From Allochromatium vinosum DSM 180 (lineage in GTDB: Bacteria; Pseudomonadota; Gammaproteobacteria; Chromatiales; Chromatiaceae): 64,000 nt of DNA. Below are positions 1 to 64,000 of this stretch, piece by piece. Made by a program: the position numbers and the translations under genes. Every line of letters begins with the position of its first letter. The first letter of the stretch is position 1. The DNA lies in the NCBI RefSeq assembly GCF_000025485.1, contig NC_013851.1:1837154-1901153 (forward strand), written 5' to 3'. The notes beneath the pieces were generated by a model. The model saw only the letters and a program-made list of their open reading frames with translations, had not been told where the DNA came from and searched no databases.

Positions 1-677
1 GCGAAACCGCGCCCCTGCTCACCCGCGCGCGCCGCCTCGATGGCCGCGTTGAGCGCCAGCAGGTTGATCTGTTCGGCCACCGAACGCACGTCCTGGGCCA
101 TCTGCCGCATCTGTTCACCAAATCCGGCCAGCCGATCGACCTGGTCGTTCATCGCCGCGTCACGATGCAGAATGGCCTCGAAGTCGGCGATCACCTCGGT
201 CAGCGTCGCCTGACTGTCCTCGAACTGACCGAGGATGGCGCGATCCTCCAGATCGCTGGCGCCCGTGGTCTGGATCACGCGCTCCAGATCCGCGACCAGT
301 TCACTGAACGCGACGACCAGATGGCTGATGCTCTGCTCGGTGAGCTGGCGCGAATGCGCGATATGACGCACAAAGATGGGAAAGAGTTCGATGCCCAGAC
401 GCTCGAAGGCGTGTTCGAGCGCGGCCATCTGTTGGCCCTGATGGTCGAGCCTGGATTGAATCTCGGCACGCGCGGCGGCGATCCGGGCGGCGTGCGATCG
501 AGACTGACGGAAGGCGATCAGGAAAGCGAGCGCGAGCACCAGAGGCGCCAGACCCCAGCCTGCTGGAGACCCCGAACCCAGCCACAGCATCGAGGTAGCA
601 GCGAACAGGCCCAGGGCCAGGACTTCCCAGGACGCGCGGATCCAGTGGGTGAGCGACTGCATCGGCTGGTTTGACAC
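1..677 (-). CDS. Methyl-accepting chemotaxis protein, N-terminal part (runs off the window)
   Basis: About 225 N-terminal residues are visible and the 3' end lies outside the window. Reading starts at a GTG at 677, preceded by an AAGGAGA-type ribosome site at suitable spacing; an in-frame ATG at 662 is the alternative. Two hydrophobic segments (about residues 17-37 and 42-58) are separated by only a few residues, so there is essentially no periplasmic ligand domain. A helical region follows, then the start of the conserved MCP signalling hairpin, with NLLALNAAIEAARAGEQGRG at the window edge. MCPs control the CheA kinase; this one probably senses a cytoplasmic or membrane signal. Family is certain, ligand unknown. 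Confidence 0.9.
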   Translation of the reverse strand, partial: MSNQPMQSLTHWIRASWEVLALGLFAATSMLWLGSGSPAGWGLAPLVLALAFLIAFRQSRSHAARIAAARAEIQSRLDHQGQQMAALEHAFERLGIELFPIFVRHIAHSRQLTEQSISHLVVAFSELVADLERVIQTTGASDLEDRAILGQFEDSQATLTEVIADFEAILHRDAAMNDQVDRLAGFGEQMRQMAQDVRSVAEQINLLALNAAIEAARAGEQGRGF

Positions 678-785
678 CAGTGTCTCCTTGATTTCAGTCA
701 CCGAGTATGGTCGAGGCAACTCCCGTCAAGTATGGGCCGGACTCGAACCGTCTCGGTATGACGGCACTGAACGTCCTGAATGGCT

Positions 786-841
786 GGATCGGTCCGGCAG
801 GCCGAGAGTCTGACTCCCCAAGACGTCGTTCAGACCGATCC
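786..841. repeat. Inverted repeat GGATCGGTC / GACCGATCC
   Basis: Nine-base perfect arms at 786-794 and 833-841 are separated by 38 bases in the gap between the chemoreceptor start and the end of the DUF5610-like gene. The same arms, extended to 11 bases with a 6-base loop, occur at 47385-47412. This could be a weak terminator or an operator; nothing further can be said. Confidence 0.35.
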
Positions 842-875
842 TAAGCGATTTCGACCGTCGCTGCACACTTCAATT

Positions 876-2069
876 TCACGTCAATGAGTCGTCCGGTTTC
901 GCGGGGGTGATGGCATTCAGGATCTGCTCCAGGTTCTGCTCGTAGCGTTTTTGCTGCTCGGTATTGGCCTCCAGGAAGCGGCTGTCCTGCTGGACGAGCC
1001 CGCGCATGATCTCGCTGGCGGCTTGATCCGGCTGGTTCAGGAAGCCGAGCTCCGGACGCTCGAAGCTGTCGCGCAGCTCGCGCATCATGTGACCGAGACG
1101 ACGGCCGGCGTTCTGGACCGACTCGGGCTGTTCCAGACGCTGGGTGCCTTCATACACACGGGCCGCGCTGTAACTCTCGGAGCGGCTCATGGTCAGGTTC
1201 ATGGACGCGAGCTGGGAGGCGTCGAAGCGGACGTCGGGCGCCTGCTCGAAGGCTTTCTGCACGTCACCACCGAAGAAGTCCTTGGCCAGCTTGCCGACGT
1301 CCTGGACCAGCGTCTGGATGGCCTTCAGCTCATCTTCGCTCAGGTCGCCCTTCACGCTGAATCCATAGCCGGTCTGCTCGGACTGGCTGATATCCAGGAC
1401 GGCGGCGCTGTTGCCTTCGCCATCCTGCGAGAAGCCGAAACTTCCCTGAGCCTCGAAATTGCGGCTGAAGCTGATCTCGACCTCGTCGCCGTCACGGGTC
1501 TTGAGCTTCAGGCTGAAGTCTTCGGCGTTCTGATAGCGCTCGGCGACCGCCACGCCGGAGGTTGTGTTCGGCGCCCTGGTCGCTTCGGTCTCGGTTCCGG
1601 TCTTGGCCTGGGTCGGCGACAGCTTGGCCAGTCCTTCGAGGGTCAGCTTCTCGGTCGCCCCCACCTGCTCGGCGACATTGCCTTCGAGCACCTTGAGATT
1701 GGAGAGGATGTCCTTGGCTTCCTTGAATCCCTGCTCGGCTCCCTTGACGGCGCTCTCGTAGAGCGCCTGGATCTCCTCCTCGGACTTGCCGCGTGCACGG
1801 GCGTTCTCCAGCCCCATGGCGACGAAGTCCGTGATACGGCCGGCGACCTTTTCCGGGGTGTATTCGTTGGGGTCGAGCGTTTTCAGCCCGGACACATCCA
1901 TGCCCGGAATCTCGCGGGCAATGGCGCCGAGCGCCTTCTCCTGAAGGCTGGAGAGCGCCCCGGCCGGCTCGCGCAGGGAGGGTGAACCGGCCGGGGCGCC
2001 GACCTGAGTATGGGATCTGAGGGTCAGGCTGTTGGAGACGAGTGACGAGAACTGGGCTTGAATGCTCAT
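876..2069 (-). CDS. DUF5610-like protein of unknown function, 397 aa
   Basis: The start is placed at the ATG at 2069 (MSIQAQFSSLVSNSL), which has GGAG upstream; an in-frame ATG 33 bases earlier has less support. The protein is soluble, acidic and has no signal peptide. A Ser/Thr-rich N-terminus is followed by a helical segment (LNPNEYTPEKVA-type residues around 60-130) that I recall as the DUF5610 pattern of gammaproteobacteria. The middle third has alternating polar strands (KLKTRDGDEVEISFSR). The far C-terminus is helical and rich in Glu and Gln. It stands alone between rsmA and the chemoreceptor. Function is unknown and the DUF assignment is from memory. Confidence 0.7.
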   Translation of the reverse strand: MSIQAQFSSLVSNSLTLRSHTQVGAPAGSPSLREPAGALSSLQEKALGAIAREIPGMDVSGLKTLDPNEYTPEKVAGRITDFVAMGLENARARGKSEEEIQALYESAVKGAEQGFKEAKDILSNLKVLEGNVAEQVGATEKLTLEGLAKLSPTQAKTGTETEATRAPNTTSGVAVAERYQNAEDFSLKLKTRDGDEVEISFSRNFEAQGSFGFSQDGEGNSAAVLDISQSEQTGYGFSVKGDLSEDELKAIQTLVQDVGKLAKDFFGGDVQKAFEQAPDVRFDASQLASMNLTMSRSESYSAARVYEGTQRLEQPESVQNAGRRLGHMMRELRDSFERPELGFLNQPDQAASEIMRGLVQQDSRFLEANTEQQKRYEQNLEQILNAITPAKPDDSLT

Positions 2070-2138
2070 GGGGGGCGGCTCCTGCGCACGGTGGGCATAC
2101 ACCCCTTAACGGCTGACGAACGGTCGGCTTGAGTCCGC

Positions 2139-2942
2139 TCAGTCAGCGGTCGCCGAAGCAGCCAGATTCGCCAGCCGCGTATAGCTGGCCACGTCCAGCT
2201 CCTCGGCACGGCGCTTCGGGTCGATGCCGGCGGCTTCGATGATGTCCAAATCGACGACTCCGGACAAGCTGTTGCGCAGGGTCTTGCGCCGCTGACCGAA
2301 GGCGGCGGCGACGATCCGTCCATGGAGCCGGGGATCGTCGATGGGGTGCGGGAGCGGTCGCAGCGGACGCAGACGCAGAAAGGCCGACTCGACCTTCGGC
2401 GCGGGCTTGAAGGCGCCGGGACCGATGCGAAACAGGCTCGCGGCCGCGCAGCGGCTCTGGATCATGACCGAGAGCCGTCCATAGGTCTTGTCGCCCGGCT
2501 CAGCGGCGATGCGTTCGACGACCTCCTTTTGCAGCATCAGGTGCATGTCCTGGAGCGCGTCGAGCTGGTCGAGGAAATGAAACAGCAACGGGGTCGAGAT
2601 GTTGTAGGGCAGATTGCCGACGAGCCGCAGCGTGCCCTCGGAATCCGCGAGCGTGCGCAGATCGAAGTCGAGCGCGTCGGCGTTGTGGATGCGCAATTCG
2701 CCCAGACCGCCCAGCCGTTGACGGAGCGGTTCGATCAGATCGCGGTCGAGTTCGATGACGTCGAGCGCACCGGCCCGGGTCAGCAGACCCTGGGTGATGG
2801 CGCCCTGCCCTGGCCCGATCTCGACCAGACGCTCGCCCGGTCGTGCGTCGATGGCGGCGTGGATGCGGTCGATCACCAGGGGATCGTGGAGAAAGTTCTG
2901 GCCGAAGCGTTTGCGTGCGCGATGTTCCATGGTGTCGGTCAA
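2139..2942 (-). CDS. rsmA: 16S rRNA (adenine1518-N6/adenine1519-N6)-dimethyltransferase RsmA (KsgA)
   Basis: This 267-aa protein has the typical family length. It dimethylates two adjacent adenines in the 3' terminal helix of 16S rRNA late in 30S assembly, using S-adenosylmethionine. The N-terminal RKRFGQNFLHD, the SAM-binding VEIGPGQGAITQGLL and the catalytic NLPYNIS motif are all present. The ATG at 2942 overlaps the stop of the upstream DUF2934 gene by four bases (ATGA), so the two are translationally coupled; a second Met four residues in is possible. It is unrelated in function to the flanking DUF5610-like gene. Confidence 0.97.
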   Translation of the reverse strand: MTDTMEHRARKRFGQNFLHDPLVIDRIHAAIDARPGERLVEIGPGQGAITQGLLTRAGALDVIELDRDLIEPLRQRLGGLGELRIHNADALDFDLRTLADSEGTLRLVGNLPYNISTPLLFHFLDQLDALQDMHLMLQKEVVERIAAEPGDKTYGRLSVMIQSRCAAASLFRIGPGAFKPAPKVESAFLRLRPLRPLPHPIDDPRLHGRIVAAAFGQRRKTLRNSLSGVVDLDIIEAAGIDPKRRAEELDVASYTRLANLAASATAD

Positions 2943-3229
2943 GGCTGGACGGTCTCGGAAGGGGTATCGAATGTTGTTGGAACCGCGCGCCCGCCGGCGG
3001 TCTCCTGGAGCACCAGGGCGTTGCGGATGAGCCGGGCGCGTGTCTCGTCATCCGTGCGGCCCGTCAGGCAACGGCTGGCGATCATGGCGTCGATCGCCTG
3101 TTCGGCCAGCCGCCAGTCGGCTTCGGCCTGGCCGGGCGCGAAGCCGCGCCGCTCAGCCAGATAATAGGCGGCGACCGCGATCATCGTGTGACGCTGGCTG
3201 TCGGTGGGACGATCCGCACACTCGGACAT
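2939..3229 (-). CDS. DUF2934 domain protein, 96 aa
   Basis: The start is set at ATG 3229 (MSECADRPTDSQ), seven bases after the stop of the upstream rhodanese gene; a longer reading to 3286 would overlap that gene. The core IAVAAYYLAERRGFAPGQ followed by a DWRLAEQAID helix matches what I remember of DUF2934, a short helical domain found in many proteobacteria without assigned function. The C-terminal half is helical and positively charged, and may bind nucleic acid (inference). It is arranged as rhodanese, DUF2934, rsmA on one strand with minimal gaps. Confidence 0.75.
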   Translation of the reverse strand: MSECADRPTDSQRHTMIAVAAYYLAERRGFAPGQAEADWRLAEQAIDAMIASRCLTGRTDDETRARLIRNALVLQETAGGRAVPTTFDTPSETVQP

Positions 3230-3236
3230 GCGGTCA

Positions 3237-3701
3237 TCAGACCGGGCGGCGCTGTTCGGGGCGCAGGCGTGGGGTGAAATAGACATCGGCCTCGTCGAGG
3301 TCGACCGGACGGCCTTCGGCGTCGACGAGCGGCTGCTCGTAGTCTTTCCAGCCGCGCAGTCCGGTCTTGAGTGAAACGACGCTGGTGTAACCCAGGACGT
3401 TCATCGAGTGAGCCGCCAGCACACTGCGATAGCCCGAGCGGCAGACGACCACGATCTCGCGCTCGCGCGCCTGGACCAGTTCGGGCACGGTTTCCTCATA
3501 ATCCCATTCACACGCCGACTCCAAAATGCCGCGCGGGACATTGATCGAACCCTCGATGTGCATGGCCGCAAACTCATCGGGTTCGCGCACGTCGACGACC
3601 AGCAGGTCCGGGTTGGCCTGGAGACGTTCCTCCAGATCCCAGGGCATGAGTTCGTGCACTTCGGTCAGGCAATGTTTGATGAGTTCCAGGAAGTTCTTCA
3701 C
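3237..3701 (-). CDS. Single-domain rhodanese-like sulfurtransferase, 154 aa
   Basis: The start is taken as the GTG at 3701 (residues begin VKNFLELIKHCL), because extending to 3911 would run into fliW and has no conserved sequence. After a helical N-terminal stretch of about 35 residues comes a rhodanese domain with LLVVDVREPDEFAAMHIEGS and the active-site loop VVCRSGYRS, whose Cys is the persulfide carrier. The protein has no signal peptide and should be cytoplasmic. Rhodaneses pass sulfane sulfur between thiols or to thiosulfate or cyanide; the actual donor and acceptor are unknown. It probably heads a unit with the DUF2934 gene and rsmA. Confidence 0.85.
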   Translation of the reverse strand: MKNFLELIKHCLTEVHELMPWDLEERLQANPDLLVVDVREPDEFAAMHIEGSINVPRGILESACEWDYEETVPELVQAREREIVVVCRSGYRSVLAAHSMNVLGYTSVVSLKTGLRGWKDYEQPLVDAEGRPVDLDEADVYFTPRLRPEQRRPV

Positions 3702-3840
3702 GGTCTGTCGCGCTCCGCTATGGCGTTGGAGACACCGAGCGCTCGTGCCGGGGTGCTCGGTGTCGAGTGAGCGCGGAGCATAGCCCGAGCGGCCGAGTGC
3801 GACATTCGAAATCCTCAACCCTGGGCCGACTCGGACGGAT

Positions 3841-4266
3841 TCAGTTCGAGATGCTGAGTTCGACGCGCGGACTGTCGATGATCTTCTGCATTCCCAGACC
3901 CTTGACGACATTGATGAGGATGGGACCGCCGATATTGGCGTTCAGCCCCGGCATGCCGCTGCTTGCGGTCTCGTCTTTCCAGAGCATGAGCAGCACCAGA
4001 ACCTGCTCGGGATCCTCGGCCTGGAGCAGGGACTGTTCCGTATCATCGAGTTCGAGCACATAATTGAGCGCATAGAGTCTCGGATCGACCAGCGTGAACT
4101 CGATCTCCGCGTCGTCCTCGGCGCGCAGTCGGTAGACGCGCCCGGAATCCGTGTCCGAATACGTCAGACGGTAGCGCTGAAGATGCTCGAATCCTGGAAT
4201 GCCGGCGGGAAAGGCGATGGTGGCGGGGACATCCGGCTCGGAGGCCATGGTGGTCTGCTGGTTCAT
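3841..4266 (-). CDS. fliW: Flagellar assembly factor FliW, 141 aa
   Basis: FliW binds flagellin and, where CsrA is present, CsrA, tying flagellin synthesis to secretion. The family signature FPAGIPGFEHLQRYRL lies near residues 19-34. Length agrees with the family. A GAGGAA ribosome site sits about ten bases before the ATG at 4266. The gene stands alone; no csrA or fliC accompanies it here, which is unusual because fliW and csrA are often neighbours. Together with the chemoreceptor at the left edge it indicates a flagellated, motile cell. Confidence 0.93.
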   Translation of the reverse strand: MNQQTTMASEPDVPATIAFPAGIPGFEHLQRYRLTYSDTDSGRVYRLRAEDDAEIEFTLVDPRLYALNYVLELDDTEQSLLQAEDPEQVLVLLMLWKDETASSGMPGLNANIGGPILINVVKGLGMQKIIDSPRVELSISN

Positions 4267-4432
4267 GGTCCTATGTTCCTCGTTTCATGCGCGCTGTTTG
4301 AAAGAGATGGAATTTCGCTGGAGACATTACCGAACGCCGGGACTGGCCGCGTTCTCGTTAAAGGATACACGAGCCTGACGCAGCCGGAGATTCCGGCGCC
4401 GATCCTAACCCAGATTCACGGCCCTTGCGATC

Positions 4433-5005
4433 ATGCGATACCGGATACGGACGGCCCTGGCCGTCAGTCTGCTCGTTTACTTCACCCCAGCCCAGCTCCA
4501 GGCGCAGGAGGACACGCCGATCCTGCCCGCGACCGATGCCTGTCTGAAGGGCGAAACCGAAACCACACCCTCGGCCGAATTCAGTCTGCTGGAGAACGGG
4601 GCCGTGGTCCGGCACCAGCGCACGACGCTCGAATGGCAGCGCTGCGCACTCGGTCAGCGCTGGGACGCCGAATCCAACGGCTGTGTCGGGCGTCCCGCCA
4701 GCCATCCCTGGACCAAGGCCATGCAGTTGGCGGGCAAGGCCGGGGGCGACTGGAGACTGCCGACCGGCGAGGAACTCCTGACCATTGTCGAAAAATGTCA
4801 CGACAGCCCCGCGATCAATCCGCAGGTGTTTCCGAACACCCCTTCGGGGCTGTACTGGTCGTCCTCGGTCGACACGGGCGGACTGGAGCGCGCCTGGTCG
4901 GTGAGTTTTTTCAGCGGCCAATACTTCCGGGCCGGCAAGTCGCAGAACGGGCGCGTGCGCCTGGTGCGCGGCACCCTGGGGCCACCGGGCGGCGCCGCGC
5001 CCTAG
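4433..5005 (+). CDS. Exported DUF1566 (Lcl-like) domain protein, 190 aa
   Basis: A signal peptide of about 25 residues (basic start, hydrophobic core, AQA-type cleavage before EDTP) directs export. The mature part holds one DUF1566 unit: VVRHQRTTLEWQRCALGQRW, a lysine- and glycine-rich stretch, GGDWRLPTGEELLTIV, then GLYWSSSVDTGG and a C-terminal RLVRG. Two Cys pairs may form disulfides. DUF1566 proteins are surface or periplasmic and often described as carbohydrate or adhesion related, without proven function. It converges tail to tail with the next gene, 7 bases apart. The ribosome site is weak. Confidence 0.8.
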   Translation: MRYRIRTALAVSLLVYFTPAQLQAQEDTPILPATDACLKGETETTPSAEFSLLENGAVVRHQRTTLEWQRCALGQRWDAESNGCVGRPASHPWTKAMQLAGKAGGDWRLPTGEELLTIVEKCHDSPAINPQVFPNTPSGLYWSSSVDTGGLERAWSVSFFSGQYFRAGKSQNGRVRLVRGTLGPPGGAAP

Positions 5006-5012
5006 ACCTCCG

Positions 5013-5348
5013 TCACCAGGGCCGGTATTCCAGACCTGGAATGGACTCGCGCTCGAAGACATCCGGCAGCGTCAGGATGCATTCTTTGAGCGCATCGAGT
5101 TCCATATAGCGTCCATAGGACGCCTTGGCGGCATCGACCGGCAGTTCCACCCAATAGCGGTGCTGGGACGGCTCATAGAGAATCTGCAGGATGGTCTCCT
5201 GCGTATCGATGAGACCGAGATAGTCGTCTTCGGTCTGAAGGCGCGGCAGGAGCTGCTCGCAGATGGCCTTGGCGCTCATCTCCACGGCACTGGCCGAGGA
5301 GATGGCTTCACCGGACCGATCGAAGAGATAGAAGACGCGATAGTGCAT
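5013..5348 (-). CDS. Hypothetical protein, 111 aa
   Basis: I do not recognise a family. The likely start is the ATG at 5348 (MHYRVFYLFDRSGEAISSAS); the upstream extension looks non-coding. The sequence is acidic and soluble, with an opening beta strand, a helix (AVEMSAKAICEQLL), a strand containing LGLIDTQETILQILYE, and a closing tyrosine- and proline-rich tail. There is no signal peptide or membrane segment. It converges with the DUF1566 gene and is divergent from the large membrane protein gene. Confidence 0.6.
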   Translation of the reverse strand: MHYRVFYLFDRSGEAISSASAVEMSAKAICEQLLPRLQTEDDYLGLIDTQETILQILYEPSQHRYWVELPVDAAKASYGRYMELDALKECILTLPDVFERESIPGLEYRPW

Positions 5349-5601
5349 AGTGGGCGGGCTCGCTATCCAAGGGAGGCCATGAATGCAATGAGACCCATCC
5401 GGAGTCCGACTCGCGCATGCTATGATGACGCGCAGCGCCACTGGAATCCGGGACGGATCCGTTCAAAACGATTGATTATACCCCCGATTCCCTGTCCGAA
5501 CAGCGCTTTGGCGCTATCGCTCACTCCATCGTCCGGCTGGCGCGACATCCGATTGCTCGTTGACTCCAAGATCCGACGCCTTTCCTAGAGTGCCTGGAGC
5601 C

Positions 5602-8600
5602 ATGTCCCGTCCGCCGCCGACAACCGCCGAGTCCGCCGCGAAGGAATTTCGTGCGAGCGTCTTCAAGCCGGCCGAAGGCATCTTTCTGTTTCATCCGCGT
5701 GCACTCGAGCGCCTGGTCGCCGAGCATCTCGAACCCTTTGGCTGCACGGGTTCCATTCCCAGCCTCGGCTATCACGTCATGTCGCGCGAGGATTTCCTGA
5801 GCGCGCTGGAATACGAGAATCCCGAGGCCCTGGTGGTCATTGAGGGACTCACTCTGCCTGAGTACGTGATCCTGCTGCCGATCCCGCTGGAGCTGCACCT
5901 GGAGCACGAGGATTTCATCGGCCTGCTGCGCGAGTATTGGGCACGTCGCTTCGAGGGCGAGATCGCGCGCGCCTGGCAGATGGCGCGTGATCGCGATCGC
6001 GACAGCATACGCTTCGGCGCGGCGCAATTGCGGGCGCTGATCGGCGAGATCGCCCTGGACGAGGTACGCGACGTCCTCACGCGCGATGGTGTGCTGCCAG
6101 CGGGGCTGGATGACACCTGGGTCTGCCGGGCCTTCGTCGCGCTGGTCATGCGGCTGCGTTATTTCAGTCCGGGTGCGCGCGGTCATTTCTTTCCGGCCAT
6201 CCACGACTGGCGCGCGCTCGATGCCTGGATCCGCGACAGCGGTCTGGATCTGCCGCCGCCGAGCCTGGATGGACCGCTCCCGGCACTGCTCGAAGCCTCC
6301 TGTCCGGACCCACGCTGCGGACATCCGACCCGACTGCCGTTGCTGCCGTCCGGATTTCCCTATGGCAAATCGGACGCGGATCTGGAGATCCACCGCTCGA
6401 CGCGGGCGCGTTCGGCCAAGCCGGATTCACCCGCGCTCGAGCCTGAGCCGGCCGTGGATGGGGGGGCGCTGCTCCAGCCTGGATTCCAGCCCCAGGGAAC
6501 GTTCATGGACCGGTGCGTGGCGGCATTCCATCCGGCGCCGCGACCCGGCCGACACGATTGGCTGGCGCGCCTTCAGGATCTGGCGCTGACACTGATCGCG
6601 ATCGTCCTGGACCCACTGCTTGCGCTGTCGAACCGATTCCGGCCCCGTGATGCGTCGGGTCCGGCACGCGGTCTGCGCCTAGCGCTCTCTCTGCCGCTGT
6701 TCACCCTGGCCATCCGGCGCGCCCGGCACGCCGATCGAGCCGAGCACTACGCCGCCGCCATCGCGCATCTGGCCGTGGCGCGGCGGCGTTTCCTGTCCAT
6801 GGGGGTCGTCGGCGCGGCCGAAGCGAGCCGGGTGCTGTGGCTCATCGACCAGCGCCGTCGCGGCGCCGAGGAATCGCTGACCAACCGGCTGGCGTTGCAG
6901 TGGAAGCTCAATCCCGGCATGAGTCGCGATCTGAAGGCGCTGATCCAGCGGCTCGGTGACGCGATCCTTGATCGCGAGCCGGTCGCGCTCGATCTGTTCC
7001 GGGATTTGGAGCGCGTGCTGATCGAGAGTCGCGCCACCTACTATCAGCTCAACCTCATCGCTTGGCTGCGCGCGCGCGGGCGTGTTCCGGCACGCCAGAT
7101 CCTGCCCTTTCAGGCCGATCTCAAGGCGCTGCGCCTGCTAGACACCGTCCAGAATCGACTGGAACGGCTCGGTTGGCCCACCGATGAGGCGGAGCGCTTC
7201 AACCGCCCGTTGAGCGCACTCTCCGGGCGCATCACCGAGCACCTGGAACACCAGCTCAAGCCGCACCTCAAGTGCGCCCTGGAAGAGGCCGGGTTCACCC
7301 CTCGCACCCACCGCGAGGAAGTCGCCTTCAACAAGCTGCTGCGTGAGCTGCTGGACGTCATCGAGCACCGGCGTCATCTCAAGTTCACCGACGTGCGCGA
7401 CATCGTGGCGCGCAATCTGCTGCGTCTGCCCGATCTCACGCTCGACGAATGGCGCTCCGGCGACCGGCTGGCGCAGTTCGATCGCTGTGCCGAACGCGCC
7501 CTGCCCGGTCTCTATCGCCCCGGCGAGATCTATATCAAGGGACTGCAACGACTCGGTGCACCACTCTTCGGCACCCCCCAGGGCCGGCTGGCGCTACGCC
7601 ATCTGATCCTGCCGGTCGGACTGGCCTTTCTCGGTCTCAAAACGCTCGATGTCCTCATCGGCATCCTGCCGACCCTGGAGGCGACCTTCAATCTGACCAG
7701 CCTCTGGCTGATCCTGGGACTCGGACTCCTGATCAATGCACTGGCCTACACCCGGGCCGGACGCATCGGCGTGCGGGTCTGTTGGCGCGTGGTCTGGTGG
7801 ACGCTGCGACTGCTGCTGTTCGATGGTCTCAGACGGTTTCTGCGCTGGCCCCCGGTCAAGCGCATCCTGGAGACCGAACTGGTGCGGGGACTGGACCGCA
7901 ATCTGCTCCGCCCCTTCCTGAGCGGAACGCTCCTGATGCTGCCGGTCATCGGGCTGGCCAGTCTCATCGAGGGCGGCCTGATCGACCTGAACCTCTCACT
8001 GGCTGCGCTGACGCTGATGCTGGGCGTGCTCATCCGCAATACACCCGGCGGACGGCGTCTGTTCGACGACCTCGTCAGTGCCGGCGGTCAGTTTCTGCGC
8101 CGAATCAACCAGACCCTGGTGATCGGGCTGATCCAGGAGCTGATGCTGTTCTTCAAGGAGGTCACGCGGCGCTTCCAGCAGGGGCTGCACCGGATCGAGG
8201 AGCGTCTGAGCCATCATCTCGGGGAGTCCTGGATGGCGCTGGCGCTCAAGGCGCTGCTGGTACCGGTGTGGCGCGTGCTGGAATGGCTGATCCAGTTCTA
8301 TGTCACGGTCCTGGTGGAACCGCAGATCAATCCGATCAAGCATTTTCCGCTCGTCACCATCGCTCACAAGCTGATGCTGCCCTTCCTGCCGCTGATCACC
8401 TCGATCATGGTCGAGATGCTGGCTCCGGTCCTGCCGAAATGGATCGCCATTCCCTTCGTCACACTCACCGTGCTGCTGCTGCCGGGGCTGGCGGGGTTTC
8501 TGGTCTGGGAGCTGAAGGAGAACTGGAAGATCTATGCCGCCAATCATTCGCGCACGACCAACGGGGTGGACGTCAAGCCGGGGCTCTATGCGGTGCGGCG

Positions 8601-9150
8601 CGAGCATCTGGCGCTGGCGCCGATCGAGCCGGCCATCATCGGCGGGCATGGCGAGACGCTGCGCGGCTTTCTGCGGCGCGGCTTCCATAGCGGGACATTG
8701 CCCAAGTCCTTCGATCGTCTGCGGCGTGTGATGCGCCGGCAGATTCACAACGCGATCGAAGCGCCGCAGCGGCTGCGTGAGACTCAGCGTCACCTGACCG
8801 AGATCGAGCGCACCCTCGGGGTCTTCTGTGATCGCGAACTGGCCTATGCGCTGCGTCGCCGTTGCCAGGATCCGAACTGCGTTCTGATGAGCGTCTGGAC
8901 ACGGCGTCCGCGTCTGGCGACCACCTCGTTCGAGCTGACCCTGGATCTGCGGCTGAAACCGCCGCATGAGCGGGCGCGGATCGAGTTGCGGCTGTGTCTC
9001 TGTCTGCGCGAGCCGGATCTGCGCCTGAGCGTCGTCATGCTGGGTGATCGCGAGGCTTTGGGCGTGACCTGCCGCGAGCGGATCCGCGAGGACATTCGCG
9101 TGTTCGGCGCGCGGGCGGGCGCAACGGAGATCGGCATCGACCTGGGCTGA
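5602..9150 (+). CDS. Very large unrecognised membrane protein, 1182 aa
   Basis: Start chosen at ATG 5602 (MSRPPPTTAESAAK) with GGAG just upstream; in-frame TTG 5560 and GTG 5590 are possible. Residues 1-650 look soluble and mostly helical, rich in Arg and Leu. About residues 650-760 hold three or four hydrophobic segments, 770-810 two more, and 880-970 another cluster including PLITSIMVEMLAPVLPKW. The last 200 residues are again soluble and basic. Two CxDPxC motifs occur, at C234-C239 and C1088-C1093, and might bind metal (inference). I know no family for it. It is a single gene, flanked by a promoterless-looking gap upstream and a terminator downstream. Confidence 0.8.
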   Translation: MSRPPPTTAESAAKEFRASVFKPAEGIFLFHPRALERLVAEHLEPFGCTGSIPSLGYHVMSREDFLSALEYENPEALVVIEGLTLPEYVILLPIPLELHLEHEDFIGLLREYWARRFEGEIARAWQMARDRDRDSIRFGAAQLRALIGEIALDEVRDVLTRDGVLPAGLDDTWVCRAFVALVMRLRYFSPGARGHFFPAIHDWRALDAWIRDSGLDLPPPSLDGPLPALLEASCPDPRCGHPTRLPLLPSGFPYGKSDADLEIHRSTRARSAKPDSPALEPEPAVDGGALLQPGFQPQGTFMDRCVAAFHPAPRPGRHDWLARLQDLALTLIAIVLDPLLALSNRFRPRDASGPARGLRLALSLPLFTLAIRRARHADRAEHYAAAIAHLAVARRRFLSMGVVGAAEASRVLWLIDQRRRGAEESLTNRLALQWKLNPGMSRDLKALIQRLGDAILDREPVALDLFRDLERVLIESRATYYQLNLIAWLRARGRVPARQILPFQADLKALRLLDTVQNRLERLGWPTDEAERFNRPLSALSGRITEHLEHQLKPHLKCALEEAGFTPRTHREEVAFNKLLRELLDVIEHRRHLKFTDVRDIVARNLLRLPDLTLDEWRSGDRLAQFDRCAERALPGLYRPGEIYIKGLQRLGAPLFGTPQGRLALRHLILPVGLAFLGLKTLDVLIGILPTLEATFNLTSLWLILGLGLLINALAYTRAGRIGVRVCWRVVWWTLRLLLFDGLRRFLRWPPVKRILETELVRGLDRNLLRPFLSGTLLMLPVIGLASLIEGGLIDLNLSLAALTLMLGVLIRNTPGGRRLFDDLVSAGGQFLRRINQTLVIGLIQELMLFFKEVTRRFQQGLHRIEERLSHHLGESWMALALKALLVPVWRVLEWLIQFYVTVLVEPQINPIKHFPLVTIAHKLMLPFLPLITSIMVEMLAPVLPKWIAIPFVTLTVLLLPGLAGFLVWELKENWKIYAANHSRTTNGVDVKPGLYAVRREHLALAPIEPAIIGGHGETLRGFLRRGFHSGTLPKSFDRLRRVMRRQIHNAIEAPQRLRETQRHLTEIERTLGVFCDRELAYALRRRCQDPNCVLMSVWTRRPRLATTSFELTLDLRLKPPHERARIELRLCLCLREPDLRLSVVMLGDREALGVTCRERIREDIRVFGARAGATEIGIDLG

Positions 9151-9201
9151 TCAGGGTTGACGCCATAGCGCCAGCCGATATGCGGCATGCAAGGCCGCAA
9201 A

Positions 9202-9237
9202 CATAAAAAAACCGGCTGATCAGCCGGTTTTTTTATG
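9202..9237. terminator. Bidirectional rho-independent terminator (perfect 36-base palindrome)
   Basis: The sequence from 9202 to 9237 is a perfect palindrome: CCGGCTGA with its complement, flanked by seven A on the left and seven T on the right. It therefore makes a GC stem followed by a U run on either strand. It serves the large membrane protein gene on the plus strand and the tRNA-Val transcript on the minus strand, which meet here. Confidence 0.93.
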
Positions 9238-9245
9238 GACTTGAT

Positions 9246-9320
9246 TGGTGGGCGCAGGTGGGATCGAACCACCGACCCCTGCCGTGTGAAGGCAGTGCTC
9301 TCCCGCTGAGCTATGCGCCC
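9246..9320 (-). tRNA. tRNA-Val (anticodon CAC)
   Basis: Read on the minus strand, a 75-base cloverleaf starts GGGCGCA and ends TGCGCCC-ACCA. It has a D arm AGCTCAGCGGGAGAGC, an anticodon stem CTGCC/GGCAG around loop TTCACAC, and a T arm with GGTTCGATCC. The anticodon CAC reads GUG valine codons. The 3' CCA is encoded. It has its own promoter upstream and the palindromic terminator eight bases downstream. Confidence 0.97.
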
Positions 9321-9334
9321 TGAACAGACGGCGA

Positions 9335-9363
9335 ATGATAGCGATATTGGCGGAGCCTGACAA
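9335..9363 (-). promoter_or_regulatory. Sigma-70 promoter for tRNA-Val
   Basis: On the minus strand, TTGTCA (9358-9363) and TATCAT (9335-9340) are spaced by exactly 17 bases and end 14 bases before the tRNA 5' end. Spacing and position fit a housekeeping promoter. Confidence 0.8.
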
Positions 9364-9392
9364 GCCCCGCCGCACTCGATCACATCACCCGA

Positions 9393-12300
9393 TCAGCCGA
9401 CCCAGACGCGCGCATTGCGGAACAGCCGCATCCAGGGACCATCCTGACCCCAGTCGTCCGGATACCAGGAGTTCTGGACGGCCCGGAAGACGCGCTCGGG
9501 ATGCGGCATCAGGATGGTGACGCGCCCGTCGGTGGTGGTCAGTCCGGCGATGCCGTTGGGCGAGCCGTTGGGGTTGGCCGGATAGCGTTCGGCGATCTGT
9601 CCGTCGTTTTCGACATAGCGCGCCACGACCCAGGGTTCGGCCGCCGCCAGATGGGCCGCATCGCGGAACTCCGCCCTCCCCTCGCCATGGGCCACGGCGA
9701 TCGGCATCCGCGATCCGGCCATGCCGGTCAGCAGCGCCGAGGGAGCCGCTTCGACCTGGAGCATGAGCGTGCGCGCCTCGAACTGCTCTGAGCGGTTGCG
9801 CACGAAGTGCGGCCAGTGGTCCGCACCCGGAATCAGCTCGCGCAGGTTGGAGAGCATCTGGCAGCCGTTGCAGACACCGAGCGCAAAGGTGTCGGCACGC
9901 TCGAAGAACGTCTGGAACTGATCGCGCGCGCGGGCGTTGAACAGGATGGTCTTGGCCCAGCCCTCGCCCGCCCCCAGCACGTCGCCGTAGGAGAAGCCGC
10001 CACAGGCCACCAAGCCCCGGAACTCGGCCAGATCCACGCGCCCGGCGATGACATCGGACAGATGCACGTCGACACAGGAGAACCCGGCGGCATGGAAGGC
10101 GGCAGCCATCTCGATCTGACCATTGACGCCCTGATCGCGCAGGATGGCGATCGGCGGGCGCGCGCCGCGTTCGATGTAGGGCGCGGCGATGTCGTCGTCG
10201 GGATCGAAGGTCAGGACCGCGTTCAGGCCCGGATCGGGTGCGCCGATCCGCGCGAAGGCTTCAGCCGCGCACTCGGGATCGTCGCGCCGCGCCTGCATCC
10301 GGTGGCTGGTTTCGGACCAGAGTCGTTGCAGATCGGCTCGGTCGGCCGTGAACAGGGTGCAGCAGCGATGACAGATACGGATCTGGTCACTGTCGTCGAG
10401 CAGACCGATCACCGGACTGAACTCGGCCAGCCCGTGGTACTCCAGGATCTGGAGTACGTCGTCGGTGTCGGTATGACGCACCTGGATGACTGCACCCAGT
10501 TCCTCGTTGAACAAGGCCGCGAGCGCGTCAGAGCCGATGGCGGCCAGATCGATGTCCAGCCCGCAATGTCCGGCAAAGGCCATCTCGCACAGGGTGGCCA
10601 GCAATCCGCCGTCCGAGCGGTCGTGATAGGCCAGGAGCAGCCCTTCGGCACGCAGTTCCTGGAGCGCGGCGCAGAAGCGCTTGAGCAATTCAGGGTCGTC
10701 GAGATCCGGCGTCTCGGTGCCGATCCGGTTGTAGACCTGCGCCAACGCCGAGCCGCCGAGCCGGTTGCGTCCACGGCCGAGGTCGATCAGGATCAGGTCG
10801 GTATCGCCCTGATCGGTACGCAGTTGCGGCGTCAGGGTCTCGCGCACGTCCTCGACCGGCGCGAAGGCCGAAACGATCAGCGACAACGGTGCGGTCATCT
10901 CGCGCCGCTCGCCTTCGGGCGTGTTCCACACCGTCTTCATGCTCATGGAATCCTTGCCGACCGGGATGGCGATCCCGAGTTCGGCGCAGAGCTCCAGACC
11001 GACCGCGCGCACCGTGTCGTAGAGCCGCGCGTCCTCGCCCGGATGCCCGGCCGCCGCCATCCAGTTGGCCGAAAGCTTGATGTCGCCCAGCTGCTCGATG
11101 TCAGCGGCGAGGATGTTGGTGATGGCCTCGCCGACCGCCATCCGGCCCGAGGCCGGTGCATTCAACAGCGCCAGCGGGGTGCGCTCGCCGATGGCCATGG
11201 CCTCGCCGGTGTAGCCGCTGTAATCGCTCAGGGTCACGGCACAGTCGGCGACCGGCACCTGCCAGGGGCCGACCATCTGCTCGCGCGCCACCAGTCCGGT
11301 GATGCTGCGGTCGCCGATGGTGATGAGGAAGCTCTTGTCGGCGACCGTCGGCAATCGCAGCACACGGGCGATGGCCTCGCTCAGCTCGATGCCGCTGGTG
11401 TCGAACGGCGCGCCGGGTGACGGCAGACGCTCGACCTCACGGCGCATGCGTGGCGGCTTGCCCAAGAGCAGCGAAAGCGGCATGTCGATCGGGCGCTCAC
11501 CGCGCGCGGCGTCTTCGAGCGCCAAATGCTCGATCTCGGTCGCCTCGCCGACCACGGCATAGGGGCAACGCTCGCGCTCGCAGATGGCCTTGAACTCGTC
11601 CAGCTGCTCGGCGGCGATCGCCATCACATAGCGTTCCTGCGACTCGTTGCACCAGAGTTCCATCGGCGACAGTGACGGATCGTCGCTCGGGATCGCGGCC
11701 AGATCGAAGCGTCCGCCGCGTCCGCCGTCATGCACCAGTTCGGGCAGCGCGTTGGACAGTCCGCCCGCGCCGACATCGTGGATGAACAGGACCGGATTGT
11801 CCTCGCCGCGCGCCCAGCAACGGTCGATGACCTCCTGACAGCGGCGCTGCATCTCGGGGTTGGCGCGCTGCACCGAGGCGAAATCCAGATCTTCCGCCGA
11901 AGCCCCCGAAGCCATGCTGGAGGCCGCACCGCCACCGAGACCGATCAGCATCGCCGGCCCGCCGAGCACGACCAGCGGCGTGCCCGCCGGGAAGGGACGC
12001 TTCTCGACATGCTCGTCGCGGATGTTGCCCATCCCGCCTGCAAGCATGATCGGTTTGTGATAACCGCGCAGTTCGGTGCGGCCGTCCGGGCCGGGGATCG
12101 CCTGCTCGTAGGTGCGGAAATAGCCGGTCAGATTGGGCCGTCCGAACTCGTTGTTGAAGGCCGCCGCGCCGATCGGCCCCTCGATCATGATGTCGAGCGC
12201 CGAGACGATGCGTCCCGGCTTGCCGTGATCGACCTCCCAGGGCTGCTCGAAGCCGGGGATGCGCAGATTCGACACCGAGAAGCCGCACAGACCGGCCTTG

Positions 12301-13286
12301 GGCTTGGCGCCCTGCCCGGTCGCGCCCTCGTCGCGGATCTCGCCGCCCGAGCCGGTGGCCGCGCCCGGATCGGGAGCGATGGCGGTCGGGTGGTTGTGGG
12401 TCTCGACCTTCATCAACAGATGAATGGGTTCCTCGGACTCGCAGTAGACGCGCGTCTGCGGACAGGGGATGAAACGCCGTCCTTCCCAGCCTTCGAGCAC
12501 GGCGGCGTTGTCCTTGTAGGCCGAGAGCACACCCTCGGGTGAAGTCTGGGTGGTATGGCGGATCATGGCGAACAGCGAATGGGTCTGCGGCTCGCCGTCG
12601 ATCACCCAGTCGGCGTTGAAGATCTTGTGCCGGCAGTGCTCGGAGTTGGCCTGGGCGAACATCATCAGCTCGACATCGGTCGGATTGCGGCCGAGTGCGC
12701 TGAAGTTCTGGGTCAGATAGTCGATCTCGTCGTCGGAGAGCGCCAGCCCCAGTTCGAGGTTGGCCGCTTCCAGCGCCGGCCGTCCGGCACCGATGACATC
12801 GACCCGCTGCATCGGGCGCGGCTCGGCGGACTCGAAGAGCTGACCGGCCGAGTCCAGATCGAAGCGGACCACCTGGGTCATGCGGTCGTGCAGCACGGCG
12901 GCCGCCGCGCCCAGCACATGGCCGTCGATCTCGGCCGATTCGCTGGTCAGATAGTAGGCGATGCCGCGCTCCAGACGGCGGATCGTCTTCAGGCCGCAGT
13001 TGTGCGCGATGTCGGTCGCCTTCGACGACCAGGGCGAGATGGTTCCCGGTCGCGGCACCACCAGCACCAGGCGCCCCTCGGGTTCATGCGCCGGCAGACT
13101 CGGCCCATAGCGCAGCAGACGCTCCAGGATGGCGCGCTCCTCGGCGCTGAGTTCAGCCGTCACCTGGGCGAAATGCACATACTCGGCATAGGGCTGGATC
13201 GGGAACCCGGTCAGCTCGCACAGCCGGTCGGCCAGTTTCTGGAGACGGAGTTCGGAGAAGGCGGGCGCGCCACGGAGGACAAGCAT
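9393..13286 (-). CDS. purL: Phosphoribosylformylglycinamidine synthase, large single-chain type
   Basis: This 1297-aa enzyme converts FGAR, glutamine and ATP to FGAM in purine synthesis. Its length matches the proteobacterial single-chain form. The N-terminal FGAR-AT domain is followed by two AIRS-type ATP-binding repeats ([28 protein letters not shown] are visible). The C-terminal class I glutamine amidotransferase carries the nucleophile in GVCNGCQML near residue 1138 and a His-Gly-Glu (HGEGRAEF) further on. The ATG at 13286 ([10 protein letters not shown]) has an AAAGAG site. It follows rlmB after a short gap, so it probably shares the rnr-rlmB transcript. Confidence 0.98.
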
Positions 13287-13334
13287 CGGCGTTGCTCTTT
13301 AGGGACTTAGGTGATTGTCGACAGAAAAAGACGG

Positions 13335-14078
13335 CTAGGCGCGTCGTTGACGCAGGGCCTCGTAGAGACAGACGCCGGCCGCGACCGAGACGTTCAGGCT
13401 CTCCACCTGGCCACACATCGGCAGACGCACCAGACGATCGCAGCGTTCGCGGGTCAGGCGGCGCAGTCCGCTGCCCTCGGCGCCCATCACCAGCCCCAGC
13501 GGGCCGGTCAGGTCGGCGGCATAGAGTTCGTCGCTCGCCTCGCCGGCGGCGCCGATCAGCCAGATGCCGCGCTCCTTGAGCGCATCCATGACCCGCGCCA
13601 GATTCGTCACCTGCACATAGGGCAGCGTCTCGGCGGCGCCGCTGGCGACCTTGCACACCACGGGCGTCAGCCCGACGGCGTTGTCCTTGGGCGCGATGAC
13701 GGCCTGGACGCCGACGGCCTCGGCGGTACGCAGACAGGCGCCGAGGTTGTGCGGATCCTGGACTTCATCCAAGAGTAGCAGGAATGGCGGCACATCGAGT
13801 CGATCGAGCAGCGCCGCCAGGTCGGATTCGGTGCGCGAGGACGGCACCCGAACCCAGGCGAGCGCCCCCTGATGGTTGACGCCGGCCGCCGCGCGTTCCA
13901 GCTCCGCACGCTCGACCTGACGCAGCCGGATACCGGCCTCGCGCGCCAGATCGGCCAGTTCCTGCAGGCGCCGGTCACGACGCGCCCGCTCCAGCCAGAC
14001 TTCGTCCACGCCCTCGGCGCCGAACTTCAGTGCCGCACGGACGCTGTGGATACCCCCGACGGGCGCGCGCTCAGTCAT
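13335..14078 (-). CDS. rlmB: 23S rRNA (guanosine2251-2'-O)-methyltransferase RlmB
   Basis: This 247-aa SpoU-family (SPOUT fold) enzyme methylates the ribose of G2251 in the peptidyl-transferase P-loop of 23S rRNA. The N-terminal substrate-binding domain (GGIHSVRAAL) is followed by the knotted methyltransferase domain. That domain has its three motifs: HNLGACLRTAEAVGV, GLVMGAEGSGLRRLT and ESLNVSVAAGVCLYE. The start overlaps the end of rnr by eight bases. The rnr-rlmB pair is conserved in gammaproteobacteria. Confidence 0.97.
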   Translation of the reverse strand: MTERAPVGGIHSVRAALKFGAEGVDEVWLERARRDRRLQELADLAREAGIRLRQVERAELERAAAGVNHQGALAWVRVPSSRTESDLAALLDRLDVPPFLLLLDEVQDPHNLGACLRTAEAVGVQAVIAPKDNAVGLTPVVCKVASGAAETLPYVQVTNLARVMDALKERGIWLIGAAGEASDELYAADLTGPLGLVMGAEGSGLRRLTRERCDRLVRLPMCGQVESLNVSVAAGVCLYEALRQRRA

Positions 14079-16491
14079 CGCGCTTCACAGTGTTGGACGA
14101 ACGCTTGCGCTTGGAGCGCGAACGCGATTTCTTGGGCGCAGGCTTGCCGGCATCGGTCAGGCCGCTTGAGTCGCTCTTGGCGGCGGCTTCCGAAGTCGGA
14201 CGATCACCCGACGGCCCGCCCTGTCGCTTGCCACGCTTGGGCTTCGCATCAGCCGGCACCGGCTCGCCGCCCGGCTTCGGCCCGCGACGTCCGGTCTTGG
14301 CCATCGGTTCGGCGAGCACGAAATCGATCTTGCGGTCATCCAGGTTGACGGAGGCCACCTGCACCCGCAGCCGATCACCGAGACGATAGACCATGCCGGT
14401 GCGCTCGCCGTGCAGACGGTGCCCGATGGGGTCGAAGTGATAGAAGTCGTTGTCGAGTGCCGTGATATGCACCAGACCATCGACGTGGACCTCGTCGAGT
14501 TCGACGAAGATGCCGAACGAATTGACGCTGGTGATGGTGCCGTCGAACTTCTCGCCCAGCTTGTCCTGCATGAACTCGCACTTGAGCCAGTCCTCGGCGT
14601 CGCGCGTGGCTTCGTCCGCACGCCGTTCGGTGCCCGAGCACCACTCGGCGGCCTGTTGCAGCTCGGTCTTGGTGTAATCGAGATCCGAGGCCGTACCGCC
14701 GGCGATCAGGTGCTTGATGAGCCGGTGCACGACCAGATCCGGATAGCGCCGGATCGGCGAGGTGAAATGCGTATAGGCGTCGAAGGCCAGTCCAAAGTGC
14801 CCGGCATTGTCGGTGCTGTACATGGCCTGCTGCATCGAGCGCAGCAGCACGGTCTGGATCAGACGCCGGTCGGGACGCTCCTTGATCTGCTCCAGCAACG
14901 CGGCATAGTCCGCCGCTGTCGGCTTCTCGCCGCCCGGCAGTTTCAGCGCCAGTTGCGCCAGGAACTCGCGCAGATCGTTGAGCTTTTCCTGACTCGGCAG
15001 GTCGTGGATGCGATAGATGCCCGGCAGTCGCTTGCGCTGGAACTGGCGTGCCGCCGCGACGTTGGCGGCCAGCATGCACTCCTCGATCAGCTTGTGGGCG
15101 TCGTTGCGCACCAGCGGTACCACGGATTCGATCCGCCCCTGCTCGTTGAACAGGAATTTGGTTTCAGTGGTGTCGAAGTCGATCGCTCCGCGCTCGGCGC
15201 GTGCGGCCTGGAGCGCCTGATAGAGCTGATAGAGCTCGTGCAGATGCGGCAGGATCTCGGCGAAGCGTTCGCACAGCTCGCCATCGCCATCGACCACCAT
15301 GGCCGCGACCTGATCATAGGTCAGCCGCGCCTGCGAGCGCATCACCGCCTCGAAGAAGCGGGTGCGTGTGACCTGACCCTCACGATTCACATACAGCTCG
15401 GCCGTCATGCACAGCCGGTCGACATGCGGATTGAGCGAACAGAGTCCGTTGGACAGCACCTCGGGCAGCATCGGGACGACGCGATCGGGGAAATAGACCG
15501 AGTTGCCGCGTGAAAACGCCTCGCGGTCGAGCGCGGTGCCGGGGCGCACATAGCTGGAGACATCGGCGATACAGACCAGCAGCTTCCAGCCCTTGGGCTT
15601 GCGCTCGCAGTAGACGGCATCGTCGAAGTCGCGCGCATCGGCCCCGTCGATCGTCACCAGCGGCAACTGACGCAGATCGACACGCCCTGTCTTGGCTGCT
15701 TCCGGTACGTCCTCGCTCAAGCCGGCGACCTCGGCCATGACCTCATCCGGCCACTCGACCGGCAGGTTGTGGGCGCGGATGGCGATGTCGGTCTCCATGC
15801 CGGGGGCCAGATGATCGCCGAGCACCTCGCGAATCCGTCCGATCGGCTGGGTGCGCTGGGTCGGCTGATCCGTGATGTCGGCCATCACGATCTGCCCCTG
15901 CTCGGCGCCTTCGAGCCGGTCGCTGGGGATGATGATGTCGTGGGTGAGCCGCTTGTGGTCCGGCACCACAAAGCCGACGCCACTCTCCTTATATAGACGT
16001 CCCACCACGCTGTGGGTGTTGCGCTCCAGGATCTCGACGACCGCGCCTTCGAGCCGCCCGCGCCGGTCGCGCCCGGCGACCCGCACCACCACCCGATCAC
16101 CGTGGAAGAGCGCGCGCATCTCCTTGGGATAGAGATAGAGATCGTCCCCGCCCTCATCGGGCCGCACGAAGCCGAAACCGTCGGGATGCCCGATGACGCG
16201 CCCGGCGATCAGGTCGCGACTGTTGACCGGGCAGAAGGCCTGGTTACGATTGCGCACCAGTTGGCCATCGCGGACCATGGCCCCGAGACGGCGTTCGAGC
16301 GCGATCAGGTCCTGTTCGTCAGAGAGCGCGAGTGCGGCGGCGATCTCGTCGAACGCGAGCGGCGCGCCATGATTGGCCAGGGTTTCGAGGATGAACTCCC
16401 GGCTCGGGATGGGGTTAGCGTACTTCCTCGCCTCGCGTTGGCGATGGGGGTCCGCGCTCTTGGCAGGTGTGGCTGATCGGCGTTTGGTCAC
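14071..16491 (-). CDS. rnr: Ribonuclease R
   Basis: RNase R is a processive 3'-5' exoribonuclease able to degrade structured RNA. The 806 residues show a helix-turn-helix start (PIPSREFILETLANHGAPL), cold-shock domains, the RNB catalytic domain with the aspartate cluster in DGADARDFDDAVYCE near residue 280, and an S1 domain around 640-725. A strongly basic Lys/Arg/Pro tail covers about the last 75 residues. The start is a GTG at 16491 with no clear Shine-Dalgarno. It is divergent from tRNA-Leu and leads the rnr-rlmB-purL set. Confidence 0.97.
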   Translation of the reverse strand: MTKRRSATPAKSADPHRQREARKYANPIPSREFILETLANHGAPLAFDEIAAALALSDEQDLIALERRLGAMVRDGQLVRNRNQAFCPVNSRDLIAGRVIGHPDGFGFVRPDEGGDDLYLYPKEMRALFHGDRVVVRVAGRDRRGRLEGAVVEILERNTHSVVGRLYKESGVGFVVPDHKRLTHDIIIPSDRLEGAEQGQIVMADITDQPTQRTQPIGRIREVLGDHLAPGMETDIAIRAHNLPVEWPDEVMAEVAGLSEDVPEAAKTGRVDLRQLPLVTIDGADARDFDDAVYCERKPKGWKLLVCIADVSSYVRPGTALDREAFSRGNSVYFPDRVVPMLPEVLSNGLCSLNPHVDRLCMTAELYVNREGQVTRTRFFEAVMRSQARLTYDQVAAMVVDGDGELCERFAEILPHLHELYQLYQALQAARAERGAIDFDTTETKFLFNEQGRIESVVPLVRNDAHKLIEECMLAANVAAARQFQRKRLPGIYRIHDLPSQEKLNDLREFLAQLALKLPGGEKPTAADYAALLEQIKERPDRRLIQTVLLRSMQQAMYSTDNAGHFGLAFDAYTHFTSPIRRYPDLVVHRLIKHLIAGGTASDLDYTKTELQQAAEWCSGTERRADEATRDAEDWLKCEFMQDKLGEKFDGTITSVNSFGIFVELDEVHVDGLVHITALDNDFYHFDPIGHRLHGERTGMVYRLGDRLRVQVASVNLDDRKIDFVLAEPMAKTGRRGPKPGGEPVPADAKPKRGKRQGGPSGDRPTSEAAAKSDSSGLTDAGKPAPKKSRSRSKRKRSSNTVKRDD

Positions 16492-16530
16492 TATAGAGGA
16501 ATCGTTGCGAAGAAAGTTGTTAGTTTACCC

Positions 16531-16559
16531 TTGACAGGGCCGTCCTGTCTCACTAATAT
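16531..16559 (+). promoter_or_regulatory. Near-consensus sigma-70 promoter for tRNA-Leu
   Basis: TTGACA (16531-16536) and TAATAT (16554-16559) are separated by exactly 17 bases, followed by a GC-rich discriminator GCGCGTC typical of stringently controlled stable-RNA promoters. Transcription would begin near 16566, giving a leader of about 43 bases before the tRNA. Confidence 0.88.
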
Positions 16560-16608
16560 GCGCGTCTCCACTGGGGGCGCGGCAAAAAAGCCAACGCAAA
16601 CAGTGACT

Positions 16609-16695
16609 GCCGAGGTGGCGGAATTGGTAGACGCGCATGGTTCAGGTCCATGTGGGCGAAAGCTCGTGGAGGTTCGAGTCCTCTCCTCGGCACCA
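16609..16695 (+). tRNA. tRNA-Leu (anticodon CAG)
   Basis: This is an 87-base class II tRNA with a long variable arm. The acceptor GCCGAGG pairs with CCTCGGC, the D arm region is TGGCGGAATTGGTAGACGCG, and the anticodon loop TTCAGGT gives CAG, which reads CUG, a major leucine codon in GC-rich genomes. The T arm has GGTTCGAGTCC and CCA is encoded. Confidence 0.97.
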
Positions 16696-16723
16696 AAAAT
16701 TCCGCAATCACCCATGAGGGTGA

Positions 16724-18181
<1,458 letters not shown>

Positions 18182-18213
18182 GCTCGACATCTCAGCTCGC
18201 GAGGACGTCAAGG

Positions 18214-18311
18214 CTTGAGGTGCCGGCGTCGGGGGGTGTCGACCGCATGGAGGCGGTCGTCAAGCCTACAGGGATGCATTCACGGCGCCCCCCCGATGCC
18301 GGCACCCCAAG
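18214..18311. repeat. Structured intergenic repeat, copy 1
   Basis: A 98-base element lies between purB and ispH. Outer arms at 18214-18236 and 18288-18311 pair at about 21 of 23 positions. Inside is a second hairpin, GACCGC with GCGGTC (18241-18256), followed by a conserved block containing GTCAAGCCT and ATTCACGGCG. A second copy lies in inverse orientation at 30559-30664. The core is nearly identical between copies, while stem sequences differ but remain paired. Possible roles are a mobile palindromic element, mRNA stabiliser or terminator. Confidence 0.8.
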
Positions 18312-18333
18312 CCGCCCGCCCCGGCAGGAACCC

Positions 18334-18363
18334 AGCCAAAGCTCAGAAAACCTTACTTTGGCT
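18334..18363. repeat. Inverted repeat AGCCAAAG / CTTTGGCT ahead of ispH
   Basis: Eight-base perfect arms at 18334-18341 and 18356-18363 with a 14-base loop lie 40 bases before the ispH start. It could be an operator or leader hairpin; the sequence alone does not tell. Confidence 0.35.
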
Positions 18364-18403
18364 CTCTGTTTCAATCCGACAGCATCGCCTATCCTTGACG
18401 ACC

Positions 18404-19369
18404 ATGACCTCGAACCAACACGCCCTCTCCATCGAACTGGCCAACCCGCGCGGCTTCTGCGCCGGCGTCGACCGCGCCATCGCCATCGTCGAGCGCGTAC
18501 TCGAACGCTATGGCGCCCCCATCTACGTCCGCCACGAAGTCGTCCACAACCGCTTCGTCGTCGACGGACTGCGCGAGCGCGGCGCCATCTTCATCGAGGA
18601 ACTCGACGACGTGCCGGACAACGCCACCCTGGTCTTCAGCGCCCACGGCGTGCCCCAGAGCGTGCGTCAGGCCGCCGAAGCACGCGGTCTGCGGGTGTTC
18701 GACGCCACCTGCCCGCTCGTCACCAAGGTCCATCTGGAAGTCGCGCGCTACTGCAAGAACGGTGTGAGCGTGGTGCTCATCGGACATCGCGGCCATCCCG
18801 AGGTCGAGGGCACGCTCGGTCAGTTCGTCGAGGCCGCCGACGGCGCCGCCATGCATCTGGTCGAGAAGGCCGCCGATGTCGAATCACTGGTCGTCGCCGA
18901 TCCCGAACGGCTGGCCTACGTCACCCAGACCACGCTGTCGATGGACGACAGCCGCGAGATCATCGCCGCACTCCAGGCCCGCTTCCCGGCGATCCAGGGT
19001 CCGAAAAAGAGCGACATCTGCTATGCCACCCAGAACCGCCAGGATGCCATCCGCGATCTGGCCCAGCGCTGCGACCTGATGCTGGTGGTCGGTTCGCCGA
19101 ACAGCTCCAACTCCAACCGGCTGCGCGAGCTGGCCGAGAAACAGGGCTGCGCCGCCTATCTGATCGACGGCCCCGAAGACATCCAGCGCGACTGGCTGAA
19201 TGGCCGCGCGCGCATTGGCGTCACGGCCGGCGCTTCCGCCCCCGAGATCCTGGTCGAGCGTGTGATCGGCCAACTCAAGGACTGGGGTGCGGCTGAGGTC
19301 ATCGAACAGGATGGCATCCGCGAGCAGGTCGTCTTCGCCCTGCCGCGCGAGCTGGTGCAAGACTCATAA
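18404..19369 (+). CDS. ispH: 4-hydroxy-3-methylbut-2-enyl diphosphate reductase IspH
   Basis: IspH is the last enzyme of the MEP isoprenoid pathway, reducing HMBPP to IPP and DMAPP with an iron-sulfur cluster. Start at ATG 18404 ([21 protein letters not shown]) gives 321 aa, the usual size. The cluster cysteine C19 in NPRGFCAG, a second in DATCPLVTK and a third near [11 protein letters not shown] are present, as is the substrate loop NSSNSNRL. The longer in-frame reading upstream lies in the repeat region. thiO follows 26 bases later on the same strand and may be cotranscribed. Confidence 0.97.
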
Positions 19370-19395
19370 CGAACCCAAGCGATGGGGGAAACCTG

Positions 19396-20526
19396 ATGCG
19401 GGATGTTCTGGTCATCGGCGGCGGCATCATCGGCCTGCTGACCGCGCGCGAGCTTCGCCTGTCAGGCGCCGAGGTGACGCTGATCGAGATGGGCGAAACC
19501 GGACGCGAGTCCTCCTGGGCCGGCGGCGGCATCGTCTCGCCCCTCTATCCCTGGCGCGTGCCTGAGCCGATCACGGCGCTGTCGCGCTGGAGTCAGGGCC
19601 TCTATCCCACGTTGACCAATCAGCTCCTCGACGAGACCGGGATCGATCCCGAGTTCACGATCAACGGCCTGCTGGTCCTGGACGATGAAGATCTCGATCT
19701 GGCGCTCGATTGGGGCGCGCGTCACGGCCAGCCGATCGAGATCCTCCAGGAACCCGGCCCGCACGCGCTCGAACCCGAATTGGGGCCGCGTCCGGCGCGT
19801 GCGCTGCACCTGCCCGGCATCGCCCAGCTACGTCCGCCCCGGCTGTCGAAAGCGGTGCGGCGCGCACTCGAAAAGCGCATCGACCTGCGCGAACGCGAGG
19901 AGGTGTGTGAACTGCTGGTCGAGCAGGGTCGGGTGCGCGGCGTGCGCACACCCAAGGGTCAGGTCGAGGCCAAGCGCATCGTCATCTGCGCCGGCGCCTG
20001 GACGGCCAAGCTGCTCGAACAACTGGGTACCCCGCCGGACATCCAGCCGGTACGGGGTCAGATGCTGCTGTTCCACGCCAAGCCGGGGCAGATCAATCAC
20101 ATCACACTGCACGCCGGTCGCTATGCCATTCCGCGCCGCGACGGGCGCGTGCTCTTCGGCAGCACGCTCGAACACGCCGGATTCGTCAAACGCACCACGG
20201 CCGAGGACAAGGAAGCCCTCTACCACGACGCCATCGACCTCTTCCCCGTGCTCAGACGCACGCCGATTGAGGACCACTGGTCGGGACTGCGTCCCGGCTC
20301 GCCGAGCGGAATCCCCTACATCGGCGCCTATCCGGGGATCGAAGGACTGTATTTCAACGCCGGACACTTCCGTAACGGTCTGGTCATGGGGCCGGCCTCG
20401 GCACGGCTCATGGTCGATCTCATGCTCGATCGTGAGCCGATCCTCGACCCGGCGCCCTATGCGTTGAACGCCGCGCGTTCTATACCGGACAGGCCGGATG
20501 TCGAAGCGCCTGCCCGACCGTCGTGA
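19396..20526 (+). CDS. thiO: Glycine oxidase ThiO-like FAD oxidoreductase
   Basis: ThiO oxidises glycine to iminoglycine for the thiazole half of thiamine. The 376 residues begin with a dinucleotide-binding VIGGGIIGLLTAREL and the ESSWAGGGI segment. They end with the DAO-type block EDHWSGLRPGSPSGIPYIG and NAGHFRNGLVMGPA. A strong GGGGGAAA site precedes the ATG. Other thiamine genes are absent nearby, so another D-amino-acid-oxidase-family substrate cannot be excluded. Its 3' end overlaps the convergent folC gene by 47 bases. Confidence 0.88.
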   Translation: MRDVLVIGGGIIGLLTARELRLSGAEVTLIEMGETGRESSWAGGGIVSPLYPWRVPEPITALSRWSQGLYPTLTNQLLDETGIDPEFTINGLLVLDDEDLDLALDWGARHGQPIEILQEPGPHALEPELGPRPARALHLPGIAQLRPPRLSKAVRRALEKRIDLREREEVCELLVEQGRVRGVRTPKGQVEAKRIVICAGAWTAKLLEQLGTPPDIQPVRGQMLLFHAKPGQINHITLHAGRYAIPRRDGRVLFGSTLEHAGFVKRTTAEDKEALYHDAIDLFPVLRRTPIEDHWSGLRPGSPSGIPYIGAYPGIEGLYFNAGHFRNGLVMGPASARLMVDLMLDREPILDPAPYALNAARSIPDRPDVEAPARPS

Positions 20527-21778
20527 ACGATCCAACGATCAGTAGCGCATCGCCGGGCGCGGATTCGGCTAAAGCAGCCCCGATCGCCTCGGCGACACAC
20601 CCAAAGGCGCCGCGCCGGTTCGCACCGATCAGCCCATCCAGACGTGCGCTCAATTGCTCGACCGGCAGAGCGCGTGCGTCCTCACTCTGAGCCAGATACC
20701 AGTCGTTCACGTATTCGCGAATCGGCGTAACCAGACGTTCAGGGTTCTTGTCGGCCAGCACCGCGAGCACGGCACGCAAGCGTCCGGGACAGGCGAAATC
20801 GCGCAGATTGGCGGCCAGTGCCTCGGCCGCCTCGCCATTGTGAGCCACGTCCAGAATCCAGGTGACGGCGCCCGGCATGACCTGGAAGCGTCCGGGAAGA
20901 CGTGCCCGCTGCAAACCGGCGCGGATGGCATTGACCGGAACCGGGAGCCGTTCGCGCAGTGCCTGCACAGCCGCAATGGCGGCGGTGGCATTGTCGAGTT
21001 GGAAAGAACCACGCAGTGCTGGGATCGGAAGCGCCAGTCGCTGTCCATCCGGCCCGGTCCAGATCCAGCCCTCGGTCGTGCGTGCATGGTCGAGTTCGCG
21101 CCCGAGCTGGAGCGCCAGCGCGCCGATTCGCGCGGCTTCCGCGCGCAGTGTCTCGGGTGCGTCGCGCTGACCGATGATCGCCGGACGTCCAGGGCGGAAG
21201 ATCCCGGCCTTCTCGCGCGCGATCGACTCCAGGCTGTCGCCGAGCCAGTCGGTGTGATCCAGACCGATGCTGGTCACGACGGACACATCGGAGTCGATCA
21301 GGTTGACCGCATCGAGCCGCCCGCCGAGTCCGACCTCCAGCACCACCAGATCCGGCCGGGCACGGGCGAAGATGTCGAGCGCGGCGAGCGTGCCGAACTC
21401 GAAATAGGTCAGCGAGATCCCCTCGCGCGCCCGGTCGATACGCTCGAAGGAGTCGCACAGCGCCTCATCCGCGACCGGCACGCCATCGAGCCGCACCCGC
21501 TCGTTGTAGCGGCACAGATGCGGCGAGGTATAGACGCCGCATCGATAGCCGGCCGCGAGCGCCATCGACTCGATCATGGCCACCGTCGAACCCTTGCCGT
21601 TGGTGCCGCCGACCGTGATCACCGGACAGGGCAGACGCCCGCGCTCCGGCGCCAGCCGTGCCCACACCGCCCCGACCCGCTCCAGCCCCAGATCCATCCG
21701 GCTCGGATGCAGACTCGACTGCCAGTCCAGCCAGTCGTCGAGCGTCGCGAAACGCGCCATGTCCGTTGTCAGCGTCAT
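20480..21778 (-). CDS. folC: Bifunctional dihydrofolate synthase / folylpolyglutamate synthase
   Basis: FolC ligates glutamate to dihydropteroate and extends folate polyglutamate chains. Start at ATG 21778 (MTLTTDMARFATLDDWLDWQ), two bases past the accD stop, gives 432 aa. The Mur-ligase ATP loop VGGTNGKGSTVAMIES and the EVGLGGRLDAVN, SIGLDHTDWLG and LDVAHNGEAAEAL blocks are intact. It is the last gene of the leu-asd-fimV-trp-accD supercluster and follows accD as in other gammaproteobacteria. Its C-terminus overlaps thiO tail to tail. Confidence 0.97.
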   Translation of the reverse strand: MTLTTDMARFATLDDWLDWQSSLHPSRMDLGLERVGAVWARLAPERGRLPCPVITVGGTNGKGSTVAMIESMALAAGYRCGVYTSPHLCRYNERVRLDGVPVADEALCDSFERIDRAREGISLTYFEFGTLAALDIFARARPDLVVLEVGLGGRLDAVNLIDSDVSVVTSIGLDHTDWLGDSLESIAREKAGIFRPGRPAIIGQRDAPETLRAEAARIGALALQLGRELDHARTTEGWIWTGPDGQRLALPIPALRGSFQLDNATAAIAAVQALRERLPVPVNAIRAGLQRARLPGRFQVMPGAVTWILDVAHNGEAAEALAANLRDFACPGRLRAVLAVLADKNPERLVTPIREYVNDWYLAQSEDARALPVEQLSARLDGLIGANRRGAFGCVAEAIGAALAESAPGDALLIVGSFTTVGQALRHPACPV

Positions 21779-21780
21779 AC

Positions 21781-22734
<954 letters not shown>

Positions 22735-22779
22735 CGTCGTTGGTGTGCTCTGGACGTTGGTTGCAGTGTGGGTCGCCGA

Positions 22780-23585
22780 TCAGCGCGCGCCGTCGATCGC
22801 CGTGCGCAGCTCGGCCAGGAAGGCCGCGACCGTCTCGGGGATGCGCTCGGGCGTCTCGGCGAGTGCTTCGATCCGCCCGACGATGGCGCTGCCGACGATC
22901 ACGGCATCGGCGACCTCGGCCACGCGCGCGGCGGTCTCGGCATCGCGGATGCCGAAGCCGACCCCGACCGGAAGCGCGACCGCCGACCGGATACGCGCCA
23001 GATGCTCGGCCACATCCGCCGTGTCGAGATTCGCCGCGCCGGTCACGCCCTTGACCGAGACGTAATAGACGAAGCCCGAGGCCACGCCACCGATACGCTT
23101 GATTCGATCATCGGTCGAGGTCGGCGCGAGCAGATAGACCAGATCCAGCCCCTGTTCCTTGAGCGTCCCGACCAGCTCATGCCCCTCTTCGGGCGGCACA
23201 TCGACGATCAGTGCACCATCGACCCCGGCGGCCTGCGCCCGCTCGGCGAACGCGGCATAGCCCATGATCTCGATTGGATTGAGATAGCCCATGAGCACCA
23301 CGGGCGTCTCGTCGTCGCGCTCGCGGAACGCACGCACCATCTCCAGCACGTCGGCCAGCCGCACACCCTGAGCCAGCGCCCGTTCGGTGGCGCGCTGGAT
23401 CACCGGACCATCGGCCATGGGATCGGAGAAGGGCACGCCCAGTTCGATGATGTCGGCGCCGGCCGCGACCATGGCGTGCATCAGCGGCACCGTGGTCGCC
23501 GGTCCCGGATCGCCGGCGGTGACGAAGGGAACCAGCGCGGTACGACCCTGCGCCTTCAGTTGTTCGAAACGCTGTGCGATGCGGC

Positions 23586-23589
<4 letters not shown>
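22780..23589 (-). CDS. trpA: Tryptophan synthase alpha chain
   Basis: TrpA cleaves indole-3-glycerol phosphate and channels indole to TrpB. The 269-aa TIM barrel has the catalytic glutamate and aspartate in [25 protein letters not shown], and the phosphate-binding GFGIRD and VGSAIV loops. It overlaps trpB by four bases (ATGA), so translation is coupled. It is the third gene of the trpF-trpB-trpA set; trpDC are not here. Confidence 0.98.
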
Positions 23590-24836
<1,247 letters not shown>

Positions 24837-25480
24837 CTCTTACCCCTTGCATAAACGCGAAAATCAGTTCCGGATCCTTGAGACCCCTGGCGGCTTCGAC
24901 CCCGCCGCTGACATCGACCCCATAGGGTCGCACCCGTTCGATGGCCTCGGCCACGTTCTCCGGGGTCAATCCTCCTGCGAGCAGGATCTCGGGAGCGATG
25001 TCGGGCGGGATGCGCGCCCAGTCGAAGCACTGGCCGGTTCCGCCGGCGCGTCCAGGCTCATAGGCATCGAGCAACAGACCATCGGCCCCGGCGAAACGTT
25101 CGCGCTCGGCGGCCAAGTCGATCCCCGGACGCATCCGCAACGCCTTGATCCAGCGCCGTCCGAAACCCGAACAGAACTCAGGCGACTCGTTGCCGTGGAA
25201 CTGGATCAGATCCAACGGCGCCTGCTCCAGGGTCGCGTCGATGGTCTCAGCTGAGGCATCGACGAACAGCCCGACGGCGGTGACGAAGGGCGGCAGCGCC
25301 CGACACAGCCCAGCCGCCTGCTCGGGCGTGACCGCGCGCGGACTGGCCGGATGGAAGACGAAGCCGACCGCATCGGCTCCGGCCGCCACGACGGCGGCGA
25401 TGTCCGAGACCCGCGTCAAACCGCAGATCTTGACCCGTGTTCTCGGGATGTGGTTTTGCTTCAACGGTGCCTCGATCGCC

Positions 25481-26287
25481 TCAAATCGAATTCTTCAAAC
25501 GCTGGAGCGGATCGGCACGCTCACTCTGTGGCAGTCCGAACTCGGCCGGATAGTCGGCGCGGACGAAATAGAGTCCCTGCGGCTGGGCTGTCACGCCGCC
25601 GAGTCGCCGGTCGCGGACCTCCAGCAGCTCGCGCGTCCAGTCGACCGACGCCTCGCCGCGCCCGATGGCCATCAGCACCCCGGCGATGTTGCGCACCATG
25701 TGATGCAGGAAGCCATTGGCGCCGATCGCCAGCGTGATCAGCCCCTCGCGCTCGCTGAGATCCAGATAGAGCACGCGCCGGATCGGACTCTTGGCCTGAC
25801 AGGCCACCGCGCGGAAGCTCGAAAAGTCGTGCTCGCCGACCAGCGCGACGGCGGCGATGCGCATCCGTTCCAGATCCAGCGCCTCATGCACCCAGACGGC
25901 ACGATCGCGCTGGATCGGCGAGCGGGTGCGCCGCGCCAGGATCTGATAGCGGTAGTGCCGGGCCTGAGCACTGAAGCGCGCATGAAAGCCGTCATCGACC
26001 GGATGCGCCCAGCGCACGCCGACATCGGGCGGCAGATTGACATTGGCACCCAGCACCCAGGACCGCTCGCTGCGCGTGGCCGTAGTCTCGAAATGCACCA
26101 CCTGTTCGAGCGCATGGACACCGGCATCGGTTCGTCCGGCACAGTGCACGATCACGGGATGATTCGCGACCCGCGAGACGGCCGCTTCCAGCTCGGACTG
26201 CACGGTCCGTACTCCGGATTGCGTCTGCCAGCCGTGGAAGTGGGTGCCGTCGTACTCGACACCCAAGGCGATGCGCCCCGACCTCAA
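25481..26287 (-). CDS. truA: tRNA pseudouridine(38-40) synthase TruA
   Basis: TruA isomerises uridines 38, 39 and 40 in many tRNAs. The 268-aa sequence has GVEYDGTHFHGWQ at the start, the catalytic aspartate D54 in CAGRTDAGVHALEQVVHF, RHYRYQIL and FLHHMVRNIAGVL. It is placed between fimV and trpF, a conserved neighbourhood in gammaproteobacteria. The C-terminus EFGLPQ is also typical. Confidence 0.98.
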   Translation of the reverse strand: MRSGRIALGVEYDGTHFHGWQTQSGVRTVQSELEAAVSRVANHPVIVHCAGRTDAGVHALEQVVHFETTATRSERSWVLGANVNLPPDVGVRWAHPVDDGFHARFSAQARHYRYQILARRTRSPIQRDRAVWVHEALDLERMRIAAVALVGEHDFSSFRAVACQAKSPIRRVLYLDLSEREGLITLAIGANGFLHHMVRNIAGVLMAIGRGEASVDWTRELLEVRDRRLGGVTAQPQGLYFVRADYPAEFGLPQSERADPLQRLKNSI

Positions 26288-26368
26288 GGTGTCGGCACCC
26301 AGGCCGGGCCGTCAGCGGCCGCCTGAACGAAGGTCAAACCATCAAACGGGGTCACGAGCATGCACGCC

Positions 26369-29308
26369 TCATCCGCCTAGTCGCTCCAGCATGGCACGCG
26401 CCTCACGGCGCTGCTCCTCACGCCCTTCGGCCATGACTTCCTCCAGGATCTCGCGTGCGGCCTCCTTGTCGTCCATCTCCACATAGGCGCGCGCCAGATC
26501 CAGCTTGGTGGCGGTCTCGTCCCAGATGCCGGAGTCGATCTGCCATTGCGAGGACAGCAGATCCGAGGGCACGCTCTCCTGCTCCTGTGACAGACCGGAA
26601 TCCAGGGCGTCCAGCGACGCATCGGTCTTGTCGGACGGTTCGGGTCCGCCGGACAGGATCGGCGGCTCCGGTGACTCGTCCAGATGGTCGAGGTCGTCGA
26701 TCGACAGATCCAGGTCGTCGAGCGACGGCACGTCCAGATCCGGTATCCCGTCGCCGGCTTGGAGTCCGGCAGCCGCCGAGGCTCGCTCGGCGGACTTGGG
26801 CGTCACGTCGGGGAAACCCAGATCGAGATCCAGCCCCACGGAATCCTCGGGGACAGGCAGGATCGAATCGATATCGCCGCCCTCGATCGCTTGTTCGATC
26901 TCTTCGACGTCCGGAACCGCAGCCCCGGAATCGAGTTCCAGCTCCAGCGAATCCACGGCCGGCTTGGACCCCGTCATCTCCTCGAATTCGAGCGGCCCGG
27001 AATCCCCCAGATCGAGCAGCAGGTCTTCCTCTGATCCGGATTCCGGCCCCAAGTCGACCACAGACTCCAGCTCCGGCACGGCAATGGATTCGCGTAACGC
27101 TGAGGCCGCCGCCGCACCGGCCAGACCGGCACTGGCGGCTGCCACGGCCGTGGGGGTCAATGAGGGCGTCGCCGGAGCCGCGTTCGGTGCGAGTTCATGC
27201 AGCAGACGCTGCATCCGCTCCCACTGGGCCGGCTCCTCGCTGTCTCCGCCCGCCGCGCGGATGTCGTCGAGCAGATCCCGCAAAGCCTCGGCATCGCCGG
27301 CGGCTGCGAGCGCCTCGGCCAGCTTGTATTTGATGTCGAGTCGCTGCGGATAGCGTCTGAGTTCCTTGCTCAGGAGATCACAGGCTTCGCGATGACGGCC
27401 ATAGGCGATATAGATGTCGGCCTCGGAGAGCACGTCGGCCTCGTCGGTCTCGGCATCGAAATCGGTGAGACCGGACATGGACGGCTCGTCGGTGTCGTCG
27501 AGGTCCGGCCTGACGGGGGCCGAAGCCGGCTCGACGGGAGATCGATGCGCCGGCCTGCCCTTGTCTAGTGATACGGCCTCGGCAGCGCGTGACGTCGCTC
27601 TCGGCCCCGGCTCGCCCTCCAGTTCGGACGGGCGATCGAGTACGAGCTCCGACTCGATGTCGTCCTCTGAGAAATCTTCAGCGTCCTGCTCCTGTCGACG
27701 GCGGCGCGCCGTCAACAACGAGAAGAGCAGGATCCCGAGTGCCGTCACACCCGCAAGTCCGGCCAGCGGCAACAGCAGCGCATGCCAGGTCGAGGGCGAC
27801 TCGGGCTGTGGCTCGGGCGCGGTGGCCGGCGCGGGCGTCTTGATCGCCCTCGGCTTGGGTGCGGATTCAACGGGCGTGCCGCCGTCAGGGGCTGTGGTCG
27901 TTGCCGGTGTCTCGGGCGTGACCGGCGTTGGCGTCGGGATCGGGACCAGGCCGATGGGCGAACTCGGTTCCGTCGACTCGGATTCGGCGGCGGATTCAGG
28001 CCCGGCTTCCAGTTCCGCCCCGCCTGCCTGCGACGCCTCTTCCGCAAGGATCGACTGGAGGTCCAGGGGTTCGGTTTCAGCCGGCGAGGATAGCTCGCCG
28101 GGCACCGGCTCGGGCACACCGACCGCGTTCTGAGCCAGCGTATCGGGAGATGCGATCGGCTCCAGTTCGAGGCCGGCTCCAGGCGCTGACTCGCCCTCTC
28201 TCAGGTCCGTCGGGGTAGCGGCCGTCTGAGACTCGACCGCTTGGGCGCGCGCCAGTTCGGCGTTTCGAACTTGCAGCAAGGATTGAATGTCGGCGAGCTG
28301 AGTCTCCAGCTCTTTGATCCGGTTGCGCAGTTCGATCGTTTCCTGCCGTGCCGTCTCGCTCGTCTCGATGGCCAGCAAGACGTCCGGCGACTGCTCGCCA
28401 CCGGCTCCGGCGGTCGGTGCCGCACCGGGCGGAGGTGTGGAGGCGACCGGAGCGCCGGTCCCGGGCGTCGCCCCCACCAGACGCAGGCGCGAGAGCGTCT
28501 CGGGTGAGACATCGGTGATCGGTGAACGCCGTGCGGGACGGCCGTTCATGGCCGCCTGGAGTTCACGTCTGGCCTCCTCGGCATCCAGCGCGAAGAGTTC
28601 GGCACGTGATGGAACGACCAGTGTCTTGCCGGCGATCAGACGATTGATGTCGCCTCGGATGAAGGCACCCTGATTGCAGCGGTAGAGCGCCATAGCCGTC
28701 TGGGCATCGGTGGCGCCGGCCGTGGCATGTCGACGCGCCAGCGCCCAGAGTCCCTCGCCGCCGCCCACCGGACCGATATAGAGCGGAAAGCCTTCGCCTG
28801 GAGCCGGGATATAGGTTCCCGAGCCGCTCGCCACGGGAGGCAGACCGGAATCCAGACCACTGACCGCCGTTCGGACCCGTGCGGACTGGATATTGGGTGC
28901 ACGCCGCTCGGTTTGCGTCGGCGGATCGAGCAGGACGGTATAGCCCTTGACCAGACGCCCCGTCGGCCAAACGGCCTCGACGAGAAAATCCAGATAGGGT
29001 TCGCGTACCGGCTCCCGACTGGAGACGCGCACGCGCACACGACCGTCGGCTGTCGCTTCAGGCGTGAAGCGTAGCTGAGTCAGATAGTAATAGCGCTCGA
29101 TCCCGGCCTTCTCGAAGGTCTCGGACGAGGCGAGGGATACACGCAGAGCATCGATTTCACCCGGACCGATGTCACCGAGATCAATCTCGCCCTGGAAGGG
29201 TTGATTGAGCGCGGAGTCGGTGCGCAAGGCACCCAGTTCCAACGCGAGGGCTGGATGGCCGGTCAAGGCCGCGGCGATGGCGGACGCCAACATCAGCTTG
29301 CGAGTCAT
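26369..29308 (-). CDS. fimV: FimV-type inner membrane/peptidoglycan-binding assembly protein
   Basis: FimV is a polar organiser of type IV pili and twitching motility. The 979-aa protein has a signal peptide (about 1-22), the periplasmic FimV N-domain (LGALRTDSALNQPFQGEIDL), and a LysM-like segment (GLWALARRHATAGATDAQTA near 185). There is a coiled coil (about 310-355), a Pro/Thr-rich linker, and one membrane helix near residue 530. Beyond it is a long acidic cytoplasmic region with a TPR-like part (ADVLSEADIYIAYGRHREAC) and the C-terminal FimV motif LDLARAYVEMDDKEAAREIL. It sits between asd and truA as in Pseudomonas. Acidic repeats make its exact length variable in the family. Confidence 0.95.
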   Translation of the reverse strand: MTRKLMLASAIAAALTGHPALALELGALRTDSALNQPFQGEIDLGDIGPGEIDALRVSLASSETFEKAGIERYYYLTQLRFTPEATADGRVRVRVSSREPVREPYLDFLVEAVWPTGRLVKGYTVLLDPPTQTERRAPNIQSARVRTAVSGLDSGLPPVASGSGTYIPAPGEGFPLYIGPVGGGEGLWALARRHATAGATDAQTAMALYRCNQGAFIRGDINRLIAGKTLVVPSRAELFALDAEEARRELQAAMNGRPARRSPITDVSPETLSRLRLVGATPGTGAPVASTPPPGAAPTAGAGGEQSPDVLLAIETSETARQETIELRNRIKELETQLADIQSLLQVRNAELARAQAVESQTAATPTDLREGESAPGAGLELEPIASPDTLAQNAVGVPEPVPGELSSPAETEPLDLQSILAEEASQAGGAELEAGPESAAESESTEPSSPIGLVPIPTPTPVTPETPATTTAPDGGTPVESAPKPRAIKTPAPATAPEPQPESPSTWHALLLPLAGLAGVTALGILLFSLLTARRRRQEQDAEDFSEDDIESELVLDRPSELEGEPGPRATSRAAEAVSLDKGRPAHRSPVEPASAPVRPDLDDTDEPSMSGLTDFDAETDEADVLSEADIYIAYGRHREACDLLSKELRRYPQRLDIKYKLAEALAAAGDAEALRDLLDDIRAAGGDSEEPAQWERMQRLLHELAPNAAPATPSLTPTAVAAASAGLAGAAAASALRESIAVPELESVVDLGPESGSEEDLLLDLGDSGPLEFEEMTGSKPAVDSLELELDSGAAVPDVEEIEQAIEGGDIDSILPVPEDSVGLDLDLGFPDVTPKSAERASAAAGLQAGDGIPDLDVPSLDDLDLSIDDLDHLDESPEPPILSGGPEPSDKTDASLDALDSGLSQEQESVPSDLLSSQWQIDSGIWDETATKLDLARAYVEMDDKEAAREILEEVMAEGREEQRREARAMLERLGG

Positions 29309-29369
29309 CCTCCCCCCTCGTGCTCCAGGCAGCGAAATATCTCCAATGAGCCGCGCCCGACACCCAATA

Positions 29370-30485
29370 TCAGCGATCCAGCAGGATCATCAGCATGCGA
29401 CGCAGAGGTTCGGCCGCGCCCCAGAGCAACTGATCGCCGACGGTGAAGGCCGACAGGTAGCGGCTCCCCATATTCATCGTTCTCAAGCGCCCGACCGGGA
29501 CATGGAGCGAACCGGTCACGGCGGCGGGCGACAAGTCACGCATCGTGACGGCTCGATCGTTCGGCACCACGCGCACCCAATCGTTGGCGCTTGCGATCAG
29601 TGACTCGATCTCGCTCAGGGCGATGTCGCGGTTGAGCTTGATGGTCAGACCCTGGCTGTGGCAGCGCATGGCGCCGACACGCACACAGAGTCCATCGACC
29701 GGGATCGGTTGGTCGGTCCGGCCAAGGATTCTATTCGTCTCGGCCTGTCCTTTCCACTCTTCACGACTCTGGCCGTTGTCGAGCTGGGTGTCGATCCAGG
29801 GAATGAGGCTGCCGGCGAGCGGAACGCCGAAGCTTTCGGTGGGGAATCCGGGATCGCGCAGAGTCTCGGTCACGCGCCGGTCGATATCGAGGATCGCCGA
29901 GGCCGGATCGGCCAGCAGCGATTCGACCGAGCCGTGCAGCGCGCCCATCTGGGCCAGCAGTTCGCGCATGTTCTTGGCGCCCGCGCCCGAGGCGGCCTGA
30001 TAGGTCATGGCGCTGACCCACTCGACCAGACCCTCGCGGAACAGTCCGCCGATGGCCATCAGCATCAGGCTCACGGTGCAGTTGCCGCCGATGAAGTCGC
30101 GCTTGCCGGAGTCCAGGGCCGCATCGATCACCGGGCGGTTGACCGGATCGAGGATGATGGTGGCGTCGGGCTCCATGCGCAGTGACGAGGCCGCATCGAT
30201 CCAGTAGCCGTTCCAGCCGCTGGCACGCAGGCGCGGATGGATCGACTTGGTGTAGTCGCCGCCCTGACAGGTGACGATCGCATCCATTTCGCGCAGGGCG
30301 TCGAGCGACTCGGCGTCGAGCAGGGGCGAGGCGCCCTGACCGACGTCCGGGCCGGGCTGGCCGACCTGGGAGGTGGTGAAGAAGACCGGCTCCGCGAGGC
30401 GCGCGAAGTCGTTCTCGGCGCGCATTCGCTCCATCAGGACCGAGCCCACCATGCCGCGCCAACCGACGAAACCAACCCGCTTCAT
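29370..30485 (-). CDS. asd: Aspartate-semialdehyde dehydrogenase
   Basis: Asd reduces aspartyl phosphate to aspartate semialdehyde for lysine, methionine, threonine and diaminopimelate. The 371-aa protein is of the E. coli/Pseudomonas type, with [17 protein letters not shown], the active-site Cys C136 in [34 protein letters not shown] and the [11 protein letters not shown] block. It lies between leuB and fimV in the supercluster; the gap upstream holds a structured repeat. Confidence 0.98.
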
Positions 30486-30558
30486 CTCTTAATGCCTCGC
30501 CAAAACTTTTAAAGCGTTATTCGAACTGTATTCGTTGCGCACGAACGTAACCTTGGGG

Positions 30559-30664
30559 CGCGGATCGGGTGACGGCTGTCGGGGGGACGCCGTGAATCCA
30601 TCCCTGGAGGCTTGACGACGGCATCCATGCCGTCGACACCCCCGCCAGCCGCCACCCGATCCGC
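30559..30664. repeat. Structured intergenic repeat, copy 2 (inverse orientation)
   Basis: A 106-base element lies between leuB and asd. Outer arms at 30559-30585 and 30639-30664 pair at about 24 of 26 positions. The inner hairpin is GACGGC with GCCGTC (30616-30634). Read on the minus strand it shows the same core as copy 1 (GTCAAGCCT, ATTCACGGCG). The inner stem has a compensated C-G to G-C swap relative to copy 1, and the outer arms are unrelated in sequence but still paired. Confidence 0.8.
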
Positions 30665-30712
30665 TCGTGGCCGTCATCACGGGATGACGTGCGCGGGGTC
30701 TCTTGCGATCGC

Positions 30713-31792
30713 TCAGGCCGACAGCGCGGCGACCACGGCGTCACCCATTTCGGCGGTGCCGACCTGACGCATGCCTTCGGACATGATGTCAGCGGTGCGC
30801 AGACCCTGGTCGAGCACCTTGGAGACGGCGGCATCGATACGGTCGGCGGCTTCGGGCGCGCCGAGCGAGTAGCGCAGCATCATCGCGACCGACAGGATGG
30901 TGGCGAGCGGATTGGCCACGCCACGGCCGGCGATGTCGGGGGCCGAGCCGTGGATCGGTTCGTACATGCCCTGGCCGTGCTCGTTGAGCGAGGCCGAGGG
31001 CAGCATGCCGATCGAGCCGGTGAGCATGGCGGCGCAGTCGGAGAGGATGTCGCCGAAGATGTTGCCCGTGACCATGACGTCGAACTGCTTGGGCGCACGC
31101 ACGAGCTGCATGGCGGCATTGTCGACATACATGTGGCTGAGCTCGATCTCGGGATAGTCGGCGGCGGTCTTGGTCGCGACCTCGCGCCACATCTCGGTGC
31201 ATTCGAGCACGTTGGCCTTGTCGACCGAGCACACTTTCTTGCCGCGCTTCATGGCGATGTCGAAGGCGACGCGACAGATGCGCTCGACCTCGGACTCGGT
31301 GTAGACCATAGTGTTGAGGCCGCGACGCTCGCCGGAGGGCAGAGTCTCGATGCCGCGCGGCTGGCCGAAATAGATGTCGCCCGTGAGCTCACGCACGATC
31401 ATGATGTCCAGCCCGGAGACGATCTCGGGCTTGAGCGTGGAGGCGGCGGCCAGTTGCGGATAGAGCACGGCGGGACGCAGGTTGGCGAACAGGCCCAGGC
31501 CCGCACGCAGACCCAGCAGCCCCTTCTCGGGACGCTTGGAGATGTGCAGCGGTTCCCACTTCGGGCCACCGACTGCGCCGAGCAGCACCGCATCGGACGC
31601 CTTGGCGGCGGCGAGCGTTTCCTCCGGCAGAGGGTCGCCGAAAGCATCGTAGGCCGCGCCGCCGACCAGCGCCTCTTCGAGCGTCACGTCGATGGCGCCC
31701 TCGGCCTTGAGTGCGTTGAGCACCTTCACCGCCTCGGCGACGATCTCGGGACCGATGCCGTCACCGGCGAGAACCAGAATCTTCTTGCTCAA
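30713..31792 (-). CDS. leuB: 3-isopropylmalate dehydrogenase
   Basis: LeuB oxidatively decarboxylates 3-isopropylmalate in leucine synthesis. The 359 residues show [19 protein letters not shown] at the start, [11 protein letters not shown], the substrate arginines of [15 protein letters not shown], the metal/NAD signature [20 protein letters not shown] and the adenine loop [11 protein letters not shown]. It lies 19 bases after leuD. The order leuC-leuD-leuB is usual. Confidence 0.98.
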
Positions 31793-31811
31793 TGGAGTCT
31801 CCAGACAGAAT

Positions 31812-32450
31812 TCAGATGAACAGCCAGGGCGCTTCGGCGCGGCGGTGTTCTTCGTAGGCGCGGATGGTGTCGGCTTCCTGAAGGGTCAGGCCGATGTCGT
31901 CCAGCCCCTCGATCAGACGATGCTTGCTGCCCGCCTCGACCTCGAAGGCGATGACCTGACCATCGCTCAGGGTCAGGGTCTGGGCCGGCAGATCGACGGC
32001 GATGCGCAGCGGCTCGGCGCCCGTCGCCTTGGCGAACAGCCCGTCGATCACGGCCGCGTCGAGCCGGATCGGCAGCAGACCGTTCTTGAAGCAGTTGTTG
32101 AAGAAGATGTCGGCGAAGCTCGGCGCCAGGATGACGCGGATGCCGAAATCGGTCAGCGCCCAGGGCGCGTGCTCGCGCGAGGAGCCGCAGCCGAAGTTCT
32201 CGCGCGTGAGCAGGATTTCGGCGCTCTGGTAGCGCGCGTCATTGAGCACGAACTCGGTGTTGCGCGGACGGTGGGTGCAGTCCATGTCCGGCTCGCCGTG
32301 ATCGAGATAGCGCCACTCGTCGAACAGATAGGGGCCGAAGCCGCTACGCTTGATGCTCTTCAGGAACTGCTTGGGGATGATGGCGTCGGTGTCGACATTG
32401 GCCCGATCGAGCGGAGCGACGACGCCGGTGAAATTCGCGAAAGCCTGCAT
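31812..32450 (-). CDS. leuD: 3-isopropylmalate dehydratase small subunit
   Basis: LeuD is the swivelling subunit that completes the active site of isopropylmalate isomerase with LeuC. The start is ATG 32450, whose A is shared with the TGA stop of leuC (TGATG), a strong sign of coupling; this gives 212 aa. Family motifs [15 protein letters not shown] and [15 protein letters not shown] are present. Confidence 0.97.
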
Positions 32451-33853
32451 CAGAGCGTCCTCACGTCGACGAAATGACCGGTCACGGCGGCGGCGGCGGC
32501 CATGGCCGGACTGACCAGATGGGTCCGACCGCCCTGCCCCTGCCGACCCTCGAAGTTGCGGTTGGAGGTCGAGGCGCAGCGCTCGCCCGGCTCCAGGCGG
32601 TCGGCGTTCATCGCCAGACACATGGAGCAGCCCGGCTCGCGCCATTCGAAACCGGCCGCGACGAAGATCTTGTCCAGCCCCTCGGCCTCGGCCTGTTCCT
32701 TAACCAGACCCGAGCCGGGCACGACCATCGCCAGCTTGATCGAGTCGGCGACCTTGCGCCCCTTGGCGATCTCAGCCGCCGCGCGCAGATCCTCGATGCG
32801 CGAGTTGGTGCAGGAGCCGATGAAGACCTTGTCCGGGCGGATCTCGCTGATCGGCGTGCCGGCGGTCAGACCCATGTAATCGAGTGCGCGCCGGATGCCG
32901 TTGGCCTTGACCGGATCGGACTCGGCGGCCGGATCGGGCACGCGACCGTCGACCGGCTGCACCATCTCGGGCGAGGTGCCCCAGGTGACTTGCGGCTTGA
33001 GGCTCGCGGCGTCGATGTGGAGCACGCGATCGAACTGAGCGCCCGCGTCGCTGACCAGGGTGCGCCAGTGGGCGGCGGCGCGCTCGAAGAGTTCGCCCTC
33101 GGGCGCGAGCGGACGGCCGCGCATATAGTCGACGGTCTTCTCGTCGACGCCGATCAGACCGGCACGCGCGCCGGCCTCGATCGCCATGTTGCAGACGGTC
33201 ATGCGGCCTTCCATCGACAGCGCGCGGATGGCTTCGCCGCCGAACTCGATCACGAAGCCGGTGCCGCCGGCGGTGCCGATCTCGCCGATGATGGCGAGCA
33301 CGATGTCCTTGGCGGTGACGCCTGCGCCGAGCTGGCCGTCGACGCTGATCAGCATCGACTTGGACTTGCGCTGGATCAGGGTCTGGGTGGCCAGGACATG
33401 CTCGACCTCGGAGGTGCCGATGCCGAAGGCCAGCGCGCCGAAGGCGCCGTGGGTGGCGGTGTGCGAATCGCCGCAGACGACCGTGGCGCCCGGCAGGGTG
33501 AAGCCCTGTTCGGGGCCGACCACATGCACCACGCCCTGACGCTTGTCACCCATGCTCAGTTCGGTGATGCCGAAAGTCTGGCAGTTGGTGCCGAGCGTCT
33601 CGACCTGGAGGCGCGAGACCGGATCGGCGATGCCGGCGGCGCGGTCGGTGGTGGGGACGTTGTGGTCCGGCACCGCCAGGTTGGCGCTGACGCGCCACGG
33701 CTGGCGCCCGGCCAGACGCAGCCCTTCGAACGCCTGCGGCGAGGTGACTTCGTGGATCAGCTGACGATCGATGTAGAGCAGTGCCGTGCCAGTGTCGTCG
33801 ACACGGACGACATGCTCGTCCCAGAGTTTGTCGTAGAGGGTCTTGGCGACCAT
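32450..33853 (-). CDS. leuC: 3-isopropylmalate dehydratase large subunit
   Basis: LeuC is the aconitase-family subunit that isomerises 2- to 3-isopropylmalate using a 4Fe-4S cluster. The 467 residues have [36 protein letters not shown] and the CxxC of [11 protein letters not shown], which supply the cluster ligands. It begins the leuCDB set; the 55-base gap upstream shows no leucine leader peptide. Confidence 0.98.
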
Positions 33854-33908
33854 GGCCCTACCTCAAGAAAAAGTGAATCCACTAGGATAGTCGCGGCGCG
33901 CGTCAAAC

Positions 33909-34403
33909 TCAATCGGCGCGCGCGGATCGACGTGTCGAGCGGGCGATGAACCGGCGCAGTCGGGCGCGGTTGTAGCGCTGGATCAGGATGAAGGGCAGGT
34001 TGACCAGACCGCCATAGACGACCATGAACAGGCCCATCCATGCGGGCGTCCAGAGAAAGAAGGTCAGTGCCAGCGCCCAGGTCAGCCAGTGCCCGAACTC
34101 GGCGCGGCTGGTCTCGCGTGCGAAGCGGTCGAGATAGTCCGGCTCAGCGGAGGCGAGCCGGCGCTTGGAGAAACCGTCGCGTAACAGGCCGCCGGCTTCA
34201 GGTAAATGATCCTTCCACACCCGGATGCCCAACCATTCATAGCAGCGCCCGCCGTGCTCCCAGGCATAGCTTGCGCCGATGACCGGCCAGCGGGTCAGCC
34301 AGTCCAGCGGCAGACGCTGCGCCACATAGCCCGCGATCAGGTGAAAGCCGGCCCAGAGCACGGTGCACAGCGCGATGATGCCCAGGACATCGAGAGTCGT
34401 CAT
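33909..34403 (-). CDS. Small membrane protein, CrtO-like acyltransferase family, 164 aa
   Basis: The protein has a hydrophobic N-terminus (about residues 7-25) and a second hydrophobic region near 105-135. The conserved pieces WKDHLPEAGG, GFSKRRL and RYNRARLRRFI match, from memory, the short glycosyl-4,4'-diaponeurosporenoate acyltransferase (CrtO) family. Members in bacteria without staphyloxanthin have unknown substrates, so a lipid or pigment acyl transfer role is only inferred. Its start is four bases after the stop of the ATPase gene, so the two are cotranscribed. Confidence 0.75.
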   Translation of the reverse strand: MTTLDVLGIIALCTVLWAGFHLIAGYVAQRLPLDWLTRWPVIGASYAWEHGGRCYEWLGIRVWKDHLPEAGGLLRDGFSKRRLASAEPDYLDRFARETSRAEFGHWLTWALALTFFLWTPAWMGLFMVVYGGLVNLPFILIQRYNRARLRRFIARSTRRSARAD

Positions 34404-34407
34404 GCAG

Positions 34408-35982
34408 TCAGGCTCGCACCACGCACACCCGGCGCCCGGACGGACTCGTGGTTTCGTCGACCCTGAGTCGCTCGGCCAACGGCGCCAGCCCCGGACGACG
34501 GTCGAAGATCACCAGCCAGCCGCGATCCACTCCCAAACCGGCGAGATAGGCATCCAGTTGCACCAACCCGTCAGGCAGCGGATCGGACGCGCTTGGGCGC
34601 CAGACCTTGATCTCGATCCCCAGCGTCACGGCCCGGTAGCGCAGACATAGATCCATGCGTCCGCGCCCGATGGCGTATTCGCGCTCCAGCGCGCCCTCGC
34701 CATTGACCACCCGTTGCAAGAAGGCCATGAGCACCAGATGCGGGGCGATCTCGTGATAGGGCGCGCTACCGAGCATGGCTTCGCCGTGCCGGCGCCAGAA
34801 GGCGAGGAAGGCGTCGAGCAGCGCCTCGGGATCGAGGTCGCCCGTCGGCGTGAGCCAACTCGGGCTGATCTGGGGCAGCGAGTCCTGGGGTCCGCCGGCG
34901 AGCGTGCGCGGCAGCACCTCGCGATAGATGGGATTGGCCACTTCCAGTCCGCTACCGCCGGTGCGACGCAGCAGACCCAGGTCGATCAGGTAATCACGTT
35001 CGTCGACCGGTATCTCGCCCAGTGCCGTCCCGGCCAGCATGGGTTCGATGATGCGGCGCACTCTGGGTTCGCGCAGCTTGTCGGCCAGTTGGTCGAGATG
35101 GGTGACGCGGCGCTGGATGAGGTTCTCCTTGGCCCGATCGATCAGGGCGATATCGATGGGGCGGGTTCGGTCGCGGCCTTCGGGTATATCGAAGCAGCTT
35201 TCATACGCGAGGGCGTTGACCAGCCAGGGCTGCCCCAGGGTCAGGGTCCAGATTCGATCCCTGGCCTCAGCGGTGAAGACCTGCCCCGTCTCTTTGGTGT
35301 GCTCGTCGAGCAACGCCATGACTTCATCGGACGAGAAATCTCCCAGACGCAGCGATTTGGCTTTGATGTTGAAGGCGCTGCCGCCGGTGATGGGTTCGGA
35401 CTCGGAACTGGCGTGAATGCGGTAGTCGCGCAGGTCGCGCACGCCGCAGAGAACCAGGGTGCTGGGGAAGGCTTGGGGGCGTTGCGGATAACCGGCCCGC
35501 AATTGGCGCAGCAGTGAGACCAGGGTATCGCCCACCAGGGCGTCGACCTCGTCGAGCAAGAGCGCCACTGGTTGCGGGGAGCGTTCGCACCATTGGTTGA
35601 GAAAGGCCCGCAGTGCGCGAGTCGGGGCGTTGAGCGCCAGCACCTCGCGCGCGAGGGCGTCGAGTCCCGAGGCGCCCGTCTGGCGCTGGGCTTCGTCGGC
35701 GATCGTTTGCACGATGTCGGCCATGGCCAGCGCGACGTCCTCGCGCGCGGCCTGGGCCGTTTCGAGATTGGCATAGACCGCCCGATAGCGCCCCTCGCGA
35801 TTGAGATGTTCCACCAGCGCCAGCAGACAGGAGGTCTTGCCCGTCTGGCGCGGGGCATGGAGCAGAAAGTATTTCTTCTGCTCGATCAGGGTCAGCACCT
35901 CGTCCAGATCCCAGCGTTGCAGCGGAGGCAGGAGGTAATGATCCTCGGGCCGGACCGGACCCTCGGTATTGAAAAAACGCAT
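34408..35982 (-). CDS. AAA-type P-loop ATPase with C-terminal PD-(D/E)XK-like domain, 524 aa
   Basis: Walker A is HAPRQTGKTS at residues 42-51, and a Walker B-like VALLLDEVDALVG lies near 135-145. A winged-helix-like region follows (about 270-330, with IDLGLLRRTGG). The C-terminus has EREYAIGRGRMDLCL and GIEIKVW (near 450), the pattern of the nuclease-like domain linked to AAA-like ATPases (PDDEXK_9 type, from memory). Such proteins are common and uncharacterised in purple sulfur bacteria and are often suspected in defence or DNA transactions. It overlaps no gene and directly precedes the CrtO-like gene. Confidence 0.8.
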   Translation of the reverse strand: MRFFNTEGPVRPEDHYLLPPLQRWDLDEVLTLIEQKKYFLLHAPRQTGKTSCLLALVEHLNREGRYRAVYANLETAQAAREDVALAMADIVQTIADEAQRQTGASGLDALAREVLALNAPTRALRAFLNQWCERSPQPVALLLDEVDALVGDTLVSLLRQLRAGYPQRPQAFPSTLVLCGVRDLRDYRIHASSESEPITGGSAFNIKAKSLRLGDFSSDEVMALLDEHTKETGQVFTAEARDRIWTLTLGQPWLVNALAYESCFDIPEGRDRTRPIDIALIDRAKENLIQRRVTHLDQLADKLREPRVRRIIEPMLAGTALGEIPVDERDYLIDLGLLRRTGGSGLEVANPIYREVLPRTLAGGPQDSLPQISPSWLTPTGDLDPEALLDAFLAFWRRHGEAMLGSAPYHEIAPHLVLMAFLQRVVNGEGALEREYAIGRGRMDLCLRYRAVTLGIEIKVWRPSASDPLPDGLVQLDAYLAGLGVDRGWLVIFDRRPGLAPLAERLRVDETTSPSGRRVCVVRA

Positions 35983-36073
35983 CCTCGTAACCTTCGGTTT
36001 TTTACTTATTGTGTATACGGTTGACGGATGACCAGGGCGACAGGGCCGTCTGAATCAGCGCGATATCAAAGAC

Positions 36074-36323
36074 TCAGGCGGCCTGTTCCGAATTGTGAGT
36101 ATTCTGTATCAGAATTGTTGGGTTGCTTGTTATTGGAGGCACTGGGCGATTTGTTTCTGATAAAACCGCTATATGCTCTGCCATAACCGAATTAGCCATG
36201 ATAAATGGCGCCCTCGACCGAGTGTGCCACACCCGAGAAACCAGGTAAGTCAAGCGAATAAAAGGTAAAAAAGTCAGGCTCATCTGTTGCTTCGATAACG
36301 AGAGAATAGGGCAAATCGATCAT
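36074..36323 (-). pseudogene. hicB: HicB-type antitoxin gene broken by a frameshift
   Basis: From ATG 36323 the first frame reads 43 residues with HicB features (MIDLPYSLVIEATDEPDFF, LDLPGFSGVAHSVEGA) and stops at a TAA at 36192-36194. The rest of a typical HicB (MAEHIAVLSETNRPVPP, then NPTILIQN) continues in another frame to 36074. Dropping one base near 36198-36205 restores one continuous reading of about 82 residues. The break is therefore real decay, a sequencing error or, less likely, recoding. It starts ten bases after the hicA stop. Confidence 0.75.
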
Positions 36324-36332
36324 CAGATCACC

Positions 36333-36521
36333 TTATTGATCTATACCAGCCGTTTTCAGGAGCGAACGACAAGTACCAGTAGGGACTTCTTTTGCATCAT
36401 AAAAATCAACACGAACGACGTTGTCCCAGCCGACCCTTGTGTAGTATCGGATTGATCTCTTCTGCTTGACGAGATGGAATCCGTTTTTCTCCAAGAGTCG
36501 AACCAGTTCGCTGAATTTCAT
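36333..36521 (-). CDS. hicA: HicA-family toxin, 62 aa, variant lacking the catalytic His
   Basis: Start at ATG 36521 gives MKFSELVRLLEKNGFHLVKQ, a small dsRBD-fold HicA. HicA toxins cleave mRNA; the usual active-site His lies in a GSH motif, but here the loop is KRSIRYY with Ile at position 24. I recall a HicA subgroup with SIRYY, so the change may be natural, and activity is uncertain. VPTGTCRSLLKTAGI at the end is typical. The gene lies 30 bases past the attC-like site, directly followed by the broken hicB, the usual hicAB order. Confidence 0.82.
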   Translation of the reverse strand: MKFSELVRLLEKNGFHLVKQKRSIRYYTRVGWDNVVRVDFYDAKEVPTGTCRSLLKTAGIDQ

Positions 36522-36550
36522 GTTCTCAGTCAATCTGGAGAGCATTGCAT

Positions 36551-36621
36551 GCCTGACGATGAGCTTACTGGCGGCAATAGAGCACTGCGGAATTGCCTTC
36601 CGGTGCAGCGCCTTGTTATGT
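36551..36621 (-). other. attC-like recombination site of an integron gene cassette
   Basis: These 71 bases fold like attC. Outer 7-base boxes GCCTGAC (36551-36557) and GTTATGT (36615-36621) pair imperfectly. Unpaired spacers of 5 bases lie on each side (36558-36562 and 36610-36614). The next helix is GCTT with GCAGC, carrying one bulged base at 36606. ACTGG then pairs with CCGGT and GGCAAT with ATTGCC around a terminal loop. The bulge lies on the arm that makes the minus strand the conventional top strand, the same direction as the endonuclease gene ending at 36631. No consensus search could be run. Confidence 0.72.
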
Positions 36622-36630
36622 GGTTCTTGC

Positions 36631-37527
36631 TTAGACGAAAGACCCCCGCTCAAGTGCAGCGTTTGGATCATACCAAACCGCATTTACGAAGGCGTCAATG
36701 TTTTCGACGAATCGCAGAATTACAGCCGGGTCGATTGGATGAGCATCCCTTTGACGACGCACAGCATCGTAGTCGTTCCGAAGATTAAACGGCAATCTCT
36801 TTGCGTGGCGGAGAAGATAAACGTTATCAACAGCAGTTAATCGGCAATCTTCAGGTGACATGTCCAAATACTCGTTCAGGACAAAATACTGCGCATGTGG
36901 GCAACCCTGCTTCAACCGTGCGGCAGTCCCGGAAGCCTCCTGAAACATGGTCTTGTCGAGGTTAACCTTGCATTCAGCGGCAAGAACAGCGAGGGGAATA
37001 ACTCCAGATGCCGTCGTAGAATCCGGGAAATCGTGGTCTGGGGAGAATTTGTAGTAAATCTCTTTGCCGAGAATAAAATCCTGATCCTTGACCTTGACCA
37101 CGACGCTTGGCTTTTCGCCAAGCGCAGCAACGCCAGAAGGATTAAAGGAAAGCGACATAAATGCGCGAGTTGGCCCTACATTTAATTCTAAATTCTCGGG
37201 CAGACCGGGAATAATCGCCGGATGGATTAGATGAATAAGAAACTCTTCAAGAACTGAGTTATCGAGCTTGAGCTGACCCTTTTGCCTTTTGATAAAGGCC
37301 GAGCCATTCTGCGCGATCAGCTCTACTTCGAGTCGATCTTTATATTCATTCAGATGCGCCGTCATCTCGCGTACACGCTCAGCGCCTTCGGATGTGAGCG
37401 CAGTAGTATTGGCAATCCACTGCTCGTAGTACTGAATTGCTTGCTGCAATAAATTGCGATCTTCTTGGCCGCATTTTGGATTACGAATTGCTGCCTCGAG
37501 CTTCTCTTTATGAGGTGTGTTTGCCAT
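36631..37527 (-). CDS. Bpu10I-like type II restriction endonuclease, 298 aa
   Basis: From memory the protein resembles the Bpu10I/BbvCI restriction endonuclease family, which cuts CCTNAGC-like sites. The likely PD-(D/E)XK core is AAECKVNLDKTMFQEA, with E185 and K187 and an acidic cluster (FSPDHDFPDS) about 20 residues before. The N-terminus is helical and charged (NPKCGQEDRNLLQQA). No signal peptide is present. It starts three bases after the methyltransferase stop, so the two are translationally close. Codon use is visibly AT-richer than the neighbours. Specificity is unknown. Confidence 0.72.
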   Translation of the reverse strand: MANTPHKEKLEAAIRNPKCGQEDRNLLQQAIQYYEQWIANTTALTSEGAERVREMTAHLNEYKDRLEVELIAQNGSAFIKRQKGQLKLDNSVLEEFLIHLIHPAIIPGLPENLELNVGPTRAFMSLSFNPSGVAALGEKPSVVVKVKDQDFILGKEIYYKFSPDHDFPDSTTASGVIPLAVLAAECKVNLDKTMFQEASGTAARLKQGCPHAQYFVLNEYLDMSPEDCRLTAVDNVYLLRHAKRLPFNLRNDYDAVRRQRDAHPIDPAVILRFVENIDAFVNAVWYDPNAALERGSFV

Positions 37528-37530
37528 AAT

Positions 37531-38784
37531 TTAAAGTATTGGTGTTCTGTCTTGGATAGGGGATTCTGGAATCTGGTCAAGGTTGTTGATGGCATCTTCG
37601 ATATCCCTGACAACCTTCTTTTCTGCCACTCTCAGCCCTTCTTGTAATGCATCACCAGCTATAGTCCGCGCAACATTTGAGGCAGTTGCTGTTTCTGCTT
37701 TTCGGAAAACAAGAATATCTTCGACGATGTTGGTACCGAATCGATTAGTAAAGGAGCGCTCATGCTGGGACTCCAAGGCGAATAGACCGCCTTCTGTTGC
37801 GATACGGTACACAAGCTCGCCATTCTTAAATGGAACGCCCCGGACATTTGACTCTCTCCCTAGAATCATAATAGCGTAGCCACTATTTTTTAAAATTTGA
37901 TTGAAGGCAGTGAGGGCGCGCTCCATTTCAAGGCAATACTGAACTACGGTTCTGAACCGATTGCCCCGATTTTTTCGATTTGAACCTATCTCGCACCTCG
38001 CCACACTCAGAATATCAAATCCTAATAACTCAACAATTGCGCGATGGTTCTGATGATAGTTGAATACATTAATGTAAGGCGGACTTGTCAGGAGAAAATC
38101 GCACTCTACAGGAACAACCTTCGCTGCGAGTCGAGCGTCACAGAGAAATATCTGCGGAGATACTGCAAGACGAGGAAGACCAACAAGTTGCTCGGTGAGT
38201 TTCTGGTGGCTCCTGCGGATCACTGGAAGTAGATCGCCACAGCGAGTTGACTCTGCTTCAAAAAGCAAGAGCGTCGAAAGAAGGGTTTGCTTCTTCGTCT
38301 CGCTTTTATCTAGCAAGGTTCTCGCGAAATTCAAGAGATTAGCTGCCTTTGCTCTGTAATCCGAGGACTCATTCCATAGCGGCAGACCACCAAACGTCCG
38401 AACAGTCGAGTTGATGTGAGATTCAATTTGCCGGGAAAGTTCCAAACGCTGACGAAGATCCAATAAAGCTAATGTAGAAAACTTTGCCATTGCGTATGCA
38501 GCAGGATTCAACTCAATTCCGAAGCCAGCGATATTGCGCGAAGCCGCTTCCAGCAAAACAGTTCCTGAACCGCAAAAAGGATCAATTACCGCAGAAGCGT
38601 TTGTAGCAAACTCCTCCAAGATGTAATCAACGAACTGTGGCGTAAATTGGCCTCGCCAGTTGAAAATATTTGATCTGCTTTTGTTCGTGACGTCCAAGCG
38701 CTCTTGAAGAAGCTCTCTCATGGGGAAAATTTCGTGAAAATCATAAAATCGAGAGGGTCGTTTTACGGGGTCATTGTTTCGCAT
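37531..38784 (-). CDS. DNA adenine-N6/cytosine-N4 methyltransferase, 417 aa
   Basis: The SAM-binding motif DPFCGSGTVLLEA is at residues 68-80 and the catalytic TSPPY at 233-237, followed by INVFNYHQNHR. The order (SAM motif first, catalytic motif later) and NWRGQFTPQFV before it mark an amino-methyltransferase. SPPY is more usual in N4-cytosine enzymes. It should protect host DNA from the following endonuclease. The ATG lies in GCGTTATGC, which resembles an integron core site. Base composition is far lower in GC than the flanking genes, suggesting transfer. Confidence 0.85.
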   Translation of the reverse strand: MRNNDPVKRPSRFYDFHEIFPMRELLQERLDVTNKSRSNIFNWRGQFTPQFVDYILEEFATNASAVIDPFCGSGTVLLEAASRNIAGFGIELNPAAYAMAKFSTLALLDLRQRLELSRQIESHINSTVRTFGGLPLWNESSDYRAKAANLLNFARTLLDKSETKKQTLLSTLLLFEAESTRCGDLLPVIRRSHQKLTEQLVGLPRLAVSPQIFLCDARLAAKVVPVECDFLLTSPPYINVFNYHQNHRAIVELLGFDILSVARCEIGSNRKNRGNRFRTVVQYCLEMERALTAFNQILKNSGYAIMILGRESNVRGVPFKNGELVYRIATEGGLFALESQHERSFTNRFGTNIVEDILVFRKAETATASNVARTIAGDALQEGLRVAEKKVVRDIEDAINNLDQIPESPIQDRTPIL

Positions 38785-38803
38785 AACGCTTGAGTTAGTG
38801 CTC
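38785..38803 (-). other. Possible integron core-site remnants at the ATPase/methyltransferase junction
   Basis: Read on the minus strand, GAGCACTAAC (38794-38803) is followed by TCAAGCGTTATGC into the methyltransferase start. GAGCACTAAC is the exact complement of GTTAGTGCTC upstream of the ATPase gene (plus-strand GAGCACTAAC at 40269-40278). TAACTCAAGCGTTA resembles the right half of the well-known aadA cassette attC. The central hairpin of an attC is missing here. Confidence 0.45.
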
Positions 38804-38804
38804 G

Positions 38805-40244
38805 CTAGCGGTCTGCCAGCCCGTAGTTGATTGCGTACTCCTTCAGTTTTTCCAGAACGTAGATTGCTATCTTATTCTGATTAGATTCACTCGTTGCTTT
38901 GTGATGAAACTCTAACGCGATCAGCCCACGGTCGCTCGTATACGTTACGTCGGTCTGCAGGCCCTTTACTAGGGTCTTCTCATAATCCAGTTGCGGCACT
39001 TCTGCTCCTGCATCTAAAGCCAGCGACATCACGGCTTGATTTATGCTTCTGTGGCGACTTTCTGAGACTGCTTGGATCTTGTCGAAAGATTGATACGTTT
39101 CTGGACTCACGCTAGAGCCGTACTCTCGGTTATCCAAAGGCTCATTACGTAGAAATTTGTAGAGTTCTGATGAGGCCATAACTCGCTTTGCATTGCCTTT
39201 GTCAGCTCGCACCCCAGAAGTTAGATCTTTAAGATCTTTTTTACCGTGCTGTGCTATGGCATGAACAAGACAGCTGGCGGAGATTGACGCGAGCTGCGCA
39301 TTAAAGAGCGCAATCACATGAGGCAAAGCGGACTTCAGGTGGGTAGATCTGTTCTGCCACCACTCCGAAACATTTGATCTTCTTGTGTACATAAGTAGAC
39401 GTGATGCTTCTATGTAGTAGCTGTCCGCTCTGCGTAGAGAGCGGCAGACTTCTCGAATATTCGGCGCCCCCGATGAGATGGTAATTACAAGCATAGGAAA
39501 TGTGATACCGAACGACCCTACATCAAAGCGCTCCGTGATAAGAGACTGAAGCGCGTCAAGAAAAGCTCCTATGCTATCGTTCTTTGCAATCAACGCTTCT
39601 ACTTCTGTGGTTGATATTGCTGCATCATCTAAGCGCCAATTTGCCACTTGAAGTATTTTTTCGAGTACAGCCGAAAACTGCCCCTTATCTGGCCCCTTTA
39701 GTGCATGTATTGGGGAAATGCCGAAAGCGCTGTTTCCGCCGACTTTTTTCAGGATCCCGATGAGCCTTTCTGCGAACTCTGGATCAGTAACCGGCCAAAG
39801 AATTACCAGATCGGGGCGTTGCCGTAGAACCCCATTGAGCGATCCCAAGAACGTTTGGTATTGTGCTTGGTCGAAGTACGGTGATTCTCTACCGTCGAAG
39901 TTAAGGATGGTAATTTTTCCTTTTCGGGGAATCTTAGCGATATACCCAGGAATTTGTTCTACGGGAAGTTCGTGCTGCTCCGGAATTCGTTCCACATGAT
40001 CGACTTTGTCTGCAAGAAATATTTCTAGACCGTGAACGAAAGTACTTTTCCCGGAACCACTAGCCGCGCTGATGAAGGCAATCTTGCCCTGTTGTGCGCT
40101 CTCCGCCGAAGAAATCAGTCTCTTAGCAAATTCGATATCCGACGCTGACTCTATAAACGTGGCCTTGGCCTTCTGGCCAAACACGTTTGTCAGCGGTTCG
40201 TACCTTGTGGGCAACGAGCGAATCGAAAGTGTAGCTGAGGACAT
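38805..40244 (-). CDS. P-loop ATPase of the restriction-modification island, 479 aa
   Basis: I do not recognise a named family. Walker A is SAASGSGKST (residues 59-68). A Walker B-like ILNFDGRE lies near 117. The middle is helical with many Ser and Arg residues. The C-terminal part has VTYTSDRGLIALEFHHK, which might be a degenerate nuclease or DNA-binding fold (weak). The gene precedes the methyltransferase by 20 bases and is flanked by 10-base inverted repeats. An accessory motor or regulator of the R-M pair is plausible, as is a separate defence gene; neither is shown. AT-rich like the island. Confidence 0.7.
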   Translation of the reverse strand: MSSATLSIRSLPTRYEPLTNVFGQKAKATFIESASDIEFAKRLISSAESAQQGKIAFISAASGSGKSTFVHGLEIFLADKVDHVERIPEQHELPVEQIPGYIAKIPRKGKITILNFDGRESPYFDQAQYQTFLGSLNGVLRQRPDLVILWPVTDPEFAERLIGILKKVGGNSAFGISPIHALKGPDKGQFSAVLEKILQVANWRLDDAAISTTEVEALIAKNDSIGAFLDALQSLITERFDVGSFGITFPMLVITISSGAPNIREVCRSLRRADSYYIEASRLLMYTRRSNVSEWWQNRSTHLKSALPHVIALFNAQLASISASCLVHAIAQHGKKDLKDLTSGVRADKGNAKRVMASSELYKFLRNEPLDNREYGSSVSPETYQSFDKIQAVSESRHRSINQAVMSLALDAGAEVPQLDYEKTLVKGLQTDVTYTSDRGLIALEFHHKATSESNQNKIAIYVLEKLKEYAINYGLADR

Positions 40245-40268
40245 GAAATCGCCTATTTATTTGGATTT

Positions 40269-40278
40269 GAGCACTAAC
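40269..40278. repeat. 10-base inverted repeat (GAGCACTAAC) upstream of the ATPase gene
   Basis: GAGCACTAAC at 40269-40278 is the reverse complement of GTTAGTGCTC at 38794-38803. The two flank the ATPase gene. On the minus strand this copy reads GTTAGTGC, a GTTRRRY-like core that would mark the cassette's 5' boundary. Confidence 0.45.
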
Positions 40279-40301
40279 AGTTAATTAGACAGAAAGTCGG
40301 T

Positions 40302-40336
40302 CTGGCGAGCTAGACAGATTCCATCTAGCTCGCCAG
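40302..40336. repeat. Perfect 12-base inverted repeat between serS and the island
   Basis: CTGGCGAGCTAG (40302-40313) and CTAGCTCGCCAG (40325-40336) are perfect complements with an 11-base loop. It lies between the serS stop and the ATPase gene. A U run is missing, so it is a doubtful terminator for serS; an operator or remnant of an insertion site is equally possible. Confidence 0.6.
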
Positions 40337-40352
40337 GTATTCACAATCCAGG

Positions 40353-41672
<1,320 letters not shown>

Positions 41673-42284
41673 CTATCCCGGCGCGCGCACGCCGAACGGA
41701 ACCTTCCAGAACGCGGCGCTGAAATCGCCGGCCAGATAGCCTTCATGAATCTGATAGTCGACCTCCAGCGCCTGGGCCAGATGCTTGATCTCGCGCGGCT
41801 GATAGAGGTTGTAGATCGGCGAGGTGTCCCAGCCCTTGAGCAGGTTGAAGACGAAGCCGTGACGGCTCGCCTCCAGACAGCGCTCGATGAAGCGCCGCGT
41901 CTCCTCGCGGGTGAAGGTGTTCATGGCCCCGCTACAGAGATAGACATCGGCCTCGGGCAGCACGCTGTCCTCGTCGAGGATGTCGAGGACATGGATCTCG
42001 CAGCCGGTGCGCCGGCGCGCGGCCTCGACCATGGGGGGCATGACATCGAGCCCGATATAGCGCTTCGGCCGGTCGCCGGTGCGCTCCAGATAGGCGAAGA
42101 GATCGCCGAAGCCGCAGCCGGCGTCGGCCAGGGTCAACCGGGACAGATCCGGCGGCAGAAAGGAGCGCAGCACCCGGAAGCGGACTTCCTGGGTCTCGGT
42201 CGAATTCCACTGCACGCCCTCGGCCGTCTCGCCGTGGGTGTCGAGCGCGCTGCCATAAAAGATTTCGGTATCGACTCGGGGCAT
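41673..42284 (-). CDS. Class I SAM-dependent methyltransferase, 203 aa
   Basis: Start at ATG 42284 (MPRVDTEIFYGSALDTHGET) behind an AGGAAGG site; the upstream in-frame part is in the non-coding region. The Rossmann motif I is LADAGCGFGDLFAYLE, followed by YIGLDVMPPMVEAA and VYLCSGAMNTF, typical of small-molecule methyltransferases. Substrate is unknown. It lies 45 bases upstream of serS on the same strand and may share its transcript. Confidence 0.85.
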   Translation of the reverse strand: MPRVDTEIFYGSALDTHGETAEGVQWNSTETQEVRFRVLRSFLPPDLSRLTLADAGCGFGDLFAYLERTGDRPKRYIGLDVMPPMVEAARRRTGCEIHVLDILDEDSVLPEADVYLCSGAMNTFTREETRRFIERCLEASRHGFVFNLLKGWDTSPIYNLYQPREIKHLAQALEVDYQIHEGYLAGDFSAAFWKVPFGVRAPG

Positions 42285-42289
42285 GTCAG

Positions 42290-42612
42290 CCGCCTTCCTG
42301 GGACGTGATTCTCGGGGGGGATGTTCAAGCATCGACCGGCAGGATCTGGCGGCACGACACGGTTCAGGATGCACGACCGATTTCGACAGACCTGCTTAGC
42401 GTGCTCGATGAGGAGTGCATGGCGCCCACACAGCGGGGAGTCTTACGCGGTATGTGCCGCAGCCGCGCATTCCCTCAGGTCTCACATTCTCTCCGCAAGC
42501 GTTACTTTCGGCCTGCCCGGCCGTAGGCTCAGAGAGCCTGGACAGTCTAGCGGCGCTTTGCAAGTCCCCGCAAGGGGACTCTATTCTTCCACGCCCTGAA
42601 GGGCGGGCTTGT
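42290..42612. mobile_element. Probable IS200/IS605 (TnpB-type) remnant, non-coding
   Basis: This stretch of more than 300 bases between genes holds hairpins AGTCCCCGCAAGGGGACT (42564-42581) and CGCCCTGAAGGGCG (42592-42605). The latter is followed by GGCTTGTCGCACG, like IS200/IS605 ends. On the minus strand a short reading contains SNACGENVRPEG, resembling the C-terminal tail of TnpB. No intact transposase or RuvC motif remains. No other gene is seen here. Confidence 0.4.
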
Positions 42613-42623
42613 CGCACGCCGGG

Positions 42624-43733
42624 TCAACCCGGCTGGATCGGAAACCCGGTCAGCGGCCCGATGCCGAGCCGGTCACGACTGAACAGCGGCGGCCCCTGCA
42701 TATAGACCGCGACCAGACGGGCGAGCGATTCGAGCGCGTCGAGATGGATGCGCTCGTAGCCATGCGAGGCGTCCACACCGAAGGTGATGAGCGCGGTGCG
42801 CACGTCGTTGCCCGCCTCCAGCGCCGCCGCACTGTCGGAGCGGTAGTACTTGAAGACATCGCGCTGATGCGGGATGGCGAACTCCTGACAGAGCTGGATC
42901 AGACGATGGGTCAGGTGATAATCGAAGGGGCCGCTCTGGTCGGCCATGGCGATGGTCACGCCGAACTCGCTGGAGTTCTGGCCGGGCGCCGAGGTGCCGT
43001 TGTCGATGGTGAGCATTTCGGCGACGTCCTGATGCAGTGCCGCCGAGGCCCCCGAGCCGACCTCCTCCGAGATGGTGAACAGCGGATGGCAGTCGACCGG
43101 CAGTTCCAGTCCCTCGCGCCGCACGGCCTCGATCGCCGCCAGCAGCACCGCCGCGCCGGCCTTGTCGTCGAGATGGCGTGAGTTGATGAAGCCGGTGTCG
43201 GTGATCTCGGGCGTGGTGTCGATGGCCAGGAAGTCGCCGACATGGACGCCGAGCCGCAGCAGATCTTCGAGCTTATGGACGCGGGCGTCGATCCGGAACT
43301 CGACATAGTCCCAGCCGCCTGGCTGGTTGTCGATCTCGGGCGCGAAGGTGTGCCCGGACGCCTTGAGCGGCAGGATGGTGCCGCGCCACTGCCCGGTGTC
43401 GGTGAAGAGCGTCGCCCGCGCACCCTCGGCGAATCGCGCGTTCCAGTGTCCGACCGGCACCAGTTGCAACCGTCCGTTGTCCTTGAGCGCCTTGACCATG
43501 GCCCCGAGCGTATCGATATGGGCGACAACGGCCCGATCCGGCTGCGAGACCTTGCCTTCGAGCGTGGCGCGGATCGCCCCGCGCCGGGTCAGTTCGAAGG
43601 GCACGCCGAGCTGCTCCAGACGCTGGCAGACCAGATGCACGACCCGGTCGGTATAGCCGGATGGGCTGGGCGTGAACAGCAGTTTTAGCAGGGTCTCGAC
43701 CAGATACCCGGTATCGATGGTTGGCAGTTTCAT
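42624..43733 (-). CDS. M42-family metallopeptidase of the NAGGN osmolyte operon
   Basis: Start at ATG 43733 overlaps the synthetase stop by four bases (ATGA) and gives 369 aa. The M42 (glutamyl aminopeptidase) metal ligands are in VVAHIDTLG, the DD pair of SRHLDDKAGA, TISEEVGSG and DNGTSAPGQ; the last His is in VDASHGYERI. This peptidase is a regular third partner of genes making N-acetylglutaminylglutamine amide and is thought to act on the dipeptide in turnover. The catalytic set looks intact. Confidence 0.92.
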   Translation of the reverse strand: MKLPTIDTGYLVETLLKLLFTPSPSGYTDRVVHLVCQRLEQLGVPFELTRRGAIRATLEGKVSQPDRAVVAHIDTLGAMVKALKDNGRLQLVPVGHWNARFAEGARATLFTDTGQWRGTILPLKASGHTFAPEIDNQPGGWDYVEFRIDARVHKLEDLLRLGVHVGDFLAIDTTPEITDTGFINSRHLDDKAGAAVLLAAIEAVRREGLELPVDCHPLFTISEEVGSGASAALHQDVAEMLTIDNGTSAPGQNSSEFGVTIAMADQSGPFDYHLTHRLIQLCQEFAIPHQRDVFKYYRSDSAAALEAGNDVRTALITFGVDASHGYERIHLDALESLARLVAVYMQGPPLFSRDRLGIGPLTGFPIQPG

Positions 43734-45481
43734 ACCAGTCCCTCCCGCATGGCCGTGCGTGGAAACAGCAGATCGACGAAGCGTTCGGCGGTCGGTTGCG
43801 GCTCGTGATTGGCCAGACCGGGGCGCTCGTTGGCCTCGATGATGACATAGTCGCTCCCGCGCACGTCGGGGACGAGGAAGTCCAGCCCGGTCACGGGGAT
43901 GTCGAGCGCCCGCGCCGCCGCACAGGCCGCCTCGGCGAGTGCCGGATCGAGATCGGCGGTGACGTCGTGGATGGTGCCGCCGGTGTGCAGGTTGGCGGTC
44001 TTGCGCACTTGGAGCGCCTCGCCCTCGGGCAGAACGTCCTTCATCCCGTAGCCGGCCTGACGCACACAACGCTCGGTCTCGGCATCGAGCGGAATCGAAC
44101 TCTCGCCGCCGGTCGCCGCGCGTCGGCGCCGACTGCGCGCCTGGATCAGATCGCGGATGCTGTGGCGTCCGGTGCCGACCACCTGGGCCGGACGGCGGAT
44201 GGCGGCGGCCACGACCCTGAAGTCGATGACGACGATACGCAGATCCTCGCCCTCGACGAATTCTTCCAGGATCACCACCTCGCAGACCTTGCGCGCCGCC
44301 GCGATCGCCGTCTCCAGCGTCTCGGGGTCGCGCACGTCGACACTGATCCCCGCTCCCTGCTCGCCGCGCGCCGGCTTGACCACCACCCGCCCGAAACGCG
44401 ACAGAAAGGCCTCGGCCTGATCGAGCGCCTGATAGCGGATCTGCTCCGGCACCCGCAGACCGGCGCGCTTGAGCACGCGCTGGGTGATGGCCTTGTCGTC
44501 ACAGCGGCTCATGGCGATGGCGCTGGTCAGTTCGCTCAGACTCTCGCGACAGAGGATGCGCCGCCCGCCGAGCATGAGCGCGAAATAGCCCGCTTCGGCA
44601 TCGATGACCTCGACCCCGATCCCGCGCCGGCGGGCCTCGTCGACGATGATGGTGGCATAGGGGTTGAGATCAGCCTCGGGCTGGCGGCCGATGAACAGGG
44701 GTTCGTTGAAAGCGTTCTTGTTCTTGAGCGCGAAGGCCGGGATGCGCTCGAAGCCGAGCTTGCGATAGAGCCGGATGGCATTGCTGTTGTCGTGCATCAC
44801 CGACAGATCCAGAAAGGCCCGACCGCGCGCCTGATGGTATTCGACGACCTGACGCACCAGCGCCTCGCCGATGCCCGGATAGGGCGCCTGCGGGTCGACG
44901 GCCAGCGCCCAGAGACTGGCGCCGTTCTCCGGGTCCTGGAAGGCGGCAGCGTGATCGACCCCATTGACCACGCCCAGCAGACGGCCGTCCTGGCTGTCCT
45001 CCGCGACCCAGTAGCTCAGCACCTTGGAGGTGCGCTGGTTCCAGACGAACGCCGCGCCCGGCGGCACCATGTGATGGGCGATATACAGACGCTGGATCGC
45101 CTCGGCGTCGGCGAGGCTGTTGAGCAGCCGGATATGGAAACCCTTGGGCCGACGCGCGCAGGACTGATAGCGCTCGAACCAGAGCCGGAAGGTATGCGAG
45201 GGATCGAGAAACAGATCCTGGGGCGCATAGGAGAGCACCACATGCGGATCATTGAGATAGAGCGCCACGTCCCGCTTGCCCGGATGCTCTTCCTGTAAGG
45301 CCCGCGCCAGCGACTCGGGATCGGTGAAGGTCTGGCCGAACAGCAACCGGCCCCAGCCGCAGTCGACGGCCACGCCCGAGGGCGCGACCGAGAGATCGGC
45401 ACGCGGACGCCGGTCCCAGTTCTTGAGCGACGGGGCGCGACTGCGTTCGAGCCGATGGTTGAAGCGGTCTTTGAGACTCAT
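43730..45481 (-). CDS. ngg: N-acetylglutaminylglutamine synthetase (GNAT-ATP-grasp fusion)
   Basis: This 583-aa protein joins a GNAT acetyltransferase half (about 100-260, with PYPGIGEALVRQVVEYHQAR and LYRKLGFE) to an ATP-grasp ligase half (about 290-580). The ligase half shows VVVKPARGEQGAGISVDV and IIEANERPGL. Together they acetylate and condense two glutamines to make the NAGGN precursor, an osmoprotectant. It sits between the amidotransferase and the peptidase with overlaps or short gaps, so the three form one operon, probably osmotically induced. Confidence 0.93.
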   Translation of the reverse strand: MSLKDRFNHRLERSRAPSLKNWDRRPRADLSVAPSGVAVDCGWGRLLFGQTFTDPESLARALQEEHPGKRDVALYLNDPHVVLSYAPQDLFLDPSHTFRLWFERYQSCARRPKGFHIRLLNSLADAEAIQRLYIAHHMVPPGAAFVWNQRTSKVLSYWVAEDSQDGRLLGVVNGVDHAAAFQDPENGASLWALAVDPQAPYPGIGEALVRQVVEYHQARGRAFLDLSVMHDNSNAIRLYRKLGFERIPAFALKNKNAFNEPLFIGRQPEADLNPYATIIVDEARRRGIGVEVIDAEAGYFALMLGGRRILCRESLSELTSAIAMSRCDDKAITQRVLKRAGLRVPEQIRYQALDQAEAFLSRFGRVVVKPARGEQGAGISVDVRDPETLETAIAAARKVCEVVILEEFVEGEDLRIVVIDFRVVAAAIRRPAQVVGTGRHSIRDLIQARSRRRRAATGGESSIPLDAETERCVRQAGYGMKDVLPEGEALQVRKTANLHTGGTIHDVTADLDPALAEAACAAARALDIPVTGLDFLVPDVRGSDYVIIEANERPGLANHEPQPTAERFVDLLFPRTAMREGLV

Positions 45482-45530
45482 TGAGGCACCCTAATCCTGT
45501 CGGTGTCCGAGGGATCGGTGAACGGCTCGA

Positions 45531-47297
45531 TCACAAACCCTGCTGCTGCAACCACAGCTCCAGAAGCGCGACCTGCCAGAGTTTGGAGCCGCGCAGCGGG
45601 GTGATGTGCGCTTCGGGCGCGGCGAGCAGGGTCTCGACATAGTCGGACTGGAACAGACCGCGGGCGCGCGCCGGAGCGGAATGCAGCAGATCGCGCATCA
45701 TCTCCAGCACCGGGCCGCGCGGATACTTGAGCGCCGGCACGGGGAAATAGCCCTTGGGCCGGTCGATGACCTCGCTCGGGATGATCCGCCGCCCGATCGC
45801 CTTGAGTACACCCTTGCCGTCGTCGTGCAGCTTGTGCGCGTCCGGCATCCGTGCGGCCAGCTCGACCAGCTCGTGATCGAGGAAGGGCACGCGCGCTTCC
45901 AGGCCCCAGGCCATGGTCATGTTGTCGACGCGCTTGACCGGATCGTCGACCAGCATGATCTGCTGATCCAGACGCAGCGCCTTGTCGACCGGAGCCGCGG
46001 CGCCGGGACGGGCGAAGTGCGCGGCGATGAAGGCGCGGCTGTGGTCCTCGCCGTGGAAACGCGGATCGACCGCGCGCCGGTATTCGTCCTGATCGCGGTC
46101 GCAGAAGGCGCGCGCATAGTCGGCGGCCGGATCACGACTGCCGACCAGCGGCGGATACCAGTGATAGCCGGCGAACACCTCATCGGCGCCCTGCCCGCTC
46201 TGCACTACCTTGACGTGTTTGGAGACCTCGTGCGAGAGCAGATAGAAACCGATGGCGTCATGGCTGACCATGGGTTCGGACATGGCACGCACGCAGTTGG
46301 GCAGCTCGGGCAGCAGACGCGCCGCCGAGTCGACCTGGATCTTATGGTGCGTGGTGCCATAGTGACGGGCGATGATGTCCGAATACTGGAACTCATCGCC
46401 GACCTCGTCGCCGACCGTCTCGAATCCGACCGAGAAGGTGTTGAGTCCCTGTTGCCCCTGTTCGGCGAGCAGGCCGACGATCAGGCTCGAATCCAGCCCG
46501 CCCGAGAGCAGCACCCCGACATCGACGTCGGCCACCAGACGGCGGGCGACCGCTGTGCGCAGACTCGCCAGAATCCGTTCCTGCCAGTCCGCGAAGCTCA
46601 GACCGCGTTCTTCTGGGCGCGGCTCGAACACCGGCTCCCAATAGATCCGGTCGCGGTGGCGTCCGTCGGGTTCGATGACGCGGAGGGTCGCGGGCGGGAG
46701 CTTACGCACCCCGGCAAGGATGGTATAGGGCGCCGGCACCACGGCATGGAAGTGCATGTAGTGATGCAGGGCCACCGGGTCGAGGTCGGTGTTAAGGCCA
46801 CCGCCGGCGAGCAACGCCGGTAGCGTCGAGGCAAAGCGCAGACCGCCGGCGACCTCGGCGTAATAGAGCGGCTTGATGCCGAGCCGGTCGCGCGCCAGCG
46901 TCAGCCGGCCCGAATCGCGCTCGACGATGGCGAAGGCGAACATGCCATGGAAACGCTCGACACAGTCCGCGCCCCAGGCATGGAACGCTTTGAGCACCAC
47001 TTCGGTGTCGCCGTGCGAGAAGAAGCGATAGCCCCTGGCGCTCAGTTCATCGCGCAGGGATTGATAGTTGTAGATGCAGCCGTTGAAGGCGATCGACAGA
47101 CCGAGTTCGCTGTCGACCATGGGTTGGGCGGCATGGGTGCTCAGATCGATGATCGACAGACGCCGATGCGCCAGTGCCGCCCGTCCCTGCTGCCAGACGC
47201 CGTGCCCGTCGGGGCCGCGCGGCTGCATCGAGGCGCTCATGGCGTCGAGATCGACGGGGACATCATCGAAGCGGATTTCTCCGCAGAAACCACACAT
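45531..47297 (-). CDS. N-acetylglutaminylglutamine amidotransferase (asparagine synthetase-like)
   Basis: Start at ATG 47297 puts the catalytic Cys at position 2 (MCGFCGEIRFDD), as required for an Ntn glutaminase domain, and gives 588 aa. The C-terminal half holds the ATP-pyrophosphatase loop SGGLDSSLIVGLL near residue 263 and GQGADEVFAGYHWY. This AsnB-like enzyme amidates the dipeptide to NAGGN in the osmolyte operon. The gap after it, before ngg, is 49 bases. Confidence 0.92.
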   Translation of the reverse strand: MCGFCGEIRFDDVPVDLDAMSASMQPRGPDGHGVWQQGRAALAHRRLSIIDLSTHAAQPMVDSELGLSIAFNGCIYNYQSLRDELSARGYRFFSHGDTEVVLKAFHAWGADCVERFHGMFAFAIVERDSGRLTLARDRLGIKPLYYAEVAGGLRFASTLPALLAGGGLNTDLDPVALHHYMHFHAVVPAPYTILAGVRKLPPATLRVIEPDGRHRDRIYWEPVFEPRPEERGLSFADWQERILASLRTAVARRLVADVDVGVLLSGGLDSSLIVGLLAEQGQQGLNTFSVGFETVGDEVGDEFQYSDIIARHYGTTHHKIQVDSAARLLPELPNCVRAMSEPMVSHDAIGFYLLSHEVSKHVKVVQSGQGADEVFAGYHWYPPLVGSRDPAADYARAFCDRDQDEYRRAVDPRFHGEDHSRAFIAAHFARPGAAAPVDKALRLDQQIMLVDDPVKRVDNMTMAWGLEARVPFLDHELVELAARMPDAHKLHDDGKGVLKAIGRRIIPSEVIDRPKGYFPVPALKYPRGPVLEMMRDLLHSAPARARGLFQSDYVETLLAAPEAHITPLRGSKLWQVALLELWLQQQGL

Positions 47298-47620
47298 GGC
47301 ACTCTCCTGAGTCTGTCGCGAAGACATCCACGGCCGCCGACGACCCGAGCAAGTGCAGTCTCGATTCACTCTGGACGCGGTGAGTACGGATCGGTCGCCG
47401 ATGACCGATCCGTTCGTCCGCGGAGATGACCTTCGCGCTAATAAATCAGCGAATTGGTCAACATCCTACAGTAAAGCGCTCTTGGTTTCCAGGAAGGGGG
47501 GGCACAGGGAGCGAACACGATTGGCTGTCGAGCCGTTTTTCCCCAAGTGACTTCAAGGCATGATCCAGCCGCTTGTGGGAAGCGGATGGCCAGATCCATA
47601 CCATCGTATGGGACGCAACA
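47298..47620. promoter_or_regulatory. Regulatory gap between the NAGGN operon and orphan hicB
   Basis: No gene is seen in these 323 bases. They must hold the NAGGN operon promoter. A perfect hairpin ACGGATCGGTC / GACCGATCCGT with a 6-base loop lies at 47385-47412, and CCGCTT/AAGCGG and CCATAC/GTATGG hairpins lie near 47570 and 47600. I found no clear -35/-10 pair. Confidence 0.4.
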
Positions 47621-47953
47621 TTAATGCTGTACCGCCTCCTTCAGCGTGCTGACCGCCCATTGGTTGAGACTGACTCCGGACAGCTCGGCGGCCACCGCCA
47701 TCGCGGCATGGGTTTCCGGATCGAGGCGTAGCAGCACGCGACCCGAGTAGGGTTTTTGTGCCGGGCGTCCGGTGTGTGCACTGACCTCCAAATAATGATC
47801 GACGGTTTCATGGAAGGCCGTTTCCAACTCATCGACGGTGGTTCCGTGGAACACGGCGATGTCCTTGATTCCCGCCAGTCGCCCAACAAAGATCCGATCA
47901 TCGGCGTCGTATTCGATGCGTGCGGCATACCCGCGATAGGTCATAGCGTTCAT
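47621..47953 (-). CDS. hicB: Orphan HicB-family antitoxin, 110 aa
   Basis: An N-terminal RNase H-like HicB domain (YAARIEYDADDRIFVGRLAG, DELETAFHETVDHYLE) is followed by a ribbon-helix-helix DNA-binding tail (SGRVLLRLDPETHAAMAVAA, SLNQWAVSTLK). HicB neutralises HicA and represses the operon. Its ATG overlaps by four bases (ATGA) the end of a truncated hicA fragment, so the partner toxin is lost. It may persist as a stand-alone regulator. A second hicAB remnant lies at 36074-36521. Confidence 0.88.
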   Translation of the reverse strand: MNAMTYRGYAARIEYDADDRIFVGRLAGIKDIAVFHGTTVDELETAFHETVDHYLEVSAHTGRPAQKPYSGRVLLRLDPETHAAMAVAAELSGVSLNQWAVSTLKEAVQH

Positions 47954-48013
47954 GGTTTGAACCCGGCGTGTTCGAGTAATTCGCGTGCCGCTTTCACGCC
48001 TCCAGGGCGAGCT
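47950..48013 (-). pseudogene. hicA: C-terminal remnant of a hicA toxin gene
   Basis: Between the metH stop and the hicB start, the minus strand reads ARPGGVKAARELLEHAGFKP and then TGA. This resembles the end of the longer HicA proteins that pair with HicB-RHH antitoxins, where the last helix precedes an ATGA overlap. Only about 20 codons remain, directly after metH, so most of the toxin was deleted. Confidence 0.6.
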
Positions 48014-51775
<3,762 letters not shown>

Positions 51776-52056
51776 GGAAACTCACGGCTAGAGAAGTCGA
51801 GCGCGTGGACGGCGCGGCGGCGAGCGGCGTGGATCTTTGGCCAGGCGCTGGGAGAATTCGCGCCACAGGCGCATCTAAAGGCGGAAACGATACCATGAGC
51901 ACCGGTTTTTGTTCATGGCTTCGCGCCCGAAGGCCGTTCATACAGCAATTCGCGGGCTTTCGAGACGTGCCCTCGAAATCCGGTCGCGCTATGCTAATAC
52001 CCTATCTACAATTCAAAAATGACTGTGCCCATCGAGGCTCGGGAAATCACTGCCCC

Positions 52057-53448
52057 ATGACCAACTCCAAGATCCTCGCCTTTACGTCGGCTTCGTTCAA
52101 GACCGGCGTCAGCTCACTCATCGTGCTCGGGCTGGTGGGGTGCGATGGATTCGCACGTTTCAACACCAAAAAGGACGCACCGCCGGCCGAGTCCGTCGCC
52201 GCCGAGGAGTCGGCAGGAGCGGCCACGCCTCCGGGGGCCGATCCGTTAGCCGCGACCGAGACGCCGCCGGAACAAGACAAGAAGCTGTCGGGGCCGCTCT
52301 ATGAGTGGAAGGGCGATGGACGTAAGGTCACGCGCATCGTCGTCAACACCAATGAGCAGAAAGCCCGCTTCTATTCGGGCGACGAAGAGATCGGCTGGAG
52401 CACGGTTGCGACCGGACTGCCCAAGTATCCGACTCCGACCGGCCGTTTCCAGGTGACGGAGAAGGTCGAGAACAAGCGCTCGAATCTCTACGGCAAGGTC
52501 TATGGCAAGGGCGGGCGTGTCCTGCGCTCCAGCGTCAAGGTCGGACGCGATCCGATCCCGGATGGCGGACGCTTCGAGGGCGCGCACATGCCCTTCTTCA
52601 TGCGTCTGACCGACGACGGCGTGGGCCTGCACGCCGGGCCGATCCCCAATCCGGGGCAGCCCGCCTCGCATGGCTGCATCCGGATGCCGACCAAGATCGC
52701 GCCCGTGTTGTTCCGTCACGTGTCGAATGGGACACCCGTGACCATCGAGGGCAAGGGACCGAGCTACGGTGATTACGTCGCCAAACAGCGTGCCAATGCC
52801 GCGCGTCGCGCCGAGGCGCGACGGATCGCCGAGCAGAAGCGCGCTGCCGAGGCCCAAAAAGCCCAACAGGTCGCTCAGACAGCGCCGAGTGCGGCCGATA
52901 CGACGACCAAGCCCCAGGACGCCGCTAGCAGCGAGAGGCGCGAGACGCATGCAGTGGCCAAGGATGAGGCGACACCGGCGACCCAGGCCATCGATACCAC
53001 GAACGCGCGCGAGACGCGGATGCGCGAGCCGGCCCTCGATGCCGATACTACGGCTACGGCACCGGTTGAGAGTGCGTCGGCACAGTCGTCCGAACGGACG
53101 AACGCTCCAGCACCCGAGACGGCCAAGCCCGTGTCGGCTGAAGCCACTCCCGCTGAGCCGCGACCATCGATCATCGAGGATGCGGCACCGGCGGCCGAGC
53201 CCCAGCCGGCGGCCAGTGGAACCGGCCCGTCAACGGCACCGACCAGTACACCCGAGCCGGCACAGCGCGCTGAACCGACAACGCCTTCGGCCGCCACCCG
53301 GCCGGCACCAGAGATTCAGGAAGCCCCCGCCCCGACGCCGCCGCCCGCCGCGCCGGCGGTGGAGGCAAGTGCTCCTGCACCCAAACCGGCTGAACCGACG
53401 CCGAGTCCGGCACCGGCGGCCGCACCAGCCGACAGCGCTGCCGAATGA
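52057..53448 (+). CDS. L,D-transpeptidase lipoprotein with disordered Ala/Pro tail, 463 aa
   Basis: Start at ATG 52057 (MTNSKILAFTSASFKTGVSS) gives a lipoprotein signal with lipobox LVGC at C29. The YkuD domain (about 85-240) has the signature HAGPIPNPGQPASHGCIRMP with the catalytic Cys. A charged linker rich in Arg, Ala and Glu follows, then about 200 residues of Ala/Pro/Thr/Glu-rich, probably unstructured sequence. YkuD enzymes make 3-3 crosslinks or anchor proteins in the wall. The stop overlaps the next start (ATGA). Confidence 0.93.
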   Translation: MTNSKILAFTSASFKTGVSSLIVLGLVGCDGFARFNTKKDAPPAESVAAEESAGAATPPGADPLAATETPPEQDKKLSGPLYEWKGDGRKVTRIVVNTNEQKARFYSGDEEIGWSTVATGLPKYPTPTGRFQVTEKVENKRSNLYGKVYGKGGRVLRSSVKVGRDPIPDGGRFEGAHMPFFMRLTDDGVGLHAGPIPNPGQPASHGCIRMPTKIAPVLFRHVSNGTPVTIEGKGPSYGDYVAKQRANAARRAEARRIAEQKRAAEAQKAQQVAQTAPSAADTTTKPQDAASSERRETHAVAKDEATPATQAIDTTNARETRMREPALDADTTATAPVESASAQSSERTNAPAPETAKPVSAEATPAEPRPSIIEDAAPAAEPQPAASGTGPSTAPTSTPEPAQRAEPTTPSAATRPAPEIQEAPAPTPPPAAPAVEASAPAPKPAEPTPSPAPAAAPADSAAE

Positions 53449-54584
53449 GCGACGAGTTCCCACTCGATCCCGGCGTCTGCCATCTGAACCACGCCGCTGT
53501 CGGCCCCTGGCCGCAGCGCGCGGTGGCGGCGGTGACGCGCTTCGCCGAGGCGAACGCGCGCCAGGGGTCGCTCGACTATCCAGCCTGGCTCGCCGTCGAG
53601 CAGCGTCTGCGCGAGCGTCTGGCCTGGCTGATCGGCGCCGATCAGGCCGCCGACATCGCGCTGGCCAAGAACACGTCGGAGGCGCTGTCGGTCATCGCGC
53701 ACGGTCTGCCCTGGACGCCGGGGGACAGCATCGTCGGCATCGCCCAGGAGTTTCCCTCCAACCGCGTGGTTTGGGAGTCGCTGGCCGATCAGGGTGTGAC
53801 TTGGCGCGCATTGGATCTGGCCGGCTCCAGCGATCCCGAAGCGGATCTGATCGCGCTGTGCGACGATTCGACGCGGATGATCGCCGTGAGCTGGGTGCAG
53901 TATGCCTCGGGTCTGCGGCTGGATCTGGAACGGCTTGGGGCCTGGTGCCGGGCCAAGGGCGTCCTGCTGTGCGTGGATGCCATCCAGGGTCTCGGCGCCC
54001 TGCCCTTCGATCTGAAGCGCTTTCAGGCCGATTTCGTCGTCGCCGACGGGCACAAGTGGATGCTCGGTCCCGAAGGGCTGGCGCTGCTCTATGTCCGGCC
54101 CGAACAGCGCGAACGCCTACGGCTCCGTCAGTTCGGCTGGCACATGGTCGAGCATTCGGGCGACTTCGACCACACCGACTGGACACCCGCCAGGGACGCG
54201 CGCCGCTTCGAGTGCGGCAGTCCCAATCTGCTCGGGACGCACGCGCTGGAGGCCAGTCTCTCGCTGCTGGCCGAGATCGGGATGGACGAGATCTGGCGCC
54301 GGCTTCAGGCTCGCACCGAGCACCTCATCGCCCTGATCGATGCACGCGGATTCGAATTACTCACGCCCCGCGATCCCGAGCGACGCGCCGGAATCGTCAC
54401 CTTCCGCGTGCCGGGCGAGTCGTCCGCGCGGCTCTATCAGTCGCTCATGGCGCGGCGCGTACTCTGCGCCCAGCGTGGCGGCGGCCTTCGCTTCTCGCCT
54501 CACTTCCACACCGCATTTGAAACCCTGGATCGCGCCATGGCGATCCTCGATGAGATCCGGCGCGAGTCGACTAAGGCGCCTTGA
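53445..54584 (+). CDS. PLP-dependent aminotransferase class V, 379 aa
   Basis: The fold type I class V pattern is visible: HLNHAAVGPWPQRAV at the start, NTSEALSVIA, DAIQGLGALPFDLKRFQADF, then the PLP lysine in DGHKWMLGPEG and the C-terminal FETLDRAMAIL. It resembles selenocysteine lyase/isopenicillin epimerase-like enzymes, but no persulfide Cys loop of NifS type is obvious, so the reaction is unknown. It is coupled by a four-base overlap to the L,D-transpeptidase and converges with the DUF2750 gene, overlapping by 14 bases. Confidence 0.88.
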   Translation: MSDEFPLDPGVCHLNHAAVGPWPQRAVAAVTRFAEANARQGSLDYPAWLAVEQRLRERLAWLIGADQAADIALAKNTSEALSVIAHGLPWTPGDSIVGIAQEFPSNRVVWESLADQGVTWRALDLAGSSDPEADLIALCDDSTRMIAVSWVQYASGLRLDLERLGAWCRAKGVLLCVDAIQGLGALPFDLKRFQADFVVADGHKWMLGPEGLALLYVRPEQRERLRLRQFGWHMVEHSGDFDHTDWTPARDARRFECGSPNLLGTHALEASLSLLAEIGMDEIWRRLQARTEHLIALIDARGFELLTPRDPERRAGIVTFRVPGESSARLYQSLMARRVLCAQRGGGLRFSPHFHTAFETLDRAMAILDEIRRESTKAP

Positions 54585-54960
54585 GCTGACTCAGATCCTC
54601 ATACAGTTCGAGCGGCTCGACCACGATGCCGGTGCCGTCCGGAGCCGGAAAGACCGACGCCAGACGCTCATCGCGCGCCATGCCCTTGAGCCAGCGCTCC
54701 ATGAAGACCTCCAGCTCCAGCGGCTCGGGCCGGCAGTCGGCCCAGTCGTCGTTGGCCACGGCCGCCGCCAACTCGGGACTGGGCCAGAACGGAAAGCAGT
54801 CTCGCTCATCCTCATCGCGAAACGCCACGAATCCACCCGGCCCCTGGAGCGCCCAGACCCCATCACGCGCGATGGCCTCGCGGATGAAATAGGCATAACG
54901 CTCGTCGGCGGGCAGCGCGAAAAGATCTAGACTAACGGAGTTGGAATCTGGCGCATTCAT
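54571..54960 (-). CDS. DUF2750 domain protein, 129 aa
   Basis: Start at ATG 54960 (MNAPDSNSVSLDLFALPADE); the ATG at 54972 is an alternative. The sequence has the DUF2750 pattern as I recall it: an early YFIREAIARDGVWALQGPGG, FPFWPSPELAAAVAN, a helical middle and VFPAPDGTGIVVEPLEL at the end. Function is unknown. It is soluble and acidic. It converges tail to tail with the aminotransferase gene. Confidence 0.78.
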   Translation of the reverse strand: MNAPDSNSVSLDLFALPADERYAYFIREAIARDGVWALQGPGGFVAFRDEDERDCFPFWPSPELAAAVANDDWADCRPEPLELEVFMERWLKGMARDERLASVFPAPDGTGIVVEPLELYEDLSQLKAP

Positions 54961-55169
54961 GGATTGGCTCATTGGATCGCGGATTGCTGGCAATTCGGTA
55001 TGAATCTGGAGTGCCGACTCTAACAGCGCTGGCCCGTGCACAAAAGCCCAGGCTCGATTCAGGCCGTTTGGTGTACTCCTTCATGATTTCAGGTCACGGG
55101 CGCTTGTCGGTCGAACCGAAAGGGTCGCACAATACGCGGGCTTCGGACGAGGCAAGAGAGGTTGGCGAC

Positions 55170-55262
55170 ATGAGATGGTATGGAATTCTGTTGGGAGCCA
55201 TTCTCGGCACCCTGGTCGGAACCCTGATCGGCTATCTGCTGGTTCCGGCGATGTTGAAATAA
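55170..55262 (+). CDS. Small single-pass membrane protein, 30 aa
   Basis: ATG 55170 is preceded by AGAGAGG at good spacing. The 30 residues form one hydrophobic glycine-rich helix (GILLGAILGTLVGTLIGYLL) ending in PAMLK. It is too short for normal gene callers. It may be cotranscribed with glgX 32 bases later. Evidence is the ribosome site and membrane helix only. Confidence 0.5.
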   Translation: MRWYGILLGAILGTLVGTLIGYLLVPAMLK

Positions 55263-55294
55263 GCGAATCCGCTCGATTGGGGGAGTGACCGCCG

Positions 55295-57379
<2,085 letters not shown>

Positions 57380-57425
57380 ACCCGGCGGCGACTGGATGAA
57401 CGACAACCAACGGAGGACACCCGAG

Positions 57426-58442
57426 ATGCACATCGGCATGATCGGTCTGGGGCGCATGGGCGCCAACATGGTGCGACGCCTGCTGCGCGCCGGGCACCAG
57501 TGCGTCGTCTACAACCGCAACCCGGCCAAGGCTCAGGCCCTGGTCGACGAGGGCGCGATCGCCATCAGTGATCCGGCCGAGTTCCGCGCCCGGATGGAGT
57601 CGCCGCGCCATATCTGGCTGATGGTGCCGGCGGCGGCCGTGGGCGGCGTCATCGAGGATCTGATCCCGCATCTGGAACCGGGCGATGCCCTGATCGATGG
57701 CGGCAACTCGCACTATCACGACGATCTGGTCCACGCCGAGCGGCTGCGTCCGCTGGGTCTGCATCTGGTCGACTGCGGCACCAGCGGCGGCGTCTGGGGA
57801 CTGGAGCGCGGCTACTGCCTGATGATCGGCGGCGAACCTGATGTCGTCGAGCGGCTCGACCCGATCTTCGCCGCGCTCGCGCCCGGAGCCGGTGAGATCC
57901 CACGCACCGCCGGACGTTCCGGTCCGCCGAGCCGCGCCGAACAGGGCTATCTGCACTGCGGACCCAATGGCGCCGGCCATTTCGTCAAAATGGTCCACAA
58001 CGGCATCGAGTATGCGCTCATGGGCGCCTATGCCGAAGGCTTCAACCTCCTGCGCCATGCCGGTATCGGACGCGAGGACCGCGCCAGCGATGCAGAAACC
58101 GCCCCGCTCGCCCATCCCGAGCACTATCAGTACGATATCCCGCTCGCTGAGGTCGCCGAGGTCTGGCGACGCGGCAGCGTCATCGCCTCCTGGCTGCTCG
58201 ACCTGACGGCCAATGCCCTGCACGAAGATCCACGGCTCGATGCATTCGGCGGCCGGGTCTCGGACTCGGGCGAAGGCCGCTGGACGGCACTGGCCGCAAT
58301 CGAGACCGGCACCCCCGCCCCGCTGCTGACCACGGCGCTCTACGAACGCTTCGGCTCGCGCGGTGAGGGCGATTTCGCCAATCAGCTCCTGTCGGCGATG
58401 CGCTATCAGTTCGGCGGGCACCACGAGAAACCCAAGGACTGA
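57426..58442 (+). CDS. gnd: 6-phosphogluconate dehydrogenase (decarboxylating), short form
   Basis: At 338 aa this is the short, YqeC-like NAD-preferring family rather than the long Gnd. The nucleotide loop is MIGLGRMGANMVRRLLRAGH. DGGNSHYHDD, LHLVDCGTSGGVWGLERGY and the catalytic lysine of GHFVKMVHNGIEY are present. Start at ATG 57426 has GGAGG nine bases upstream; an in-frame ATG lies at 57396. It sits between glgX and the Maf-type gene. Confidence 0.93.
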   Translation: MHIGMIGLGRMGANMVRRLLRAGHQCVVYNRNPAKAQALVDEGAIAISDPAEFRARMESPRHIWLMVPAAAVGGVIEDLIPHLEPGDALIDGGNSHYHDDLVHAERLRPLGLHLVDCGTSGGVWGLERGYCLMIGGEPDVVERLDPIFAALAPGAGEIPRTAGRSGPPSRAEQGYLHCGPNGAGHFVKMVHNGIEYALMGAYAEGFNLLRHAGIGREDRASDAETAPLAHPEHYQYDIPLAEVAEVWRRGSVIASWLLDLTANALHEDPRLDAFGGRVSDSGEGRWTALAAIETGTPAPLLTTALYERFGSRGEGDFANQLLSAMRYQFGGHHEKPKD

Positions 58443-58452
58443 ACCCACTGCA

Positions 58453-59055
58453 ATGACCCCGACTTCGACGCCTGTCCCCCTGATCCTCGCCTCGACCTCG
58501 CCCTACCGGCGCGCCCTGCTCGACCGGCTCGGCCTGCCCTTCTCCACCGCCGCGCCGGATGTCGACGAGCGTCCTCATCCCGGCGAGTCGCCGGCCGATC
58601 TGGTCCGGCGGCTCGCCGAGGCCAAGGCGCGCGCCGTGGCCGAGAACCACCCGGACGCGCTCGTCATCGGCTCGGATCAGGTCGCCTGTCTGGACGACGC
58701 CATCCTCGGCAAGCCCGGCGATCATCAAACGGCCGTCGCGCAACTGGAGCGCGCCTCGGGCCGCTGCGTGCTGTTCCAGACCGGACTCTGTGTGCTCGAT
58801 GCGCGCAGCGGCCAGACTCAAACCCTGGTCGAGCCATTCCGGGTGCATTTCCGCGTGCTCAGTCGCGCGCGCATCGAAGGCTATCTCGAACGCGAGCGTC
58901 CCTACGACTGTGCCGGCAGCTTCAAATCCGAAGGACTCGGGATCGCGCTCTTCGAGCGCCTGGAAGGCGACGATCCCGCTGCGCTCATCGGCCTGCCTTT
59001 GATTCGACTCATCCCCCTGCTGGAAACCGCCGGTCTCTGCCCGCTCGGCTCTTGA
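58453..59055 (+). CDS. Maf/YceF-type nucleoside triphosphate pyrophosphatase
   Basis: Start at ATG 58453 gives a 200-aa protein of the Maf superfamily. The N-terminal ILASTSPYRRALLDRLG, VIGSDQVACLDD and the YDCAGSFKSEGLGIALFE signature support the YceF branch, which hydrolyses m7GTP. These enzymes cleanse modified nucleotides and can affect cell division. It is ten bases after the gnd-like stop, so it is probably cotranscribed. Confidence 0.94.
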   Translation: MTPTSTPVPLILASTSPYRRALLDRLGLPFSTAAPDVDERPHPGESPADLVRRLAEAKARAVAENHPDALVIGSDQVACLDDAILGKPGDHQTAVAQLERASGRCVLFQTGLCVLDARSGQTQTLVEPFRVHFRVLSRARIEGYLERERPYDCAGSFKSEGLGIALFERLEGDDPAALIGLPLIRLIPLLETAGLCPLGS

Positions 59056-59083
59056 TCCCTTTTGATCAAATTAACGAAGGGGC

Positions 59084-59114
59084 GTCTTGCAAAACGGTTT
59101 TTCGTGGGCAAGAC
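59084..59114 (+). repeat. Inverted repeat in the leader of the lytic transglycosylase gene
   Basis: GTCTTGC (59084-59090) and GCAAGAC (59108-59114) pair across 17 bases. A GACCC/GGGTC pair follows near 59135-59150. The gap between the pyrophosphatase and mltD contains no gene. A terminator or leader hairpin are both possible. Confidence 0.4.
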
Positions 59115-59175
59115 TTAATGTCAAACTCTAAAGACCCCTTCTAGGGTCAAGAATTTCCAAGGGGAATCTTCAGCA

Positions 59176-60717
59176 ATGCGACCACGCGCCCTGAACGCCA
59201 GGCTCGTTTGGGCCTTACCCGTTTCCGCCAGCCTGCTGCTCATGGCCGGCTGCGCGAGCAACAATCTCGAATCCCAGCTCGGCGACACAGGCCATCTGAC
59301 TCAGCGCGACTACGGTGACTCGCACACCTTCCCCGTTCCAGCCGAGATCCAGGACAACGTGGATTTCTGGCGTCATGTCTATGGCGTCTGGAGCCGAAGT
59401 GAGGTCGCCATTCATGACGACGAGCATCTCGGTGTGATCTATGAAGTCACCCGGATTCCGGGACTGACTCAAGCCTCGTACAACCAGCTCCAGCAATCCT
59501 GGCTGAAAGATCGCGTCGATCACTACCGGTTTCGGCTCGCCGACCTGGAGCGGCGTGTGCGCAACAACCAGCCGCTGACCGCCGACGACAAGGCGCTCCT
59601 GGCGAAATTCGATCGCGCCGGCGGGGTGGCGGCGCTCTATGGGGCCTCGGAGCGCGTCCGCGCCCAGCGCGGCATCCGCGAGAAGTTCCGCCGCGGCGTC
59701 GAGATCAGCGGCCGCTACGATCGGACCTTCCGCGAGATCATGCGTCAGTACGGCTTGCCCGAGGATCTCGCCTATCTGCCGCACGTCGAATCCTCCTTCC
59801 AGTCCAACGCGCGCTCGAGCGCTGGCGCCAGCGGAATCTGGCAGTTCATGCCGGCGACCGGACGGCAATACATGACCGTCAACGGTCATATCGACGAACG
59901 TTACGATCCGATCATCGCGGCGGAAGGCGCTGCTCGCTATCTGTCCGAAGCCCATCGACGCCTGGGCAGTTGGCCGCTGGCGATCACCTCCTACAACCAC
60001 GGACAGGGCGGCATCGCCAATGCCAAGTCGCAACAGGGAAGCGACATCGGTCGTATCGTCAGGCACTACAAGGGATCGGCCTTCGGTTTCGCTTCGCGCA
60101 ACTATTACGCCGAATTCATCGCCGCCCGCGAGGTTGCCCGCCACCCGGAACGTTATTTCCCCGAAGGGATTCGTTACGAGGAGCCCTGGAGGTACGACAA
60201 GATCGTATTGCGCAACAGCATGCCTGCCGTCCATCTGGCGCAGCACTACGGCACCTCCAAGCAGCAGCTCGCTGAACTGAACCTGCACTGGCGCGACCCG
60301 GTGATCAAGGGCGACGGCCATCTGCCGGCCGGAACCACGGTCTGGCTCCCGGCCGGGACGACGCGCCGGATCGCCAGTCAGCCCCCGGCCTATGCGCGTC
60401 CCGCCGCTGTCGCGCGCACCGAACCCGCCACCCGGCCCGCTGCGGCGACGCCTGCCGCGACCCGCACCGCCGTGGCCAAGACGACGCCCAAGACCAAACC
60501 TGTGGCGGCGTCCAAAGCGCCCATCGTGGCCAAGTCGTCGACCAAGACCAAGCCGGCCAAAACCCAGACCCGCTACCATATCGTCAAGCCCCAGGAGACG
60601 CTCTATCGCGTCGCGGTCCAGAACGGAATCTCGGTCGAGGAGTTGCGCAAACTCAACAAGATGCGCCCGGACGACAACCGAATCCTGCCTGGACAGAAGC
60701 TCATCGTCGGCATCTGA
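59176..60717 (+). CDS. mltD: Membrane-bound lytic murein transglycosylase D
   Basis: A lipoprotein signal with lipobox LMAGC near residue 26 is followed by the SLT family 1 catalytic domain with Glu near residue 205 in AYLPHVESSFQSNARS. FMPATGRQY and ITSYNHGQGGI follow. A LysM-like segment lies near 350-395. After a Pro/Ala/Thr/Lys-rich linker there is a clear LysM at about 467-511 (YHIVKPQETLYRVAVQNGIS). It cleaves peptidoglycan with 1,6-anhydro products. 513 aa. Confidence 0.95.
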   Translation: MRPRALNARLVWALPVSASLLLMAGCASNNLESQLGDTGHLTQRDYGDSHTFPVPAEIQDNVDFWRHVYGVWSRSEVAIHDDEHLGVIYEVTRIPGLTQASYNQLQQSWLKDRVDHYRFRLADLERRVRNNQPLTADDKALLAKFDRAGGVAALYGASERVRAQRGIREKFRRGVEISGRYDRTFREIMRQYGLPEDLAYLPHVESSFQSNARSSAGASGIWQFMPATGRQYMTVNGHIDERYDPIIAAEGAARYLSEAHRRLGSWPLAITSYNHGQGGIANAKSQQGSDIGRIVRHYKGSAFGFASRNYYAEFIAAREVARHPERYFPEGIRYEEPWRYDKIVLRNSMPAVHLAQHYGTSKQQLAELNLHWRDPVIKGDGHLPAGTTVWLPAGTTRRIASQPPAYARPAAVARTEPATRPAAATPAATRTAVAKTTPKTKPVAASKAPIVAKSSTKTKPAKTQTRYHIVKPQETLYRVAVQNGISVEELRKLNKMRPDDNRILPGQKLIVGI

Positions 60718-60734
60718 TCAGCGCCGGGATCTGT

Positions 60735-60757
60735 TCAGCCCCGTCTAGCGGGGCTGA
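60735..60757 (+). terminator. Hairpin terminator after mltD
   Basis: TCAGCCCCG and CGGGGCTGA pair perfectly (9 bases) with loop TCTAG, 17 bases after the mltD stop. A long U run is missing, so it may be a weak terminator. Confidence 0.6.
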
Positions 60758-61104
60758 CTCCATCCTTCCGGGGTGACGCGGTGGAGCCGCCGAACTCCAG
60801 TCCGCCCCCAAGCTGACAAACGCACACCACGCCATCCGTGTCGTGACCGCGCTGCTGTCGACATGCGAAGCCTGTCACAGTATCGGGCGTTGACGCCAAC
60901 GCTTTTTCGAGTGTTGTGAACGGGTTCATCGCACGTGGCGGCGCGGATCGCTATAAACAGCGAACCGGGGAGGCTCGACGGCTTCGAGTCTCACATTCGC
61001 CGCCTCGACCGGAACCGGACATGCCGCCACACACCAAGCTTTCGCTTCGCTCAGTGCGTCAACCCGATCCGCGACAGACCAACGCCTTGGCTGGGGAATC
61101 CGCG
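60758..61104. other. Gap upstream of cpdA with no gene seen
   Basis: About 350 bases between the mltD hairpin and cpdA show no supported reading frame. A TATAAA at about 60951 might be a -10, but no matching -35 was found. The cpdA frame stays open upstream to 60916, without conservation. Confidence 0.5.
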
Positions 61105-61890
61105 ATGCCGCTTCGCCTCCTGCAACTCACGGACCCTCACCTCTTCGGTGATCCCGGCGGGCAGCTTCTCGGCATCACGACACGCCGCAGCTTCGAGTCC
61201 GTGCTGGCGCTAGCCCTGTCCGAATCCCCGGCACCGGACGCGCTGATCCTGACCGGCGATCTGGTGCACGACGAAACCCCGGTCGGCTATCGCTATCTGC
61301 GTGAGCGGCTCAATCGCACCGGGATCCCGTACTATTGCATCGGCGGCAACCATGACATCCAGTCGCTGATGATGGAGCAACTCGGTCCGGCGGCGCTGGT
61401 GTCGGTGGCCCTGCGTCGGCTCGACGGCTGGAATCTGATCTTTCTCGATTCGAGCGAACCCGGAAGCGATGGCGGCCGTCTGACCGAGACCCAGCTCACG
61501 CAACTCACCGACCTGCTGGCCGATGAGCGGGCACCGGCGCTGATCTGTCTACATCACCATCCGGCGGCCGTCGGCAGCGCCTGGATCGACCGGATCGGTG
61601 TGGCGAACGGGGCGTCATTGCTCGATCTGTGCAACCGTCATCCGCACGTCAAGGCGGTGCTCTTTGGGCATGTCCATCAGGAATTCTCGGCATGGCATGG
61701 CGACTGCCGGCTGCTGGGCGCCCCCGCGACCTGCTTTCAATTCGAGCCTCGAAGCCGGGATTTCGCCATTGACGAGATTCCGCCCGGCTATCGCGAACTC
61801 ATGCTCTATCCGGACGGTCGGCTCACCACGCGCGTCGTCCGACTGGTGGAGTATGCGGAGCGGCCGCTCTATCAGGCGGGCGGCTACTGA
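61105..61890 (+). CDS. cpdA: 3',5'-cyclic-AMP phosphodiesterase CpdA
   Basis: CpdA hydrolyses cAMP and so limits CRP signalling. ATG 61105 (MPLRLLQLTDPHLFGDPGGQ) has a GGGGAA site and gives 261 aa. Metallophosphoesterase motifs are in order: TDPHLF, LTGDLVHDE, GGNHD, ICLHHHP and LFGHVHQEFS. The longer frame upstream is unlikely to be coding. Convergent with acyP. Confidence 0.94.
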   Translation: MPLRLLQLTDPHLFGDPGGQLLGITTRRSFESVLALALSESPAPDALILTGDLVHDETPVGYRYLRERLNRTGIPYYCIGGNHDIQSLMMEQLGPAALVSVALRRLDGWNLIFLDSSEPGSDGGRLTETQLTQLTDLLADERAPALICLHHHPAAVGSAWIDRIGVANGASLLDLCNRHPHVKAVLFGHVHQEFSAWHGDCRLLGAPATCFQFEPRSRDFAIDEIPPGYRELMLYPDGRLTTRVVRLVEYAERPLYQAGGY

Positions 61891-61920
61891 GTCGGCCAGG
61901 CGCGAACGGCCCATCGTCGC

Positions 61921-62211
61921 TCAGTCGATGACGAATCCGGGCCAGCCCTGATAGTCCAGCGGCTCGCAGGCCACACCCGACACGTCGGCCCTGGCCGGAC
62001 CGATTCGCAGCCAGTCGCGTAACTGCGCCACGGACGCCGCCTCGCCACAGGCCAGCACCTCCACACGCCCATCGCTCAGGTTGCGCGCATAGCCGGTCAG
62101 TCCCAGTCGCATCGCCTGCTCGCGTGTCGAAGCGCGGAAGAAGACTCCCTGAACACGCCCGGCGACCACACAGCGATAGCAGACTCTGTGCTCAACGGCT
62201 CGCTCGTCCAT
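61921..62211 (-). CDS. acyP: Acylphosphatase
   Basis: Start at ATG 62211 (MDERAVEHRVCYRCVVAGRV) has GGGGGA upstream and gives 96 aa, near the usual size; ATG 62244 is possible. Active-site Arg and Asn lie in GRVQGVFFRASTREQA and GYARNLSDGRVEV. It hydrolyses acyl phosphates. It converges with cpdA and is divergent from wrbA. Confidence 0.95.
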   Translation of the reverse strand: MDERAVEHRVCYRCVVAGRVQGVFFRASTREQAMRLGLTGYARNLSDGRVEVLACGEAASVAQLRDWLRIGPARADVSGVACEPLDYQGWPGFVID

Positions 62212-62347
62212 CGTTGAATCCCCCAGGTTGTTGTCGTGCATCACGCGCCGGGACGTCGGCAGAGCACGCGATGGTGGCAGCGATTCTCACCAGATCGCCG
62301 CGGCGGATCAAGGATAGCGATTGGCGTGCGCGGCTTTGAATGATTAA

Positions 62348-62980
<633 letters not shown>

Positions 62981-63001
62981 GACGCCCGCGCGAGGCCTGA
63001 G

Positions 63002-63715
63002 TTGAACGGCCCGACCCCGCAACTCCATCTGCCGCTCGAACTGCGGCCTGAACCAACCCTGGAGTCCTATCGGCCGGGGCCGAACGCCGAGGTGCTGGAT
63101 GCCGTCTCGGCGCTGGCGCGGGGCGCGGGTGAACCCTACCTATTGCTCTTCGGCGCCAGCGGCACGGGCAAGACACACCTGCTGCAAGCCTCCTGCCAGA
63201 CTGTCGTGCGCTCCGGGCGTCAGGCCCATTTCGTGCCGCTCGGGATGGCGGATCTGGACCCGGCGATGCTGGAGAACCTGGAGCAGATGGATCTGGTGGC
63301 GATCGATGACATCCAGTGCATCGTTGGCGATCCGGCCTGGGAGCGCGCCCTCTTCGATCTCTTCAACCGGCTGCGCGAACAGGGGCGTTCGCTGCTCGGC
63401 GCCACTGATGCCGCCCCCGACAGCCTGCCGTTCAGCCTGCCGGATCTGGCCTCGCGCCTGCTGTGGGGACCGCGTTATCGGCTACTGCCGCTGCCAGACC
63501 TGGACTGCGAACAGTTGTTGCTCGAATCGGCGCGCGGACGCGGGATGCGCCTGACGCCGGAGTTGGTGCGCTTCATCATGAGCCACCACGCACGCGATCC
63601 GGCCTCGCTGCTCGACCTGCTGGCGCGACTCGACAGCCTCAGCCTGCGCGAGCAGCGCCAGCCGAGCATTCCGCTGGTGCGTCGCATCATGCTGGGATCC
63701 GAAGACGCCGACTGA
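63002..63715 (+). CDS. hda: DnaA regulatory inactivator Hda
   Basis: Hda with the sliding clamp promotes ATP hydrolysis by DnaA (RIDA) to prevent over-initiation. The 237-aa AAA+ protein begins at a TTG at 63002 with GAGG upstream. The N-terminal clamp-binding QLHLPLEL is followed by Walker A GASGTGKTHLL and Walker B LVAIDDIQCI, and it ends near LVRRIMLG. It sits next to a CDP-alcohol phosphatidyltransferase gene that is convergent, two bases away. Confidence 0.96.
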   Translation: MNGPTPQLHLPLELRPEPTLESYRPGPNAEVLDAVSALARGAGEPYLLLFGASGTGKTHLLQASCQTVVRSGRQAHFVPLGMADLDPAMLENLEQMDLVAIDDIQCIVGDPAWERALFDLFNRLREQGRSLLGATDAAPDSLPFSLPDLASRLLWGPRYRLLPLPDLDCEQLLLESARGRGMRLTPELVRFIMSHHARDPASLLDLLARLDSLSLREQRQPSIPLVRRIMLGSEDAD

Positions 63716-63717
63716 GT

Positions 63718-64000
63718 TCAATCCGGCCTCCGGCCGTTGGCGATCGCCTTGCGGCTCCAGATCCAGACGTACTGCGTGCCGCTGACGACCACGGTGAGCA
63801 GGCAACTCCAGACCAGCGCGGCAATCAAGGCGTCCGGCAGATCCACGACCCCGGCATCGAGGATGACCGCCACGACCAGCAGGATCTGCAGGGCCGTGTT
63901 GACCTTGCTCATGAGGATGGGAGCCGCCTCGACCTCGGCGACCCGGTAGTTGTAGAGCAAGGCGCCGCTGATGATGACCAGATCGCGAAAGATCACCGCC
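63718..64000 (-). CDS. CDP-alcohol phosphatidyltransferase, C-terminal part (runs off the window)
   Basis: The last 90 or so residues are visible, starting beyond the right edge, so the CDP-binding DG...AR motif is outside. Two hydrophobic helices and the SKVNTALQILLVVAV segment (comparable to the GK-KT-Q motif in PgsA-type enzymes) support the family. It makes a membrane phospholipid from CDP-diacylglycerol. A PgsA-like neighbour of hda is common. Confidence 0.78.
   Translation of the reverse strand, partial: AVIFRDLVIISGALLYNYRVAEVEAAPILMSKVNTALQILLVVAVILDAGVVDLPDALIAALVWSCLLTVVVSGTQYVWIWSRKAIANGRRPD

Follow-up and report, generated by a model that had tools for sequence, protein, structure and literature searches.

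Evidence for a relic chromosomal integron with a Bpu10I-type restriction-modification cassette downstream of serS in Allochromatium vinosum DSM 180

Among the closest described systems is the sedentary chromosomal integron of Xanthomonas located downstream of ilvD, which occupies a fixed position, was acquired in an ancestor, has repeatedly suffered truncation or deletion of its integrase gene intI, and carries lineage-specific cassettes in arrays that became frozen after the intI loss (PMC12444791). The Allochromatium vinosum locus analyzed here resembles it in these respects and has apparently followed the same course of intI loss and array freezing; however, it is located downstream of serS, its intI is wholly gone, its attI is kept, and its array is very short. 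Another related type is represented by CALINs, clusters of attC sites lacking an integrase, which are proposed to be degraded integrons (PMC9024848). The window, i.e., the whole stretch of 64,000 nucleotides that was analyzed, likewise contains attC-bearing cassettes that have no intI in their vicinity; however, it possesses a single recognizable attC and a 23-nt remnant of another one, falling below the default CALIN threshold (a minimum of two attC sites in the absence of intI), and its attI is still present. With their thresholds left at default, integron annotation tools would probably overlook it. The locus is of a known kind, and its interesting parts are the state in which attI and cassettes persist together and the recurrent cassette of the Bpu10I type.

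The array is contained in an insert of 4.2 kb with a GC content of about 47%, as compared to about 65% (62–70%) outside, which is flanked by serS and by a gene shared with a sister species (genome G003). All array genes are encoded on the minus strand, where the order of elements is as follows: the attI remnant, the ATPase cassette, the 23-nt attC remnant, the cassette with the DNA methyltransferase (MTase) and restriction endonuclease (REase) genes, its attC site, hicA, and a broken hicB (Table 1). A search of the window against Rfam revealed two tRNAs only, and a promoter scan of the array produced fewer matches than were found in shuffled sequences. The right flank contains an AAA-ATPase-like gene (34408–35982) that the sister species also has; a short fragment from its beginning occurs in G005 as well.

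Table 1. Features of the serS-downstream locus (window positions).
Feature	Position	Strand	Evidence
Segment that differs from the sister species G003 except in attC (the low-GC insert)	36098..40340		flanks 97% identical to G003, interior different; GC 45–52%
attI-like remnant	40274..40329	-	crossover core G^TTAG (40278) at its end
ATPase ORF, 479 aa, cassette 1	38805..40244	-	Walker-A-like ASGSGKST
Remnant of the cassette 1 attC: GAGCACTAAC TCAAGC GTTATGC (R'' box, 3' spacer, R' box)	38781..38803	-	23 nt, sequence
DNA methyltransferase (N6_N4_Mtase), cassette 2	37531..38784	-	PF01555 E 1e-9; PADLOC MTase_II E 2e-20
Restriction endonuclease, Bpu10I/BbvCI family, cassette 2	36631..37527	-	PF09549 302.6 bits, E 2e-90; BbvCI subunit 2 E 5e-31
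attC of the MTase-REase cassette, 3' arm decayed	36551..36621	-	R2 61.9 bits; 75–88% identity to attC family; R1 negative
hicA toxin gene, cassette 3 (last, truncated)	36333..36521	-	PF07927 46 bits (gathering 27)
hicB-like antitoxin remnant, frameshifted	36074..36323	-	two ORF pieces

The putative attI remnant, which is absent from the initial annotation, is by homology the strongest single piece of evidence on the nature of the locus. Over 56 bp, it shares 91% identity (E 3e-16) with the sequence separating intI from the first cassette in G001, a genome of the same genus, and its identity to the corresponding place in G005 and G011 is 86–87%. Each of these three homologs adjoins intI or an intI remnant; against TIGR02249, the integrase of G001 reaches 471 bits. 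The homology stops at the crossover core GTTAG, which is the exact start point of the ATPase cassette; thus, the remnant is located immediately next to the first cassette. This element marks the locus as that of an integron, beyond a set of loose cassettes.

The second site-specific element is the attC of the MTase-REase cassette. The initial annotation had described an attC-like stretch of 71 bases with a minus-strand orientation and an outer box ACATAAC, all of which are present, the box occupying positions 36621–36615. The hand-made fold of this stretch gains nothing from energetics, since its folding energy is no better than that of shuffled sequences (z from -0.5 to 0.2), so the fold alone is not evidence and minimum-energy folding was dropped as an argument; the site itself stands as an attC by homology, on which its significance is based. 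A blastn search detected, with 86% identity over 64 bp (E 1e-10), an attC-like sequence of a Geoalkalibacter plasmid that begins 3 bp past a methyltransferase gene, and relatives of the site were identified in 16 other genomes among the 369 genomes of the class; its identity to this attC family is 75–88%. We used two covariance models on the window and on individual loci: R1, a general attC model based on 46 attC sites whose arrays adjoin intI genes and that were picked regardless of their similarity to the window site, and R2, a model of the attC family built from 17 relatives of the window site, with the window left out. The R2 covariation score was reached by none of 500 shuffles. R2 identifies the window site at 36551–36623 with E 1.6e-16, the runner-up place in 64 kb scoring 14.6 bits; since the sequences used for R2 were BLAST relatives of the site, this E-value measures family membership and does not by itself indicate attC function. 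The same model also picks up many of the attC sites found in arrays linked to intI, almost always in the array orientation. Because the R2 relatives were chosen by similarity, the results of R1 on them matter: R1 recognizes 13 family members as attC and scores the Geoalkalibacter site at 32 bits and a site in G003 at 20.9 bits. In G158, one family member and the start of an integron integrase gene are 669 bp apart.

In the window, R1 detects nothing in the array, including the attC itself, and thus the covariance check proposed in the initial annotation failed for the general model, though this model recognizes relatives of the site. R1 misses it because the 3' arm is decayed: the R' box reads GTCAGGC in place of GTTRRRY, the 3' spacer is shorter by one base, and the L' box is altered. 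Judged by its sequence relatives (R2, and blastn at E 1e-10 or better), the site is an attC by descent that has decayed. Other attC-like relatives, found in two genomes of one other genus (L202, L204, and L213), also deviate from GTTRRRY at their 3' ends (GTCAGGC, ATCAGGC and similar) and are negative with R1; these are possibly attC relics too.

The absence of an integrase gene from the window, noted initially, extends to the genome: no integrase scores above the TIGR02249 cut-off, a degraded copy elsewhere is the only one present, and no intI fragment is left at the serS locus itself. In the sister species G003, an N-terminal intI fragment (E 1e-60) adjoins serS in the expected orientation and is followed by other genes, an attC 81% identical to that of the window, and a hicBA pair running into the same right flank. 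This locus therefore combines an integrase remnant with turnover of cassettes at the same place. The distance from serS to a gene encoding a 164-aa protein is about 60 bp in G002 and G006, which corresponds to an empty site, and the ATPase and REase genes are absent from the 37 relatives searched. In G005, G007, and G001, the search for attC at the serS locus was negative. G005 harbors a different large insert without attC (18.5 kb, L140) between serS and the 164-aa gene, and the serS-downstream site may be a wider insertion hotspot.

The degraded intI copy, which is of the G001 type, belongs to a second relic integron located 1.3 Mb away in the same genome (C1:539.75–540.45 kb). The respective locus (L121 9748–10579, G000:C1 about 539.75–540.6 kb) comprises the degraded intI, an attC-like site (R2 22.3 bits), and then a glycine-rich repeat coding sequence; this intI and the attC-like sites accompanying it together span about C1:539.75–541.1 kb. 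L121 matches the G001 integron until 39 bp short of the start of the window attI match, and the two pieces are thus nearly complementary, as would be expected if attI and the cassettes had moved together from the 540-kb integron in a rearrangement that split intI from attI, instead of the cassettes being acquired singly at serS. However, the intI fragment at serS in G003, lying in the right orientation, implies that an integron was already there, and L121 retains its own attC-like sites; we consider such a transfer unlikely.

The borders of the cassettes agree with a relic integron at serS, and two of the initial observations on them are borne out. First, the ATPase gene is flanked by exactly complementary boxes, GTTAGTGCTC at 40278–40269 and GAGCACTAAC at 38803–38794, each of which occurs only once on the window's minus strand; within 70 nt of similar composition, such a complement would arise by chance with a probability of 3.5e-5 for the 10-nt match and 0.0024 for the 7-nt core. 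The interior of the cassette 1 attC has presumably been deleted, leaving the 23-nt remnant. Second, the MTase start codon is located inside GTTATGC (38787–38781), a GTTRRRY-like cassette start that is complementary at 6 of 7 positions to ACATAAC, the R'' box of its own attC. Of the two or three cassettes that had been proposed, three are supported: the first contains the ATPase, the second the MTase with the REase, and the last one, which is truncated, hicA with the broken hicB. The stop codon of the ATPase gene is separated from the MTase start by only 20 bp, with no full attC between them, which would fit a single cassette encoding a three-gene defense system, the boxes between ATPase and MTase being a product of chance. 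However, of the 80 loci in other species that encode an MTase relative, 75 have an adjacent REase relative and none has the ATPase, suggesting that the MTase and REase form one unit from which the ATPase is separate; in addition, both the improbability of the exact 10-nt complement and the occurrence of a 10-nt boundary complement in an attC-flanked cassette from Desmonostoc (L073) argue against chance. A single three-gene cassette is somewhat less probable still than the transfer from the 540-kb integron.

The ATPase has no match in Pfam, PADLOC or NCBIfam at E 0.01, and its relatives were found neither in viral contigs nor among PDB sequences. Homologs sharing 47% identity over the full length are encoded on two Nostoc plasmids, where they are located near DUF2188 and KTSC genes (L217 and L218, about 4989–7525); in L218, the homolog is followed by a gene that by eye resembles a RelA/SpoT-type synthetase. 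These plasmids were rejected as a second integron, as the neighboring recombinase scores far under the IntI cut-off and R1 detects no attC there. A single-sequence structure prediction for the ATPase was discarded (mean pLDDT 34).

The second cassette combines a Bpu10I endonuclease domain with an adjacent MTase, as in type II restriction-modification (R-M) systems of the Bpu10I/BbvCI family, and its REase matches both PF09549 and BbvCI subunits. Bpu10I and BbvCI are heterodimers with asymmetric cut sites, whereas the window encodes a single REase gene. No REase relatives were found in plasmids. The order of ATPase, R-M, and HicA genes was not encountered anywhere else and is thus not conserved in relatives without attC-like junctions; several relatives of the MTase-REase pair do carry attC junctions. 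In a betaproteobacterial bin (L038, 1626–6504), the pair has attC sites on both sides, with four additional ones behind it; in L073 (5623–8284), the pair is flanked by attC, and its 10-nt boundary complement is of the kind found around the window ATPase; in a PVC-group bin (L093, 2736–7644), a full IntI (384 bits) is encoded beside a fused MTase-REase reading frame that is followed by attC. The attC site follows the REase gene by about 50 bp in L043 (8121–8192) and by about 36 bp in L086 (7318–7404). Overall, the R1 matches with E up to 0.2 in the loci of MTase relatives are all on the MTase strand (14 of 14). In many other genomes, the pair occurs without attC nearby. Tentatively, and with rather more doubt than confidence, we suggest that the Bpu10I-type MTase-REase pair could constitute a recurrent lineage of integron cassettes that crossed phylum borders (with betaproteobacterial, cyanobacterial, PVC-group, and deltaproteobacterial loci as well as this genus), and that such cassettes might slow the loss of arrays, so that a block of attI and R-M genes outlasts the integrase. 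Integrons carrying R-M genes are known from earlier reports (PMC4176335). A literature search for Bpu10I with integron returned only a review mentioning each word once.

The toxin-antitoxin part of the array has not remained intact. The hicA frame is intact and its product belongs to the HicA family, as in HicAB modules; however, the hicB-like frame is broken. Its two pieces joined with X reach 14.3 bits against PF15919 (E 0.045), under the cut-off, and the final codons of this remnant are located inside the flank shared with G003.

Taken together, these data make it very probable that the locus is a relic of a chromosomal integron downstream of serS, which was already carried by the common ancestor of this and the sister species and has lost intI. 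This reading is based on (i) the attI homology beside three intI genes; (ii) the attC homology to a covarying family that R1 recognizes and that has a member close to intI in G158; (iii) the intI fragment, other cassettes, and related attC at the same place in G003; (iv) the empty sites in G002 and G006 and the absence of the ATPase and REase from the 37 relatives; and (v) the lack of a full intI in the genome, the GC step, and the occurrence of the same R-M pair as a cassette elsewhere. Counted against it are the R1-negative attC, its shuffle-like fold, the mere remnant of the ATPase attC, the missing local intI fragment, and the construction of R2 from BLAST relatives. The notion of a defense island, in which the R-M, HicA, and ATPase genes arrived via another mobile element and the attC resemblance is incidental, could draw on the many genomes that have the MTase-REase pair without attC, but it is already contradicted by the attI homolog positioned exactly at the ATPase end and the integrase remnant at the same locus in G003, as well as by the attC homology at E 1e-10 or better and the attC-flanked R-M copies elsewhere, and has next to no likelihood.

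For the relic integron, the order of events that we infer is as follows. While intI was present, circular cassettes would have been inserted at attI by attI x attC recombination, which lined up the ATPase gene, the MTase-REase pair, and the hicAB module in one orientation. A later deletion would have removed intI as far as the border of attI; the attC of cassette 1 would have been stripped of its interior, decay would have affected the 3' arm of the second attC, and a truncation inside hicB would have cut off the far end. The remainder would now be a fixed block, immobile unless an integrase is supplied in trans. The frames of the R-M pair and the ATPase are intact, and these genes may still serve in defense.

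The locus provides a clear case of the decay of a chromosomal integron into stray cassettes, with attI and cassettes retained without intI, an intI stub in the sister species, and the empty site in two other members of the genus. Moreover, unrelated phyla have repeatedly packaged one type II R-M pair as an integron cassette, a finding of relevance to the ways in which defense genes travel.
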